A DNA stretch of 64,000 nucleotides from Mucilaginibacter sp. (GCA_028287895.1 JAQBOV010000029.1:119685-183684), one strand, 5' to 3'; shown: positions 1 through 64,000, counted from the stretch's first letter. The notes: generated by a model from the sequence alone, not told the origin. Program-made: numbers and translations.

Positions 1-123
1 CCCTGTCCAATTTTTTTTAACAAAATTTAATAAATAATCTTGCACTATTCCGGATAACTATTCGTTAAACTTAAATACTAATCGCACTACACTTATAGGC
101 TAACAGGAAAGGGGAGTTTAATT

Positions 124-366
124 ATGAGACACCAATCAGCATATTATCCCGAACATCAGTTTCACGTTCTGATCAATTTTAAAGATGACGAACGCAGCGT
201 AGCGGTTTTACCGGATGAAACCGGCAAATTCCTTGTGGTTGACCAGGGCAAAGTACTTGGTGAACTCGGTTTTGACAAACATCTGAATTGTGTATCCTGT
301 GAGTGCGCACTGGATGAAACTATTCTCAAACAGCTAAATAGTGAAATAAGAAATCATTATTCTTAA
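124..366 (+). CDS. hypothetical small protein (80 aa)
   Basis: Complete ORF with A/G-rich leader (aggaaaggggagtttaattATG); no recognised domain. Confidence 0.6.
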   Translation: MRHQSAYYPEHQFHVLINFKDDERSVAVLPDETGKFLVVDQGKVLGELGFDKHLNCVSCECALDETILKQLNSEIRNHYS

Positions 367-508
367 AAACGCCCATCACGATCCTGGCAGCAGCGGATTA
401 TTCATTGCACCGGCGAATAAAATGAGGCGGCTATTCATTGTTCTGATCACGAATAAAAACGGATGACCGGGGGTCCCTGTCGTCATTTCCTGCTTGAACG
501 GTTTTAAA

Positions 509-718
509 TTAATTAAAAGAAAACGCATTGTCCGCCGTGCTCAATAATATTACCTCCCGGGGCGAACATATGGACAAACTTGCCTTATTCATATCCGGCA
601 ATTCATCAACAATGTTCACGTTGTCCTTTTTCAGCCCGTCAACCAGCGCAACAAGGTTTTCTACCGGTAATTGATCATAAAAGGCTTTGCCAACGGATCG
701 ATACCGGCGCCGGCAAGG
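509..718 (-). pseudogene. Degenerate VOC/glyoxalase-bleomycin-resistance-family remnant
   Basis: Minus-strand reading in three frames: LAGAGIDPLAKPFMINYR*, then +1 VENLVALVDGLKKDNVNIVDE, then another frame IAGYE*GKFVHMFAPGGNIIEHGGQ; resembles the VOC C-terminal pattern ...FMINYRVENL..L...LKKDGV.IVDE....YGKFVHI.DPEGN.IEL. Confidence 0.7.
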
Positions 719-2383
719 CTAACGCACGATCACCAACTCACTATAAGTTAACTCTTTGCTCCGTGTAGCCTTATTCAAAAAGCCAAGTGTCAAACGCGAT
801 ACCCAGAACCGTTCAAACATTTTAACGGGCTCCATTTGCCAGCCTTTTGCTTTTAGCCCGTTGATCACATCAGTTTGGGCAAATAAGAAATAGGGTCTGG
901 ACGGCGTAGGCCCTGTTCCGTCAGCATTAATATTGGTTAAGGGCTGATCAAGATAAAACTCCATCGCGAAGGGCACATCACCGCTTTGTGCTACAGGTAG
1001 TTTGGAAGGATTATTTTTATTGATCCACATGGCAGCCTGGCTCAGCGCCTGGTAATGCATCAGCGAAGGATAAAATGCCAGGCTTAAATACAGGTTGACG
1101 ATAAACGAAACCAGCAAAGTACTAAAGCCTATACGCCAATAAGCTTTAGCGGTAATAGCACGCGGCAAAAACAGCAGTAATAGCAACAATACCAATAAAA
1201 TAGCCCCTGTTATCCCCTTAAAAGCTTCCGGCTGAAAAAAGTAATGCAATGCAACAATAAGCCCCAGCAATATGCTGATAATGATTAACTGAGTGATACG
1301 TACCGCTTTGATACTTCTTTCGGATGTCAGCTTATAAAGATATTGTGCCGCCAGGATTGCAAAAAACGGGAATACAATATTCAAATAATGCGGCAATTGG
1401 AACTTCGATGCAGAGAATACCAGGAAAGTAAGCAATGATCCGCAGAGGCAATACCATTCCCGGCTTTGTACATCTTTAACGCCTTTGCGGATAAACTGAA
1501 AGATAGCCGCAAACAATAAAAGCGACCAGGGCAAAAATGCCCACAATGTAGTATGCACAAAAAACGTCGGGTCGCCGCTGCCTTTGATGGGTCCGGTATT
1601 AAAGAAGCGGCCAAACTGGCTGTCCCAGAAAAAAAAACGAATACCGGATACCGCCTTTTTTCCAAAAACCACTTTTTCAGGATGCAGGTCGAACTGCTCA
1701 TAAAGACAATACAACTCGGGCAGGATAAATATGATGATCAAAACAGCTGCCACCAGCCATCGCCAGTTGAACAACTGTTTCCATTGTCTGGTGATGACCA
1801 GATGCCCCGCAATAGCGCCCCCTACAGGTATCAGCGCGAACATACCTTTGGTCATGATCGCACAGGCGGCAAAGACAGCGCCTGCTAATAGTTGCAGGAA
1901 GCTGTTTCGAGTGTATGCCTTATATAAATGGTAAACCGCCGCAATTACCAGTCCTGTTAAATAAGGCTCGGCACGTACATCGTAATCGGAGATAACGATA
2001 TGCTGCGCGGTAAGCAAAATCAATGCCGACCATAAAGCAACTTCCTTATTATAAAGGCTTTTGGCGAACAGGTAGGTGTACCACACTCCCATCATCATAA
2101 AAAGGATTCCAGGCAACTTATATGCCCAGTTGGTAAAACCAAAGCGGTTAAATGACAAGGCCGTAACCCAAAAAGGAAAATGCGGCTTATCCAGCCAGTC
2201 GGCCCCCTGGGCATACAGGTTCCTGTAATCATGACGCAGCACCATAGTTTTAGCAATGGTAGCATACAAAGTACCGTCCGGACCGATAATGGTAGTGAAC
2301 AATCCGCTAAAATTCACAAAAACAGCCATCGCTATAAAAAGGTAAAGCCATTTGGTATTGTCAGCGATAGTATGTTCGTTCAT
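719..2383 (-). CDS. GT39-type (ArnT/PMT-like) membrane glycosyltransferase
   Basis: Multi-TM protein; DKPHFPFW, DVRAEPYL motifs; likely start MNEHTIADN at 2383 (ORF extends to 2449). Confidence 0.8.
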   Translation of the reverse strand: MNEHTIADNTKWLYLFIAMAVFVNFSGLFTTIIGPDGTLYATIAKTMVLRHDYRNLYAQGADWLDKPHFPFWVTALSFNRFGFTNWAYKLPGILFMMMGVWYTYLFAKSLYNKEVALWSALILLTAQHIVISDYDVRAEPYLTGLVIAAVYHLYKAYTRNSFLQLLAGAVFAACAIMTKGMFALIPVGGAIAGHLVITRQWKQLFNWRWLVAAVLIIIFILPELYCLYEQFDLHPEKVVFGKKAVSGIRFFFWDSQFGRFFNTGPIKGSGDPTFFVHTTLWAFLPWSLLLFAAIFQFIRKGVKDVQSREWYCLCGSLLTFLVFSASKFQLPHYLNIVFPFFAILAAQYLYKLTSERSIKAVRITQLIIISILLGLIVALHYFFQPEAFKGITGAILLVLLLLLLFLPRAITAKAYWRIGFSTLLVSFIVNLYLSLAFYPSLMHYQALSQAAMWINKNNPSKLPVAQSGDVPFAMEFYLDQPLTNINADGTGPTPSRPYFLFAQTDVINGLKAKGWQMEPVKMFERFWVSRLTLGFLNKATRSKELTYSELVIVR

Positions 2384-2747
2384 CAATTTGGATAAAAACG
2401 ACGTAAAGGTAATATCGAATAATGAATATCGAAGTAAACACTTCAACATTCATGGCGCCGGTCGTTATTTAATAGTTTGCATTAGCTCTGCTGAAGGAAC
2501 TTAGGCCTGTTTTCTTTCCTGTTTTTCCTGCAACTACAATTTCATTTCCGTACAAGTCTAAGCAATGAAAAAATTTGTATTACGGCCTTGCTGCTTATAT
2601 ATAGATGTTACAACTGCAACGATGCAATTCTTTTTTAAATGCGCTTATCGTATTGCACATAGGTATGAGTGGGTAAAAGAAATATTACATATTCATATCT
2701 ATGCTGTCACATAAATTTCTATAACTTCAAATAAAAAATTGTAAGCC

Positions 2748-3644
2748 ATGCAACGTCGTAGTTTTTTGCTGAATACTGCTGTAGCAGCAGGTGCATTTAC
2801 CTTATCGGGTAAAAAAAGTTTTGCTTCCTGGGTAACTGATCCGGCATACCAGTTTAAACCCTTGCGTAATAATATGGGCATGTTTGCTGAACAGGGGGGC
2901 ACCATTGCCTGGCTGGTCAACAAGGAAGGGATAGTGGTGGTAGATGCTGAGTTTCCTGATCCTGCTACCCACCTGATAGCCGAACTGAAAAAACAATCAG
3001 ACAAGCCTTTTGAATGGCTCATCAATACCCATCATCACGGCGATCATACCGCCGGCAATATCTCATTCAAAGGACTGGTAAAAAACGTAGCCGCACATGC
3101 CAATTCCCTCGCTAATCAAAAAAATGTGGCTGCAGCACAGAAAAAGGAAGATGTACAATTATATCCTGATATTACCTTTACCGATACCTGGAAAATCAAG
3201 GTAGGTGACGAAAGAATACAGGCTTATTACTTTGGTCCCGGTCACACAAATGGTGACAGTATGATCCATTTTGAGCATGCCAATATTGTGCACATGGGCG
3301 ACCTGGTATTTAACCGCCGCTACCCTTATATAGACCGCTCTGCCGGTGCATCAGTAAAAAACTGGCCCCTAACATTGGAAATGGCGCAAAAGAAATTTGA
3401 TAAGGATACCCTTTTTGTATTTGGCCATGCCTTTGATCCGCTGAAGGTAACCGGCAAGATGGAAGACATTAAGGCCATGCAAAACTTTATGGAGAAACTG
3501 GCCGGCTTTGTGCAAACCAGTATTAAAGCCGGCAAAACTAAAGAAGAAATATTGCAGGCAAAATCCATACCGGGTGTAACCGGCTGGCAGGGCGATGGTA
3601 TAGAGCGTGGCCTTACCGCAGCTTACGAAGAATTTAGCGCTTGA
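2748..3644 (+). CDS. MBL-fold metallo-hydrolase, Tat-like signal
   Basis: N-term MQRRSFLLNTAVAAGAF; THHHGDHTAGN metal-binding motif; GPGHTNGD, HMGDLVF. Confidence 0.88.
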   Translation: MQRRSFLLNTAVAAGAFTLSGKKSFASWVTDPAYQFKPLRNNMGMFAEQGGTIAWLVNKEGIVVVDAEFPDPATHLIAELKKQSDKPFEWLINTHHHGDHTAGNISFKGLVKNVAAHANSLANQKNVAAAQKKEDVQLYPDITFTDTWKIKVGDERIQAYYFGPGHTNGDSMIHFEHANIVHMGDLVFNRRYPYIDRSAGASVKNWPLTLEMAQKKFDKDTLFVFGHAFDPLKVTGKMEDIKAMQNFMEKLAGFVQTSIKAGKTKEEILQAKSIPGVTGWQGDGIERGLTAAYEEFSA

Positions 3645-3650
3645 TTATTT

Positions 3651-4367
3651 ATGAAGATATTATCCGTCCTGTTTTTTTTGACTTTACCCTTTTCGTCGCA
3701 AAAGGAACTTAATTCAACTGCGCTGCTTCAAAAAGCGTATGCCCGCTACCATAATAAATGGCACAGGAGTCTATCCTTTAACCAAACGACTGAACGGTAC
3801 AAAAATGACAGTTTAATAAAAACGAATACCTGGTATGAACGCATTTCGTATCCCGACTTATTAAGAATAGACATCGATAGCCCCGACAGCGGCAATGGCA
3901 TCATTTTCAGGCACGACTCTACTTATATTTTCAGCAACAATAAGATTACAAAAAGCATAAAAAATGAAAATGAGCTGATTTTCTTTTTGGGCGGATTATA
4001 CTTTGTACCTTTTGACGAAGTGCTTTTTCATTTTAAAGCATTGAACTACGATCTGTCTAAATTCCACGCCAGTACATGGAAAGGCAAACCTGTTTATGTA
4101 ATCGGAGCCGACAAGGATGACGAAAAAGTAAATCAGTTGTGGATAGAGCAGGATAGACTTATACCCGTTCGGTTTCTGAAATACGAAGATAACTCCAGGG
4201 AAGAAGGTCTGTTTGAAGATCATATCGCCCTAAAAAATGCCTGGAGCGAAACCAAATGCTCATTTTATATCAACGACCATTTGTTGCAGGTAGAAAAATA
4301 TCATCATATTGTTGCCGGCGGCCCAATTGACAAAAGCATTTTTGAACCGGCGATGGTTGGCAGGTAA
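3651..4367 (+). CDS. Outer-membrane lipoprotein-sorting (LolA-like) family protein
   Basis: Signal peptide; YHNKWHRSLSFNQTTERY...WYERISYPDLLRID pattern; 7 bp from the preceding MBL gene. Confidence 0.5.
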   Translation: MKILSVLFFLTLPFSSQKELNSTALLQKAYARYHNKWHRSLSFNQTTERYKNDSLIKTNTWYERISYPDLLRIDIDSPDSGNGIIFRHDSTYIFSNNKITKSIKNENELIFFLGGLYFVPFDEVLFHFKALNYDLSKFHASTWKGKPVYVIGADKDDEKVNQLWIEQDRLIPVRFLKYEDNSREEGLFEDHIALKNAWSETKCSFYINDHLLQVEKYHHIVAGGPIDKSIFEPAMVGR

Positions 4368-4380
4368 AACAAAAAAGGGC

Positions 4381-4440
4381 GTCACGGCGAGCTTGCCCAG
4401 GAGCGGTGCGCAAAGGCCACCCGCTATGCCGGGATGACAA
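4381..4440. repeat. Dispersed palindromic intergenic repeat fragment (GTCAxGGCGAGC...GCCGGGATGACAA type)
   Basis: Imperfect terminal inverted arms gtcacggc / gccgggatgac; compare 49843-49956. Confidence 0.5.
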
Positions 4441-4472
4441 TACGCTTATCAGTTGCTATTAAATTATAAATT

Positions 4473-5336
4473 ATGCTTAAAAAAATCATCTCCCTTATCT
4501 GCCTGTTGCCTGCAATAGCATCCGCACAAACCAAATCGTTTGTAATACCACTTTGGGAAAAAGGCGCACCCGGTTTCGAAAAGCTACGTGAGGTACCCGA
4601 AAAGGCTAAAGATTACTGGGTAAAAAACATCAACAATCCTACCCTGACCGTATTTCTGCCACCGAAAGACAAGGCGACCGGATCGGCCGTGGTGGTTTGT
4701 CCGGGCGGTGGTCATCGACTGCTGGTTTTTAATGCCGAGGGTATTGAGCCGGGGAAATTTCTGAGTGATTTGGGGGTAGCCGTTTTTGTACTCAAATACC
4801 GCCTGGGCCGCGATACCAACTCGCCTTATAAGGTTGATGTGCATGCCCGTGAAGATGGTTGCCGCGCCATGCGGCTGGTGCGCAGCCATGCTGGCCAATG
4901 GGGTATCGATCCCAACAAGATCGGAATGATGGGATTTTCAGCAGGTGGGGAAGTGGTTGATATGACCACCTTCGCCCCGGATGCAGCCCATAACGATGCC
5001 ATAGATCAGCAAAGCGCTAAACCAAATTTCCTTATCCAGATCTATCCCGGTCCATTATTTATTCCTGATGAGATACCTGCCGATGCCCCGCCCATCTTTT
5101 TGCTGGCAGCCAATGATGACGTTTGCTGCTCGCCCTCGGTGATCAGGTTACTGGAAGGGTACCGCAAAGCCAAAGTACCCGTGGAGGCGCATATCTTTAC
5201 CAAAGGCGATCATGGCTTTAATATGGGTAACCGCTCGCGCTTAAAATCCATCAACACCTGGCCCCAACGCCTTGCCGACTGGCTATCCGACAACAATTAC
5301 CTCAAATCAACTGACAGGCCGATGGAGCTGAAGTAA
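4473..5336 (+). CDS. Exported alpha/beta hydrolase (acetyl-xylan-esterase-like)
   Basis: Signal peptide; VVVCPGGGHR oxyanion region, GFSAGGE nucleophile elbow, KGDHGFN catalytic His. Confidence 0.82.
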   Translation: MLKKIISLICLLPAIASAQTKSFVIPLWEKGAPGFEKLREVPEKAKDYWVKNINNPTLTVFLPPKDKATGSAVVVCPGGGHRLLVFNAEGIEPGKFLSDLGVAVFVLKYRLGRDTNSPYKVDVHAREDGCRAMRLVRSHAGQWGIDPNKIGMMGFSAGGEVVDMTTFAPDAAHNDAIDQQSAKPNFLIQIYPGPLFIPDEIPADAPPIFLLAANDDVCCSPSVIRLLEGYRKAKVPVEAHIFTKGDHGFNMGNRSRLKSINTWPQRLADWLSDNNYLKSTDRPMELK

Positions 5337-5589
5337 GAATTGTTGAACAATGGGGGCTCTGTTGGATTTGATCTTTCAACCCCCGGTCAGATCTTAAAGG
5401 CTTTTTATCGCATAACAAATAAACTTCAAACGGCAATTTCAATTGCTGTTTTCCATATTTCTGATTTCGCAAATTTTTCAATTTCACCCCTGCAATAAGA
5501 TGACAACATGCAAACAAAAATGAACATTCCCATATTATAACTTTACAACAAAGATTATTTCAACTTTCCAACTTTACAACAAAAAAAGA

Positions 5590-5886
5590 ATGGCAAATTT
5601 TCAGGAAATAATAAATGCTGAAAAACCGGTATTAATCGACTTTTCGGCGGAATGGTGCGGACCATGTAAAATGATGCCGCCCATATTAAAAGAGCTTAAA
5701 GACACCATGGGCGATAAGGTGACCATCCTCAAAATAGATATTGACAAGAACCCTTCGGCGGCCGGCGCCTATAAGATCAACAGCGTACCCACCCTGATGC
5801 TGTTTAAAAATGGCCAAACCAAATGGCGCCAAAGTGGTGTGGTACAAGCCAGCCAGCTAAAACAGGTGATAGAGCAATATGTATAA
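5590..5886 (+). CDS. trxA: Thioredoxin
   Basis: [14 protein letters not shown] active site; full-length 98 aa; [11 protein letters not shown]. Confidence 0.95.
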
Positions 5887-6207
5887 ACCTTGCATGCAGC
5901 AGCTCATGCCAACCCGTTCTCCTTTGCAAAAAGGGTAAAAAACTTTTTGACAGTCAAAAAGCCTTCGGCTATTATCTACCCCTGTTTGCAGTTTACACCG
6001 CAGGGGTAATCGCTTTGTAGAAGAACGGCCAAAAGTACCGTCGTGCGCCGTTAGGTGTATAGATCATAGAAATCGGCGCAAAAAAGGCTTTCTTTTATTG
6101 TTCTGCCAAGCTTTTGCGCCCAACGGAGCAGCTCTTTTAGGGCACTAAAGAAGTTGGAATCAGGGCAACAGGCAGCGATTTGGTTTAACTAACGTTATGG
6201 AATCGTC

Positions 6208-7404
6208 TTACAAATAACTTAACCACCACTGCTGATGTGTCTTTTTATACTTGCTGTACCAGCGGCAAGGGAAATACAGTATAACGATGACCAGGAGCCA
6301 TAGCAAATAAACTCCAAACAAATTAAAGCCCATTCCGTCCGGCTGAAAAAAGGGTAGCTGGTTGGGATTAACGATCTGGCTTGGTTTAAAGCCCTGAGCA
6401 AAAAACACAATGACACTTAATATCCTGACCAGATACCAGTGGCACAGGTAATAGAAAAATGGCACATTCCCGTATACGATCAGCACAGCCGTAAATTTAT
6501 TTTTAATGTTCTCAGTCAGCGCAAGGGCGACCAATGAGGTCCCGATCGCCATACACAGATACAACAGAGAACAAGGATATTTGGTGACATTCAGAAAGGA
6601 AACAATGCTCAAAGCAGTCGTTCTTTGAACTGACCAGGGGGCCGGATCGCCATAAATATTAAAATATCTGAATACAACAAAAATCAATAACAGGGACAAG
6701 CCCGAATACAGGAATGTTTTCCTCCTTTTAACCGCTCCAACTTTACTTTTGTAAAGCGATCCGAAAACATAGCCCAGCAGCATTACCCCTGTCCAGGGCA
6801 AAAGTGCATACGCTATTAGTATACCCCGTGTAGCGCTAACAGGCCAATATGCACTGAGCCCACCTGCTGAGAGCAGTAACTTCCAGCAAAAAGTTTTGGT
6901 AATTGTTCCCGGGTCTACAACGTCCAAAATATTATGGCCGAAGAATATGATGGCGCCTATAATACCAATGGCAGCGAGTGACGCTCTGGCCCATATCAGC
7001 AAACCCAATAAGATCATGCTTCCGCCTATGGCCCATATCACCTGTAAAATTAAAACATTGTAAAAGGGATTAAGCGTTATGGCAAAAGTGATCAGTACCA
7101 CTTCGACCACGATCAGCCACAAACCCCCTTTGATCAAAAACATACTTAACTGGCTCCTTATCCGGCGGGAACCGGCCAGGTAAGCCGACATGCCGCTAAG
7201 GAAAACAAAAGTGGGTGCACAAAAATGGGTGATCCAGCGTGTAAAGAACAAAATCGGTGTAGTTACAGCCAAATCAGTAGGTTCGGGATGCCCGTAATGG
7301 AAAAAATCCCTGATATGATCTATCGCCATTATGAGCATTACCAGGCCACGTAATATATCTATTGATTCAATACGGTGTTTTAGCACCGGGGCTGTTGTTA
7401 TCAT
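6208..7404 (-). CDS. DUF1624 / heparan-alpha-glucosaminide N-acetyltransferase-like membrane protein
   Basis: RIESIDILRGLVMLIMAIDHIRDFF N-terminus and multi-TM profile. Confidence 0.8.
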   Translation of the reverse strand: MITTAPVLKHRIESIDILRGLVMLIMAIDHIRDFFHYGHPEPTDLAVTTPILFFTRWITHFCAPTFVFLSGMSAYLAGSRRIRSQLSMFLIKGGLWLIVVEVVLITFAITLNPFYNVLILQVIWAIGGSMILLGLLIWARASLAAIGIIGAIIFFGHNILDVVDPGTITKTFCWKLLLSAGGLSAYWPVSATRGILIAYALLPWTGVMLLGYVFGSLYKSKVGAVKRRKTFLYSGLSLLLIFVVFRYFNIYGDPAPWSVQRTTALSIVSFLNVTKYPCSLLYLCMAIGTSLVALALTENIKNKFTAVLIVYGNVPFFYYLCHWYLVRILSVIVFFAQGFKPSQIVNPNQLPFFQPDGMGFNLFGVYLLWLLVIVILYFPCRWYSKYKKTHQQWWLSYL

Positions 7405-7531
7405 CGTGAAAGTTTAGAGGTTACCTAGCTAAGATACAGATTTTGGTTTTATTACTATAAAAATGATTAACCAAAACTTTTATTAAATCTGCTTATAAAA
7501 ATTACCTTTATTCTTTAACATTCATCTGACT

Positions 7532-8332
7532 ATGAAAAGACGTTCATTTGTAAAGGCATCCCTGGTAACAGGCGCCGCTGCAACAATAATTCCTTCAACC
7601 AGTATGGCATCTGCCGTAATAGCCCGGCATCTGGTAGAATCCCAGTATTATGAGCTTCGCATTTATATTTTAAAGAATGATACACAGCAAAAGCTGGTGG
7701 AAGACTATTTGAAAAATGCAGCAATACCGGCACTTAATCGGTTGGGCGTAAAAACGGTCGGCGTGTTTACTGAATTAAATGCAGCCGGCCAAACCAAAGT
7801 CTACGTTTTTATTCCATTTAACAGTATTTCTGATTTTCTGCACCTGACCGATAGACTTGAAAAGGATGCCGAATATCAAAACCAGGGTTCGGCCTATCTG
7901 AACGCACCGGCCACTGAACCGGCTTATCAACGGATAGAAAGCTCGCTGCTAAAAGCTTTTGCGCATATGCCTCAAATGGATTTGCCGGGACGACAAGCGC
8001 ACATATTTGAGTTGCGCCAGTATCAAAGCGCTACGGAAAACGCCGGCAAAAAGAAAATTGAAATGTTCAACGATAAAGGCGAAATAGATATTTTTAAACG
8101 CCTCGGTTTTAAGCCCGTATTTTTTGGCGAAACTTTGATCGGCACCCTTCGTCCTAACTTAACCTACATGGTAACATTTGATGACCTGGCTGCTCATGAC
8201 AGCCACTGGAAAGCATTTGGCAGTGATCCCGAGTGGAAAAAGATAAGCGCCGTACCTGAATATGCGGATGCTAAACTGGTGTCAAAGATCACCTCGACTT
8301 TTATTGTTCCTGCGCCTTACTCCCAGATTTAA
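7532..8332 (+). CDS. NIPSNAP-family protein with Tat-like signal
   Basis: MKRRSFVKASLVTGAAAT; two YYELRIY / IFELRQY NIPSNAP-type repeats. Confidence 0.8.
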   Translation: MKRRSFVKASLVTGAAATIIPSTSMASAVIARHLVESQYYELRIYILKNDTQQKLVEDYLKNAAIPALNRLGVKTVGVFTELNAAGQTKVYVFIPFNSISDFLHLTDRLEKDAEYQNQGSAYLNAPATEPAYQRIESSLLKAFAHMPQMDLPGRQAHIFELRQYQSATENAGKKKIEMFNDKGEIDIFKRLGFKPVFFGETLIGTLRPNLTYMVTFDDLAAHDSHWKAFGSDPEWKKISAVPEYADAKLVSKITSTFIVPAPYSQI

Positions 8333-8412
8333 ACGATTCAAAAAAAAATTAGTCTTTATTAAATAAAGTTATTGTGTTACTTTTACACATAGACCAATTT
8401 AAACATACTACT

Positions 8413-9282
8413 ATGACTTCCAGACGTTCATTTTTGAAAACTTCAGCTGTGCTTTCAGCCGGACTGTTAGTGGCACCCCAGTTATTTGCTTATGATAAAA
8501 AATATATCGGGCTGCAATTGTATACCGTGCGTGATGCGATGGGTAAAGATGCGGCGGGCACTTTGGCCAAAGTAGCACAAATAGGCTATAACTCGGTTGA
8601 AGCCGGTTACGCCAACGGGAAATTTTACGGACTTGATGGCAAGGCTTTCGGAGCGCTTTTAAAACAAAACAACCTGATTATGCCAAGCTGCCATTACCAG
8701 CTTGGCGAGGCGAGTGCCACAGCGAAGGGTACCATATTAAATGGCTGGGATAAGGCCGTTGATGATGCTGCCGCAGTGGGATTAAAATACATGGTTTGTG
8801 CATGGCTGGCCCCATCAGAACGCGGAAGCCTTGATCACTACAAGAAACTGGCGGAAGATTTTAACAAAGCCGGACAGGCCTGTAAAAAAGCGGGTATACA
8901 ATTTTGCTACCATAACCACGATTTTGAATTTATACAGGAAGATGGTAAATATCCGTATCAAACCTTGCTGGATAATTCAGATAAAAACCTGGTAAAGATG
9001 GAAATTGACCTTTACTGGCTCACTAAAGCTAAACAGGATCCCATTGCCCTTATAGAAAAACATCCGGGCAGGTTCCCCTTGTGGCACATAAAGGATATGG
9101 ATAACACATCCAAACAAATGTTTACCGAAGTAGGCAACGGAGTTATTGATTTTAAGAAGATATTCACCCATTCAGATAAAGCGGGTCTCAAATATTTCTT
9201 TGTTGAACAGGACATTTGCCCGGGCAATCCGTTTGACAGCATTTCCCAAAGCATTACTTACATTAAAAAGAACCTGGTATAA
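8413..9282 (+). CDS. Sugar phosphate isomerase/epimerase (xylose-isomerase-like TIM barrel), Tat-like signal
   Basis: MTSRRSFLKTSA; IGLQLYTVRDAM, CYHNHDFEF, MEIDLYW, WHIKDMD motifs; start moved from 8374 to ATG 8413. Confidence 0.87.
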   Translation: MTSRRSFLKTSAVLSAGLLVAPQLFAYDKKYIGLQLYTVRDAMGKDAAGTLAKVAQIGYNSVEAGYANGKFYGLDGKAFGALLKQNNLIMPSCHYQLGEASATAKGTILNGWDKAVDDAAAVGLKYMVCAWLAPSERGSLDHYKKLAEDFNKAGQACKKAGIQFCYHNHDFEFIQEDGKYPYQTLLDNSDKNLVKMEIDLYWLTKAKQDPIALIEKHPGRFPLWHIKDMDNTSKQMFTEVGNGVIDFKKIFTHSDKAGLKYFFVEQDICPGNPFDSISQSITYIKKNLV

Positions 9283-9310
9283 ATCTGGTTCCCTGAGCAC
9301 AGGGTTCAAT

Positions 9311-9354
9311 TCTTAGTGCCCTGTCGGTATAAATAACCACAGAGGGCACTAAGA
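9311..9354. terminator. Perfect 12-bp inverted repeat between convergent genes, possible bidirectional terminator
   Basis: tcttagtgccct (9311-9322) / agggcactaaga (9343-9354), 20 nt loop; right arm lies in an ACCACAGAGG-type repeat. Confidence 0.5.
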
Positions 9355-9422
9355 TTTTCACGAAGAACACAGCGTTTATTTTTGTGCCCGGTACGTTTAA
9401 GCCACTATAAAATTAAGCGGTA

Positions 9423-10763
9423 TCAATGCATTGTTAAAGTATGCTCTATTTGTTCCAGTGATTTCCCTTTGGTTTCCGGCATTATCTTCCAGACAAACAT
9501 CAGCTGCAACACCATCATCACCGTGAAGAATAAAAAGGTGCCGCCACCACCCATCTTTTCGGCAAAATAAGGGAATGAGAAAGTGATAAGCGCCGCCATC
9601 ACCCAATGTGTTAAACTACCAAGCGTTTGACCTTTTGCCCTCACCTGGTTGGGGAATATCTCGGATATAAACACCCAAATAACCGCACCTTGCGAAAAGG
9701 CAAAGAAAGCCATAAAACAAACTAAAGAACCGGTTACATAATACCCACTAAAGTTCTTTGTAAAAAACGAGTAAGAAACCAGTCCCAAAGTAAATATCAG
9801 CCCGAAAGAACCGATCAGCATGAGCTTTCGTCTGCCGGTGCTATCAATAAACTTAATGGCAAGAACGGTAAAAATAAAGTTGATCACACCCAGATAGGTG
9901 GTTGAAAGTAGCGAGTCGTTCTTGCTAAAACCGGTCATTTCGAAAATGCGCGGTGCATAATACATAATGGCATTGATACCCGATACCTGGTTAAAAAATG
10001 CAAACAGGATAGCCAGCATTGCCTGGAAACGATAACGCCTGGTAAAAATATCCTCGCCGCCCTCGTCTTTTGCATCCTCAGCATTACTATTGATAATATT
10101 TGCAAAGTCCTGTTCATATCCTTCAGGATTGATCACTTTCAGCACCCGTTTAGCTTCATCATGGTTTGACTTGTGCAGCATAAGCCAGCGGGGGCTTTCG
10201 GGTACAAACCGTAATAATATTAAGAATGCCAACGAAGGTACTGCCATCACACCCAGCATATAACGCCATGAATCAGGTAAGTTTTGCCCTACAAGCCCTA
10301 TCACATAATTGGACACAAAGGCAATCAGGATACCTAAAACAATATTTAGCTGAAAAAGTATGACCAGGCGCCCGCGGGATTTTGCAGGCGATATTTCAGA
10401 GATATAGATCGGTGCGGTAACGGATGAGGCGCCTATACCCAGTCCGCCAATAAATCGTAATACCATAAACAGGTACCAGTTTGTCGCCAGGGCAGTACCC
10501 AATGATGAAAACAAAAATATAAATGCAATGATCAAAAGTGTCTTTTTACGACCCAGCATGTCGGCAGGTATACGGCCAAGGAGCGCACCAAAAACAGTCC
10601 CGATTATGGCAATCGAGATGGTCAAACCATGCAGCTTAACACCAAGGCCCCAATACGCCTGGATAGCCTTTTCAGCGCCGGAGATCACCGCAGTGTCAAA
10701 GCCAAACAGGAAGCCGCCAAGGGCCATGATCACTGACCATACAATAACTTTTCTTTGAATCAT
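9423..10763 (-). CDS. MFS sugar porter (XylE/GLUT-like)
   Basis: GGFLFGFDTAVISGA, RRKL, PESPRWL, PETKGKSLEQIE sugar-porter signatures. Confidence 0.9.
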   Translation of the reverse strand: MIQRKVIVWSVIMALGGFLFGFDTAVISGAEKAIQAYWGLGVKLHGLTISIAIIGTVFGALLGRIPADMLGRKKTLLIIAFIFLFSSLGTALATNWYLFMVLRFIGGLGIGASSVTAPIYISEISPAKSRGRLVILFQLNIVLGILIAFVSNYVIGLVGQNLPDSWRYMLGVMAVPSLAFLILLRFVPESPRWLMLHKSNHDEAKRVLKVINPEGYEQDFANIINSNAEDAKDEGGEDIFTRRYRFQAMLAILFAFFNQVSGINAIMYYAPRIFEMTGFSKNDSLLSTTYLGVINFIFTVLAIKFIDSTGRRKLMLIGSFGLIFTLGLVSYSFFTKNFSGYYVTGSLVCFMAFFAFSQGAVIWVFISEIFPNQVRAKGQTLGSLTHWVMAALITFSFPYFAEKMGGGGTFLFFTVMMVLQLMFVWKIMPETKGKSLEQIEHTLTMH

Positions 10764-10919
10764 AAAATAAGAGGTTTATAATGAAGGTTTACCAAATATA
10801 AATTTATTTTGATAGGATGGCCTTTTGATTGTACAAATCTTAAATAAAAATTCCCCCGCTCTCCCAGGCAGCAAAGCGGCAGGCAGTATATTCCCATTAA
10901 TGCCACATACCGCCCCTTT

Positions 10920-11043
10920 GGCTTACCGCTTTGTGGATCCACCAAAACGCAAAATTGCCCTGTTAAGGGCTACCCTTAAATCAGGTAACCCCAAACAGGG
11001 CAAAACAATTATTTTTATATCCAATTCTGCAGAGCGGTAACCC
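10920..11043. ncRNA. Structured intergenic element (nested inverted repeats), candidate ncRNA or complex terminator
   Basis: ttaccgct/agcggtaa outer (10923-10930/11033-11040), ttgccctgtt/aacagggcaa inner (10955-10964/10994-11003), aaggg-cta-ccctt internal hairpin. Confidence 0.35.
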
Positions 11044-11074
11044 TGCAGGCACGAGAACTGCAACCGCAGATAGC

Positions 11075-11368
11075 TTATTTGGCTGCCAGTATGGTCAGCT
11101 TTTCTATGACCGGTGGCCGGGCAAGCAGCCGGTCCGCATTAGCCATTAACGCCTTTGCTATGGCGCCTGACAGGTGTGCTTCCCTGCCTTCTTCGGCCTC
11201 AAATGTGTCGAAAATACCAAAGGTCGATTCGTCAATTTGCCATGCGTACCAGCTCACCGTATCCGGCTCGCCTTCGGCCAAAGGCAATGCACTTTTCAAA
11301 AAGTCTGCTACTTCCCGTTCCTTACCCGGCTTGGCTTCAAGCCTGGCTAATAATGCTAATTCTACCAT
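11075..11368 (-). CDS. Antibiotic biosynthesis monooxygenase (ABM)-domain protein
   Basis: MVELALLARLEAKPGKEREVADFL...SWYAWQID..TFGIFDTFEAEEGREAHLSG. Confidence 0.85.
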   Translation of the reverse strand: MVELALLARLEAKPGKEREVADFLKSALPLAEGEPDTVSWYAWQIDESTFGIFDTFEAEEGREAHLSGAIAKALMANADRLLARPPVIEKLTILAAK

Positions 11369-11586
11369 TTTATTTGTTTTTTAATTACACATCGAATAAC
11401 AGGTTTAAGCAACAGAAGTTGTTAACAGATTTGTCATTTTTACCAAGACGATTAAATTATTGCACAAAATTTATTTTGTAGGCATGAAGGCAGAATATTC
11501 AGACCTGAAATACCTAATAAACCCGAAGGCGGTTAAAACAAATATTCAGTAAATGCTGTATTTACTGGTAACCAAACAACCAGGTA

Positions 11587-12108
11587 ATGAAATATGCATT
11601 CATAATGGGATCAAATTCATTTATAGTTCCCGGCAATACGCTGATATTTACGGATGACGGCCGGTCCGCTCAATTTTTGAAGATCACCTCTATTTATCAT
11701 GACAGGCCCCCCGGCCAGGGGCAATCCTCTTTAACAGTTGATTTGGATATTAAAGATACCGAGGGGCATCCCCTTCAATTACAGGGGCATAACCCCGCAA
11801 ATGCAGCAGGGTTTAAAATAACTGAACAACGCGACAGGGTGCTGGTAACAAAACCCGACGGCACTACAGTTATCGATGTACATCAATTGGATGATAAATC
11901 AGCTTTAAAACTGGAACACAATATCATTGCCGAGCTGGAGGCATTTGCCCCAGTGGTGGTGATCCGGATCAGAGGAAATTTCATGATCAACCAACTACAT
12001 ATTGAAATTGATAACGAAAAGCTGTTCGTCAATGGTAACTCGTATGCTAACTCCACGCTTACGGGGAAAACATGCCTGCAGTTTACAACTGAGGGCGTGG
12101 TAGTCTAG
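11587..12108 (+). CDS. Hypothetical protein
   Basis: 173 aa uninterrupted ORF, no recognised domain. Confidence 0.6.
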   Translation: MKYAFIMGSNSFIVPGNTLIFTDDGRSAQFLKITSIYHDRPPGQGQSSLTVDLDIKDTEGHPLQLQGHNPANAAGFKITEQRDRVLVTKPDGTTVIDVHQLDDKSALKLEHNIIAELEAFAPVVVIRIRGNFMINQLHIEIDNEKLFVNGNSYANSTLTGKTCLQFTTEGVVV

Positions 12109-12214
12109 CTCGATAACAACCAAGAAAAATATGAAGGGTTTAAAAAACATAGGAGATAGCCCGAAAGCAGTCGTCCTGTTGGCTCTTGATTTGCTCTTAA
12201 TCAGGATCTAGTAA

Positions 12215-13309
12215 CTAATGAACCAAATTATTTTTTTTATACCAGCCCATTACCAGTCTTACCATCTGGTTATAAGTATTTAAACCCTGGGGTTGGTTAT
12301 TTGCTTTCAGAAAATCATCATAAAACAAACTGCTCAATACACCTAGTTTACCTTCATAGGATAACCAGTATTTCCTTTCCGTTTTAAAATCATTCAAAAC
12401 AGGCTGAGAAATATTCTTCCGCAGCTCCTTGCGCGCAATACTGTCCTGGCGGCGGAGGGCGAACATAAACTCCTGCACACCGAGGTAGTAGGCCGAATAA
12501 CGCAAAAGGCGGTCGTGCGAATGTATACCTGCCATAAAACCAGCAAAATCAGCCTCGTCTTCCGGCCCAAAACCCATTTGGTGCGACATCTCGTGACAAG
12601 CTACAAAGGGTTTTAAAAATACAGGCATCTGATAATTGATCTGCGCTTCGCCGGTAAAGGGATTGTAATATCCCGAAGTGCCCAGGTAATTCAGCAGCGT
12701 TGACAGGATAGACGGCTTAATGTCCGGCTTGTAAGTGTAAAAGCCCTTAGCATTAGCTGAAAGAGCCGTGACAGCGGTGACAGCAGTATGGTAAATATTT
12801 TTATTGTCTTGCCCGAGGTCGGCCGTTGTGACCCTGGTGCGGCAATTATTGGCGCTATCGATCAGCATGGAGGTAACCGATTTAAGATCAGCAGTGGTGT
12901 ATCCGCTGTCAGGAAGGTTTAACCGTTCAGCTGCAGAGGGCCTGAAATAATTCATCCCCCAAAACAGATAAAAACCAAGTATAAAAACCTGTATCCCAAT
13001 AGTTAAACCAAGTAAAAAAATGCCAAACGATCTCCACTGGCGCTTAATTAACAGCCTGGTCAGCTTTATAGCCGAATAAACCAGGCAGCCGATAACAAAG
13101 AGGTAAACCAGGTCGCCAATGCTAAAAGGGAACAGGTTAAACACCGGGTGAAAAACATAGCAAATTCCCCGGTAGAAGCCTTTTGAGTAATAGTGCTCGA
13201 TAAAGTCCGGGTGATTGGAAATAAGTATCAGTATAAATATGACCAATGCGAGCAGTAATACCGCAATTATCCTTGATCTGATGGAATTCCTTTTAAAGCC
13301 GCTGGTCAT
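12215..13309 (-). CDS. DUF3810-type membrane protein
   Basis: TM N-terminus plus ACHEMSHQMGFGPEDEADFAGF putative metal-binding motif. Confidence 0.8.
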   Translation of the reverse strand: MTSGFKRNSIRSRIIAVLLLALVIFILILISNHPDFIEHYYSKGFYRGICYVFHPVFNLFPFSIGDLVYLFVIGCLVYSAIKLTRLLIKRQWRSFGIFLLGLTIGIQVFILGFYLFWGMNYFRPSAAERLNLPDSGYTTADLKSVTSMLIDSANNCRTRVTTADLGQDNKNIYHTAVTAVTALSANAKGFYTYKPDIKPSILSTLLNYLGTSGYYNPFTGEAQINYQMPVFLKPFVACHEMSHQMGFGPEDEADFAGFMAGIHSHDRLLRYSAYYLGVQEFMFALRRQDSIARKELRKNISQPVLNDFKTERKYWLSYEGKLGVLSSLFYDDFLKANNQPQGLNTYNQMVRLVMGWYKKNNLVH

Positions 13310-13346
13310 TGATGCAAATATAATGGATAGGATTAGTCCGCAAATT

Positions 13347-13387
13347 AAAAGGCTCCCTGGTAATTAGTAATTACCAGGGAGCCTTTT
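13347..13387 (-). terminator. Strong hairpin terminator (19-bp perfect stem, 3-nt loop)
   Basis: aaaaggctccctggtaatt-agt-aattaccagggagcctttt between DUF2911 and DUF3810 genes; A/T tracts on both sides. Confidence 0.9.
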
Positions 13388-13407
13388 TAATAATTCCGCT
13401 TTATTTT

Positions 13408-13941
13408 TTATTTAATCGTAACAGGCACAGCCAGGTTTTCCCAAAGTATAACAAAACCGTTGCTATTCAGCTCAATTTTAAATCTTTCATTAAACGTTTT
13501 CGATTTCATCGGCTTAACAGTGGTTACCAGCACCTCTTTTGACGGATCGTCAGTTGTGGATCCATCCATTTTTATTCCCCATTGCCCGGTTTGTGAATTA
13601 AAGATCACTTTCCATTCTTTTTCTCCCGGATTAGTATACAAGCTATACTTGCCCGCAGGTAAGGTTTTACCACCTATTTTAATATCCTTACTGGTCTGAA
13701 ACAGCGTAGCCTCGTTAGCGCCCGTTCTCCAAACTTTCTCATAAGGTACCAGTCCGCCCCATATCTTTCTCCCTTTTACAGACGGACTGTGGTAAGTGAT
13801 CTTGATTGTTGAACCTGCAACTGTGCCGCTAACGCTGTCTGCAGGGCTCGCCTGCGGCTTTTTTTGCCCAAAGGCAATCGTTGATACTAAAAGGGCCATC
13901 GTAAACGAGGATAGCTTCTTTAATTGTAATAACTTTCTCAT
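13408..13941 (-). CDS. DUF2911 domain protein
   Basis: Signal peptide; ITYHSPSVKGRKIWGGLVPYEKVWRTGANEATLFQTSKDIKIGGKTLPAGKYSLYT. Confidence 0.9.
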   Translation of the reverse strand: MRKLLQLKKLSSFTMALLVSTIAFGQKKPQASPADSVSGTVAGSTIKITYHSPSVKGRKIWGGLVPYEKVWRTGANEATLFQTSKDIKIGGKTLPAGKYSLYTNPGEKEWKVIFNSQTGQWGIKMDGSTTDDPSKEVLVTTVKPMKSKTFNERFKIELNSNGFVILWENLAVPVTIK

Positions 13942-14274
13942 GGTAAGTTTTTAAATTGATTTGGTATAAAGATATGTTGAAATTTTGGATGATAAAATAG
14001 GCAAAGGCCACGGTTACGGTAATACCGCCCCGGTACCATAAAACCAATTTGTTACGCAAATGTTTTAATTTAAGATTCACATTACAATTCGGAATTGACC
14101 GAAAGGTTAAACAATTGTTGTGAGTTGGGCTCCTGCTGTAATGGCGGGGGCTTTTTTATGACCGGCTTGCGCTGTGTCAATCAAAAGAAATCATTTTACT
14201 CCGGATAACCTGGTAATAAATACTTATATTTCGTAATAATTAATTATTTCATTAAAAATAAGTATATTTAATTT

Positions 14275-14553
14275 TTGCGATATATTCAATTAATAAACAT
14301 TTACCTGTATAAAACTTTGGATATTGAGATTTTCACATTGCTGAGAGAACAAGCAATTGAAGTATATGCCCTATTGCTTGCCGTTCGCGACTTCGCTTCG
14401 GGAAAAGGACTGCAAAATGATGTGGAAAGAATAAACGCTTCCATAGCCGAGCATCAGCATATCCTGTCATTGGCAAACAATCAGCTATCCGACCTTAAGA
14501 AGTTTGAAACGAAAAACCGGATAGGTTTTTTTGACACGATTAAAACCCTGTAA
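14275..14553 (+). CDS. Hypothetical small helical protein
   Basis: 92 aa ORF from a TTG start; start uncertain. Confidence 0.45.
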   Translation: MRYIQLINIYLYKTLDIEIFTLLREQAIEVYALLLAVRDFASGKGLQNDVERINASIAEHQHILSLANNQLSDLKKFETKNRIGFFDTIKTL

Positions 14554-14845
14554 TACAACACCAATAAATCGCCATAATGCGTTGGTTACCATCCGTATTA
14601 AATTGACCTCGGTATGCTGGCATGATGTTGGCAGGTATATTAACAGCAATACGGCGATGAAACGGCCTGATATACTTAAATAGTCTGGTATTGGTGTTCT
14701 TTACGGATTTTTTACCGCCGGTGAGAAAAATGTACTTAAAAATTGGGGCGAAATATTCCCGATATGTTATTTTTACTTTCCCGGCTATCAATTACATTTA
14801 TTTTGTGAACTCCGGTTCATTTTGTTGCACCTAATCTAAACCAAT

Positions 14846-15262
14846 ATGTCAAAGCTTGTAATAATTGACGACGACCCGATCCATCACAAGATCATACAAT
14901 TTATGCTGACAAAAAATGAGTTGGCAAAAGAAACAACGTATACTTTTGACGGCAAGCTGGTGCTCGACTATTTAGAGGAAAACCGGATGAAGATAAGTGC
15001 GCTCCCTGATTTTATATTCCTCGACCTGTATATGCCCAACAATAGCGGCTGGGATTTTTTGAATGGATTTCAGAAAATTTATAAAAGCCTGAAAAAAGAC
15101 ATCCAGATTTATGTGGTTTCGTCATCCATTTTCCAGATGGACATTAATCGTTCAAAAGGATATCCTTTTGTTACCAACTACATCACAAAGCCTTTAATGA
15201 AAAATGTTTTTGATAATATCAGGGGCAGAAATTTAAAGCTATCACTTGCGCAGCTTAACTGA
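14846..15262 (+). CDS. Stand-alone response regulator receiver domain protein
   Basis: LVIIDDDPIHHKI, FIFLDLYMPNNSGWDFL, VVSSS, YITKPL. Confidence 0.9.
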   Translation: MSKLVIIDDDPIHHKIIQFMLTKNELAKETTYTFDGKLVLDYLEENRMKISALPDFIFLDLYMPNNSGWDFLNGFQKIYKSLKKDIQIYVVSSSIFQMDINRSKGYPFVTNYITKPLMKNVFDNIRGRNLKLSLAQLN

Positions 15263-15437
15263 GTACACATTCATCTAACCATGCATATCATAAAATACCT
15301 TACCGGATCCGGCAGGGTATTTTTATTTTTATCCCGCTTCGGCTCCGATAAGCTATCACCGGATATATTAACTTAATAATAAACGATGTACTTTTGGCTG
15401 CCGGGTGAATACCTGCCTGAATGAATATTGCTATGAA

Positions 15438-17093
15438 ATGAAAGACAATAACAAGCCCTACTATATCCTGCTGTTTGTACTTGCGCTTGTGGTTAATTTC
15501 GCCGGCGTCGGTGTAAAATTCTTTACTGATGATCCCGGCCTGTATGCTTCCATCTCTAAAAATTTACTATACCGCAAAGCGTTTTTTGAACTGTTTACTT
15601 ACAACCAGGATTGGCTGGACAAACCCCACTTTCCATTCTGGATAGTGATGTTAAGTTTTAAATTATTTGGCATCAGTGTTTGGGCATACCGCTTACCGGC
15701 ATTGCTTTTCTTTTTACTGAGTCTGCTTTACACCTACCTTTTCAGCAAAAAACATTATGGGCAGGAGATAGCCTGGATAGCGGTTTTGATACTGGCTACC
15801 TCACAGCACGTGGTCATGCTTAATACTGATGTAAGGGCCGAGCCTTACCTGATGGCCCTGGTAATAGGCAGCATATACCATATTAACCGCCTGCGGGAGC
15901 GTTTTACTTTTTCCGATCTGTTATTAGCCGCTATTTTAACCGCATGGGCGATAATGACCAAAGGCATTTTTGTGATAGTGGCGATTTACGGGGCACTATT
16001 CGGACAGCTCGTTTTTCAAAGAAAATACAGGGAGGTATTTCAGCTTAAATGGCTGTATCTTATCCTGTTTACTATCATTTTTACACTGCCCGAACTTTAC
16101 GCTTTATATACCCAGTTCGACCTGCATCCGGAAAAAACCGTTTTTAACAGGCATAATGTATCCGGCATCAAATGGTTTTTATGGGATAGCCAGTTTGGAC
16201 GATTTGTAAATAATGGCCCCATAAGCCAGCAAAAAAGATCAGGTGATCTATTTTTTTATCTGCACACCCTATTATGGGCTTTCGCTCCATGGTGCCTTTT
16301 GTTTTATTATGCTATTTATAAGAACATAAAGGAAATGTGGTTTAAAAAGAAACTGGCCGAATACTATACCATCAGCGGGGCGCTGTTGCTGCTGCTTCTT
16401 TTTTCCCTGTCCCGCTTCCAGCTACCATTCTATACGAACACTATTTTCCCGCTGTTCGCTGTTATTACGGCTCCGTTTTGCTATAAGGGGTTAAGCCGGT
16501 TTGGAACTACCTACCGATTGATCAGTTTATGGATATATATTATCGCACTGACTTTAGTGATCCTGGTCATCCATTATTTTTCAAAACCCGGCCACACCGT
16601 ACCCTTTATAATTGATTGTATACTATTTGGCTTGGCGGGTACGATGATTATGGTCAAAGTACGCAAGCCCCATTTAAAGGCATTTTTCCTCACCTGCGCA
16701 GCTGCGCTGTTTGCTAATCTTTACCTTAATACGGTCTTCTACCCTATCGTAGCAAGTTATAACGGGCAGATCAAAGCAGCAGATTACATTAACCGGGATA
16801 CATTTGATAATTACCATATCTACTCGCTTAAATTCGAGAACAATATTTTCCAGTTTTATTCCAAAAGACCGGTAGATTATATCCCGCTGGATAGTTTCAA
16901 AGAGTTTAAACCGCCGGCCGGTTCAGTCTTTTATGTAAATCATAAGTCGATGGATTTTCTGCGACAGAGCCACGCCGATTTTAAAGTGATAAAAACATTT
17001 CAAAATTATCCCCAGGAAATTATCCTTCCCTCATTTATCAACCTATCCACCAGGAACAAAGTACTGGACAGCGTTTACCTGGTCACCAAATAG
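15438..17093 (+). CDS. GT39-type membrane glycosyltransferase, paralogue of 719-2383
   Basis: DWLDKPHFPFW, TDVRAEPYLMALVIGSIYH; start adjusted to MKDNNKPYY. Confidence 0.82.
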   Translation: MKDNNKPYYILLFVLALVVNFAGVGVKFFTDDPGLYASISKNLLYRKAFFELFTYNQDWLDKPHFPFWIVMLSFKLFGISVWAYRLPALLFFLLSLLYTYLFSKKHYGQEIAWIAVLILATSQHVVMLNTDVRAEPYLMALVIGSIYHINRLRERFTFSDLLLAAILTAWAIMTKGIFVIVAIYGALFGQLVFQRKYREVFQLKWLYLILFTIIFTLPELYALYTQFDLHPEKTVFNRHNVSGIKWFLWDSQFGRFVNNGPISQQKRSGDLFFYLHTLLWAFAPWCLLFYYAIYKNIKEMWFKKKLAEYYTISGALLLLLLFSLSRFQLPFYTNTIFPLFAVITAPFCYKGLSRFGTTYRLISLWIYIIALTLVILVIHYFSKPGHTVPFIIDCILFGLAGTMIMVKVRKPHLKAFFLTCAAALFANLYLNTVFYPIVASYNGQIKAADYINRDTFDNYHIYSLKFENNIFQFYSKRPVDYIPLDSFKEFKPPAGSVFYVNHKSMDFLRQSHADFKVIKTFQNYPQEIILPSFINLSTRNKVLDSVYLVTK

Positions 17094-17103
17094 CGTTTTG
17101 CTT

Positions 17104-19932
17104 TTACTCCACCTTATACCGGTATACCTGCCTGCCTATATTGCCGGCACTATCAATACCTTCTACCACTAAGCGATAAGTGCCGTGCCCGTCGGCATTG
17201 TAATATTCAAAAGATGCGTTGCCATCTTTGTTCGTCGTCAGTTCGGGTGCCCAGAATATAGTTGTACGCAAATCAGGCCGGTTATTTTTTTCTGATACCT
17301 TATCATATTTGGGCGAATAGCATTGGCGCGCTATATAAAACCCTTTCGCCCTGAATGTCAGGCTTGGCAATGCAGTTGCATCATTTTTTTCTACAGAATT
17401 GTTCAGGCGTGTGGTGATGACCATAACCCCTGCTCCGCCGTTGATCCCATAAATGCTCGCATTAGCCCCTTTTAAAGTTTCCACCGTTTCCACACTGTTA
17501 GGACTGATATCATTAATGCCCTGCCCGGTAGCATTATATGGGCTGCCATCAAGAATTATATACATCGGTTCAACAACCATCCGTCCGCTGGTCAATACTA
17601 TATTGCTCGGTAAATAGGGTGTTCCATTCATAAAATTAACGCCGGCCAGCAAACCGGATAACCCGATTGAAAGGGATTGCGCATTTTTGATGACGTCCCC
17701 TTTTACTACCTGGTCGGCATGTCCTGAACCACCGTAATTTGATGACAGGTAATTATTTTTGGAATTATCAAACGAAATGCGCTTGCCTTTAACTATATTT
17801 TTCGAATTGTATTTATACGATGCGTCCTGCATAATTCCCTTCTGGATACCGGTACGCGAGGTAATAGCTAAAACTCCTGCATGACCGTATATGCCATAAC
17901 TATCCGTATTACTGCCTTTTAATACTTCTACTTTTTCGATATCACCCGGACTTATTTTATCGAGGTTAACATAGCTGCCAACTATTTTACCATCGACAAC
18001 AATAAGCATCGGATCTTTTAGGGCCCCACCCTTCAGATACGGTATCCCCTGTATAAAATTGACGCCGGCGAGACGTCCGTTCAATGCTGTTACGAGCGAG
18101 GCCGAGCTTCCGATCTCATCACCGGATACTACCTGGTCCGCACGCTGTTCTCCAACGGGACGGATGGCAATACTGTTGTATAAGGTATGGTGCTGCGCCT
18201 GGCTATTATTAAGATAGGTGATCATTGAGCGGTTGACATCAGGTTGTAAGCCCGGCAGCTTTTTATCGCTTACCGCGGGGGCGGGCCTGTCAGGATATAC
18301 CGTCAGAAACGTTGTACCGCTGGCTTTTGTTGACCCGGTGGCCTGTAAGGTTAATAAAGAACTGTCGGCAAAAGGTGGCAGGTTGCCAAATTTGAATTCA
18401 CCGTCATTACCGGTCCGCTGCTCCAGCATGCTGCTTTTATTCGAGCTTAACAGCATCACATTCATTCTGGCTGCCGGCGATCCGGACGCTGTCTTAGCGA
18501 TACCTGTTATCTCCAATGTTTTTTCCGGTTCGTAAGTAAACCGGGCATCGTTATCATCTAATAATTGTTTCCAGGCAAAACGGCGGTAGCCTTGGGCAAG
18601 CATTAAATTATCCAGATCAGCATAACTCTGGCTTGTATTATGCATAAAATAGTAATTGGGCTGCTCAATATATCCTTTCAGGTCCGAGGTAAGCAGCAGG
18701 TAGTTTAAAATCGTAGTTTCGTTATTCTCATCAAACGGCACTTTAGTTTCGTCTATCACCGATACCGAAAAATGGCCTTGTACATCATTCCCTTTATCCT
18801 TTGAATTTATATTTATTGAAACTGCTCCGCGTTTGCGGTTACTTATTTTATTAACGTTTACCGTCAAGTTCAGCTGGTCCGGGTTTTGTAAAAATAAAAG
18901 TCGCTCACTCAAAGGGTCCCCGTTTTGCGAAAACAACGTTACCTGTACAATTCCGGATGGAAACTGGCTGTTGGGGATATCCATGCTCAGCCTGCGGCTA
19001 TCCAGCTTAGTATTTACCGTACTAACAAATCCGCCGCCATAGATTACCAGGCTAATATTCTTACCAAAATTTTCCTGGAAATAGGCTTTATTACTACGTA
19101 TCTCGATAGCGATCTTATCCAATGTATCTTTTACGGCCAAAACTATTCCCTTGCTTACCGGCGCTGGCAGGTCAAACGTATTTTGCGTACTATCAGCAAA
19201 AGTAACTTTGACCTTATAAGTTTTGCCTTCTTCCGGCTGAAGACGGAATGCCCCCATTCCAACATGGGTGGAACTAAAGGCGGTTACCTGCTTATCCGTA
19301 TTGTCAATCACCACTCCTTTTACATTTACCCCCAAGCCATTTGCCCCTATTGCTTTAAAGGCCACTTTGGATATTATGGCAGTTACCAATTCGCCTCCTT
19401 CCGGAAAAAATTGCAGATCGGCCTTTTCAGTTTGGGCAGATGCCGTGCTTTTAGCTGCTTGGTTACTCATTACCGAGCCGACGGGAATGGCCTGATCAAA
19501 AAAATAACCGGCAGCATTTTGCATAAATCTGGTGTAGGCCCTGACCCGGTAGTTCCCTTTGGGTAATAAAAAAGATAATGAAAAATCCCCCCAGGCAACG
19601 CCATTTACCAAATGCAGCTTTATTGAACCGACAATAGTATTATTCGGATCTATCAGATCAACATATAATATCCCGCTGGCATTGGAAAGGTCGTGATGCT
19701 CGCCAAGGGTTACGTATGCTTTAAAATAAATAGTATCGCCGGCTGCATAATAAGGTTTATCAAAATGCAGGTACGCTTTTTCAATAATATGATCGTCAGA
19801 CAATTTCTTTAATCCCGCAGCTGCATTTTTTATTACAGAACTATCATTCTGGGTATATGCATTCCCGTTAAAGCAAACCGTAAACAGCGCGATGGCATAA
19901 ATTACTTTTTTCATGGCAATAAGGTTAATCAT
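17104..19932 (-). CDS. MG2-like / TonB-plug-domain protein with two tandem plug domains, no beta-barrel
   Basis: YLHFDKPYYAAGDTIYFKAY (MG2-like); two plug-like segments (LNGRLAGVNFIQG...PMLIVVDGK...VEVLKGSNTDSYGIYGHAGVLAITSR and LSGLLAGVNFMNG...PMYIILDGS...VETLKGANASIYGINGGAGVMVITTR). Confidence 0.82.
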   Translation of the reverse strand: MINLIAMKKVIYAIALFTVCFNGNAYTQNDSSVIKNAAAGLKKLSDDHIIEKAYLHFDKPYYAAGDTIYFKAYVTLGEHHDLSNASGILYVDLIDPNNTIVGSIKLHLVNGVAWGDFSLSFLLPKGNYRVRAYTRFMQNAAGYFFDQAIPVGSVMSNQAAKSTASAQTEKADLQFFPEGGELVTAIISKVAFKAIGANGLGVNVKGVVIDNTDKQVTAFSSTHVGMGAFRLQPEEGKTYKVKVTFADSTQNTFDLPAPVSKGIVLAVKDTLDKIAIEIRSNKAYFQENFGKNISLVIYGGGFVSTVNTKLDSRRLSMDIPNSQFPSGIVQVTLFSQNGDPLSERLLFLQNPDQLNLTVNVNKISNRKRGAVSININSKDKGNDVQGHFSVSVIDETKVPFDENNETTILNYLLLTSDLKGYIEQPNYYFMHNTSQSYADLDNLMLAQGYRRFAWKQLLDDNDARFTYEPEKTLEITGIAKTASGSPAARMNVMLLSSNKSSMLEQRTGNDGEFKFGNLPPFADSSLLTLQATGSTKASGTTFLTVYPDRPAPAVSDKKLPGLQPDVNRSMITYLNNSQAQHHTLYNSIAIRPVGEQRADQVVSGDEIGSSASLVTALNGRLAGVNFIQGIPYLKGGALKDPMLIVVDGKIVGSYVNLDKISPGDIEKVEVLKGSNTDSYGIYGHAGVLAITSRTGIQKGIMQDASYKYNSKNIVKGKRISFDNSKNNYLSSNYGGSGHADQVVKGDVIKNAQSLSIGLSGLLAGVNFMNGTPYLPSNIVLTSGRMVVEPMYIILDGSPYNATGQGINDISPNSVETVETLKGANASIYGINGGAGVMVITTRLNNSVEKNDATALPSLTFRAKGFYIARQCYSPKYDKVSEKNNRPDLRTTIFWAPELTTNKDGNASFEYYNADGHGTYRLVVEGIDSAGNIGRQVYRYKVE

Positions 19933-20182
19933 TAAAGCCCCGCCTTTCCGAAATCGGAGAAGGCGACAAACAAAAAGCGATATCAGAAAAATAATCAGTT
20001 ATAATTGGCTGAATAAATATATAACTAAGTTTTTAATTTTCAAATTAATTAAAAATTTAGTTACAAGCTTAGCTTACGCTATATCAATGATTTGGAATAT
20101 TTTTCCGGGTTGGTTTTTGAGCGTAGCAAACTCGGAAAATTTGAAATTTCAGAACCAGTGTCTGACTGCACGGGCGGGCGTT

Positions 20183-20377
20183 TTATTGTTCATCTTTAAT
20201 TTCTTCCCAATAAACCGTTTCCAGGTATAAGCCATTATGAATAGCTACCTGTGCCTTTATTTTTTCCAGTTCTTCTTTAATTTTCTCCGGCTCCAGGGCA
20301 TCGCTTATAGAATAATAATAGATAACATAGCCGGTTTGACTATTGATAAATTTGTAATGTTTATTGTTTTTCTTCAT
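20183..20377 (-). CDS. Hypothetical small protein
   Basis: 64 aa; gaagaagagggcctgattATG leader. Confidence 0.5.
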   Translation of the reverse strand: MKKNNKHYKFINSQTGYVIYYYSISDALEPEKIKEELEKIKAQVAIHNGLYLETVYWEEIKDEQ

Positions 20378-20481
20378 AATCAGGCCCTCTTCTTCCCGAT
20401 TTATTTAAAACAACCAAAATGGCCAGGAAAAGTTTATGATATACTGGTTTAAAGTAGAAATTTTCAGGCGGTAAAACAAAT

Positions 20482-20724
20482 TTAATTGGCAGATCTGAAC
20501 AATGATGCTATAGCAGCCAGTTCATTATCGCCAATCAACTCGGGGGACTCAAATTGCTGCATGATCAATGCCTGCGGGAACAGGATACTTCCCCCTGTAG
20601 TTTTTACCACTACCCCATTATCAGATTCTGAGTGGTTTTTATAACCGCCAATGGCAGGATCATGCTTTTCTAACCTGATCAAAAGTTCCACTATAGCATA
20701 AGTGGGCAAATTATTTTTGAGCAT
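20482..20724 (-). CDS. Hypothetical small protein
   Basis: 80 aa ORF with an upstream dyad. Confidence 0.55.
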   Translation of the reverse strand: MLKNNLPTYAIVELLIRLEKHDPAIGGYKNHSESDNGVVVKTTGGSILFPQALIMQQFESPELIGDNELAAIASLFRSAN

Positions 20725-20751
20725 AGTGTCAAAAATACATTAACGGCTCAA

Positions 20752-20793
20752 CAGTTAATCATTAACATTTTGTTAAGTGTTAATGATCAATTG
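20752..20793. promoter_or_regulatory. 16-bp inverted repeat (2 mismatches) upstream of the small ORF
   Basis: cagttaatcattaaca / tgttaatgatcaattg, 10-nt spacer. Confidence 0.45.
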
Positions 20794-20825
20794 ATGTCAA
20801 GCTAACATTGCAGCGGGACGAAACC

Positions 20826-23306
20826 TTATTTGCCTCCGCCGCTATCAGGCGCAGGGGCATCATTATTATTGTTATTATCTTCCTTTTCTTTCTTAAATTC
20901 CAGTTTTCCGAACTTATAGCTCAGGGTAATGCCGAAAGAACGGAACGGAACTTCGCGCATGTTTGTCTGATAGAAGTTGGCGCCGGAGGTTGTCGACTTA
21001 AAATTGACATACTGATTAAACGGATCGGTAGCAGTTAAGCCGATACTTGCTTTCTTATTCCAGAACTGTTTACGCACAGCCATGTTATAAAAAAAGAATG
21101 CAGGCCTGGTTCCCTGTATGGTTCTTTGTGAGGAATTGTAGTTGCCAAATAACTCGGCAACCAAATCCTTGCCAAACTCATAGCTGGCATTTAAATTGAT
21201 GCGGTAGGTAAAACCGCTTACCTGCGGATTGCCGGGGTTAGTGGTGATCCTGTCGGCAAACATCATATTCGAACGCAAATTCAGCTTCTTGGTGATTGGC
21301 ACTGAACCGAATAAGTTAACACCCTCTGTGGTTTCCGTACCGATATTATAGCGCTGGTTCAGATAGACATCGGAGTAGATAGTGCCATTAATGTTTAAGG
21401 TATCATGGTGCGTAGTAAATGATTGCAGGTCGTTGGTATTGTGCCGATAAAATGCCCCGATGTAAATATTAGCTCCCCCATTGAATGACTTGTTATATCC
21501 AAACTCATAATTGTGTCCTATTTCGGGTCTTAGGTTTGGGTTACCGGTGCTGATATTATGAGGATCGCTGATATCGTAAAATGGGTTCAGGTCACGATAT
21601 TCAGGCCGCTCAATACGGTAACTATAACTTAGTTTCAAAGATTGTGTTTCATCAATCTTGTGGGATAATACCAGTGAGGGTGCCAGTGTATTATACCCCG
21701 GAATATGCGTCCCGGGAAAATCAGCAGAAGTTGAAGTATACTCGTCCCGCAAACCAGCCTTGCCATTAATAAAATTATTAAACAAGGAAAATGTTGCTGA
21801 CAGGTAATAAGCATAAACTTTACGGTTATAGTTAAAGCCATAAGTTTGGTTGGCGTCAGGCACAAATATCCCGTTCGAGAGCGTATCAGTAACCACTGTA
21901 TTATTGATGTTTTCCAATACGGCTTTGGCACCTGTTTCGAAAGTAAAATTCTTGCTTACCGGTTGCGTATAATCGATGGAGATATCTGTTTCATGATCTT
22001 TTCCGGGGTTACTGCTCTGTGTACCTGATGATGGGTATCCGCCATTCAGATAATCCTGCTGCTGAAAGAACTCAGAGCTGTTATTTCCATAACTTGAACT
22101 ATACAACACATCAAGTTCCTGCCCCTCCTTTTGAAAGGTCTTTTTATAACTAAGGCTATAATCAAAATATTTCCCGGTGAAACGGCTGTCGGAATTACGT
22201 AAACTACGTATATCAGATAATGTATTGCTATTGGGTATATCCAGCACGCTTGTCTCCTGGTTGGTTAAACCGTGATTATGATTGGCAAAATGGTTATAAC
22301 CAAATGAAGCCGTTAAGGCGTCTTTTTTAGTGATATCCCAGTTAAAACTTAAGCCTGACTGATAGCCTCCCCGGGTAAAATTGCTGTTCCCATTTTGAAG
22401 TAAATGGGTAGTGGTATCCCTGGTTTTACTGTATGACAGGTTATCGGTAGTATTAATAGTGGTACTGTTGATCTGCTCGCCGCCATTGAAAAATGCGTTA
22501 ACACCAAAATTACCTTTGCGCACGTTTAAGTTAAATGACCCGTTTTCGCGCCTGGTTCCCGCCGAAAGGTTAACGCTGCCGTTTACGCCCTGTATTTTAC
22601 TGTCCTTTAAAATGATATTGATAATTCCTCCGGTGCCATTGGCATCATATTTAGCTCCGGGACTGGTGATCACTTCAATGCTTTTGATCTGGCTTGCCGG
22701 TATTGACTGTAAGGCATCGGCTAAACTTGCACCGAATATGCTCGATGGCTTGCCATTGATCAAAAAGCGGATATTGGCATTACCCTGAAGCTGTACATTG
22801 CCATCAATATCAACTGTAACCTGCGGAACTTTTTGCAATACATCCGCTGCTGAGCCTCCCTGTGAGGTAAGGTCATTGGCCACATTATAAACCATCTTAT
22901 CTATTTTGTTTTCTACAACCGGTGCCTTACCAACGATTTCCACAGTTTTCAGCTGGTTTTGTACCGGTGCGATTGATATAGTACCCAGTGCAATATTAGC
23001 ATTAGCAGCACTGATAGTTAAATGGTCCATGGTTGTTTTCTGATAACCAATAAAATCAACGGCAATACTGTACTCTCCAGGGTTTAGGTTAGGGATTGTA
23101 AAGCTGCCTTTTATATCGGTTACCACGCCATTGATAGGGCTTGTATTACCATCTTTAAAAACACTAACGGTAGCATAGTCAACAGGCTGTTTGGTAACGG
23201 CATCAATAACCTTACCGCTTATATTTCCCTTAGGATTATTATAAGGCTGGGCCTTTAAAATAAGTGCAGAACAAAAAAAGAACAGTAGTATAAAAAAAAT
23301 TCGCAT
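20826..23306 (-). CDS. TonB-dependent receptor, outer-membrane beta-barrel family with N-terminal carboxypeptidase-regulatory-like domain
   Basis: GNISGKVIDAVTKQPVDYATVSVFKDG; plug QLQGNANIRFLINGKPSSIFG..IPASQIKSIEVITSPGAKYDANGTGGIINIILK; barrel. Confidence 0.92.
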   Translation of the reverse strand: MRIFFILLFFFCSALILKAQPYNNPKGNISGKVIDAVTKQPVDYATVSVFKDGNTSPINGVVTDIKGSFTIPNLNPGEYSIAVDFIGYQKTTMDHLTISAANANIALGTISIAPVQNQLKTVEIVGKAPVVENKIDKMVYNVANDLTSQGGSAADVLQKVPQVTVDIDGNVQLQGNANIRFLINGKPSSIFGASLADALQSIPASQIKSIEVITSPGAKYDANGTGGIINIILKDSKIQGVNGSVNLSAGTRRENGSFNLNVRKGNFGVNAFFNGGEQINSTTINTTDNLSYSKTRDTTTHLLQNGNSNFTRGGYQSGLSFNWDITKKDALTASFGYNHFANHNHGLTNQETSVLDIPNSNTLSDIRSLRNSDSRFTGKYFDYSLSYKKTFQKEGQELDVLYSSSYGNNSSEFFQQQDYLNGGYPSSGTQSSNPGKDHETDISIDYTQPVSKNFTFETGAKAVLENINNTVVTDTLSNGIFVPDANQTYGFNYNRKVYAYYLSATFSLFNNFINGKAGLRDEYTSTSADFPGTHIPGYNTLAPSLVLSHKIDETQSLKLSYSYRIERPEYRDLNPFYDISDPHNISTGNPNLRPEIGHNYEFGYNKSFNGGANIYIGAFYRHNTNDLQSFTTHHDTLNINGTIYSDVYLNQRYNIGTETTEGVNLFGSVPITKKLNLRSNMMFADRITTNPGNPQVSGFTYRINLNASYEFGKDLVAELFGNYNSSQRTIQGTRPAFFFYNMAVRKQFWNKKASIGLTATDPFNQYVNFKSTTSGANFYQTNMREVPFRSFGITLSYKFGKLEFKKEKEDNNNNNDAPAPDSGGGK

Positions 23307-23550
23307 AATAGATTCATTGACCTTTAAAATCGTGCGAAAATGGTCAGAAAATCTGGATTAAATCTGTAATTAGTGTTTTGTAGTGTTTTTTTTACACAAT
23401 AGTCAGCCCCCGGGTAGCTAGCCGGTTGAACGGCCCGGTGTATAGCCCTGGCCCCCGGGGTGTTCACCGAAAACCCATAAAGCTTAAAACGTAATTAACT
23501 ATTACCTGGCAGCTTGGTAAAAGAACAGCAAAGATGGTTTCACGGGATTA

Positions 23551-23964
23551 TTAAAATATCAAAACCAAGGTCCCGGAAATGATCAGCAAAGCGCCTAACC
23601 CCGATTTTAAAGTGATTGGCTCCTTTAAAAAAACTGCTGCTAATATAATGGCTAAAGCCACGCTTAATTTATCAACCGGGGCCACCTGCGACACTTTACC
23701 TACCTGCAAGGCTTTAAAATAAAATATCCATGATAACCCTGTTGCGCAGCCCGAAAGGATCAAAAATATCCAGTTGGTTTTATTCAGCGCACCCATATTT
23801 TCAGCGCTCCCCCGATACAAAGCAATAGCCCAGGCAATTATCAGGATAATAACCGTGCGTATAGCTGTGGCAAGGTCGCTGTCAACCCCTTTAATGCCGG
23901 CCTTTGCAAATATTGCGGTCAATGCAGCAAAAGCTGCTGATAGTAAAGCGTATATCCACCACAT
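23551..23964 (-). CDS. EamA-family (DMT) transporter, 4-5 TM single-repeat form
   Basis: MWWIYALLSAAFAALTAIFAKAGIKGVDSDLATAIRT. Confidence 0.88.
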   Translation of the reverse strand: MWWIYALLSAAFAALTAIFAKAGIKGVDSDLATAIRTVIILIIAWAIALYRGSAENMGALNKTNWIFLILSGCATGLSWIFYFKALQVGKVSQVAPVDKLSVALAIILAAVFLKEPITLKSGLGALLIISGTLVLIF

Positions 23965-23980
23965 AGCTGTTTAATTAATT

Positions 23981-24168
23981 ATCGAATTACTGAATTAGTG
24001 ATTTAATTGACTAAATTTTTGTTAAAGGTAAACGCACAACCCTGAATAAAGATCTAAGCGACTGAACTGATCGTTATTGAATTGCTGAGCTGGTGACTTC
24101 GTTAATGACTAAATTTTCACCAAAGGTAAACACACAATCCTGAATAAAATCTATGCAATCTGAACTAA
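23981..24168. repeat. Imperfect tandem duplication (~95 bp x 2)
   Basis: Unit 1 23981-24075 (tcgaattactgaattagtga..ctaaatttttgttaaaggtaaacgcacaaccctgaataaag..ctgaactga) and unit 2 24076-24168 (ttgaattgctgagctggtga..ctaaattttcaccaaaggtaaacacacaatcctgaataaaa..ctgaactaa). Confidence 0.85.
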
Positions 24169-24241
24169 TACCTTTGGTATTTTTGTTCAATACAAAATGT
24201 ATACAAAATTGAGTTTGTACATTTATTGAAAATAATATTAA

Positions 24242-24305
24242 AAAATCTCCCCTGCCGGGGAAGACCTGCCTGCCTCAGGGGCAGGTTACAAGGAGGCGAA
24301 GGCTC
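24242..24305 (+). repeat. Dispersed palindromic repeat copy C in the response-regulator leader
   Basis: aaatctcccctgccggggaagacctgcctgcctcaggggcaggttacaaggaggcgaaggctc directly abutting ATG 24306. Confidence 0.75.
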
Positions 24306-24983
24306 ATGAAAATACTGATCATTGAAGATGAACAAGGCTTACGCGAAAGCATAGAAGAATATTTTATGGAGGCCGGGAATATATGCGAAACGGCATCAAA
24401 CTACCGGGAAGCCATAGCCAAGGTAAGCCTTTATAATTATGATTGCATCTTGTTGGATATTACGCTGCCCGGCGGGAACGGCATTGAGATATTAAAGTAT
24501 TTAAAGCAGAATGATCATACCGATGGTATCCTGATTATATCGGCAAAAAACTCACTGGACGACCGACTGGAGGGATTAGACCTCGGGGCCGATGATTACC
24601 TGGTAAAGCCCTTTCATTTATCCGAACTACGGGCCAGGGTATCGGCAATTATTCGCCGCAAAACATTTAACGGAAGTAACCTCCTTATTTTTAACGAGAT
24701 CACCATCGATCTGCTTGCCAAAACGGTAAAAGCACACAACCAGTCCATCAAACTCACCCGGAAGGAATATGCCCTGTTGCTTTATTTTATTGCCAATAAG
24801 GGAAAAGTGGTTTCAAAAAATGCCATTGCCGAACACCTCTGGGGAGATGGCATCGACCTGGCCAATAATTTTGATTTCATTTATTCACATATCAAAAACC
24901 TGCGGAAAAAGCTGATGGAAGCAGGAAGCAATGACTATATACAGGCCGCTTATGGCATGGGGTATAAGTTTACCGATCAATGA
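24306..24983 (+). CDS. OmpR-family response regulator
   Basis: MKILIIEDEQGLRE receiver plus winged-helix C-terminus (LTRKEYALLLYFIANKGKVVSKNAIAEHLWG). Confidence 0.95.
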   Translation: MKILIIEDEQGLRESIEEYFMEAGNICETASNYREAIAKVSLYNYDCILLDITLPGGNGIEILKYLKQNDHTDGILIISAKNSLDDRLEGLDLGADDYLVKPFHLSELRARVSAIIRRKTFNGSNLLIFNEITIDLLAKTVKAHNQSIKLTRKEYALLLYFIANKGKVVSKNAIAEHLWGDGIDLANNFDFIYSHIKNLRKKLMEAGSNDYIQAAYGMGYKFTDQ

Positions 24984-26263
24984 AGCTCTTAGCAAAATAT
25001 AACCGCGTAAACCTGGCAACCACCATCGTCGTGATGCTGATAACCGGGATAATTTATTACCAGGCCATCAGCCTGATACTGACCAAACAATTAGACAAAG
25101 ACCTGGTGGTCGAAGAAAATGAAATTTCTGAGTATGCAAACGTTAATCATCATCTGCCACAGGTCTTTGAATCCAATGATCAGCAGATCACTTTTACACA
25201 GGCAAAACCGGGATCGGTAACACGGCAGTTTATTAATACCGTTTATCGCAATAAAAAGGAAGAGCATCCGGGAAAACGCAGGCACCGGCATGAAGAATAT
25301 GAAGCGGGCCGCGGGCTTATAACCGCTGTCGCCCTTGGGGATAAATACTATCAAATACTGATTGTTGAGTCAAAAGTTGAGACCGAGGACCTGATCCAGA
25401 TCATTTTCGGCATCACAACAGGCGTTATCCTGTTATTGCTCGTCACGCTTTTTATTACCAACAGACTGCTTTTAAACCGCTTATGGCAGCCGTTTTACAA
25501 TTTATTAAAAGAGCTGCGTCTTTTTAATGTAGCCGACAATAAAGATGTCCCGCTGGTAAGAACAAACATTGACGAGTTTGACGAGCTTAACCAAACCATC
25601 ATCACCATGTCGACCAGGGTAAAAAACGATTATAAAGAACTGAAAACATTTACCGAGAATGCCTCGCACGAACTGCTTACGCCTATAGCGGTCATCAATT
25701 CCAAGCTGGATACACTGATCCAAACCGATAGCTTTAGCGGGCAGCAAAGCAAACTGCTGAACGATCTTTATAGTGCCGTTTCCAAACTGACCAGGCTGAA
25801 TCAGTCCCTGCTATTATTGGTTAAAATTGAGAACCGCATTGTCGAGGGCAATCAACTGATCAATTTGCGCGAATCTTTAGAAGAAATGGTTACCCAGTTC
25901 GAAGAGATCTTCCAGGATAAACAGTTACAGGTCAATTGTCAACTGAGCGACAAAGAATTGCATGCAAGCCCCTACCTGGCCGATATATTACTGAACAACT
26001 TACTGAGCAACGCGATAAGGCATAACTGTATTGGTGGCCAGATCAATATCAAACTAAATAACGAATATTTAGTGATACAGAATACCGGGGAAGAAACGGC
26101 CTTACAAAACGATCAGATCTTTACCCGCTTTCACAAATCATACAGCTCGGAAGGAAGCGGCCTTGGTTTAACTATTTCCCGGCAAATATGTGAGAATTTA
26201 CATTTCACCCTTAATTATAGCTTCCAGGACATCTATCATACGTTTACGGTTAAGTTTGACTGA
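24980..26263 (+). CDS. Sensor histidine kinase
   Basis: ATGA overlap with the RR; TFTENASHELLTPIAVI H-box, LLNNLLSNAIRHN N-box, GSGLGLTISRQI G-box. Confidence 0.95.
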   Translation: MKLLAKYNRVNLATTIVVMLITGIIYYQAISLILTKQLDKDLVVEENEISEYANVNHHLPQVFESNDQQITFTQAKPGSVTRQFINTVYRNKKEEHPGKRRHRHEEYEAGRGLITAVALGDKYYQILIVESKVETEDLIQIIFGITTGVILLLLVTLFITNRLLLNRLWQPFYNLLKELRLFNVADNKDVPLVRTNIDEFDELNQTIITMSTRVKNDYKELKTFTENASHELLTPIAVINSKLDTLIQTDSFSGQQSKLLNDLYSAVSKLTRLNQSLLLLVKIENRIVEGNQLINLRESLEEMVTQFEEIFQDKQLQVNCQLSDKELHASPYLADILLNNLLSNAIRHNCIGGQINIKLNNEYLVIQNTGEETALQNDQIFTRFHKSYSSEGSGLGLTISRQICENLHFTLNYSFQDIYHTFTVKFD

Positions 26264-26402
26264 GCGGTAGCGGTCAATCTACACGCATTTTAACCCGTCC
26301 GGCTCCATCAAAGTAAATACACTTAATCCAACTCACTGATCGCATCCCAAATTTATCCAGAATTTAATTTTTACTTTAGCAAATCAAACTGCATAATTTA
26401 TA

Positions 26403-27647
26403 TTGTTAATGAAGTGGCTTTTCAGCGTTATCCTTTGCACATTCACTTATTCCGTTTCGCTGGCTCAAACTTACACGCTTGATCATTATCTTGAACTTGC
26501 GCAAAATAACAGCCCTCTTTTAAAGGATCTTAAAAACCAGATATCGTCAGCCAGGCTGGATAGCATGCGCTTAAGGGCGGGATTAAAACCACAGGTAACG
26601 GCCGCAAGTGCGGGTATGTTTGCGCCTGTTATAAACGGATATGGATACGCGGGTGCCGTTACCAACGTACAAACACTTAACGCCCTGGTAGGAGTTAATC
26701 AGCAAATTATCGGAAGGAATTACCGTAATAGCCAACTGGCAGCTATTGCTCTGCAACAGGATTCATTACTCAATTCATCCCAACTTTCTGTACAGGACTT
26801 AAAAAAAACGGTAACAGGTCAATACATAGCGGCCTATGGTAGCTTTCAGCAGCTAAAATTCAGCCAGCAAGTGGTAGACCTGTTATTAAAGGAAGATACC
26901 GTATTCAAAAAACTTACCCGCAACAACGTTTATAAACAATCAGACTATCTTATATTCCTGGTGACTTTAAAGCAGCAGCAAATACAACTTTCGCAGGCAC
27001 GTATTCAGTATAAAACCGATTTTGCCGCACTAAATTACATTTCCGGTATTACCGATACCAGTATGGTCCAGTTAGATGAACCTAAAATACAAAGGGCCCT
27101 ATTGCCCTATCCCCCCCCGGGCAACAGTATCTTTTTCAGGAAATTCAAGCTCGATAGTTTACGCCTTGCTAACAGCCATGCTTTAATTGATTACAGCTAT
27201 AAACCCAAAGCCAACATTTTTGCTGACGGAGGCTATAATACCGACTTTGTACAACCGGCTAAAAATTTTGGCAGCAGCTTCGGGTTTAATATAACGATGC
27301 CTATTTATGATGGCGGCCAGCGCCGGCTGCTGCATAAAAAAATTCAGTTGGAAGAGGAAACACGGCAATACTACCAATATTTTTACAGCAGGCAGTACAG
27401 GCAGCAAATAGACCAGCTTAACCAGCAGATCGGTGAAACAGAAAGACTTTTCAGCCAGATAGATGAACAGATCAGATACAGCGAAACACTGATAAAAGTG
27501 GACACACACTTATTACAAACCGGCGATCTGAAAATATCCGACCTGATACTGGCCATCAATAATTATCTTACTGTTAAAAACTTGCTTACGCAGGCTACAA
27601 TTAACAGACTTCAACTTATCAATCAGTTAAATTACTGGAATAAATAA
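26403..27647 (+). CDS. TolC-family outer membrane efflux protein
   Basis: Signal peptide, long helical pattern, position before MFP and RND; probable start MKWLFS. Confidence 0.87.
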   Translation: MLMKWLFSVILCTFTYSVSLAQTYTLDHYLELAQNNSPLLKDLKNQISSARLDSMRLRAGLKPQVTAASAGMFAPVINGYGYAGAVTNVQTLNALVGVNQQIIGRNYRNSQLAAIALQQDSLLNSSQLSVQDLKKTVTGQYIAAYGSFQQLKFSQQVVDLLLKEDTVFKKLTRNNVYKQSDYLIFLVTLKQQQIQLSQARIQYKTDFAALNYISGITDTSMVQLDEPKIQRALLPYPPPGNSIFFRKFKLDSLRLANSHALIDYSYKPKANIFADGGYNTDFVQPAKNFGSSFGFNITMPIYDGGQRRLLHKKIQLEEETRQYYQYFYSRQYRQQIDQLNQQIGETERLFSQIDEQIRYSETLIKVDTHLLQTGDLKISDLILAINNYLTVKNLLTQATINRLQLINQLNYWNK

Positions 27648-27649
27648 CT

Positions 27650-28597
27650 ATGAAAGCATTCCGTTTTAAATATCTTACGCTAAAACATACACTTTATCTG
27701 GCAGGTGTATCATTGCTTTTATTTTCATGCAAGAGCAATGTGCCTGCCGATGACGCGGGCGATAGTGCTAAAGCGATAACACCTGTTACAGTTACCACGG
27801 TAAATGACACTTCCATGGTGAGTTACATTGACCTGAATGCTACAACGGTTTTTCTTCAAAAAAACTTTGTCAAGGCCAATGCGAATGGCTACATACAATC
27901 GGCAAATATCCAGCCGGGGCATTATGTTGAAAAAGGGCAATTGTTATTTACCATAAAAACAAAAGAAGCACAAAGCATCGGCAACAGCATCAATGTGCTG
28001 GATACTACATTTAATTTTTCGGGTGTGAACCGAATTAAAGCTCCTTTACACGGGTATGTTACCCAGCTAACCCACCAGGTTGGCGATTATGTGCAGGATG
28101 GTGAGCAACTTGCGGTAATAAGTGACCGCTCGAGTTTTATCTTTTTAATGCAGTTGCCTTACGAACTGCGCGGACTCGTTAAGCAGAACCAAACTGTACA
28201 GCTTAGCCTTCCGGACGGGGATAAACTCAGCGGGAAAGTAGCCTCTTTTATGCCTGCTGTTGATACGCTGTCGCAAACACAGGGCGTTGCTATAAAAGTA
28301 AACACAGACCACCAGATACCCGAGAACCTGGTGGCTAAAGCCCGAATTATAAAAACGCAAAAGAACAACACCATTTCATTACCAAAATCCGCTATTCTAT
28401 CCAACGAAACGCAAACAGAGTTTTGGGTAATGAAAATGATCAACCCCTCAACGGCGGTGAAAATTCCGGTTACCAAAGGCATAGAGGCAGCAGAGCGTGT
28501 TGAAATTGTTTCCCCCAAGTTTTCGGCGCAGGATAAGATTTTAGTAAGCGGCAACTACGGGTTAGCCGATACGGCCAAGGTTAAAATTGTGAAATAA
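27650..28597 (+). CDS. Efflux RND periplasmic adaptor (MFP) lipoprotein
   Basis: Lipobox LLFSCKSN; GYIQSANIQPGHYVEKGQLLFTIKTKEA; biotinyl-lipoyl-like fold. Confidence 0.9.
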   Translation: MKAFRFKYLTLKHTLYLAGVSLLLFSCKSNVPADDAGDSAKAITPVTVTTVNDTSMVSYIDLNATTVFLQKNFVKANANGYIQSANIQPGHYVEKGQLLFTIKTKEAQSIGNSINVLDTTFNFSGVNRIKAPLHGYVTQLTHQVGDYVQDGEQLAVISDRSSFIFLMQLPYELRGLVKQNQTVQLSLPDGDKLSGKVASFMPAVDTLSQTQGVAIKVNTDHQIPENLVAKARIIKTQKNNTISLPKSAILSNETQTEFWVMKMINPSTAVKIPVTKGIEAAERVEIVSPKFSAQDKILVSGNYGLADTAKVKIVK

Positions 28598-31500
28598 TGG
28601 AGCGTGTAAAAGATTATTTCATCACCCATCGCAAGCCGATCATGATGGTTTTGGCGCTCATTATTATGAGCGGCGTTTATTGCTATTCCAGACTTCAAAC
28701 ATCATTGTTCCCGGAGATCACCTTCCCCAAAATTAAAATTATTGCCGATGAAGGGCTGCAGCCGGTAAATAAAATGATGATAACCGTTACCAAACCCCTT
28801 GAAAATGCGGTTAAACAGGTACCGGATCTTCAGGTGGTGCGAAGTACTACCAGCCGCGGCAGTTGTGAAATATCCGCCTTCATGAGCTGGAATGCCGATA
28901 TCGACTTGAGTAAGCAGCAAATTGAATCGCAAATAGCGAAAATACGCAATGATCTCCCCCCGGATGTAAATATATCTGTGGAAAAAATGAACCCCTCTAT
29001 CCTTCCGGTAAGCGGGTACACCCTGGAGAGCCATAACAAGTCGCCGATCGAATTAAAACAGATTGCAACCTTTACGGTGAAGCCTTTTTTATCGCAGGTA
29101 AACGGCGTTTCTGAGATCAGGGTTATTGGCGGTAAAACCAAGGAATACTGGCTGGTGCTTAACCGGGAAAAAATGAGCGCGCTGGCCCTGACTCCCGACC
29201 TGATAAGCTCCTCGCTTGGGCAAACCAACTTTGTGAAATCAGAAGGGTATTTGTCTGATTACAAAATGCTTTACTTAACGGTTACAGATGCCACGGTGAA
29301 TGCAAAAGATCAGCTCGAAAATATCGTGATCAGTAATAACCGCAAAAGGGTTATACAACTTAAAGATATTGCCAGTGTTGAGATCAGTGAAGGGATTGAA
29401 TATACCAAAATAAACGCTAACGGGCACGAGGGTGTATTGGTGGCTGTTATAAAACAACCCAATACCAACCTTATTACCTTATCGGCTGATATGGCTGTTA
29501 AAGTAAAGGCATTGCAAAAAATACTACCTCCCGGGGTGATTATTAAGCCCTATTATATCCAGGCGGATTTTGTGAACGATTCGGTAAAAAGCGTTACCGA
29601 TAGTGTATGGATAGGATTATTACTGGCCATCGTGGTGGCGATCATCTTCCTGCGCTCACTAAAGGCGAGTGCAACCATTCTGATCGCCATACCCGTTACA
29701 CTTTTCCTTACCTTAACGGTATTGTATGTCATTGGTTACAGCTTCAACATTATGACATTGGGCGCCATTGCGGCAGCCATCGGCTTAATAATTGATGACG
29801 CTATTGTAGTGGTCGAGCAGATACACCGCACACACGAGGAACACCCCGAAGAGCCCACCAGGAACCTGCTTAAAAAAGCGATCGACTACCTGTTGCCGGC
29901 AATGATAGGTTCCTCGTTAAGCACCATTGTCATATTTGTGCCCTTTATATTGATGAGCGGGGTGGCAGGAGCCTACTTTAAGGTGATGACCAATACGATG
30001 ATCATTACGCTGATCTGTTCGTTTTTAGTGACATGGATAGGATTGCCTGTAATTTATTTAATGCTTTCAAGTGATAAGAAACCGGCAAATGCTAAAAAAG
30101 CGGTGGCACATGCTGTAAAAAAGCAAAAATGGGTGTCCTTCTTTATACTTAACCCGGTGATCAGCATGATCATGTGTTTGGGGCTGCTAGCTGCGATCAT
30201 ATTTATTCCTCCGGTGCTGCAAACGGGTTTTTTACCGGATATGGACGAAGGGAGTATCGTGCTTGACTACAGCTCGCCCCCGGGGACCTCACTGGAAGAA
30301 ACCGACAGGATGCTGCGCGAGGTTGAAAAAATAATTGTAAAACAACCCGACGTGGAAGCTTATTCGAGGCGCACCGGCACACAAATGGGATTTTTTATTA
30401 CCGAACCCAACACCGGCGATTATCTTATTCAATTAAAAAAGGGCCACCAGAAAACCACCGAAGAAGTAACCAGTGATATCCGAAAGGGAATTGCCAGTAC
30501 ACAGCCGGCATTAAGAGTTGATTTTGGGCAGGTAATAACCGATATGCTGGGCGACTTAATGAGTTCAACCCAGCCCATTGAAATCAAAGTATTTGGTGAT
30601 GACCAGCAAAAGCTTCGCGATCTGTCAAAACAAATAGCAGAACAGGTTAGCGCAGTAAAAGGTACAGCCGATGTTTTTGACGGTATCGTCATAGCCGGCC
30701 CCTCGGTAAGTATTGTCCCAAACTACAGTAAATTGGCACAATACAATATAACACCTACCAATCTTCAATTCCAGGCTCAAACAGCCCTGGAAGGAAATGT
30801 GGTGGGTAATTTATACGAGCTTCAGCAACTTTCGCCTATACGGATCGTTTATCATGGCAACAGGTATTTAAATATTACAGGCATCAGAAACCTGCCCGTT
30901 TTTTTGCCAAACGGCAAACTAATCCCTATAAGTCAACTGGCCAATATTGATTTGAAGGCAGGAGATGCCGAAATAAATCGCCAGGACCTGCAATCAATGG
31001 GCGTCATCAGTGCCCGGCTTGACAATAGCGACCTGGGTACGGTAATACCCGCTATCCAGAAAAACATAGCGCAAAAAGTAAATTTACCGCCGGGTTATCA
31101 TGTTGAATACGGGGGGGCCTATGCCGAGCAACAAAAATCATTTAAAGAACTATTGATCATCCTGGTCACAGCCAGTTTGTTGGTTTTTGTAGTCATACTA
31201 TTTTTATTCAAGCAATTCAGAATTGCTTTTTTGATCCTTATTATCGCCGTACTAGGTATCAGCGGAAGCTTTCTTGCATTATTTCTTACCAATACACCGC
31301 TGAATGTGGGCAGTTATACCGGCCTGATCATGATCGTGGGTATTATTGGCGAAAACGCCATATTCACTTTCCTGCAATTTAAACAACGGGTGTTGGATAA
31401 CATGACCAATGCCCCTGAAAATATTAAGGAAAATATTGATGAAGCCATTATATTTTCCATCTCTACCCGGCTTCGCCCTAAATTAATGACTGCCCTGGGC

Positions 31501-31686
31501 GCTATTATAGCGCTAACGCCTTTGGCACTGGGGATCGGCGCAGGCGCACAGCTACATCAGCCCCTGGCTATTGCCGTTATCGGTGGCTTTATTGTGGCTC
31601 TGCCCTTATTACTCATCGTATTGCCCAGCATGCTGCGCTTAGTATACCGGTCGGGCAAATTTCATCAGCATAAAAATAATTTGTAA
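28597..31686 (+). CDS. RND efflux permease (HAE/AcrB-like)
   Basis: 1029 aa; GAIAAAIGLIIDDAIVVVEQ TM4 motif; TAATG overlap with the MFP gene. Confidence 0.95.
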   Translation: MERVKDYFITHRKPIMMVLALIIMSGVYCYSRLQTSLFPEITFPKIKIIADEGLQPVNKMMITVTKPLENAVKQVPDLQVVRSTTSRGSCEISAFMSWNADIDLSKQQIESQIAKIRNDLPPDVNISVEKMNPSILPVSGYTLESHNKSPIELKQIATFTVKPFLSQVNGVSEIRVIGGKTKEYWLVLNREKMSALALTPDLISSSLGQTNFVKSEGYLSDYKMLYLTVTDATVNAKDQLENIVISNNRKRVIQLKDIASVEISEGIEYTKINANGHEGVLVAVIKQPNTNLITLSADMAVKVKALQKILPPGVIIKPYYIQADFVNDSVKSVTDSVWIGLLLAIVVAIIFLRSLKASATILIAIPVTLFLTLTVLYVIGYSFNIMTLGAIAAAIGLIIDDAIVVVEQIHRTHEEHPEEPTRNLLKKAIDYLLPAMIGSSLSTIVIFVPFILMSGVAGAYFKVMTNTMIITLICSFLVTWIGLPVIYLMLSSDKKPANAKKAVAHAVKKQKWVSFFILNPVISMIMCLGLLAAIIFIPPVLQTGFLPDMDEGSIVLDYSSPPGTSLEETDRMLREVEKIIVKQPDVEAYSRRTGTQMGFFITEPNTGDYLIQLKKGHQKTTEEVTSDIRKGIASTQPALRVDFGQVITDMLGDLMSSTQPIEIKVFGDDQQKLRDLSKQIAEQVSAVKGTADVFDGIVIAGPSVSIVPNYSKLAQYNITPTNLQFQAQTALEGNVVGNLYELQQLSPIRIVYHGNRYLNITGIRNLPVFLPNGKLIPISQLANIDLKAGDAEINRQDLQSMGVISARLDNSDLGTVIPAIQKNIAQKVNLPPGYHVEYGGAYAEQQKSFKELLIILVTASLLVFVVILFLFKQFRIAFLILIIAVLGISGSFLALFLTNTPLNVGSYTGLIMIVGIIGENAIFTFLQFKQRVLDNMTNAPENIKENIDEAIIFSISTRLRPKLMTALGAIIALTPLALGIGAGAQLHQPLAIAVIGGFIVALPLLLIVLPSMLRLVYRSGKFHQHKNNL

Positions 31687-31829
31687 ACTAAGGACGCGAA
31701 ACCAAATTTTCTACAGAATTAAATGTGATATTGTATAAAAACAATCACTTAAACAAGGCATAAACTAGCATGGGTCGCCTAAAAAATAACCCATGATGGC
31801 TTTATTACTATCTAAAAACAATCATCCCG

Positions 31830-32834
31830 ATGAAAAAAATTATTCTAACTGTTATTAGCCTAATAGGTATCAGCTTACTTTCTACCTCGCTGCAAGCACA
31901 AACTTATATATTAGAAAAAACAATACCCCTGCCCGGCGATGGCGGATATGATTATGTGTCCATCGATAAAGTTAATCACCGCCTCTACGCCTCGCACGGC
32001 ACTTCGGTAAACGTTGTTGACCTACAGACCGAAAAACCCACAGGTATAATACAGGGAATGAAAGGTGTACATGGGATTGCCATAGTTGATAAATTGAACA
32101 GAGGTTTTATAAGCGACGGAAAAGCAAATGCAGTGGTAGCGTTTGATTTGAAAACGCTTAAGATCATTGCCACGATACCCCTGGCAGACGCCAAAGGCCC
32201 GGATGCGATCATCTATGATCCATACTCGGACCGCCTGTTCACTTTTAACGGCGACAGCAATAATTCATCCGTGGTCGATCCTAAATCCATGAAGCAGGTA
32301 GGAACCGTTGCCCTTGGCGGGGCACCTGAATTTGCAGCCAGCGATGGTAAAGGCAAAATATATAACAACCTTGAAGATAAAAACAGCTTAAATGTCATTG
32401 ACAGTAAAGCGCTGAAAGTAATTAAAAACTATTCGCTGGCACCTTGCGGTGGCCCTACAGGCATAGCTCTGGATGAAAACAACCAGCGCGCATTTTCTGT
32501 TTGCCGTGAAAACAAGGGCATGAGTGTGATTGACCTTAATTCAGGAAAAGTGATCACTACCCTGCCAATTGGCGCCGGCGTTGATGCTGTTGCTTACGAT
32601 CCGGAAACTAAACTAATATTTTGCTCCAACGGTGACGGCACCACCACTATTATAAAACAGGAAAGCGCCGACAATTATAAAGTTGTGCAAACCCTGCAAA
32701 CCCAGAACCGTGCAAAAACATTGGCGCTGGATACCAAAACGCATAAAATATATTTAAGTGTTGCAAAATTTGAGCCCGGCACACGTAAAGCACTGACAAA
32801 TACGTTTACTATATTAGTATATAAGCAACAATAA
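31830..32834 (+). CDS. YncE-like beta-propeller, exported
   Basis: Signal peptide; GGYDYVSIDKVNHRLYASHGTSVNVVDLQT..VHGIAIVDKLNRGFISDG propeller repeats. Confidence 0.87.
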   Translation: MKKIILTVISLIGISLLSTSLQAQTYILEKTIPLPGDGGYDYVSIDKVNHRLYASHGTSVNVVDLQTEKPTGIIQGMKGVHGIAIVDKLNRGFISDGKANAVVAFDLKTLKIIATIPLADAKGPDAIIYDPYSDRLFTFNGDSNNSSVVDPKSMKQVGTVALGGAPEFAASDGKGKIYNNLEDKNSLNVIDSKALKVIKNYSLAPCGGPTGIALDENNQRAFSVCRENKGMSVIDLNSGKVITTLPIGAGVDAVAYDPETKLIFCSNGDGTTTIIKQESADNYKVVQTLQTQNRAKTLALDTKTHKIYLSVAKFEPGTRKALTNTFTILVYKQQ

Positions 32835-32958
32835 ATCCCAAATAAACGGGGGTATTCCCAATTTTAATTTTTATTATTGGAAATATCTTTAACCAATTAT
32901 TTAACCAGATCAGCATTAAGATAACGATTGCTGATTTTATATTAACTAAGGAGCAAAC

Positions 32959-33957
32959 ATGGCAGCTAAAACCGATTTTATTTACTCAACAGAATCTGAA
33001 CCACACCGCACGCGGACAAAAAAAATTTTAAAACAGTTTCCTGACCTGAGAAATCTTATTGGTAAAAATCCGTATACCATATTTGCCATAATAGGTCTGG
33101 TGCTGTTCCAGGTAACAGGCGCCTGGTTACTCAGGGAGCAATCGTGGTGGCTTATTTTTGGTGCAGCTTATCTATTGGGGGCCTTTGCCGATCATGCACT
33201 GTTTGTGATGATACACGAATGCACCCACCAGTTATTATTCAAAAACCGCAACGCTAACCGCTGGGCATCTATGCTTTCCAATCTGCCCCAAATATTACCA
33301 AGCGCTATTTCCTTTGAAAAATACCATATCAAGCATCACTCTTTCCAGGGTGTGCATGAATTGGATGCCGATCTGCCCAACAAATGGGAAGCAAAACTGA
33401 TCAATAATTATTTTCTGGGTAAAATGCTGTGGTTATTGTTCTTTCCGATATTCCAGATCTTTCGTTTATCCCGCTTGAGAGAAATACACCCTGTTGACGG
33501 ATGGATAATCACTAATTTTCTTTTGCAGGCCGTATTTACCACTGCAATTTGGTACTTTTTTGGATTTCATGCCATAGGCTTTTTATTCCTTAGTTTTTGG
33601 TTTTCTGTAGGACTGCACCCACTTGGTGCACGCTGGATCCAGGAACATTACTTAACGCATAAAGTTGAACAGGAAACGTACAGTTATTATGGTTCCTGGA
33701 ATACCGTAGCTTTTAATGTGGGTTTTCATAATGAGCATCATGATTTTCCATCAATACCCTGGAACAAGCTGCCGAAAATAAAAAAAACGGCACCGGAGTA
33801 TTACGATACCTTATATTATCATACCTCCTGGACAAAATTATTCTTTCAATTCCTTTTTGACAGCGAGATATCACTTTTCAACAGGATATTACGTAAAGAG
33901 AGAGGAAAAGTATCACTTAGTGATACTTCAAAACCTGACATGGAAATAAAAATTTAA
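32959..33957 (+). CDS. Fatty acid desaturase resembling sphingolipid delta-4 desaturase (DES1-like)
   Basis: HECTH, HIKHH, HNEHHDFP His boxes; ETYSYYGSWNTVAFNVGFHNEHHDFPSIPWNKLPKIKKTAPEYYDTLYYHTSW resembles the C-terminus of eukaryotic DES1. Confidence 0.88.
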   Translation: MAAKTDFIYSTESEPHRTRTKKILKQFPDLRNLIGKNPYTIFAIIGLVLFQVTGAWLLREQSWWLIFGAAYLLGAFADHALFVMIHECTHQLLFKNRNANRWASMLSNLPQILPSAISFEKYHIKHHSFQGVHELDADLPNKWEAKLINNYFLGKMLWLLFFPIFQIFRLSRLREIHPVDGWIITNFLLQAVFTTAIWYFFGFHAIGFLFLSFWFSVGLHPLGARWIQEHYLTHKVEQETYSYYGSWNTVAFNVGFHNEHHDFPSIPWNKLPKIKKTAPEYYDTLYYHTSWTKLFFQFLFDSEISLFNRILRKERGKVSLSDTSKPDMEIKI

Positions 33958-34000
33958 CATAAACGTTTATACTCATTTAATACCCCTAATAAAATTTACT

Positions 34001-34837
34001 ATGGTTCAGCTGCGTAGTTTTTTCTCAACGCATGAAGATGCGGCACAAATCCTCCTCTATGCTGTTATAATTACACTTCTTTGGTTTGCAGAAGTGCTGG
34101 TTACAACTGATGGTTTAAAATCAAAATGGCGGCATTCGTCTGTCAACCTGCTATTTATTTTCACTGCATTACCCGTGCAACTGTTACTCACAGGTTTTAT
34201 CGTCATTATTTCGAAATGGGCCAATATCGGTCATTGGGGTATACTCAACTTAATACATTGGCGCACAAAAGGCTGGGGATATTATCTTACCGGTTTTGTA
34301 TTGCTTGATTTATGCGAATACCTGTACCATGTAATTATGCACAAGTTTGATGTCTTATGGAAATTTCACCTGGTACACCATAGTGATCTTAAGGTAGATG
34401 TATCGACAACTGTACGTGAGCACCCGGGTGAAACCTTTATACGCACTTGCTTTTTAACGCTTTGGGTATTCATTTTGGGTCCCGTTATAGGTGTTCTGAT
34501 TATCAGGCAGATATTCCAGACATTTTCCAATATCATCGCACACACCGAATTCCGATTATCAAACCGGTCCAATAAAATTATCAGTTTTTTGTTCATAACG
34601 CCCAACCTGCACCACGTGCATCATCATTACAGGCTGCCCTACACCGATTGTAATTATGGCGACGTATTAAGTATTTGGGACAGGCTGTTCGGGACCTACG
34701 GGGAACTTGACAGGGAAGACACGAATTTCGGGATAGATACCCACATGGATGAAAATGTGAACGGAAAATTTATCAATGTTGTCAGGATACCTTTTCAAAA
34801 ACTGGAGCGTAAAGAACATCCCGGGGATCAAATCTAA
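34001..34837 (+). CDS. Sterol desaturase / fatty acid hydroxylase superfamily protein
   Basis: Four TM, HVIMH, HLVHH, HHVHHHYRLPYTDCNYGDVLSIWDRLFGTY. Confidence 0.92.
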   Translation: MVQLRSFFSTHEDAAQILLYAVIITLLWFAEVLVTTDGLKSKWRHSSVNLLFIFTALPVQLLLTGFIVIISKWANIGHWGILNLIHWRTKGWGYYLTGFVLLDLCEYLYHVIMHKFDVLWKFHLVHHSDLKVDVSTTVREHPGETFIRTCFLTLWVFILGPVIGVLIIRQIFQTFSNIIAHTEFRLSNRSNKIISFLFITPNLHHVHHHYRLPYTDCNYGDVLSIWDRLFGTYGELDREDTNFGIDTHMDENVNGKFINVVRIPFQKLERKEHPGDQI

Positions 34838-34847
34838 GTCCATATTT

Positions 34848-35465
34848 ATGCGATCCACCAGGTGCATTTTATTACTGATCATCGTTTTTTGCGTTTCCGT
34901 CTCTGCGAGTTTTGCACAAACTGAAGATATCACTTCCAGGTTTTATTTTCCAGGTTCAATTGGTCTGAGCGTACCTTTCGTGAATACCCATACCCGTTTA
35001 AATGACGGGCTTGCGGTAAATACGGCTATTGAATACCGACCAACCTATATGAACGATATATTTTACCGGTTGGACTATGATGCGCTGAATAATAATTACA
35101 CGAGCTTTGTACCTACCATACCTACCAATATTCTTAAGGGAAAGCTGTCAACTGATTTTTTAGTAATTGGAGCGGGATACCGCAGGAAGTTTCAGAAGTG
35201 GGCATTATTTGGGCTCGTACAACCTGGGTTGGGTATCCATTCGTTTGAACGTGCTGTGGTAAACCAAAATAATGTCTTGTTAAGCAGTGTCACCAGCAAC
35301 AGTTTAGCTGTAAAAGCAGATATCGGGATCGAATACTATATCACCAGGCATTTTGCGGCAGTTTTTGACCCCGCCTATTATAAACTGTTCTCCCACAGGG
35401 GATTTAATACCTCGCATTCCAGTTTCACCGGCTTTAATATTGGCATCACCACCACTATTTTGTGA
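34848..35465 (+). CDS. Hypothetical exported outer-membrane-type beta-barrel protein
   Basis: Signal peptide MRSTRCILLLIIVFCVSVSASFAQ; C-terminal FNIGITTTIL; start adjusted from 34776. Confidence 0.7.
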   Translation: MRSTRCILLLIIVFCVSVSASFAQTEDITSRFYFPGSIGLSVPFVNTHTRLNDGLAVNTAIEYRPTYMNDIFYRLDYDALNNNYTSFVPTIPTNILKGKLSTDFLVIGAGYRRKFQKWALFGLVQPGLGIHSFERAVVNQNNVLLSSVTSNSLAVKADIGIEYYITRHFAAVFDPAYYKLFSHRGFNTSHSSFTGFNIGITTTIL

Positions 35466-35509
35466 TAAAAAAATTAGTATAATGCTTGTAATTTTTAAAT
35501 CGGTTTAGT

Positions 35510-35534
35510 TATATTTGCTAATATATTTAGCAAA
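35510..35534 (+). promoter_or_regulatory. TAnnTTTG promoter overlapped by a perfect inverted repeat abutting the ATG
   Basis: tatatttg at 35510-35517; tttgctaa(35514-35521)-tatat-ttagcaaa(35527-35534) then ATG 35535. Confidence 0.65.
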
Positions 35535-35978
35535 ATGGAACGGATCACAACAGCAGAACAGCTAATCATTTTTAGCAGGTACATCGGGCAGCAGGTGGTG
35601 ATAAAAAGCTTACTGAACAACGAGGATGAAACCATTGGCACGCTAAAGGGCGTCAGGCACAGTGCCCTGCTGATAGCGATCGATGAGGTAAACCGCTGGA
35701 TACCCCTGAATGACAACTTTAAAGTATGCGAGGTGAGATTGCTGTTAAAACCTTTGAAAAAGCTGACCGCATCCATTATCAAAACAGCAAACAATTTACC
35801 CGTACAGGCATTTATTACCCCATATTATCAGCAATTGGGTTTTGATATGCCTGTGTTTATAGCACCCGAACATAGTTGTAACTGCAAATATGTGCATGAG
35901 CTTGACCTTGCAGATTACAGAACCCCGGCCGAAATCTTTGAGCGTAATCAGCAGGCTTTGATTGCACAGGGGACGTAA
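35535..35978 (+). CDS. Hypothetical protein
   Basis: 147 aa complete ORF with promoter-like upstream region. Confidence 0.72.
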   Translation: MERITTAEQLIIFSRYIGQQVVIKSLLNNEDETIGTLKGVRHSALLIAIDEVNRWIPLNDNFKVCEVRLLLKPLKKLTASIIKTANNLPVQAFITPYYQQLGFDMPVFIAPEHSCNCKYVHELDLADYRTPAEIFERNQQALIAQGT

Positions 35979-36156
35979 TTTTTAATTCCTGTGGTAAAAC
36001 ATATCCTCGGGTTTTGTCGTTTTAAACCAGATCAGGCATGTTTTATAAAATCGGCTGTTTTTTAGCTTTCTTTGCATGCTTATTAGATTTAAAGTTTAGA
36101 TTTTCAGAATTTAGATTTTAGAGCTTAGAATTTTAACCGGTCAATGCAGTTATTAA

Positions 36157-37068
36157 ATGAGCCGCTCAAAGAAAATAAAGATCATATTGCCTGTAGTAAT
36201 TATCCTGTTTTTCGGTGCTTATGCCGAACACAGGTATACCCAACAAAAATTAAACATACCCGGTCGCCTGCAGGATAAACAGATGGACGAAATATCGGGT
36301 CTATCGGCATCCGGAATAAACGAAGGCATCTATTATGTTCATAACGACAGCGGCGACACCAGTCGCTTTTTTGCCATTACCCCTGAAGGAAAAATAAGAT
36401 CCGTTATTTACTTTAAAGGAGATCCGAAAGAAGCGCTCGGCGTTAATGATTGTGAGGACATAGCCGTGGGGCCCGGCCCCATAAAAGGGAAAAGCTACGT
36501 TTATATAGGTGATATCGGCGACAACGATGCCATACGGCCATATATTACCCTTTACCGCATGGAAGAGAAAAAATCGTGGATCGGCAAGGACAGCATAATA
36601 AAAACTGATGCTGTTGCTGTACATCTTAAATACCCGGATGGCCCCCGTGATGCCGAATCGCTGATGATAGACCCCATCCAAAAGCTGATCTACATCGTTT
36701 CAAAACGTACCGATTCGGTAACGGTATACACCTCGCCTTTAAACTCTAAAGCAGGCGATACGCTAACGCTTACCAAACGTTGTAAACTTTATTTCAATGG
36801 CTTCAGGCCTTTTAAATGGATCACCGCCGGAGATATTTCAAAAGACGGCCGGCAGGTATTGTTAAAAGACTACGTAAAGGTATACTACTGGAAACGCAGC
36901 AATAATGAGCCCCTGTGGCAAACTATGCAAAGCAGACCCAAAGAGTTGCCTTACCAGCAGGAAAAACAAGGCGAAGCAATCGGTTTTACCCCCGACGGCA
37001 AAGGATACTATACCACCAGCGAAGGCGTTTTTGCGCCTATTTACTATTATACCGTTCCGGATAAATAA
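36157..37068 (+). CDS. Hypothetical beta-propeller-like protein with N-terminal membrane anchor
   Basis: MDEISGLSAS...YYVHNDSGD..FFAITPEGKI; VNDCEDIAVGP; KSYVYIGDIGDN. Confidence 0.75.
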   Translation: MSRSKKIKIILPVVIILFFGAYAEHRYTQQKLNIPGRLQDKQMDEISGLSASGINEGIYYVHNDSGDTSRFFAITPEGKIRSVIYFKGDPKEALGVNDCEDIAVGPGPIKGKSYVYIGDIGDNDAIRPYITLYRMEEKKSWIGKDSIIKTDAVAVHLKYPDGPRDAESLMIDPIQKLIYIVSKRTDSVTVYTSPLNSKAGDTLTLTKRCKLYFNGFRPFKWITAGDISKDGRQVLLKDYVKVYYWKRSNNEPLWQTMQSRPKELPYQQEKQGEAIGFTPDGKGYYTTSEGVFAPIYYYTVPDK

Positions 37069-37097
37069 TACAGAAAGCTCTGATTTTACCAGCCGCC

Positions 37098-38351
37098 CTA
37101 CTGAAATCTGCCCGGCGAAAACACATCGATATTCATCGTTGGTTTGCCGCCATTCAATACATCGTTGATGAGCCGGCCCGTGGCCGGTCCCAGGCTCAGG
37201 CCGATCATCGCATGACCTGTAGCGATGGCCAGGTTATTATATTTACCTGACAAGCCGATATAAGGCATACCATCAGGTGAGACCGGGCGGAAGCCAAACC
37301 AGATATCTTTTTTCTGCGGCACTTCGGGTTTAAAGTTGGGAAAGTATTTAGGCACTGATTCAACGATACCTTTCACACGGTTCATATTAACCTGGCCGTT
37401 TATCTTTCCTATCTCCATGGTACCGCCATAGCGTATGCTGCCGTTCATCGGGGTGACGGCGACCCTCGCTTCGCACAATATCGATGGGATGGTCATCCGT
37501 TTGGCATCATCCTGCCCCACCATGAATGAATAACCCTTACCCGGCATCAGCGGAACACGCAAACCAGCCAGCCGGGCGATTGCAGGCGACCAGGCGCCAG
37601 CGGCTACTACATACGCATCACCCTTAAATTCTTTATCATCACTGCTTACCGAGGTAATTTTATTGGTGTCATGCGCTATTTTAACGATCTCTGTATTGCG
37701 GTGAATGGTTACCCCTTCAGCTGCTGCCAGGTATTTAACCAGGCCAGCCATCAGGCTGTTAGGATGCAAATGCGCATCACAATGATAGTGTACAGCTCCC
37801 AGAATATCCATCTCGACGCCGGGCTGCAGTTTACGGCATTCCCCAGGACTCAGGTATTGTGCATCAAGACCCAGGTTGGTTGCTTTTTCGGCAAGGTGCT
37901 GTTCCTCTTGTTCCGCTTTCGGACTTTTAAAAAGCATCAGGATGCCTTTATCTTGCAACCCAAAATCGATACCGGAATCTTTTTCAAATTCCCTATACAG
38001 CTTTTTGCTTAAAATGGAAATATCCCGCAAGGCCCCTGCCGAATGCTCCACATGCTTTTTAGTGGCACTTTTCAGAAATTTGAGCCCCCAGCCAACGAGC
38101 CCCGGATCAAGCGAAGGCTTTACATAAAAAGGGCTTCTACTGTTAAACATCCAGCGGATGCCCTGCTCGACCATGCCGGGTGCGGCCAGGGGCACAAAAT
38201 GGCTTGGCGTGATCATACCCGCATTGCCGTATGAACAATTATCCGACAGGTCGCCCCGGTCAATTATCTCCACTTCCCAACCCGATTTATGCAGATAGTA
38301 TGCCGAGAACAGCCCGATTATACCTCCGCCAATTATAATTGTTTTACTCAT
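37098..38351 (-). CDS. FAD-dependent D-amino-acid/D-hydroxyproline dehydrogenase
   Basis: SKTIIIGGGIIGLFSAYYLHKSGWEVEIID Rossmann motif; next to hydroxyproline epimerase; start adjusted to MSKTI at 38351. Confidence 0.88.
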   Translation of the reverse strand: MSKTIIIGGGIIGLFSAYYLHKSGWEVEIIDRGDLSDNCSYGNAGMITPSHFVPLAAPGMVEQGIRWMFNSRSPFYVKPSLDPGLVGWGLKFLKSATKKHVEHSAGALRDISILSKKLYREFEKDSGIDFGLQDKGILMLFKSPKAEQEEQHLAEKATNLGLDAQYLSPGECRKLQPGVEMDILGAVHYHCDAHLHPNSLMAGLVKYLAAAEGVTIHRNTEIVKIAHDTNKITSVSSDDKEFKGDAYVVAAGAWSPAIARLAGLRVPLMPGKGYSFMVGQDDAKRMTIPSILCEARVAVTPMNGSIRYGGTMEIGKINGQVNMNRVKGIVESVPKYFPNFKPEVPQKKDIWFGFRPVSPDGMPYIGLSGKYNNLAIATGHAMIGLSLGPATGRLINDVLNGGKPTMNIDVFSPGRFQ

Positions 38352-38356
38352 AAACC

Positions 38357-38464
38357 AAGCCCTCTGCAAATCTCCCCCCGGTGGGGGAGACTTGGTATTT
38401 TTTTAATTTATTATACATTTATCATTCATTTAAAGCCCGCCCTACCACGGGTTGAGGGGGCTTA
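38357..38464 (-). repeat. Dispersed palindromic spacer repeat copy A
   Basis: aagccctc...gagggggctta; inner stem tctccccc/gggggaga (38371-38378/38383-38390); core catttatcattc. Confidence 0.75.
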
Positions 38465-39463
38465 TATCACCTGGAACCCATAGGCGTAAGGATCTTCATC
38501 ATCAATTTTTATGGTATTATAGCCATACACCCGTGCCCAGCCTTCAATGCTGGGTATGATTGCCGGTGTATCACCTATTTTCACCTCCTGTTCCACCCTG
38601 CCGGTAAACTGGCTGCCTATGATACTTTCATGTATGAATAGATCGCCTTTTTTTAGCTTCCCTTTAGCGTGCCATTGGGCCATCCGTGCAGATGTGCCCG
38701 TTCCGCAGGGAGAACGGTCAATCGCTTTATCACCATAAAAAACAGCGTTGCGCGCCGTTGCTTCAGCAGACAGTGTTTTCCCGGTCCAAAGAATATGCGT
38801 ACAGGTATTGATAGTTGGATTTTCAGGATGAACGAAAGTATACTGGTCATTAATTCTGCTCCTTATCACCCTGCTCCATGATATCAACTGATCAGCATTA
38901 TAATTTTCCAGTCCCTTAAAGTTGGGCTGGGGATCAACAATGGCATAAAAGTTCCCCCCGTAGCTCACATCAAAGGTCAATATCCCCAGGTCGGGACATT
39001 CTACATCGAGGTTTTCGGCAGCAAGATAAGCGGGTACGTTAGTCAGTTTAACTGATTTTACTTTACTTCCCTCCTGCTGGTATTCTACTAATACCAAGCC
39101 TGCAGGTGCTTCCATCCGCACGATGCCCGGTGTTTTTGGGATGATCAGCCCGTGCTCAATTGCTATAGTGATGGTGCCGATGGTGCCATGCCCGCACATC
39201 GGCAAACAGCCGCTGGTCTCGATAAACAAAACAGCCACATCATTTGCCGGATCATGAGCGGGATACAAAATACTGCCCGACATCATATCGTGGCCTCTGG
39301 GTTCAAACATCAGGCCCTTGCGTATCCAGTCATATTCTTTTAAAAAATGCTGGCGCTTTTCGCTCATGTTACCGCCTGTCAAATTGGGGCCTCCGCCTGC
39401 TACTAACCTTACCGGGTTGCCGCAGGTATGGGCATCTATACAAAAAAAGGTTTTACTCGCCAT
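38462..39463 (-). CDS. 4-hydroxyproline epimerase (proline racemase superfamily)
   Basis: Both catalytic Cys contexts present: LPMCGHGTIGT and DRSPCGTGTSARMA. Confidence 0.92.
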   Translation of the reverse strand: MASKTFFCIDAHTCGNPVRLVAGGGPNLTGGNMSEKRQHFLKEYDWIRKGLMFEPRGHDMMSGSILYPAHDPANDVAVLFIETSGCLPMCGHGTIGTITIAIEHGLIIPKTPGIVRMEAPAGLVLVEYQQEGSKVKSVKLTNVPAYLAAENLDVECPDLGILTFDVSYGGNFYAIVDPQPNFKGLENYNADQLISWSRVIRSRINDQYTFVHPENPTINTCTHILWTGKTLSAEATARNAVFYGDKAIDRSPCGTGTSARMAQWHAKGKLKKGDLFIHESIIGSQFTGRVEQEVKIGDTPAIIPSIEGWARVYGYNTIKIDDEDPYAYGFQVI

Positions 39464-39586
39464 TATTTTTAGTTTTAAGTTTTGAGCCAGGCGCAGTTCA
39501 TACTCAAAATCCGCGACTCAATTAGTTTCGAGTATTGAGTTTTAATTGAAGCATACATTCTTACTCAGAACTCGGCGTACCCATCA

Positions 39587-41167
39587 CTACGCTTTACTCC
39601 ATTTATTGTTCACCAAACGCCATATCTCCAGCGGGTTGTCATCTTTTAATTCATCCGGCAATAGGTCATTGCTCCAGTTCTGCCAGCTCACAGGACGCAC
39701 AAAGCGTTTGATGGCTCCTGTACCTACCGAGGTAAAGCGGCTATCCGATGTTGCCGGGAAAGGACCGCCGTGCTGCATGGCCTGAACCACCTCGACACCG
39801 GTGGGCACATTATTTAAGATCACACGTCCCGCTATACCGGTAAGGCTTTGGATAAGCGGTTTATATTTCACCAGGTCCGATTCATCTGCTACGATGCTTG
39901 CTGTTAACTGTCCATGCAAAGCACTAACAATCTGCGGCAATTCAAGCTCATAATCAGCGGTCACCAGTAAGGAATATGGGCCGAATACCTCTTGTTTGAG
40001 TTTGGCATTGACCAGGAACGAGGATGCGCTCACCTCTGCTACCAATGGCAATGCCTGACTGGATTTATCTTTATTCAGATTACCCGATCTGCCGATAACC
40101 GACACCCCCTGCTCCTGCAGCATTTCTTCGGACACTTGTGAATAATTTTTGCAGATACCCGGAGTAAGCATAGTTGATGAACCAAGCTTTTCAATGGCTT
40201 CATTCAGGGCTTTCTTGAATTTCTCTAATCCGGCCGACTTCAGGGCGATCAATAAACCCGGATTGGTACAAAATTGCCCCCCGCCCAAAGTGATGGAAGC
40301 CGCATATTGCTCCGCAATTTGCGCATAGCGGTTTTCCAGTGCCTCAGGCAGTAATATGACCGGGTTGATACTGCCCATTTCGGCAAATACCGGGATAGGC
40401 TCATCACGCTGCTGTGCCATTTTCAGCAGCGACATTCCGCCTTTATAGGAACCTGTAAAAGTGACGATCTTTGTTTTAGGATGTTTTACCAGGGCCTCTG
40501 CTACCGTATAACCATCATCATACAGGATAGAAAATACCCCTTCAGGAAGATCGTATTTTTTGGCAGCTTTTTTAATGGCCTCTGCAGCCAGCGCGCTTGT
40601 GCCCGGATGTGCCGGATGTGCCTTTACCACAACCGGACAACCGGCCGCTAGTGCCGAAGCAGTATCGCCGCCGGCAACAGAAAATGCCAGCGGGAAATTA
40701 CTTGCCCCGAATACCACTACCGGCCCTACAGGAATATGCATTTTACGGATATCCGCTCGTGCGGCAGGCTGACGATCAGGTAAAGCGTTATCGATCACCG
40801 CTTCCACCCATGAGCCTTCTTCTACCAAATCTGCAAACATATTTAGCTGAGCTGCTGTCCGTCCGCGCTCGCCTTGTAAACGAGCCAGTGGTAAACCACT
40901 CTCGCTCATGGCGCGTTCAATTAACTCATCACCTATGGCTAATATTTCTTGGGCAATGCTGCGCAGGAAGGCTGCCTTTGTTTTTTTATCGGTATAACGA
41001 TAAATGGCAGCTGCTTTTTCAGCAAGGTTTAATGCAGCGTCTACCTCGTTCAATCCTGCTGCCGAGAATTCACCTTCAAGTTCAGCACCCGAACAGGGGT
41101 CGATCGCCTTAAAGGCTTTGCCACCGGCGGCCATATACTGATATCCTATTAAATTTCCTGTTTCCAT
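39587..41167 (-). CDS. NADP-type aldehyde dehydrogenase, alpha-ketoglutarate semialdehyde dehydrogenase-like
   Basis: VFGASNFPLAFSVAGGDTASALAAGCPVVVKAHPAHPGTS; GGGQFCTNPGL catalytic Cys. Confidence 0.9.
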   Translation of the reverse strand: METGNLIGYQYMAAGGKAFKAIDPCSGAELEGEFSAAGLNEVDAALNLAEKAAAIYRYTDKKTKAAFLRSIAQEILAIGDELIERAMSESGLPLARLQGERGRTAAQLNMFADLVEEGSWVEAVIDNALPDRQPAARADIRKMHIPVGPVVVFGASNFPLAFSVAGGDTASALAAGCPVVVKAHPAHPGTSALAAEAIKKAAKKYDLPEGVFSILYDDGYTVAEALVKHPKTKIVTFTGSYKGGMSLLKMAQQRDEPIPVFAEMGSINPVILLPEALENRYAQIAEQYAASITLGGGQFCTNPGLLIALKSAGLEKFKKALNEAIEKLGSSTMLTPGICKNYSQVSEEMLQEQGVSVIGRSGNLNKDKSSQALPLVAEVSASSFLVNAKLKQEVFGPYSLLVTADYELELPQIVSALHGQLTASIVADESDLVKYKPLIQSLTGIAGRVILNNVPTGVEVVQAMQHGGPFPATSDSRFTSVGTGAIKRFVRPVSWQNWSNDLLPDELKDDNPLEIWRLVNNKWSKA

Positions 41168-41218
41168 AATCTCTGGGCTGAATCCTTGCCTCTTGTTAGT
41201 GTGCTGTGTAGTTCTTCA

Positions 41219-41260
41219 CCACGAAGGTCATTAAGTTTTTTCACAAAGAGCATTAAGTTA
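41219..41260. repeat. Decayed ACCACRRAGGNCAYTAAG..TTTTCACRAAG repeat, second copy
   Basis: accacgaaggtcattaagttttttcacaaagagc vs accacagagggcactaagattttcacgaagaac at ~9337. Confidence 0.5.
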
Positions 41261-41265
41261 TCAAT

Positions 41266-42207
41266 TCAATATGCGGTTTCCAATTGACTCAGCCTGCCCC
41301 AGCTGCCTTCAGGCAATGCCGGACGTGCTGTTAGTGCATCATTGATGATCTTTAATACCCGCTCACGCTCGGCACCCTGTATGGTTAAACGCGGCGCACG
41401 TACATGCTCTGTGCCGATGCCTGTTGCCACTTCGGCCAGTTTGATATACTGCACCAGTTTTGGATGGATATCCAGCTCCAGCACCGGCAAAAACCAGCGA
41501 TAGATAGTTAAAGCCTCACTGATCCTGTTTGCTTTTACCAGGCGATAAATAGCAACCGTTTCTTTAGGAAAGGCATCCACTAAACCGGCTACCCAACCAT
41601 CGGCACCCATTACCAGGCTTTCCATAGCCAGCGGATCAACACCGGTCATGATCTTGAATCTGCCACCAAAGCGGTTGATCATACGGGTAACGTTGGATAC
41701 ATCCCTGGTTGATTCTTTTACGGCTTGAATATTATCATACTTTGCCAGTTGTTCAAACATGTCCAGCGTCACCTCGATCTTATAATCAACCGGGTTATTG
41801 TAGATCATGATCGGCAGCGGCGTACTTTCAGCCACTGCAGTTAAAAAGGCCACCGTTTCCTGATCGTCGGCTTTATAACGCATCGGCGGCAATAGCATTA
41901 AACCGCTTGCGCCATAATCCAAAGCCTTTTTCGCGCAGGCTACGGCGGCTTTGGTGGCTTGCTCGGCTATGTTGAGCAATACAGGAACTTTCCCGTCTAC
42001 AAGCCGGGCGGTATGTTTCAGCAAAGCAAACTTTTCCTCATCGCTCAGCACACTGGCTTCGCCTAATGATCCGCCTAAAATCAAGCCATCAACACCGGCT
42101 TCCAACTGCGCGCTGATATTATAGTCAAACGCCCTGAAATCAAGCTCATCATTATCAGTAAACTTGGTTGTAACTGCGGGGAAAACCCCTTTCCATGTAA
42201 ATTTCAT
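41266..42207 (-). CDS. DapA/DHDPS-family lyase, probable 1-pyrroline-4-hydroxy-2-carboxylate deaminase
   Basis: GLILGGSLGEASVLSDEEK, IMIYNNPVDYK, QAVKESTRDVSN Schiff-base Lys; context. Confidence 0.87.
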   Translation of the reverse strand: MKFTWKGVFPAVTTKFTDNDELDFRAFDYNISAQLEAGVDGLILGGSLGEASVLSDEEKFALLKHTARLVDGKVPVLLNIAEQATKAAVACAKKALDYGASGLMLLPPMRYKADDQETVAFLTAVAESTPLPIMIYNNPVDYKIEVTLDMFEQLAKYDNIQAVKESTRDVSNVTRMINRFGGRFKIMTGVDPLAMESLVMGADGWVAGLVDAFPKETVAIYRLVKANRISEALTIYRWFLPVLELDIHPKLVQYIKLAEVATGIGTEHVRAPRLTIQGAERERVLKIINDALTARPALPEGSWGRLSQLETAY

Positions 42208-42329
42208 AAGCCCTTAGCCCCCTGTAAATCTCCCCACGGCAGGGGAGACTTTTATTTTTATTTTGAATGATAAATGAATTACTCTTTTTATAAAGCCCTG
42301 CCTGGCGGGGCAGGGTCCGGCGGGGCTTA
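42208..42329 (-). repeat. Dispersed palindromic spacer repeat copy B
   Basis: agccccctgtaaatctccccacggcaggggaga...gaatgataaatg...ccctgcctggcggggcaggg...cggggctta. Confidence 0.78.
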
Positions 42330-44546
42330 CTTCGACACTCTTACCAACACTACCCCATGCGGTGGTACTTTCGTTACAAATTCCCCTGCTGCGGTGATGA
42401 GGTATTTTTGCTGCCATACATCACGCACTTTGGTATATCCGCCCAAACCGGCATCCGCTTTATTCAGTTTAATGAGCTGATACTTATCCGAAGTATTGAA
42501 TATCCCTACCGCCTTGCTGCCATCTTCCAATTCCTTTGTCCAAACCTGGTAATCGTCCTTCTTAGCAGTCTGCCTCGCTTCCCTGCCCAAAGCATCCTGG
42601 TCGATTGCCAGCACTTCATCGTTGGTCAGCAGGCTTAGCGTGAAGGGATCCAGGTGGCCCATATCACAGCCGATCAATAACGGCGATGACAGTAAACTCC
42701 ACAAACTGATGTGGGTATATTGTTCGTCGGGTGTCAGCCGGGTATTGTGCTGACTATCGCCCCAGCCGACTTTGCCAACCACCAGCATGTCAGGATCATT
42801 GAAATGACCTGGTTTTGCACCTTCTGCTGTTTTGTCCTGACTGAAGCCTATAGTCGACATGCTTTTCCAGGTATCTTCAATATCCCCCGTAGTGCGCCAG
42901 CTATTGCCGCCAACCTGGCCGCCCCAATTCCAAACATCCCCCATCCCATACTGGCAAAAGCTGAACAGGATATCCCTGTGAACTTTATCCAATGAGGCAC
43001 GCATCAGCTGGTAGGGCTTTTTCATGTCGTCCAGTGTTGGCCTTGAGGAGGTCACCTCCGAGTAAGAGCACCAATCGTATTTCAGGTAATCTATACCCCA
43101 GTCACCATAGGTCTTGGCGTCCTGGCCCTCGTGCTGCCAGCTTCCCAAGTAACCGCCGCAAGTTTTTGGACCGGGAGATGAGTAAATCCCCATCCTTAAG
43201 CCCAGGCTGTGCACATAATCTGTCAGACCCTTCATATCCGGGAATTTTGCGTTTGTCAGAATCTCGCCATTTGCATTGCGATTTGCCGCCTCCCAGCCGT
43301 CGTCAATGTTAATGTACATCCAGCCATGTGCGCTTAACTTATCTGCCATGGCATTGGCCGATGTGCGTACTTTTTGATCATTCACCGTTAAACCCCAGGC
43401 GTTCCAGCTGTTCCAGCCCAAAGCAGGTGTCAGACCAATCAGCTCGCCGATTTTAATGGTAAATTTTTTGGTACTGCTGCCCAGTTTATTGCTCACCGTG
43501 AATGCTACGGCGTAGTCACCTTTAGTATCCGCCACCCCGGAAATAATGCCCGTTGCAGCATCCAAAGTTAACCCCGATGGCAGGCCATCAGCCTTATACA
43601 CTAGCGGCTTTTGCCCTGTGGCAGGTATTCTGTACAGGAACGGATTACCCGGACGTTCCCCAAAAACATCCGGCCCATTAATCCGCGGTTTTGCCTTTAC
43701 GTAAGGCGTCAAAATATAGGGTGTACCCTCAGTTTTGCTGATCTGCTTACCCGAATGTTCATCGGTAAAAGTGTAAGTGATCCGGTATGATTTCTTGTCG
43801 AGCCTGGCTATGGTAAACGTATAAGTAAAAGGGCGGTGCGCCGTAAAGTTCGCCGGGTTTGTTTTCTGGTAAACGATGGTATCCGTTTCAGGGTCTGTCA
43901 CTTTAAAACTCAGCCTGCCCGCATAATTGTAGTTCCCGCCGGTGGCTTTCAGTTTGATGGCTTTGCCCAGGCTTTTTTCGCCGTAATAAAAATCACCATC
44001 GGTGCTGATCGTCACATTGTCCATCACGTCCGTCATTTTGATGTCGAACTTATCGCCATAAACGCCGCCATTGCCTCCGGTATCGAATAGGCGTACAGCG
44101 ATCACATTTTCTTCGTCCCAATGCAATGCCGGATCATTCACGGATACCGAAAAAGAGCCCGGCCCGTACAGACCTGACTTGATATCTCCTGTTTTCCAAT
44201 TTTTGTATACCAGTTTGCCGTTTAGATACACTTCGCCGCCATCATCCAAATAGCCGAGGTCGAAATGAAGGCTGTCTTTCAAAAATGCTTTTTCTTTCAG
44301 TGATGACGGGATAAGCTGATGCACCCGGTACCAGCCAAAACCGTCTGTTTGGGGGTATCCCTGCTGTTCCCAGGTTTTGCTGACGTCGGCCGTTTTCCAA
44401 CCGCTATCATTATACGGTGGCAATGCCCATGCGCTTGAGTCGCCTATGCGGAATTTCCAGCCATGTGCCAGGTTAATTTCCTGTGCCGACACCGTTAAAA
44501 AGGGCGCAGCCAGGCAGATGATCAGCATGTAGATTTTTGTTCTCAT
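42327..44546 (-). CDS. Alpha-galactosidase GH27 with N-terminal jelly-roll and Ig-like domain, exported
   Basis: LTPALGWNSWNAWG, MYINIDDGWE, GIDYLKYDWCSY, GHFNDPDMLVVG; signal peptide. Confidence 0.92.
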   Translation of the reverse strand: MRTKIYMLIICLAAPFLTVSAQEINLAHGWKFRIGDSSAWALPPYNDSGWKTADVSKTWEQQGYPQTDGFGWYRVHQLIPSSLKEKAFLKDSLHFDLGYLDDGGEVYLNGKLVYKNWKTGDIKSGLYGPGSFSVSVNDPALHWDEENVIAVRLFDTGGNGGVYGDKFDIKMTDVMDNVTISTDGDFYYGEKSLGKAIKLKATGGNYNYAGRLSFKVTDPETDTIVYQKTNPANFTAHRPFTYTFTIARLDKKSYRITYTFTDEHSGKQISKTEGTPYILTPYVKAKPRINGPDVFGERPGNPFLYRIPATGQKPLVYKADGLPSGLTLDAATGIISGVADTKGDYAVAFTVSNKLGSSTKKFTIKIGELIGLTPALGWNSWNAWGLTVNDQKVRTSANAMADKLSAHGWMYINIDDGWEAANRNANGEILTNAKFPDMKGLTDYVHSLGLRMGIYSSPGPKTCGGYLGSWQHEGQDAKTYGDWGIDYLKYDWCSYSEVTSSRPTLDDMKKPYQLMRASLDKVHRDILFSFCQYGMGDVWNWGGQVGGNSWRTTGDIEDTWKSMSTIGFSQDKTAEGAKPGHFNDPDMLVVGKVGWGDSQHNTRLTPDEQYTHISLWSLLSSPLLIGCDMGHLDPFTLSLLTNDEVLAIDQDALGREARQTAKKDDYQVWTKELEDGSKAVGIFNTSDKYQLIKLNKADAGLGGYTKVRDVWQQKYLITAAGEFVTKVPPHGVVLVRVSK

Positions 44547-44576
44547 TTTGGTTTATGTTGGTTTATATTGCTTCGC

Positions 44577-46616
44577 CTATTTCGTCAAAAGATCAATATA
44601 CTTAATCTGCTCGGGAAACCAAACCATCATTTCACCCTTGCCACGATTAGCCCACGCATAGTACGGTATAGCGGTTAAAGTGGCATTTTGTGTGCGCACA
44701 TTTTGCCCGTTTGTATCTACATTGATGCTTTTTACATCAGCTTTTAATACGGTAACACCATTTAACAGGTCCGGTTTATATTCAGGCTTAAATACCGCAT
44801 CTTTTGGTACGATGAGGTTGCTCGCCAGTCCGTTATTGTCCTTCCATTCGGCGCAATACATTATCGGGCCCCGCTGCAGGGCAACCTTGCCGCTATCATC
44901 GGATATATGGGCATTAGCGATCACCCGGCGCACATTCATCGGCAGGATAACTTCCACTTTATCGTTCTTTTTCCATTTCCGGCTCAATACGGCATAACCT
45001 TTCTCTGCATGATACTTAGCCGGCATGCCGTTCACTTTTATTTCTATCGCCTGCGCCGAGGTTCCTTCGTAGCGGTACAGGTCTGATGGCATAGCCTGGT
45101 TCTGCGCCCAGCCGGGGATGCGGATCTTTAAATCCATATTCATTTTTCCAGCCGGGTTAATGATCAAAGCCAAAGCGCCGTCCCAGGGATAATTATTTTG
45201 CTGAGTAATCTTTATTGCTTTATTATTCACCGTAAGATTGCCTGTGCCGCTGATAAACAAGTTCACATACAAGGCATTGCCTTTCTGGGCATAGACGTAA
45301 CCGGGGATTGAGGGGACCAATCTGACCACATTGGTCGGGCAGCAGGAACAAGTGAACCATCCCGAACGTTCCGCCTCCATATCCGCCTGGGTAAAGCTGT
45401 TCTTTATCTGCATGGCATTGGTATAGAAGAAGGATTTTCCGTCCAGGCCCAGCCCCGATAGCAAACCATTATACAGCGTCTTTTCCATCATATCGACGTA
45501 CTTGCTCTCGCCGTGCAATAAAAACATGCGCTGGTTCCAGAACACGCTGCCTATGGCAGCACAGGTTTCGTTATAAGCAGTGGCATTGGGTAACTCGTAA
45601 TTTTCGCCGAAACGTTCGCCGTCGCCAACAGCGCCAATGCTGCCCTGCACATACATTTTTTTGCTCACCATGTTATTCCAGATGCGGTCAATAGCGGTTA
45701 AATATGCGGTGTCGCCCGTCAGCGCGGCTACATCAGCCATACCGGCATACAGATACATGGCCCTGACGGCATGACCTTCGGCTTCATCCTGTTGGATAAC
45801 TGGTTTATCATCCTGGAAATACTTGCCGTTTTCCCATTCGTTTTTGCTTTTGGCATCATATTTTTTGATACCCCGCTGGTCTATAAAAAACCTGGCCAGA
45901 TTAAGGTAATCTGTCTTCCCGCTAATGCGGTACAACCTGACCAAACCCATCTCTACAATTTCGTGACCGGGTGCCACATGCAGCTTACCTGGACCGAAAG
46001 TGCCTGCAAGCAGGTCGGCATTTTTCAGGGCGATATTGAGCAGGTTGCGTTTGCCGGTAGCCATATAATGGGCAGCGGCAGCCTCGTATAAGTGTCCGCA
46101 GTTATACAGTTCATGACTCATTTTTTGCTCATTCACCCATCTTTGGGGACCTGCCCAAGACTGCGGATGTACCGGGTCGATGCTGCGTGCGGTGTACAGG
46201 TACCCGTCCGGTTCCTGCGCCTTGCCAACGATGATGATTAAAGAATCCAGATAAGCCGACAATTCAGGGTCGGGATGTTCTGCAAGTGAATACGATGCCC
46301 CCTCGATGGTTTTATATATATCAGTATCATCAAAAGGATATACGGTGCAGAATTTGCCTTTATGCTCGGCAGCCATCTCGAAATTTTTTACCCGTCCGGT
46401 ACTCTGGCAGCGGGCAAATGACGCCGGTATGGTAACGCTACGGTTTGTTTCGATGCGCGATGTCCAGAAATGGTCGCTTAGTTTTACGCTGGTAAAAGGC
46501 ACCGGCTGTATAGGATAATCCTTGTTCTGCGCAAACGCCGAAAGACTGCAGCAGGCTACGATAAGGGCGCTTATTTTCTTCATCATGGAAAAACCTTTAT
46601 CCAAAGATACTGGCAA
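44577..46616 (-). CDS. GH127-family beta-L-arabinofuranosidase, exported
   Basis: VKLSDHFWTSRIETNR; ETCAAIGSVFWNQRMFLLHGESKYVDMMEKTLYNGLLSGLGLDGKSFFYTN; WFTCSCCPTNVVRLVPSIPGYVYA (Zn/Cys cluster). Confidence 0.93.
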   Translation of the reverse strand: MPVSLDKGFSMMKKISALIVACCSLSAFAQNKDYPIQPVPFTSVKLSDHFWTSRIETNRSVTIPASFARCQSTGRVKNFEMAAEHKGKFCTVYPFDDTDIYKTIEGASYSLAEHPDPELSAYLDSLIIIVGKAQEPDGYLYTARSIDPVHPQSWAGPQRWVNEQKMSHELYNCGHLYEAAAAHYMATGKRNLLNIALKNADLLAGTFGPGKLHVAPGHEIVEMGLVRLYRISGKTDYLNLARFFIDQRGIKKYDAKSKNEWENGKYFQDDKPVIQQDEAEGHAVRAMYLYAGMADVAALTGDTAYLTAIDRIWNNMVSKKMYVQGSIGAVGDGERFGENYELPNATAYNETCAAIGSVFWNQRMFLLHGESKYVDMMEKTLYNGLLSGLGLDGKSFFYTNAMQIKNSFTQADMEAERSGWFTCSCCPTNVVRLVPSIPGYVYAQKGNALYVNLFISGTGNLTVNNKAIKITQQNNYPWDGALALIINPAGKMNMDLKIRIPGWAQNQAMPSDLYRYEGTSAQAIEIKVNGMPAKYHAEKGYAVLSRKWKKNDKVEVILPMNVRRVIANAHISDDSGKVALQRGPIMYCAEWKDNNGLASNLIVPKDAVFKPEYKPDLLNGVTVLKADVKSINVDTNGQNVRTQNATLTAIPYYAWANRGKGEMMVWFPEQIKYIDLLTK

Positions 46617-46958
46617 TATCTACCAAAACCAGTAAGGTATTTACCCGATTTTAACCGGATTTTAACCCGAGATGGTAACCTTAGCCGATTAAGGTGGCAA
46701 AATAGGGAGACAGGGGGACAAAGCAGTTGCATACTGTGCAGGGCAGATTCACGCCGTATACCCTTGCCTGTGTGCCCATCGGCGCATCGCCGTGACCGGA
46801 CCTTTAGCGTTTGACAAAAGATTAACCGGATTTAACTTTATTTAAGACCATATTTACGGGAATCCTTAAATCCTGTGCCGGAGGCAAAATTTAACATTCC
46901 GTTAATTTTCATTTGGTAAGAAAAATCTTACATTTATTACGAGAAAAAAACCTGAAAA

Positions 46959-47321
46959 ATGAAAAGAAAATTATTCAATCTTATTGCATTAGCTTGCTGC
47001 TTTATTTTTGTAATGGCGGTAACTGCCGATCTGAGCGGTAAATGGGCCGGCATTATAAAGACACCTGATGGTAACGACCTGCCTGTTGCTTATAATTTTA
47101 AGCTCGATGGCGAAAAACTGACCGGCACCTGTGAAGGGTCTTTCGGGCAGATGACTATTGACAGCGGAAAAGTAACCGGCGATGCTTTTAAGTTCCAGGT
47201 TACCGTGGACGGTAATGCTTATGCGCATACCGGCAGGTTTTACGCTGATTCATGCGGACTGGATATTGATTTCGGAGGCCGGAAAATACATACTACGCTT
47301 AAACGCGTTGCCAGCAAATAA
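46959..47321 (+). CDS. Small exported beta-rich protein, tandem paralogue 1
   Basis: Signal peptide; DLSGKWAGIIKTPDGNDLPVAYNFK. Confidence 0.8.
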   Translation: MKRKLFNLIALACCFIFVMAVTADLSGKWAGIIKTPDGNDLPVAYNFKLDGEKLTGTCEGSFGQMTIDSGKVTGDAFKFQVTVDGNAYAHTGRFYADSCGLDIDFGGRKIHTTLKRVASK

Positions 47322-47349
47322 TTTATCCTAAAGTTTAGTTCATAGCAAC

Positions 47350-47374
47350 AACCCTGTCTTTGGCGGGGTTTTTT
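47350..47374 (+). terminator. Rho-independent terminator
   Basis: aaccctg-tctttgg-cggggtt followed by TTTT. Confidence 0.85.
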
Positions 47375-47462
47375 ATTCCACCTGTAAAGGTCCCCTGGTT
47401 AAATAATTTTCAGCGGTAACATTCAGGCATATTACTAATCTTCATATAAATCCTAAAAGACC

Positions 47463-47831
47463 ATGAAAAGAAAATTTTTTATCACCACCGCACTGCTTTG
47501 CTGCTTTGCCGCTGCATTTGCATTTTTTGCCGATCTGAACGGCAAATGGACCGGCGTTTTAACGGCACCGGACGGAAATGATTATCCGCTTAACTACACG
47601 TTTAAAACAGACCATGATCAGCTGACAGGTACAGGGCAATCACCCCAGGGAGCAGTTGAGCTGACCGAGGGAACCGTAAAGGGAGACAGCCTTTCATTTG
47701 CCATTGATGTTGGCGGGGTGAAAATATTCAATGCAGGGAAATATTACAGCGCCGGTGATTCCATCAGCTTAACGGTTGATTACCAGGGAATCAAGATGCA
47801 CAGTACGCTTAAACGCGCTGCTGATCAATAA
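47463..47831 (+). CDS. Small exported beta-rich protein, tandem paralogue 2
   Basis: DLNGKWTGVLTAPDGNDYPLNYTFK; same ending (STLKRAADQ vs TTLKRVASK). Confidence 0.8.
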   Translation: MKRKFFITTALLCCFAAAFAFFADLNGKWTGVLTAPDGNDYPLNYTFKTDHDQLTGTGQSPQGAVELTEGTVKGDSLSFAIDVGGVKIFNAGKYYSAGDSISLTVDYQGIKMHSTLKRAADQ

Positions 47832-47846
47832 AAAAATAAAGATCCA

Positions 47847-47883
47847 CTGAACCCGGCCCGGCAAGGTGCAGGGCTCAGCTTTT
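47847..47883. terminator. Hairpin between convergent genes
   Basis: ctgaaccc...gggctcag (one mismatch) followed by cttttc. Confidence 0.5.
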
Positions 47884-47887
47884 CGTA

Positions 47888-49219
47888 TCACTTCAGATTT
47901 AAGGCGTATAAATAACCGTCAGCGCTTCCAAAATAAATTACGCCATTATTGATGGCAGGCGAAGAAACTATGGAACCAAGTGTATAAAGTTTATTCATCG
48001 CTTCTACGCTGGTCGCATAAAGCGATACATCTTTACCTTTAGCCAGGTAATTAAAATCAACATCCCCTGCAGGGTTCAGCACTTCGGCAGCATTTTGGCT
48101 GCGGCCGGCTGTGCTGAATTTACCCATAAGTTTACCCCTACCAAGGTCAACGGCGCATAAATTGCCGGAAAAATCACCAAAATAAGCGGTTTTGCCGGCA
48201 ATGGCCGGAGATGAATAAACATACCCGTTAGTTTTATAGCGTACTTTTTCCCTGCCTGTTTCAGCATCAAATCCAAGAAATAAATAAGTATCCGATGTGC
48301 CCAAATAAACCATGCCGTCTTTTACAGCCGCCGTAGTAAGTACCCACGAATTATCAGCGGCATACTTCCATGCCGTTTTACCTGTAGCGGCATCAAGGGC
48401 ATAAAAATATCCGTCGCGCGAGCCAAAATAAACCCTGCCATCGGCGCAGGCCGCCGATGCCTGAATACCTTCCAATACATGATAAACCGGTTGATTCCCG
48501 GTTTCAAATTTCCATTGCAGTTTACCTGTTTTGGCATCAATTGCGTAAAAGAACCTGTCCCAGCTTCCAAAATAGATCCTGCCCCGGTATAAAGCCGGAC
48601 TGGTATGTACCAGGCCGCCGGTTTTAAACGCCCATTTCTTCTTACCGGTAAGGGCATTTAATGCGTATAAATTGCCATCACTGCTGCCAAAGTATATCGT
48701 CAGGTCTTTATCATTGAGATTAAGCACCGGCGATGACAGGAAGAAATCATACAGATCATCCATGTACATTTCGTCCGGCTTCATGGTCCACAGACCTTTC
48801 GAGCCCACTTTCTTTTCGCCGCCGGTTTTAAATTTCCACTTCAACTCGCCCGTTACTGCATCCAGCGCATAGTAAAACCCGTCATAACTGCCAAAATAAA
48901 CCACATTTTTATACACAGCGGGTGATGAATGCACGGCCCCCCCTGTTTTAAATTTCCATAGAAGCTCACCCGTTGTTTTATTAACAGCATACAGGTTGCC
49001 GTCTTCGCTACCGACATAAACGGCATGACGGCAAACTGCCGCAGAAGAAAATATTTTGCCCCGGGTTCTGAATTTCCATTTTACATCACCCAAAGAAGTA
49101 TAATTGGTTGCCCGGTATACGCCCTGGTGAGCCGCTGATGCCATGAACATGGCACCTTCAGGTTGGGCCCCAGCAAAATTTGCCCATAACAAAGTCAAAA
49201 CAAGAAGATACTTAGACAT
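47888..49219 (-). CDS. PQQ-like beta-propeller repeat protein, exported
   Basis: Repeated VYFGSxDGxxYALDAxTGxxxWKFKTGG blades. Confidence 0.92.
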   Translation of the reverse strand: MSKYLLVLTLLWANFAGAQPEGAMFMASAAHQGVYRATNYTSLGDVKWKFRTRGKIFSSAAVCRHAVYVGSEDGNLYAVNKTTGELLWKFKTGGAVHSSPAVYKNVVYFGSYDGFYYALDAVTGELKWKFKTGGEKKVGSKGLWTMKPDEMYMDDLYDFFLSSPVLNLNDKDLTIYFGSSDGNLYALNALTGKKKWAFKTGGLVHTSPALYRGRIYFGSWDRFFYAIDAKTGKLQWKFETGNQPVYHVLEGIQASAACADGRVYFGSRDGYFYALDAATGKTAWKYAADNSWVLTTAAVKDGMVYLGTSDTYLFLGFDAETGREKVRYKTNGYVYSSPAIAGKTAYFGDFSGNLCAVDLGRGKLMGKFSTAGRSQNAAEVLNPAGDVDFNYLAKGKDVSLYATSVEAMNKLYTLGSIVSSPAINNGVIYFGSADGYLYALNLK

Positions 49220-49445
49220 AAATTTAATGGTAACAGGCAGGTTATTATAAATTGAGAAGGCTTAAAAGTACTAAAGAAAAAGTAATATGCAACTAAAATA
49301 AACGATGCAACGCCCCGCGGGGGCGATAGGGTCTGAACATCAAAACAGTTTTCAATTATTATTCGCGGTAAAAGCAACCGCAGATCATTTTTTGCCCGTA
49401 ACAGTTGTAAAATAAACAAATGCGCGTAACTTTGCTTTGCTACTT

Positions 49446-49817
49446 ATGAAGTACAGACTGACTGCCATATTGCTCATCATTTCAATTATCTGCAGCAGCT
49501 TTTCACGCTTTTTTATTTATGCCGGCTTTGAGATGAACCAGAGCTATATCGCCTCCAAGCTTTGCGAAAACCGCAACAAACCCTGGCTGCACTGTAACGG
49601 TAAGTGTTACCTGATGAAAAAGGTCAGGCAGGCCGAAGAAAAACAAAACGCTTCGGAACGCGAAACCCAAAAGAACCTGGTACAGGAAGCTTATTGCCAC
49701 GCCGATAACCAGGTGAAATTTTATACCCATTTGATCAGGGTGATCGCCATTGCCCTTAACCGCATTGAACTGCCCGAACGTTACAGCGCTATCTTCCGCC
49801 CTCCGCAGCTAGGATAA
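49446..49817 (+). CDS. Small membrane-anchored protein with CxxxxxxxxxCNGKCYLMKK motif
   Basis: N-terminal TM; LCENRNKPWLHCNGKCYLMKKVRQAEEKQ; immediately upstream of a TonB receptor. Confidence 0.7.
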   Translation: MKYRLTAILLIISIICSSFSRFFIYAGFEMNQSYIASKLCENRNKPWLHCNGKCYLMKKVRQAEEKQNASERETQKNLVQEAYCHADNQVKFYTHLIRVIAIALNRIELPERYSAIFRPPQLG

Positions 49818-49842
49818 TCCGCTATTAATTCTCTTTAAACAA

Positions 49843-49956
49843 ATTGTCATTTCGATTTCGCCAAAAATGCGAGAAATCTTGTATAACAGGCATAGTTCGC
49901 TTGCTTGTTTTCAAAATCGCTCACTTGGCCTGCCTGCCGCAGGCAGGAATGACAAT
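49843..49956. repeat. Dispersed intergenic repeat with terminal inverted ends
   Basis: attgtcatt (49843-49851) / aatgacaat (49948-49956); internal cctgcctg-ccg-caggcagg hairpin. Confidence 0.75.
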
Positions 49957-50057
49957 CACGCATTGATTTGTCCAAAGAGAAAGTATTACCTATAAATCCA
50001 TCTGCTAACAAAATTCAAACCTGTTTTACAGGGCTTTTGAACACCCTAACTTATAAC

Positions 50058-52334
50058 ATGAACATTTTTAAAAAAGTGGCGCTACCGGTCATTGTCCTTG
50101 TCTTTGCCGCTCAGCTGGCAAACGCACAATACCTTTTTAAGGGCAAGGTAATTGACAGCGCTACCCGTCAACCTATTGAGTATGCAACCGTTACTGCTGG
50201 CGGTAAATCGATCAGCGCAAATAAAGATGGCGACTTCCGGATCATATTGTCCGATAGTGCTTCGGTATTAACCATATCCTGTATCGGCTGCAAAACGAAG
50301 ATGATAACTACCGATAAATCAGGCAAAAAGATCATTATTGCCCTCGCACGCGGGAAATTAGATTTGAAAGAGGTGGTCATATCACCCTCGCTGAACAGCA
50401 ACTCGTTCCATACCATCAGTGCTTTGGATCTGAGTTTGCGGCCGGTAAATTCATCACAGGATCTGATGCGGCTGGTGCCCGGATTATTTATAGCCCAGCA
50501 CATGGGCGGCGGCAAAGCCGAACAGATATTCATCCGTGGCTTTGATGCCGATCATGGTACCGATCTGAATGTTTCGGTCGATGGCATGCCGGTTAACATG
50601 GTGTCACATATTCACGGGCAGGGATATGCCGATCTGCATTTTTTAATTCCCGAAACCGTATCAACCTATGATTTTGGAAAAGGGCCTTATTATAGCGACC
50701 ATGGCGATTTCACCACCGCCGGCTACTTAAGTTATACCACCAAAGATGCCCTGGATAAAAGCATGATCAGTTTGGAAGGCGGCCAGTTTAATACTTTCCG
50801 TGTCATGGGGATGATCGATCTGCTGAGCAGCAAAGCCAAACAAAACGGTGAGAATGCTTACATAGCCGGCGAGTATAATTATACGGATGGCCCCTTTAAA
50901 CTGCCCGAACATTATAAGCGCAGCAACTTATTCGGTAAATACACCAAGCAATTAGGAGCTGATAATAAATTATCACTCAGTGCATCCACCTTCACTACCA
51001 GCTGGATACCCTCTGGCGAGATCCCTGAACGTGCCGTAGCGGCGGGTACTACGGCTATTGATGATAATGGCAAGCCGGTTAAAATCCCGGCTGCTCCGGT
51101 TACCATTAGTCGTTTTGGAACTATTGATAGCGCACAAGGTGGCAATAGCAGCCGGATAAATGCCATCGCCAGGCTTAGCACCGACCTGAAAAATAACTGG
51201 ACGATGGAAAACCAGTTATATTACACACATTATAAATTCCTGCTGCATGTCAATTCCACCTTTTTTGCAGCCGACAGTATAAACGGCGATGAAAGGCAGC
51301 AGGGCGAAGCGAGGGACCTGTTTGGTTATAACGGGAAATTAAGCAAGATCAGTTACTTTGGAAAAAACGTACTTACTTCTGCCATAGGGTTAAGCAGCCG
51401 TTTTGACCGAAGCTATGGATCTGATTACAGTTTGGTAACGGAACAGTACCAATTCTTAGCTAACGTTACCCATGGCGATATCAGGCAAAATAATACCGCT
51501 GTTTACCTGGATGAAACTTTAGAAAGCGGCAAATGGCTGTTTAATGTAGGTTCGAGGCTGGATTATTTTAACTTTAATTATCACGACAGCACAAAAACCA
51601 GTGTTATTGTCAGCCCGAAAGTAAATATCCAGTATACCGCCAGTGATCAGGCGCAGTTTTATCTGAAAGCAGGCAAGGGCTTTCACTCTAATAATGCCAT
51701 CGCCGTGATCGGCAATAACGGGCTGGAAACCATGCCGGCAGCTTATGGCGCCGACCTGGGGCTGAACTGGAAGCCTGTTGCACACCTTTACATCAACACA
51801 GCTCTTTGGTATTTATATCTTTCACAGGAATTTGTTTATACCGATGACGGAGATATCGTACCCGGCGGGAAGACCAGGCGTGAAGGTATCGATCTTTCTG
51901 CCCGTTATCAACTGGCCAAATGGCTTTTTGCTGATCTGAATGTAAACCTGGCAAGGCCACGAATGGTTGATAGTACAAAAAGCACCGGTTACCTGCCACT
52001 TGCTCCAACGTTCACCAGCACCGGCGGACTCGATTTTAAGCTTGACAACGGGATAAACGGGGGCCTGAGCTACCGTTACATGCATAGCCGCCCGGGTAAT
52101 CAGACCAATACGTTAAGGGCTGACGGATACTATGTAACCGACCTGAAATTGAATTATACCAAAAAACGCTATGAAATAGGTTTAACCATTGAAAATCTGC
52201 TGAACACCAAATGGAACGAGTTTGAAGCGGAAGAAGTGAGCAGGCTAAGAGGTGAAACGGCAGCCATCGACCAGATGAGCTTTACGCCGGGCACACCGCT
52301 TTTTGCAAAGCTGCGGGTGGCCGTGTTTTTTTAA
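50058..52334 (+). CDS. TonB-dependent receptor with carboxypeptidase-regulatory-like domain
   Basis: KGKVIDSATRQPIEYATVTAGG; plug AEQIFIRGFDADHGTDLNVSVDGMPVNMVSHIHGQGYADLHFLIPE; C-terminal barrel ending FF; start adjusted. Confidence 0.93.
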   Translation: MNIFKKVALPVIVLVFAAQLANAQYLFKGKVIDSATRQPIEYATVTAGGKSISANKDGDFRIILSDSASVLTISCIGCKTKMITTDKSGKKIIIALARGKLDLKEVVISPSLNSNSFHTISALDLSLRPVNSSQDLMRLVPGLFIAQHMGGGKAEQIFIRGFDADHGTDLNVSVDGMPVNMVSHIHGQGYADLHFLIPETVSTYDFGKGPYYSDHGDFTTAGYLSYTTKDALDKSMISLEGGQFNTFRVMGMIDLLSSKAKQNGENAYIAGEYNYTDGPFKLPEHYKRSNLFGKYTKQLGADNKLSLSASTFTTSWIPSGEIPERAVAAGTTAIDDNGKPVKIPAAPVTISRFGTIDSAQGGNSSRINAIARLSTDLKNNWTMENQLYYTHYKFLLHVNSTFFAADSINGDERQQGEARDLFGYNGKLSKISYFGKNVLTSAIGLSSRFDRSYGSDYSLVTEQYQFLANVTHGDIRQNNTAVYLDETLESGKWLFNVGSRLDYFNFNYHDSTKTSVIVSPKVNIQYTASDQAQFYLKAGKGFHSNNAIAVIGNNGLETMPAAYGADLGLNWKPVAHLYINTALWYLYLSQEFVYTDDGDIVPGGKTRREGIDLSARYQLAKWLFADLNVNLARPRMVDSTKSTGYLPLAPTFTSTGGLDFKLDNGINGGLSYRYMHSRPGNQTNTLRADGYYVTDLKLNYTKKRYEIGLTIENLLNTKWNEFEAEEVSRLRGETAAIDQMSFTPGTPLFAKLRVAVFF

Positions 52335-52344
52335 AAAAAAGCCC

Positions 52345-52375
52345 AATAGCGATGGGTTTGAAACCCATCGCTATT
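52345..52375. terminator. Bidirectional hairpin terminator between convergent genes
   Basis: aatagcgatgggttt-g-aaacccatcgctatt, perfect 15-bp arms, A/T flanks. Confidence 0.85.
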
Positions 52376-52387
52376 TAATCTTTTCGA

Positions 52388-53182
52388 CTACTGCTTCTTA
52401 CCATTTTCCACGCTTTTGATCTCTTCTTTACGATCCTTTTTAAAATCGAAATGCGCAAAATCAGTATTTTGAGGAAGGTCTACGGTGTAGCTGTCCAGTT
52501 TGTCAATCTCAATGGTTACACCCTTTGTTTTAAGATCAATAAGGTGACCTCCGGCATCCTTCTTATCAGACAAAAAATGAAAATGATAGCCGCTGATGTG
52601 GGCCCCTTCCATAAATGAAGGCAGCCTGTACCCTATCAGGTCGCCCTTTATGTTATTGAATTCAAAAAAATGCTGTCTGTCCAGCATATCGGCCAAAGGC
52701 AGGTATGGTTTGTGGGCAATCGGCGGGAATGCTCTTGTTTTAACATAGCTAAAATTCCCTTGGATGTGGATAGCATACATCCCGTTCTGATCGCTAAGCA
52801 GACTATCCAAATATTTGTAAAGACTTGCTTTATCCAGCGCCAGGTTTACGCGGATCACTTTGGCGGCATGGAAAAAGCAAACAACTGCATAGGGCGTTTT
52901 TTCTTCATCTTTTACCAACAGGGTTTTGCCGGTAAATTGGGTTTGGTAAATATTGCCATCAAGCATGGTTAATTCTCCATCCATTTTATCAATAGCCCCA
53001 AGTCCAAAATCTCCGTGCGCTTTTATCTGCCGGTAAGGGAAATAGCCATCATACAAACCGCCAATAAACGCACTTGCATAACCTCCGCTATACAAATTAT
53101 TGCTTTGTGCAAATGCACTCAGGCAGAAAAGCGAACAGCAATTAAACCAAACGAAAAGGAAAGCATATTTTATTGGCTTCAT
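52388..53182 (-). CDS. Alpha-acetolactate decarboxylase, exported form
   Basis: Signal peptide; FIGGLYDGYFPYRQIKAHGDFGLGAIDKMDGELTMLDG; metal ligands GYHFHFLSDKKDAGGHLID. Confidence 0.9.
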   Translation of the reverse strand: MKPIKYAFLFVWFNCCSLFCLSAFAQSNNLYSGGYASAFIGGLYDGYFPYRQIKAHGDFGLGAIDKMDGELTMLDGNIYQTQFTGKTLLVKDEEKTPYAVVCFFHAAKVIRVNLALDKASLYKYLDSLLSDQNGMYAIHIQGNFSYVKTRAFPPIAHKPYLPLADMLDRQHFFEFNNIKGDLIGYRLPSFMEGAHISGYHFHFLSDKKDAGGHLIDLKTKGVTIEIDKLDSYTVDLPQNTDFAHFDFKKDRKEEIKSVENGKKQ

Positions 53183-53221
53183 ATTCCCAGCAGACGGACT
53201 TAATTTAAAATTGCCCCGAAT

Positions 53222-54448
53222 CTACGGGATAAAACTAAGGTTTTTTATCTCGCCTTCCCAAAATAAGGTGCCAGGATGAAAATGCAGCCATGAATGCCGG
53301 TATTCCTGGTAAGCCTGCAAGCTGGCTAACCGTTTTCCTTTTTGTGTACCCGAAGTACATAGACCATCCCAATCCCAAACCGAAGATGTCTGCAGGTCTG
53401 TAAGCTGGCCTTGCAGATTAATTTTAAAGTTAAAGGTCTTATCATCAACCCTTCGGTTCCAGGCATGGAAAGTAAGGCTGTCATTTTCAAGGGCGATCAG
53501 CAATGGCGTGTTTGCTATCCGGTCATTTATAAGGCGTACCCTTTCCAGCTTGCGCCAGTTATACCCTTTTGGCTGTTTATCAATGATCACCCCGACATAC
53601 CAGCTTTTGCGCACCAGCGAATCTTTATTTTTGAGGGCCGGGTCTTTGTCGACCGCCTGTAAACGGTCATAATTTTTAAGGTCGTCATAGGCAGCTTTGA
53701 AATGACTATCAGCTTGCAGTATCAATGAAGCCGGATGTTTATTTAACCATGCACCCAGGGTTGATTGTTCATAGGGTATCTCTTTCAACCTGTTTCCCTG
53801 CATAGGGCCTACCGCTGCCTCGCCGGTGGCCTGGTACCACCATGAACCGGTGCTTTGATCTTCAATAATGGCATTATAATGCCTGGCCCCTACCAGCCTG
53901 AATGTTTGCCTGGTCCCATTAATGACCGGACTGAATACCCTGCCTGTACGGCACATGGTACAATAAGTAACTAAAACGGGCAATGTGCCAACATTATCCT
54001 GAACTTTGTGATGATAGCCTAAATAAATAAGCGGATACGCCTTTGCAAGCCCATTATTTACTACGCCAAGCACGATGAAGCTTTCGGGCACTTTGTTGTC
54101 TATCGCGTTAGCAAACCGGACGGTTTTAGGTTCCTCAAACATACTTGAGGCTTTATACTTAATATCGCTTACAAACAAACTGCCAAGTAACAGCACCGTC
54201 ACAGCGCCTTTTATGATCCTGCCCTTAAAAGTGTTTTTAAAAAAATATCTTACAAGGTACCATACCAGTAACAGGCCGCCGGCTATACGCAATGGCAATA
54301 GGATCTTTTCGAGGTAATAACATAATTTTATGGCCTCAAGGTTCTGACTGCGGGGGAACGGCATTAACAGGTAGGCATGCAATAAGCCAGGGAAAAACAG
54401 CAGAAATATACCTGTCCAGAATAGTAATGGCTTTGTAGTGTTTCTCAT
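53222..54448 (-). CDS. DUF3179 domain membrane protein
   Basis: LPVLVTYCTMCRTGRVFSPVINGTRQTFRLVGARHYNAIIEDQSTGSWWYQATGEAAVGP. Confidence 0.88.
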   Translation of the reverse strand: MRNTTKPLLFWTGIFLLFFPGLLHAYLLMPFPRSQNLEAIKLCYYLEKILLPLRIAGGLLLVWYLVRYFFKNTFKGRIIKGAVTVLLLGSLFVSDIKYKASSMFEEPKTVRFANAIDNKVPESFIVLGVVNNGLAKAYPLIYLGYHHKVQDNVGTLPVLVTYCTMCRTGRVFSPVINGTRQTFRLVGARHYNAIIEDQSTGSWWYQATGEAAVGPMQGNRLKEIPYEQSTLGAWLNKHPASLILQADSHFKAAYDDLKNYDRLQAVDKDPALKNKDSLVRKSWYVGVIIDKQPKGYNWRKLERVRLINDRIANTPLLIALENDSLTFHAWNRRVDDKTFNFKINLQGQLTDLQTSSVWDWDGLCTSGTQKGKRLASLQAYQEYRHSWLHFHPGTLFWEGEIKNLSFIP

Positions 54449-54745
54449 ATTTTTATTAGCATCTGACCTTCAGCAGTGGTTTATTACACACTAAAGATAT
54501 TAAATAATTTAAGAGCAGTCAATTTGGTTTACAAGCCATTAAAATGATTTATTCTTTTTTGTTACCATATCGGTAACCATGGTCAGGCTGAACAGGCATT
54601 GTACAGTTGGTATGATGAAACCACTTTGTCAGCGCATTCAACCAATTGCTCATCAAAAAATCAGCAGTAACCATTCCGACTTTAATTTTTACTTTGCTCT
54701 TACGCTGATCTATTGACAATGGCATAGTTTTGTGCATCATTAAAA

Positions 54746-55462
54746 ATGGAGCTTATGAAAATTGAAATATGGTCTGATGTGATGTGTCCGTTTTGCTATA
54801 TCGGCAAACGCCGGTTTGAAGATGCATTGCAGCAATTTGCACATAAAGACGAGGTGGAAGTGGAATGGAAAAGCTTCCAGCTCAACCCGAATATGAAAAC
54901 CGACCCCAGCCTGAATATCAGCCAATACCTGGCCGATGCAAAGGGATGGAACCTGGACTATGCCCGGCAGATGAATGATCATGTTACGGAAATGGCCGCA
55001 CAGGTGGGTTTAACGTATGATTTTGACAAAGCTGTTGTAGCCAATAGTTTTAATGCACACCGTTTAAGCCACCTGGCTAAAAAACAGGGTTTGGGCGATG
55101 CTGCCGAGGAAGCCTTGTTTAAAGCCTATTTTAGCCAAGGCAAAAATATTGATGATCTCGATACACTGATTGATCTGGGCGTTTCGATAGGTTTAAATGC
55201 TGACGAAATAAAACAAACGCTGAACGGTGATACCTTTGCCGATGCGGTGAAACATGATATCACCGAAGCTCAACACCTGGGTATACAGGGCGTGCCATTC
55301 TTTGTGATGAATAATAAATACGGGGTTTCGGGCGCGCAGACGGTAGCGGTCTTCTCAGAAACTCTGGAAAAATCATTTGCTGATTGGCAACAGGAAAACA
55401 GCAAACCGAAACTAACAGTAATTGAAGGCGAAAGCTGCGGCCCGGATGGAGATTGCGGGTAA
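54746..55462 (+). CDS. DsbA-family (FrnE-like) oxidoreductase
   Basis: IEIWSDVMCPFCYIGKRRFEDAL; IQGVPFFVMNNKYGVSGAQ. Confidence 0.94.
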   Translation: MELMKIEIWSDVMCPFCYIGKRRFEDALQQFAHKDEVEVEWKSFQLNPNMKTDPSLNISQYLADAKGWNLDYARQMNDHVTEMAAQVGLTYDFDKAVVANSFNAHRLSHLAKKQGLGDAAEEALFKAYFSQGKNIDDLDTLIDLGVSIGLNADEIKQTLNGDTFADAVKHDITEAQHLGIQGVPFFVMNNKYGVSGAQTVAVFSETLEKSFADWQQENSKPKLTVIEGESCGPDGDCG

Positions 55463-55485
55463 AATTTAAATAAAAACATAACCTG

Positions 55486-55511
55486 AAAGTCCTTAATCAA
55501 GGACTTTTTTT
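55486..55511 (+). terminator. Rho-independent terminator of the DsbA-family gene
   Basis: aaagtcctt-aatc-aaggacttt followed by T tract. Confidence 0.9.
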
Positions 55512-55820
55512 GTTTGTGCGCTGCGTATGTTGGAGATATCGTACTTTTATGTTATCATTAACAACAGCATCAATACGAAACAATTAAGGTTGAATGCCCC
55601 TGCCGGAAAGTTTAAAACCTGTAAACGCTAGGTAATGACAGCAAGGGGGCTCGTCATATGAAATTATATCCACAGGGGAAAGTAAAGGATGTTTTAACAA
55701 TACAGCCAAGGGCTATTTACACCTTAGTGATGGATGAAAAATAAATTTGATTTTTGAGCTGAACTTATTATCAACCAATTGTTAACTCTATACGTTTTTC
55801 GTATTATTAACAAAATCCTC

Positions 55821-55828
55821 TATCTTTG
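55821..55828 (+). promoter_or_regulatory. Bacteroidota -7 element TATCTTTG upstream of the MFS gene
   Basis: TAnnTTTG consensus match 34 bp before ATG 55862. Confidence 0.6.
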
Positions 55829-55861
55829 CACTTAGTGTAATCTTAACACTTAGCATTAAAA

Positions 55862-57016
55862 ATGGATACAGCCACCTATCCTGTTCAAAACGACAAAGCC
55901 CGAAGAGCACTCAGACTGGCCGTAGGAGCCATGTTTTTTATGGCAGGGCTTTGCTTTGCCAGCTGGGCATCACGTATTGCCAGTATCCAGCAAAACCTTG
56001 GTTTATCATTTGCGGCCCTGGGCGGAGTACTTTCAGCCCTGCCGGTCGGGCTGATGTGTTCACTTCCGTTTTCAGGCTGGATCATCACCAAAATAGGCAG
56101 CCGCAGGTTACTCATCGGCGCTTTAACAGTTTATGGCATCACGCTGATGACCCTTGGCCTGGCACATAATAGTTTCCAGTTGATAGGTTGCCTGTGGTTT
56201 TTTGGCTTTTCGAGTAATGCAGTCAATATTTCTGTTAATACCCAGGCTGTGGCCGCCGAAAAGTTATACAGCAAGCCCATTATGGCCTCTTTCCACGGGC
56301 TTTGGAGCCTTGCCGGTTTTACCGGTGCAGGCATAGGTACGTTTATGATTGGCAGGGGTGTTGATCCTTTTCACCATTTTGTACTTATCTCCATCATTAT
56401 TGTCATCAGTATCATTATTGCGGCCCGCTCACTTAAGAACGACAAAACAGCCAGCAGCGGCCCGGTTTTTGTCCTGCCGGATAGTTCATTAATCAAGCTG
56501 GGGATTATCGCATTTTGCTCGATGGTATGCGAAGGGGCTATGTTCGATTGGAGCACTATCTATTTCAGGGATATTGTGCATCCTGATAAGGCCTTAATTG
56601 GCGCCGGCTATGCCTGTTTTATGGGTGCCATGGCCAGCGGGCGTTTCATAGCGGACTGGTTTGCGCACCGCGTCGGGCTAAAACGTATATTACAGATCAG
56701 CGGAACACTGACCGCGATCGGTTTGCTGATAGCTGTTGCATTCCCTTATTTGTTATCAGCAATGGCTGGGTTTATATTGGTTGGCATTGGCGTGTCATCC
56801 GTGGTGCCCATGGTTTATAGCGCCGCAGGCAGGTCAAAAACAATGACGCCGGGTGTTGCATTGGCCGCAGTATCAACGATCGGATTTTCGGGCTTTTTGA
56901 TCGCCCCTTCCATCATCGGCTTTATTGCCGGGCTGGCCACTTTAAGGGCATCCTTCGTCCTGATCGCCTGTATGGGTATCAGCGTGGTAGTAGTGTCCAG
57001 CAAAACCAAATTATAA
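55862..57016 (+). CDS. MFS transporter
   Basis: 12-TM profile; FASWASRIASIQQNLGLSFAALGGVLSALPVGLM. Confidence 0.9.
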   Translation: MDTATYPVQNDKARRALRLAVGAMFFMAGLCFASWASRIASIQQNLGLSFAALGGVLSALPVGLMCSLPFSGWIITKIGSRRLLIGALTVYGITLMTLGLAHNSFQLIGCLWFFGFSSNAVNISVNTQAVAAEKLYSKPIMASFHGLWSLAGFTGAGIGTFMIGRGVDPFHHFVLISIIIVISIIIAARSLKNDKTASSGPVFVLPDSSLIKLGIIAFCSMVCEGAMFDWSTIYFRDIVHPDKALIGAGYACFMGAMASGRFIADWFAHRVGLKRILQISGTLTAIGLLIAVAFPYLLSAMAGFILVGIGVSSVVPMVYSAAGRSKTMTPGVALAAVSTIGFSGFLIAPSIIGFIAGLATLRASFVLIACMGISVVVVSSKTKL

Positions 57017-57021
57017 TACGA

Positions 57022-57294
57022 TTAAGGCCGGTTAAGATCTTCTTCGGTGGGATTTAAAAGGTACTCAAAATTTTCATGGCCGTTTCTGAATATAAACTGC
57101 AGCCTTTGTTTCGGCTCATCAATATCGAGCGAAAGCGAACCAATTACTTCGGGCAGATTATCTCTGATCAGTTTAAGATCGGTAACATGCGGCATTTCGA
57201 CCAAAATATCCGCTCCTAAAGGCTCAATCTTCCAATCATGCAAATTAGCTGCCTTTAACATTTCGATCCACTTTTGCTGGTATGCGTTCATCAA
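57022..57294 (-). CDS. Hypothetical protein (90 aa)
   Basis: Complete ORF between convergent/co-directional genes. Confidence 0.65.
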   Translation of the reverse strand: MMNAYQQKWIEMLKAANLHDWKIEPLGADILVEMPHVTDLKLIRDNLPEVIGSLSLDIDEPKQRLQFIFRNGHENFEYLLNPTEEDLNRP

Positions 57295-57338
57295 CTTTCA
57301 GTTATCTTATTTAAAAAGAAAGTTTGATAAGAATAGTT

Positions 57339-58583
57339 TTATTCTTTTGCCATTTTTAGCCTTGATGCCACTTTTCCGATCGTTAGGCCCTGTACAATGA
57401 TGGAAAAAATAACAATAACGTAAGTAATGAGCACCAGTTCGTTGCGGTGCATATTCGCAGGCAGCGAGAGCGCCATAGCTACTGAAAGTCCACCCCGCAA
57501 TCCGCCCCAGGTGAGGATGGTGACCGCATTTTTTTCGAACTTTATTTTAATACTTAATACTGCTACGGGCAAAAACACCGAAAACCAGCGGGCCAGTAAT
57601 ACCACCACGATCATGAGACAACCTATGATCATAATGGTTGGATGGATCTCAATAACCAGCATTTGCAAACCGATCAATAAAAATAAAATGGCATTAAATA
57701 TCTCATCGGTCAGGTCCCAGAATTTTCCAAGATAATCCCATGATGTGGCTGATAATGCAACAGTTCTGCCTTTAGTGCCTACCATTATCCCGGTCACAAT
57801 GATGGCAAGCGGGGCAGATAAATGCAGGTGGTCCGCCAATGTATAGCCACACATGACAATGGCGAGCGTGATCAAAACTTCGACCCGGTAATTATCTATC
57901 GATTTGAGCAAAAAACAGGCGCCATACCCCATCAATGCGCCAAACAATAAACCGCCACCTGCTTCCTTTAAAAAAAGCAGCGTTGTGCCTGCGGGCGAAA
58001 AATTTCCATTTCCATTTGAAGCCGCTTCGAGGATAGTCAAAAAAACGACTACCCCGACCCCGTCATTAAATAATGATTCGCCCATAATCTTCAATTCGAG
58101 AGAGCGCGGAATACCGGCCTTTTTCAATATGGCCATCACCGCGATCGGATCGGTAGGTGAGATCAATGCACCCAAAAGCAGGCAATGGATATAGGGTATT
58201 TGTAATTGAAAAGCCCCGAACAGGGCATACGACATCATACTGATAAGGAAAGTTGAAATAAAGACACCAACAGTAGCCAGGGTCATTACCGGCCAGAATT
58301 CCTTTCTCAGTTTGACTGCATCGATATGAATGGCCCCGGCAAATAGCAGGAAGCTGAGCATGATCTTCATCAGCACCTGGCCAAAATTAATATTCGATAC
58401 GATGTGTACCAGCCGTACAGAAAATGCAGGCAGCAGCTTACCCAGGATAACGATAAGAACTGACGAAAACAGGGCGAGCACCATTATGCCGATGGTAGGC
58501 GGCCATTTTATCCAGCGATCATTTACATAGGCAAATACAGCCGCCAGCAGCACGATGAGGGATATGATCTGGTAAGTTGCCAA
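57339..58583 (-). CDS. CPA1-type Na+(K+)/H+ antiporter
   Basis: LLGALISPTDPIAVMAILKKAGIPRSLELKIMGESLFNDGVGVVVF; TWGGLRGGLSVAMALSLP. Confidence 0.94.
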   Translation of the reverse strand: MATYQIISLIVLLAAVFAYVNDRWIKWPPTIGIMVLALFSSVLIVILGKLLPAFSVRLVHIVSNINFGQVLMKIMLSFLLFAGAIHIDAVKLRKEFWPVMTLATVGVFISTFLISMMSYALFGAFQLQIPYIHCLLLGALISPTDPIAVMAILKKAGIPRSLELKIMGESLFNDGVGVVVFLTILEAASNGNGNFSPAGTTLLFLKEAGGGLLFGALMGYGACFLLKSIDNYRVEVLITLAIVMCGYTLADHLHLSAPLAIIVTGIMVGTKGRTVALSATSWDYLGKFWDLTDEIFNAILFLLIGLQMLVIEIHPTIMIIGCLMIVVVLLARWFSVFLPVAVLSIKIKFEKNAVTILTWGGLRGGLSVAMALSLPANMHRNELVLITYVIVIFSIIVQGLTIGKVASRLKMAKE

Positions 58584-58817
58584 GTATGCCGTATGATAAA
58601 CTTTTCCAAATTACGATTTTGGGCGCTTAGTTGGAAGCGTTGGAAAGGTAACCAGGGCTGAAGATGTAAAACACACTTTCCTTTTGCCACATTTATCCAA
58701 TACTATTTTAACGTTTGGCGACCCCTGATTAGTAGATTGATGATTTGTCAACCACTTATCAGCCTTCCGATGCCTGTAACTAATCTCTGGTCTGCTGACA
58801 AGTCTGCGGCAAAGCCG

Positions 58818-59693
58818 CTAAATAAAAACCCGGTTACCGGTATAGGTTTCCCTGAATTCTTTGGGTATGCAAAACTTTTTGCGTTTAAATAACCTGTTGA
58901 AATTGGAGATGTTATTGAACCCGCAACTATAGGCAATTTCAGCTACCGTATTAGTGCTATCGATGAGCATCCTTGAAGCATGACCCAGTCTTATTTCATT
59001 CAGGCTGTCAATAAATGTTTTACCCGTACGTTGTTTTATAAACCGGCTGAATGATGCTTCGGGCATGCCAGCAATCTTTGACACCTCGGCCAGTGATACC
59101 TGCTTATTGTAGTTATCATTCATGTATTCAAACACCTTTTCGATACGGCGGCTGTTGTGATAAAATTTTTCATTACTGAAACTTGGATCAGCAAGGGTGC
59201 GCATATTAGGGGATATAGACAGCTCATGCAGGATCGAAAGCAGTTCCAAAACTGAATCAAAACCTGTCTTTTTATCCAGTGACAACAACCTCCCTTTAAT
59301 CACCTGCACGATTTCCGGCGAAAATAAAACGCCCCTTTGGGAGCATTCCAGCATACCTTTTATAAAGCACAACTGATTCCTTTTCAGAAATCTCTCATCA
59401 AAAAGGTCCTTATGAAACTGTATGGTTACTTCGGTGATCTGATGGCTCTGACACTGATGCGTGAGCCAGGTATGATAAAGGTTGGGCCCTATCAAAACAA
59501 GCTCCAGATCGTCAATCACTTCAATATGCCCGCCAACCGCTCTTTTTGCCCCTTTTGCATTCAATATCAGGTTCAACTCATATTCCTCGTGGTAATGCAG
59601 CGGGAAATCAAATTTTTGCTTAACCCTCGAAAAAATAGTAAAACAATCACTAGATGTCAACGGGGTTATTTCCCGCATCACATTACTTGTCAT
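58818..59693 (-). CDS. AraC-family transcriptional regulator with N-terminal cupin
   Basis: PLHYHEEYELNLIL cupin; AGMPEASFSRFIKQRTGKTFIDSLNEIRLGHASRMLIDS..VAEIAYSCGFNNISNFNRLFKR. Confidence 0.94.
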   Translation of the reverse strand: MTSNVMREITPLTSSDCFTIFSRVKQKFDFPLHYHEEYELNLILNAKGAKRAVGGHIEVIDDLELVLIGPNLYHTWLTHQCQSHQITEVTIQFHKDLFDERFLKRNQLCFIKGMLECSQRGVLFSPEIVQVIKGRLLSLDKKTGFDSVLELLSILHELSISPNMRTLADPSFSNEKFYHNSRRIEKVFEYMNDNYNKQVSLAEVSKIAGMPEASFSRFIKQRTGKTFIDSLNEIRLGHASRMLIDSTNTVAEIAYSCGFNNISNFNRLFKRKKFCIPKEFRETYTGNRVFI

Positions 59694-60012
59694 ATCTTAA
59701 AAAATATAGGTAAAACCGGTTGATCCTGATGAATACAAATTTAACATAAATGCAGATCAATAACCACACAAATAAATTGACGATCAACATTTTGTAAATC
59801 CGCCCATTGTTTATCAGCCCGATTGTAATGTCCTTTACAAGGCTGCTTGCCAGCCAACACCCGGTAAAAATATCCGCAAGTCAATGATTTAAAAAGTTGT
59901 CTTAGATTTGCGCAATATTTTTTGTTCGAAAATCATTTTTCGTTTAACATGCGTAAGTTTTTGCACACAGAGCACAATTTCTATCTTCATAAATAATACC
60001 TTTATCCCATTA

Positions 60013-60822
60013 ATGAATACCGCATCCAAATCAACGGCACCGGCTGCTAAAAAAGGCCCCTCTTTTAAGCGGCGCCTGTCCAACGCTTTTGTTTCCTTAT
60101 ATGATATCAACAAGTTTATCCTGCGTTTTTTCAGGGAAGCTTTTCTGCCGCCATTCGAATTAAAAGAGGTAGTACGCCAGTGTTATGAAACAGGCGTCCG
60201 CTCGTTCACCCTGATAACGTTAACGGGTTTTATCACAGGTTTGATTTTCACCAAACAATCCCGCCCGTCCTTATCAAATTTTGGCGCGCAGTCCTGGCTG
60301 CCTTCCTTGGTATCAATTGCCATTATGCGTGCACTTGCACCTTTGGTGACAGCGCTGATAGCGGCCGGAAAAGTAGGATCAAGCATCGGAGCCGAGTTAG
60401 GCTCAATGCGCGTTACCGAGCAGATAGATGCAATGGAAGTATCGGGTACCAAACCTTTCAAATTCCTGGTATGTACGAGGGTACTGGCTACTACGCTAAC
60501 CCTGCCAATACTGGCCACTTATACTGCTTTTGTTGCCTTGCTGGGTGGCTATGTAAATGTATCTGTAAATGAAGGCACCAGTTATACCACCTTTATGGAG
60601 CAGGTCTTTGAGCCTTTGACCTTTGTTGATTTTGTTGCATCACTGTCTAAATCGATTGTCTTTGGTTTTACGATAGGCATTGTGGGCTGTTACCAGGGTT
60701 ATTATTCAACCAAAGGAACCGAGGGTGTTGGAAAAGCTGCAAACGGGGCCGTTGTAACAGCTATGTTTCTGATATTTGTTGAAGAAATATTGATCGTGCA
60801 GATCGCGGGCTGGTTTCGCTAA
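60013..60822 (+). CDS. MlaE-family ABC transporter permease
   Basis: GFITGLIFTKQSRPSL..IGAELGSMRVTEQIDAMEVSGTKPFKFLVCTRVLATTLTLPIL; start adjusted. Confidence 0.93.
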   Translation: MNTASKSTAPAAKKGPSFKRRLSNAFVSLYDINKFILRFFREAFLPPFELKEVVRQCYETGVRSFTLITLTGFITGLIFTKQSRPSLSNFGAQSWLPSLVSIAIMRALAPLVTALIAAGKVGSSIGAELGSMRVTEQIDAMEVSGTKPFKFLVCTRVLATTLTLPILATYTAFVALLGGYVNVSVNEGTSYTTFMEQVFEPLTFVDFVASLSKSIVFGFTIGIVGCYQGYYSTKGTEGVGKAANGAVVTAMFLIFVEEILIVQIAGWFR

Positions 60823-60830
60823 TTTAGAAT

Positions 60831-61604
60831 ATGGAAAAAGGGAAAACAAACATAGATTATAAAAACCCGGTGATCGTCGTTAGAGGTCTTGAAAAAGCCT
60901 TTGATGATTACCGGGTACTGCGCGGAATTGATCTTGATCTTTACCAGGAAGAAAACCTGGTCGTACTGGGCCGTTCAGGATCAGGAAAATCGGTGCTGAT
61001 CAAGATCATCTCGGGCTTGTTGAAAGCGGACAAGGGCGAGGTAATGGTTTTTGGAAATGACATCAGTACGATCACCGATATGGAACTGCAGGAATTAAGA
61101 ATAAGAATCGGGTTCTCTTTCCAAAACAGTGCTTTGTATGATAGCATGACGGTACGCAAAAACCTGGAGTTTCCGCTGGTGCGTAACCGCAAGGGCATTA
61201 CGCGGAAGGAAATAAACACATCTGTTGAAAGTGTGCTGGACGCGGTCGGCCTTTCACAAACGATTAACCAGATGCCTTCCGAACTATCGGGCGGCCAGCG
61301 TAAACGTATAGGAATAGCCCGGACATTGATACTCAAGCCCGAAATCATGTTATATGATGAGCCTACAGCAGGGCTTGATCCCATTACCTGTATCGAGATC
61401 AATGACCTGATCAATGAGGTGCAACAACGGTTCCATACCTCATCGATTATTATTACACATGACCTTACCTGCGCCAAAAGCACCGGCGACCGCATAGCCA
61501 TGCTGCTGGATGGTCAGTTTCAGCGTGTTGGTTCTTTTGACGAAGTATTTAATACCAGTGACGAGCGCGTAAAACCATTTTTTGAATATAACTTTATACA
61601 ATAG
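60831..61604 (+). CDS. MlaF-like ABC ATPase
   Basis: GRSGSGKSVLIK Walker A, LSGGQRKRIGIARTL, LYDEPTAGLDP. Confidence 0.95.
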   Translation: MEKGKTNIDYKNPVIVVRGLEKAFDDYRVLRGIDLDLYQEENLVVLGRSGSGKSVLIKIISGLLKADKGEVMVFGNDISTITDMELQELRIRIGFSFQNSALYDSMTVRKNLEFPLVRNRKGITRKEINTSVESVLDAVGLSQTINQMPSELSGGQRKRIGIARTLILKPEIMLYDEPTAGLDPITCIEINDLINEVQQRFHTSSIIITHDLTCAKSTGDRIAMLLDGQFQRVGSFDEVFNTSDERVKPFFEYNFIQ

Positions 61605-61621
61605 CTATTTACCCATACGAC

Positions 61622-62608
61622 ATGGATCAAGCAGAAAACAGGAAAGCAATTATAGTAGGGATATTTTTAGCCCTTGGCCTCATTGTATTTATAATCGGAG
61701 TCCTTACTTTGGGCAGCGCTCAAAAAACCTTCTCTAAAAGTATACATATCAGCGCAGTATTTGATGATGTTGCCGGCTTAAAAAAGGGCAACAACGTATG
61801 GTTCTCCGGTGTTAAAGTCGGCACGATCAGTGATGTACATTTTACAGGCCCTTCGCAGGTGGATGTAAAAATGAGCGTTGACCAAACATCGCAGCAATAT
61901 ATACACCGTAATGCAGGTGTTCGTATCAGTTCGGACGGGCTTATCGGCAATAAGATCATAGTGATAGATGGCGGCAGCCCGCAGGCCCCTATTGTACAGG
62001 ATGGCGATGTTTTGCTGACTGAAAAAATAGCATCAACCGATGATATGCTGAAAACGCTACAGCTGAACAACGAAAACCTGCTATCGATAACCAAAGACTT
62101 CAGGGAATTGAGCCATAGAATATTACAGGGAAAAGGCACAGTAGGAGCTTTACTGGCCGACAGCACTATGGGGCTTCAATTACGCAGTACGATGAAGAAT
62201 TTGCAGGCTACTACACAAACGGCTGCACGCATGGCGGTTCAGTTAGACAATTTCAGCAGGAAAATAAATACTAAAGGCGGCCTTGCCGATAACCTGTTGA
62301 CCGACACGGCTACCTTTAACAAAATAAGGGCCTCGGTTACCCAATTACAGAAAACAGCAAACAGCGCAAGTGCCCTTACTGAAAATTTGAATAGCGCCAG
62401 TAAAAAACTAACGACTACTGACAATGCCATTGGGGTGTTGCTTAATGACCCTAAAGGTGCCTTACAAATGCAAACTACCTTAAACAATTTGCAGCAAAGC
62501 TCTGTTAAATTAAACGACGACCTGGAAGCTGCACAGCATAATTTTTTACTGAAAGGGTTTTTCAAGAAAAAAGCGAAGGAAAAAGCGGATAGTTTGTCTC
62601 ATAAGTGA
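61622..62608 (+). CDS. MlaD-family (MCE domain) substrate-binding protein
   Basis: FDDVAGLKKGNNVWFSGVKVGTISDVHF MCE motif; N-terminal TM. Confidence 0.94.
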   Translation: MDQAENRKAIIVGIFLALGLIVFIIGVLTLGSAQKTFSKSIHISAVFDDVAGLKKGNNVWFSGVKVGTISDVHFTGPSQVDVKMSVDQTSQQYIHRNAGVRISSDGLIGNKIIVIDGGSPQAPIVQDGDVLLTEKIASTDDMLKTLQLNNENLLSITKDFRELSHRILQGKGTVGALLADSTMGLQLRSTMKNLQATTQTAARMAVQLDNFSRKINTKGGLADNLLTDTATFNKIRASVTQLQKTANSASALTENLNSASKKLTTTDNAIGVLLNDPKGALQMQTTLNNLQQSSVKLNDDLEAAQHNFLLKGFFKKKAKEKADSLSHK

Positions 62609-62707
62609 TTAGTGGTTGGTGATTAGTTAATTGCTTTTGGTTGGAAATTGAACGAACAGCATTGTTTCGACCCCCAATCTTCCAACATTACAACTTTACA
62701 ACAAAAG

Positions 62708-63046
62708 ATGAAACCCGGCGACAAAGTGATATGTATCGATGCCAGCATCGAACCGGACAAAGCGGAAGAAATAAAACGGGACTTTGAAATTTGGGTAACC
62801 AAAGACAAAGAATATACCATACGCGAAATATTAGATAACAACGGTATAGTCCCCGGCTTGCTGCTGGAGGAAGTCCATAATTTTCCAAAATTCTTTAAAC
62901 TCATCAATCGTTTCCAGGAACCGGCATTTGCAGTGTGGCGTTTCAGGAAGCTAAATTATGCCACGGCTGCCGAAGCTGAACAACATGTGGAAGAGCTGGT
63001 GGAAGTTGAGCGTCCTGCTAAGGCTTTGCCTGACGAAAACCTATAG
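62708..63046 (+). CDS. Hypothetical protein
   Basis: KPGDKVICIDASIEPDKAEEIKRDFEIWVTKDKEYTIREI; start adjusted from 62648 to the ATG following the AACTTTACAACAAAAG leader. Confidence 0.72.
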   Translation: MKPGDKVICIDASIEPDKAEEIKRDFEIWVTKDKEYTIREILDNNGIVPGLLLEEVHNFPKFFKLINRFQEPAFAVWRFRKLNYATAAEAEQHVEELVEVERPAKALPDENL

Positions 63047-63303
63047 AAAAAGGCTCCCAACATTTCGGGGCGCCCTCTTGACAATTTACCCCTTGTTTAT
63101 GCCAGGTCAGCCTGTCACCTTGCCATCTTCCTTCGTAGGAGCGGTTTCCTTTATAGCTTCGTTCTGCAATTTTTTTCCCCAATATGCCTTTAGTCCTCGA
63201 CATTCCAATATCATGCGGCTCAAAATTTTCATTAATTTATTGTAAACATATTCCCTTCTGAACAGTTAGATTATCAGGTGATCATTAGTAAAACCTGGGA
63301 ATC

Positions 63304-63471
63304 ATGAAGAATATCGGAGAAAAAGATCAAATCAAACAAGTCGCCAAAAGACCTGCAAAACACGTTCAGCATAAAAGTGAAGAGTTAAAGACCGATCCGC
63401 CCATAAGTGAAAAAGACGAGATAAAAAAAGCAGAAGAAACATTACGTGAAGTGCAGAAAAAACGTTTGTAA
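63304..63471 (+). CDS. Small charged protein (55 aa), absent from the ORF track
   Basis: MKNIGEKDQIKQVAKRPAKHVQHKSEELKTDPPISEKDEIKKAEETLREVQKKRL*, read directly. Confidence 0.6.
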   Translation: MKNIGEKDQIKQVAKRPAKHVQHKSEELKTDPPISEKDEIKKAEETLREVQKKRL

Positions 63472-63509
63472 AATACTTAGATTTATCCCCGGGCAGTTGA
63501 ACCCCTTGT

Positions 63510-63908
63510 ATGATAAAAACTTACCTGCTTGCAACAATTATTGCATTGCTGCTGTTTTGCTCGTGTCAAACAGCTATTAAACCCGATGCTTTATACGGCA
63601 AATGGAAATACGTGAAGGTGGAAAATCCCAATAGCCATCCGCCGGACAGCGTGAAAAGCGCTGAACTTGAAATAGAAAAACCTTATATCCAATTCTCAAA
63701 AAACGATAGCCTGCGGATTTGGTGGGGCGGTAAAGTATTATCGCATGGCACTTTCCGTTTAGATGGCAGCAATATCCGTTTTAAGGAAATTTTAGCCGAT
63801 GGCAAAACAAGGGAATTCCCCTTCTGGGTTTCTAAATTGACTGATAAAGATCTGACATTTGAAACCGGCGGCGAGGATGGATCCAAGGTAAAGGCGGTGA
63901 AAGAATAG
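63510..63908 (+). CDS. Hypothetical lipoprotein (lipocalin-like)
   Basis: Lipobox LLFCSCQT; LYGKWKYVKVENPN. Confidence 0.75.
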   Translation: MIKTYLLATIIALLLFCSCQTAIKPDALYGKWKYVKVENPNSHPPDSVKSAELEIEKPYIQFSKNDSLRIWWGGKVLSHGTFRLDGSNIRFKEILADGKTREFPFWVSKLTDKDLTFETGGEDGSKVKAVKE

Positions 63909-64000
63909 TACCAATGGCAGTTTTTAGCGGCGGTCAGTAAACATTCGACAGTCGAGAGCGTATCGACAAAAAACTTTTTATAAAAAGGTGATATCTTACC

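Follow-up and report, generated by a model that had tools for sequence, protein, structure and literature searches.

Digestion of plant hydroxyproline (Hyp)-rich glycoproteins by soil and root bacteria is poorly known: the known systems take arabinose alone, and the known Hyp pathways serve collagen or free Hyp. In a 64,000-nucleotide stretch of a Mucilaginibacter genome (the window), two glycosidase genes stand in a row with four genes of Hyp catabolism, which raises the question of whether the six form one unit, and for which substrate. The source genome comprises 4.46 Mb on 111 contigs and is about 92% complete. A sequence-only reading had proposed that the unit strips arabinose from Hyp and galactose from Ser and then catabolizes the Hyp. 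That glycosidases and pathway act as one unit is now well supported by gene order, by recurrent linkage of paralogues and by the promoter and operator, while the substrate is something that we still infer.

Genes of the locus

The six ORFs, all on the minus strand, have the coordinates and belong to the families (Pfam/NCBIfam) that had been claimed for them, and the unit is now placed at 37098-46586. In order of transcription they encode GH127, GH27, a DapA-family protein, an aldehyde dehydrogenase (ALDH), the epimerase HypE and an FAD-dependent dehydrogenase (DAO). GH127 (44577-46586), an exported candidate beta-L-arabinofuranosidase of group A, has catalytic, middle and C-terminal domains that all exceed their cut-offs (PF07944, at 366 bits, PF20736 and PF20737). 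Aligned with HypBA1 (3wkw), it is identical at the Zn/catalytic set (E338, C340, C417, C418 and E322), at the substrate residues H142, Y145, H194 and R273, and at H270 and C415. Its best match in the PDB is 6ex6, which we take to be BT3674, reported as acting in arabinogalactan degradation. Assignment as an aceric-acid hydrolase acting on RG-II was rejected, since the NCBIfam match scores 485 bits where the cut-off is 950. The GH127 start should be the ATG at 46586 (or 46583) and not a TTG, because the promoter box at 46609-46602 falls within the TTG-started ORF.

The exported GH27 protein (42327-44546) is a candidate alpha-galactosidase with Melibiase_2, Melibiase_C and He_PIG domains, and its N-terminal stretch is similar to the sugar-binding domains of GH2. 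In alignment to the rice alpha-galactosidase 1uas, the Asp pair (NIDD), the nucleophile (LKYD) and the acid/base (TTGD) are matched, and both the catalytic and the galactose-binding Asp pairs are kept. HypE (38462-39463) is a 4-hydroxyproline 2-epimerase that matches the NCBIfam 4-hydroxyproline epimerase PRK13971 at 603.8 bits (cut-off 376) as well as Pfam Pro_racemase, with both catalytic-Cys motifs intact (MCGHG and SPCGTG). The DapA-type protein (41266-42207) belongs to the DHDPS family PF00701 and falls below every NCBIfam equivalog cut-off; ALDH (39587-41167; Aldedh, PF00171) likewise reaches none of them, and DAO (37098-38351, probably starting at the ATG at 38351; PF01266, 233.6 bits) matches the NCBIfam D-amino acid dehydrogenase below cut-off. 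All three are in the right superfamilies and are conserved together with HypE. Family and pathway context make them candidates for pyrroline-4-hydroxy-2-carboxylate deaminase, alpha-ketoglutaric semialdehyde dehydrogenase and D-hydroxyproline dehydrogenase, respectively.

No GH146 gene was found in the window genome, and neither GH121 nor GH43 stands beside GH127 among the scanned window proteins (the domain scan covered the window except for 13408-36156 and 60831-61604). A TonB receptor at 49968-52334 was considered as the importer and rejected, as it is not SusC-like and adjoins a small CNGKC-motif protein. These two genes (49437-52334, the small protein first) are kept near the site in several relatives and look like a metal-uptake pair. 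Two small exported proteins that belong to a single family are encoded in tandem at 46959-47321 and 47463-47831; in relatives, up to five copies lie upstream of the operon (52 copies in 24 loci).

Linkage and transcription within the genus

HypE was found in 106 of 150 Mucilaginibacter genomes, and flanks of about 10 kb to either side were taken from 105 genomes besides that of the window. At 85 loci, that of the window among them, both flanks are longer than 8.5 kb; GH127 or GH146 lies within about 10 kb of HypE at 66 of these, and neither does at 19. Of the 66, 30 have group A GH127, 23 have group B and 32 have GH146, and group A never occurs together with group B or GH146 at one locus. Of 14 closed or nearly closed genomes, 13 have a GH127-family gene no more than 10 kb from HypE, where random placement gives 0.2. 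The window genome contains a single gene of the proline-racemase family and just two of the GH127 family above cut-off; with so few copies, linkage within ±5 kb would arise by chance with a probability of about 0.4%. The presence of HypE and of GH127 is associated across genomes with an odds ratio of 8.2, uncorrected for phylogeny. The linkage is thus conserved in relatives above chance, as the sequence-only reading would require, with counts that are not independent because related species share arrangements.

Clade A, which has the arrangement of the window, keeps the order GH127-GH27-DapA-ALDH-HypE-DAO in 23 of 35 loci, and GH27 is absent in nine others. In L083, L096 and similar loci no ALDH separates DapA from HypE; instead, an ALDH about 52-56% identical to that of the window is encoded about 9.6 kb downstream. 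The genus loci devoid of GH127 and GH146 include a sub-group (L082, L091, L093, L100, L104 and L105); GH92, MFS and LacI genes precede the Hyp operon in L082 and L091, joined by GH2 at the former, an arrangement that suggests another glycoprotein source.

The supposition that glycosidase and Hyp genes are transcribed together agrees with the distribution of promoter sequences. A Bacteroidota-type -7 box (TATCTTTG; 46602-46609, minus strand) precedes GH127 in the window. Searched as TAnnTTTG within 150 bp upstream of genes, the box is found at 32 of 34 clade-A GH127 genes (3.4 expected), and at 1/34 DapA, 1/35 ALDH, 1/35 HypE and 0/34 DAO genes of the same clade. At the DapA genes of non-clade-A loci it occurs in 56 of 61 cases (6.9 expected). 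At 8 of 25 clade-A loci a -7 box also precedes GH27, which may point to a second promoter in some species. Neither a search for the classical TTTG-N-TAnnTTTG promoter nor a sigma-70 promoter scan revealed an excess in the window.

The box lies 58 bp downstream of the start of an operator (46634-46667, minus strand), detected by a weight matrix and genome search and composed of direct repeats with a period of ~11 bp, GGTTAAAATCC GGTTAAAATCG GGTAAATACC. Trained on the DapA upstream regions of non-clade-A loci alone, the matrix scores this site at 24.0 bits (99.9% null threshold, 11.5), the top value in the window, the next being 12.1. With the false-positive rate set to 1%, it recovers the operator at 33/35 clade-A GH127, 23/25 SusC, 25/33 GH146, 11/28 DUF885 and 3/5 unlinked group A GH127 genes, and at 0/35 clade-A DapA and 0/104 DAO genes; reverse training gave results that agree. 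Spacing from operator to box is 57-58 bp at all 54 DapA sites counted and at 19 of 25 GH127 sites. In the window, DapA has neither element upstream; where the Hyp operon stands apart, DapA carries operator and -7 box at equal spacing. Allowing up to two mismatches, the operator pattern has a single match in the window genome, just upstream of GH127, and one match each in G083, G085 and G120, directly 5' of GH127. A single operon is therefore predicted from these upstream regions, with GH127 preceded by the one regulated promoter and DapA, ALDH, HypE and DAO having none of their own. The regulator is likely to be the AraC protein of clade-B loci; the window genome encodes an orthologue of it (67% identity; C82:92705-93580) at a distance of about 65 kb.

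An inverted-repeat element is present in two copies, one between GH27 and DapA (42217-42248) and one between HypE and DAO (38359-38390), and is rare in other loci of the genus (8 cores in 1.9 Mb). It was considered as an operon boundary and rejected: one copy falls between HypE and DAO, within the canonical Hyp set, and with both copies inside the unit it marks no boundary.

Relatives, paralogues and probable movement of the Hyp operon

The cluster had been described as having neither a protease nor a SusCD pair. For SusCD this holds at the window locus, beside which adjacent SusC and SusD genes are absent; in relatives, the locus has both a protease and a SusCD pair. The clade-B locus comprises GH127-B, GH146, a divergent SusC-SusD pair, DapA, (ALDH), HypE, DAO, AraC, DUF885, an amino-acid permease, and GH27 or DUF5695; an M24 Xaa-Pro aminopeptidase is frequently present too. 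Pedobacter loci have additional S9 DPPIV-type, M24 and M1 peptidases. Outside the genus, HypE is accompanied by GH146 or GH127, in differing orders, in Pedobacter, Chitinophaga, Flavihumibacter, Ilyomonas and others; in other families, most Hyp loci have neither. The window copy, with neither GH146 nor SusCD, is a reduced form, and smaller arabinosylated peptides may be used.

A DUF5695 protein of about 915 aa is encoded beside the Hyp operon at L121:16788-19568 and in 12 other loci of the genus, with the operator upstream of its gene in four. DUF5695 is a candidate new enzyme of the system, as are the DUF885 peptidases.

On the tree, a deep split divides groups A and B of GH127, and both include linked as well as unlinked members. 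Clade-A genomes such as G016, G022, G027, G095, G121, G128 and G147 combine group A at the Hyp operon with a group B gene elsewhere; in clade-B genomes it is group B that is linked and group A that stands apart. In four of the latter (G014, G023, G055 and G126), the GH127-A/GH27 pair adjoins relatives of the flanking genes of the window operon (families c7 and c9), with no Hyp genes at that place. G045 has a SusCD/GH127-B/GH146/AraC/DUF885/GH27 cluster without Hyp genes (L216), and its Hyp operon lies behind GH127-A (L058). From these layouts, the Hyp operon appears to have moved between two beta-arabinofuranosidase loci. On balance we favor one dedicated Bacteroidota regulon for Hyp-O-arabinosylated plant proteins, in which the operator would control SusCD, GH127/GH146, peptide cleavage and Hyp catabolism; in the lineage of the window, the Hyp operon would have been relocated, have lost its promoter, and now be under that of a different beta-arabinofuranosidase that already belonged to this regulon.

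Substrate and known systems

In extensin, Hyp bears as many as four arabinoses, all beta-linked save the outermost, and Ser bears one alpha-galactose (PMC4132260). GH127 HypBA1 trims beta-arabinosides and GH146 Bll4HypBA1 takes the last arabinose off Hyp (PMC10850190). The locus is quite probably one operon, with a single regulated promoter at GH127, for plant Hyp-arabinosylated glycoproteins or glycopeptides, extensin-type being likelier than AGP. In the periplasm, GH127 would trim beta-L-arabinofuranose off Hyp-linked chains and GH27 would take off alpha-galactose, probably from Ser. Hyp would be released by peptidases, encoded elsewhere in the window genome and beside the locus in relatives. 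Four enzymes would then act in the cytosol, with epimerase, dehydrogenase, deaminase and ALDH turning trans-4-hydroxy-L-proline into alpha-ketoglutarate by way of D-Hyp, pyrroline-hydroxycarboxylate and alpha-ketoglutaric semialdehyde. The ~11-bp direct-repeat operator, probably read by an AraC-family protein, would join these genes and, in relatives, also SusCD, GH146 and some peptidase genes.

Plant signalling peptides also bear the Hyp-Ara3 motif, and the window genome has periplasmic enzymes with no SusCD at the locus, features that would suit small Hyp-arabinosylated peptides (CLE-type hormones) or microbe-released fragments as the substrates in place of structural extensin. We regard this as unlikely; SusCD and several peptidases in relatives suggest larger substrates, and the present data fit fragments of extensin equally well. 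Use of AGPs seems decidedly improbable. GH127 would then cut terminal beta-Araf of the side chains and GH27 the alpha-Gal or beta-L-Arap caps, with Hyp coming from the AGP core. AGPs are likewise Hyp-rich, beta-L-arabinopyranosidases exist within GH27 (4nx0), and the closest PDB structure to GH127, 6ex6, is presumably an arabinogalactan-PUL enzyme. However, GH27 has the Asp pair of the rice alpha-galactosidase, the recurring set consists of GH127, GH146, GH27 and Pro-type peptidases, and exo-galactanase, endo-galactanase and beta-glucuronidase are absent among the genes identified in GH127/GH146-linked Hyp loci, where part of the ORFs were scanned. Because no galactanase or glucuronidase is among the identified genes, GH127, GH146, GH27, the Pro-type peptidases, the permease and Hyp catabolism fit an extensin-type substrate better than AGPs. 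That glycosidases and Hyp genes are neighbors by chance or descent only, with unrelated functions, is hardly credible: arrangements are common to related species, so that counts are not independent, and 19 of the 85 loci have no GH127/GH146, but two GH127 paralogues and GH146 are linked in different lineages, DapA is without promoter and operator exactly where it stands behind GH127, and the operator is common to SusC and GH146.

The hypBA1/hypBA2/hypAA cluster of Bifidobacterium longum encodes GH127, GH121, GH43 and an ABC transporter. The GH127 family is the same, the checked HypBA1 residues are kept and the proposed chemistry on Hyp-linked beta-arabinan is shared; however, that system is described as using arabinose alone, whereas the Mucilaginibacter operon is predicted to catabolize Hyp too, and GH121, GH43 and an ABC importer were not seen in the scanned part of its locus. 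In Xanthomonas euvesicatoria, XeHypBA1 (GH146)/XeHypBA2/XeHypAA adjoin a prolyl oligopeptidase pseudogene (PMC6085000), likewise placing a beta-arabinofuranosidase by a Pro-type peptidase with Hyp-rich glycoproteins as the target, but Hyp catabolic genes are not described there (PMC6085000). Pseudomonas (Lhp) and Sinorhizobium (Hyp) use the four-step route that is predicted here, with the same epimerase and deaminase families; that of Mucilaginibacter differs in being joined to a glycosidase operon and in its single-chain FAD dehydrogenase. The HypR regulon of Streptomyces couples collagenase with Hyp catabolism (PMC6608401), so that a polymer-degrading enzyme and Hyp catabolism are again under one regulator, although animal collagen and a GntR repressor are involved there, as against proposed plant-type arabinosides and an ~11-bp direct-repeat operator in Mucilaginibacter. 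The loci of relatives resemble SusC/SusD PULs of Bacteroidota in having SusCD, glycosidases, an AraC regulator and a shared operator; they differ in that the payload includes amino-acid catabolism, and the window locus is without SusCD. Degradation of Hyp-rich glycoproteins has been proposed for Latescibacteria from scattered genes (PMC4454575). No published joint Hyp/GH127 operon, or its operator, was found in the open-access literature.

A single regulated unit that both takes arabinose and catabolizes Hyp would make extensin turnover by root-associated Bacteroidota directly testable. The operator provides a diagnostic sequence for locating the remaining machinery, and the Hyp operon offers a natural experiment in operon relocation.
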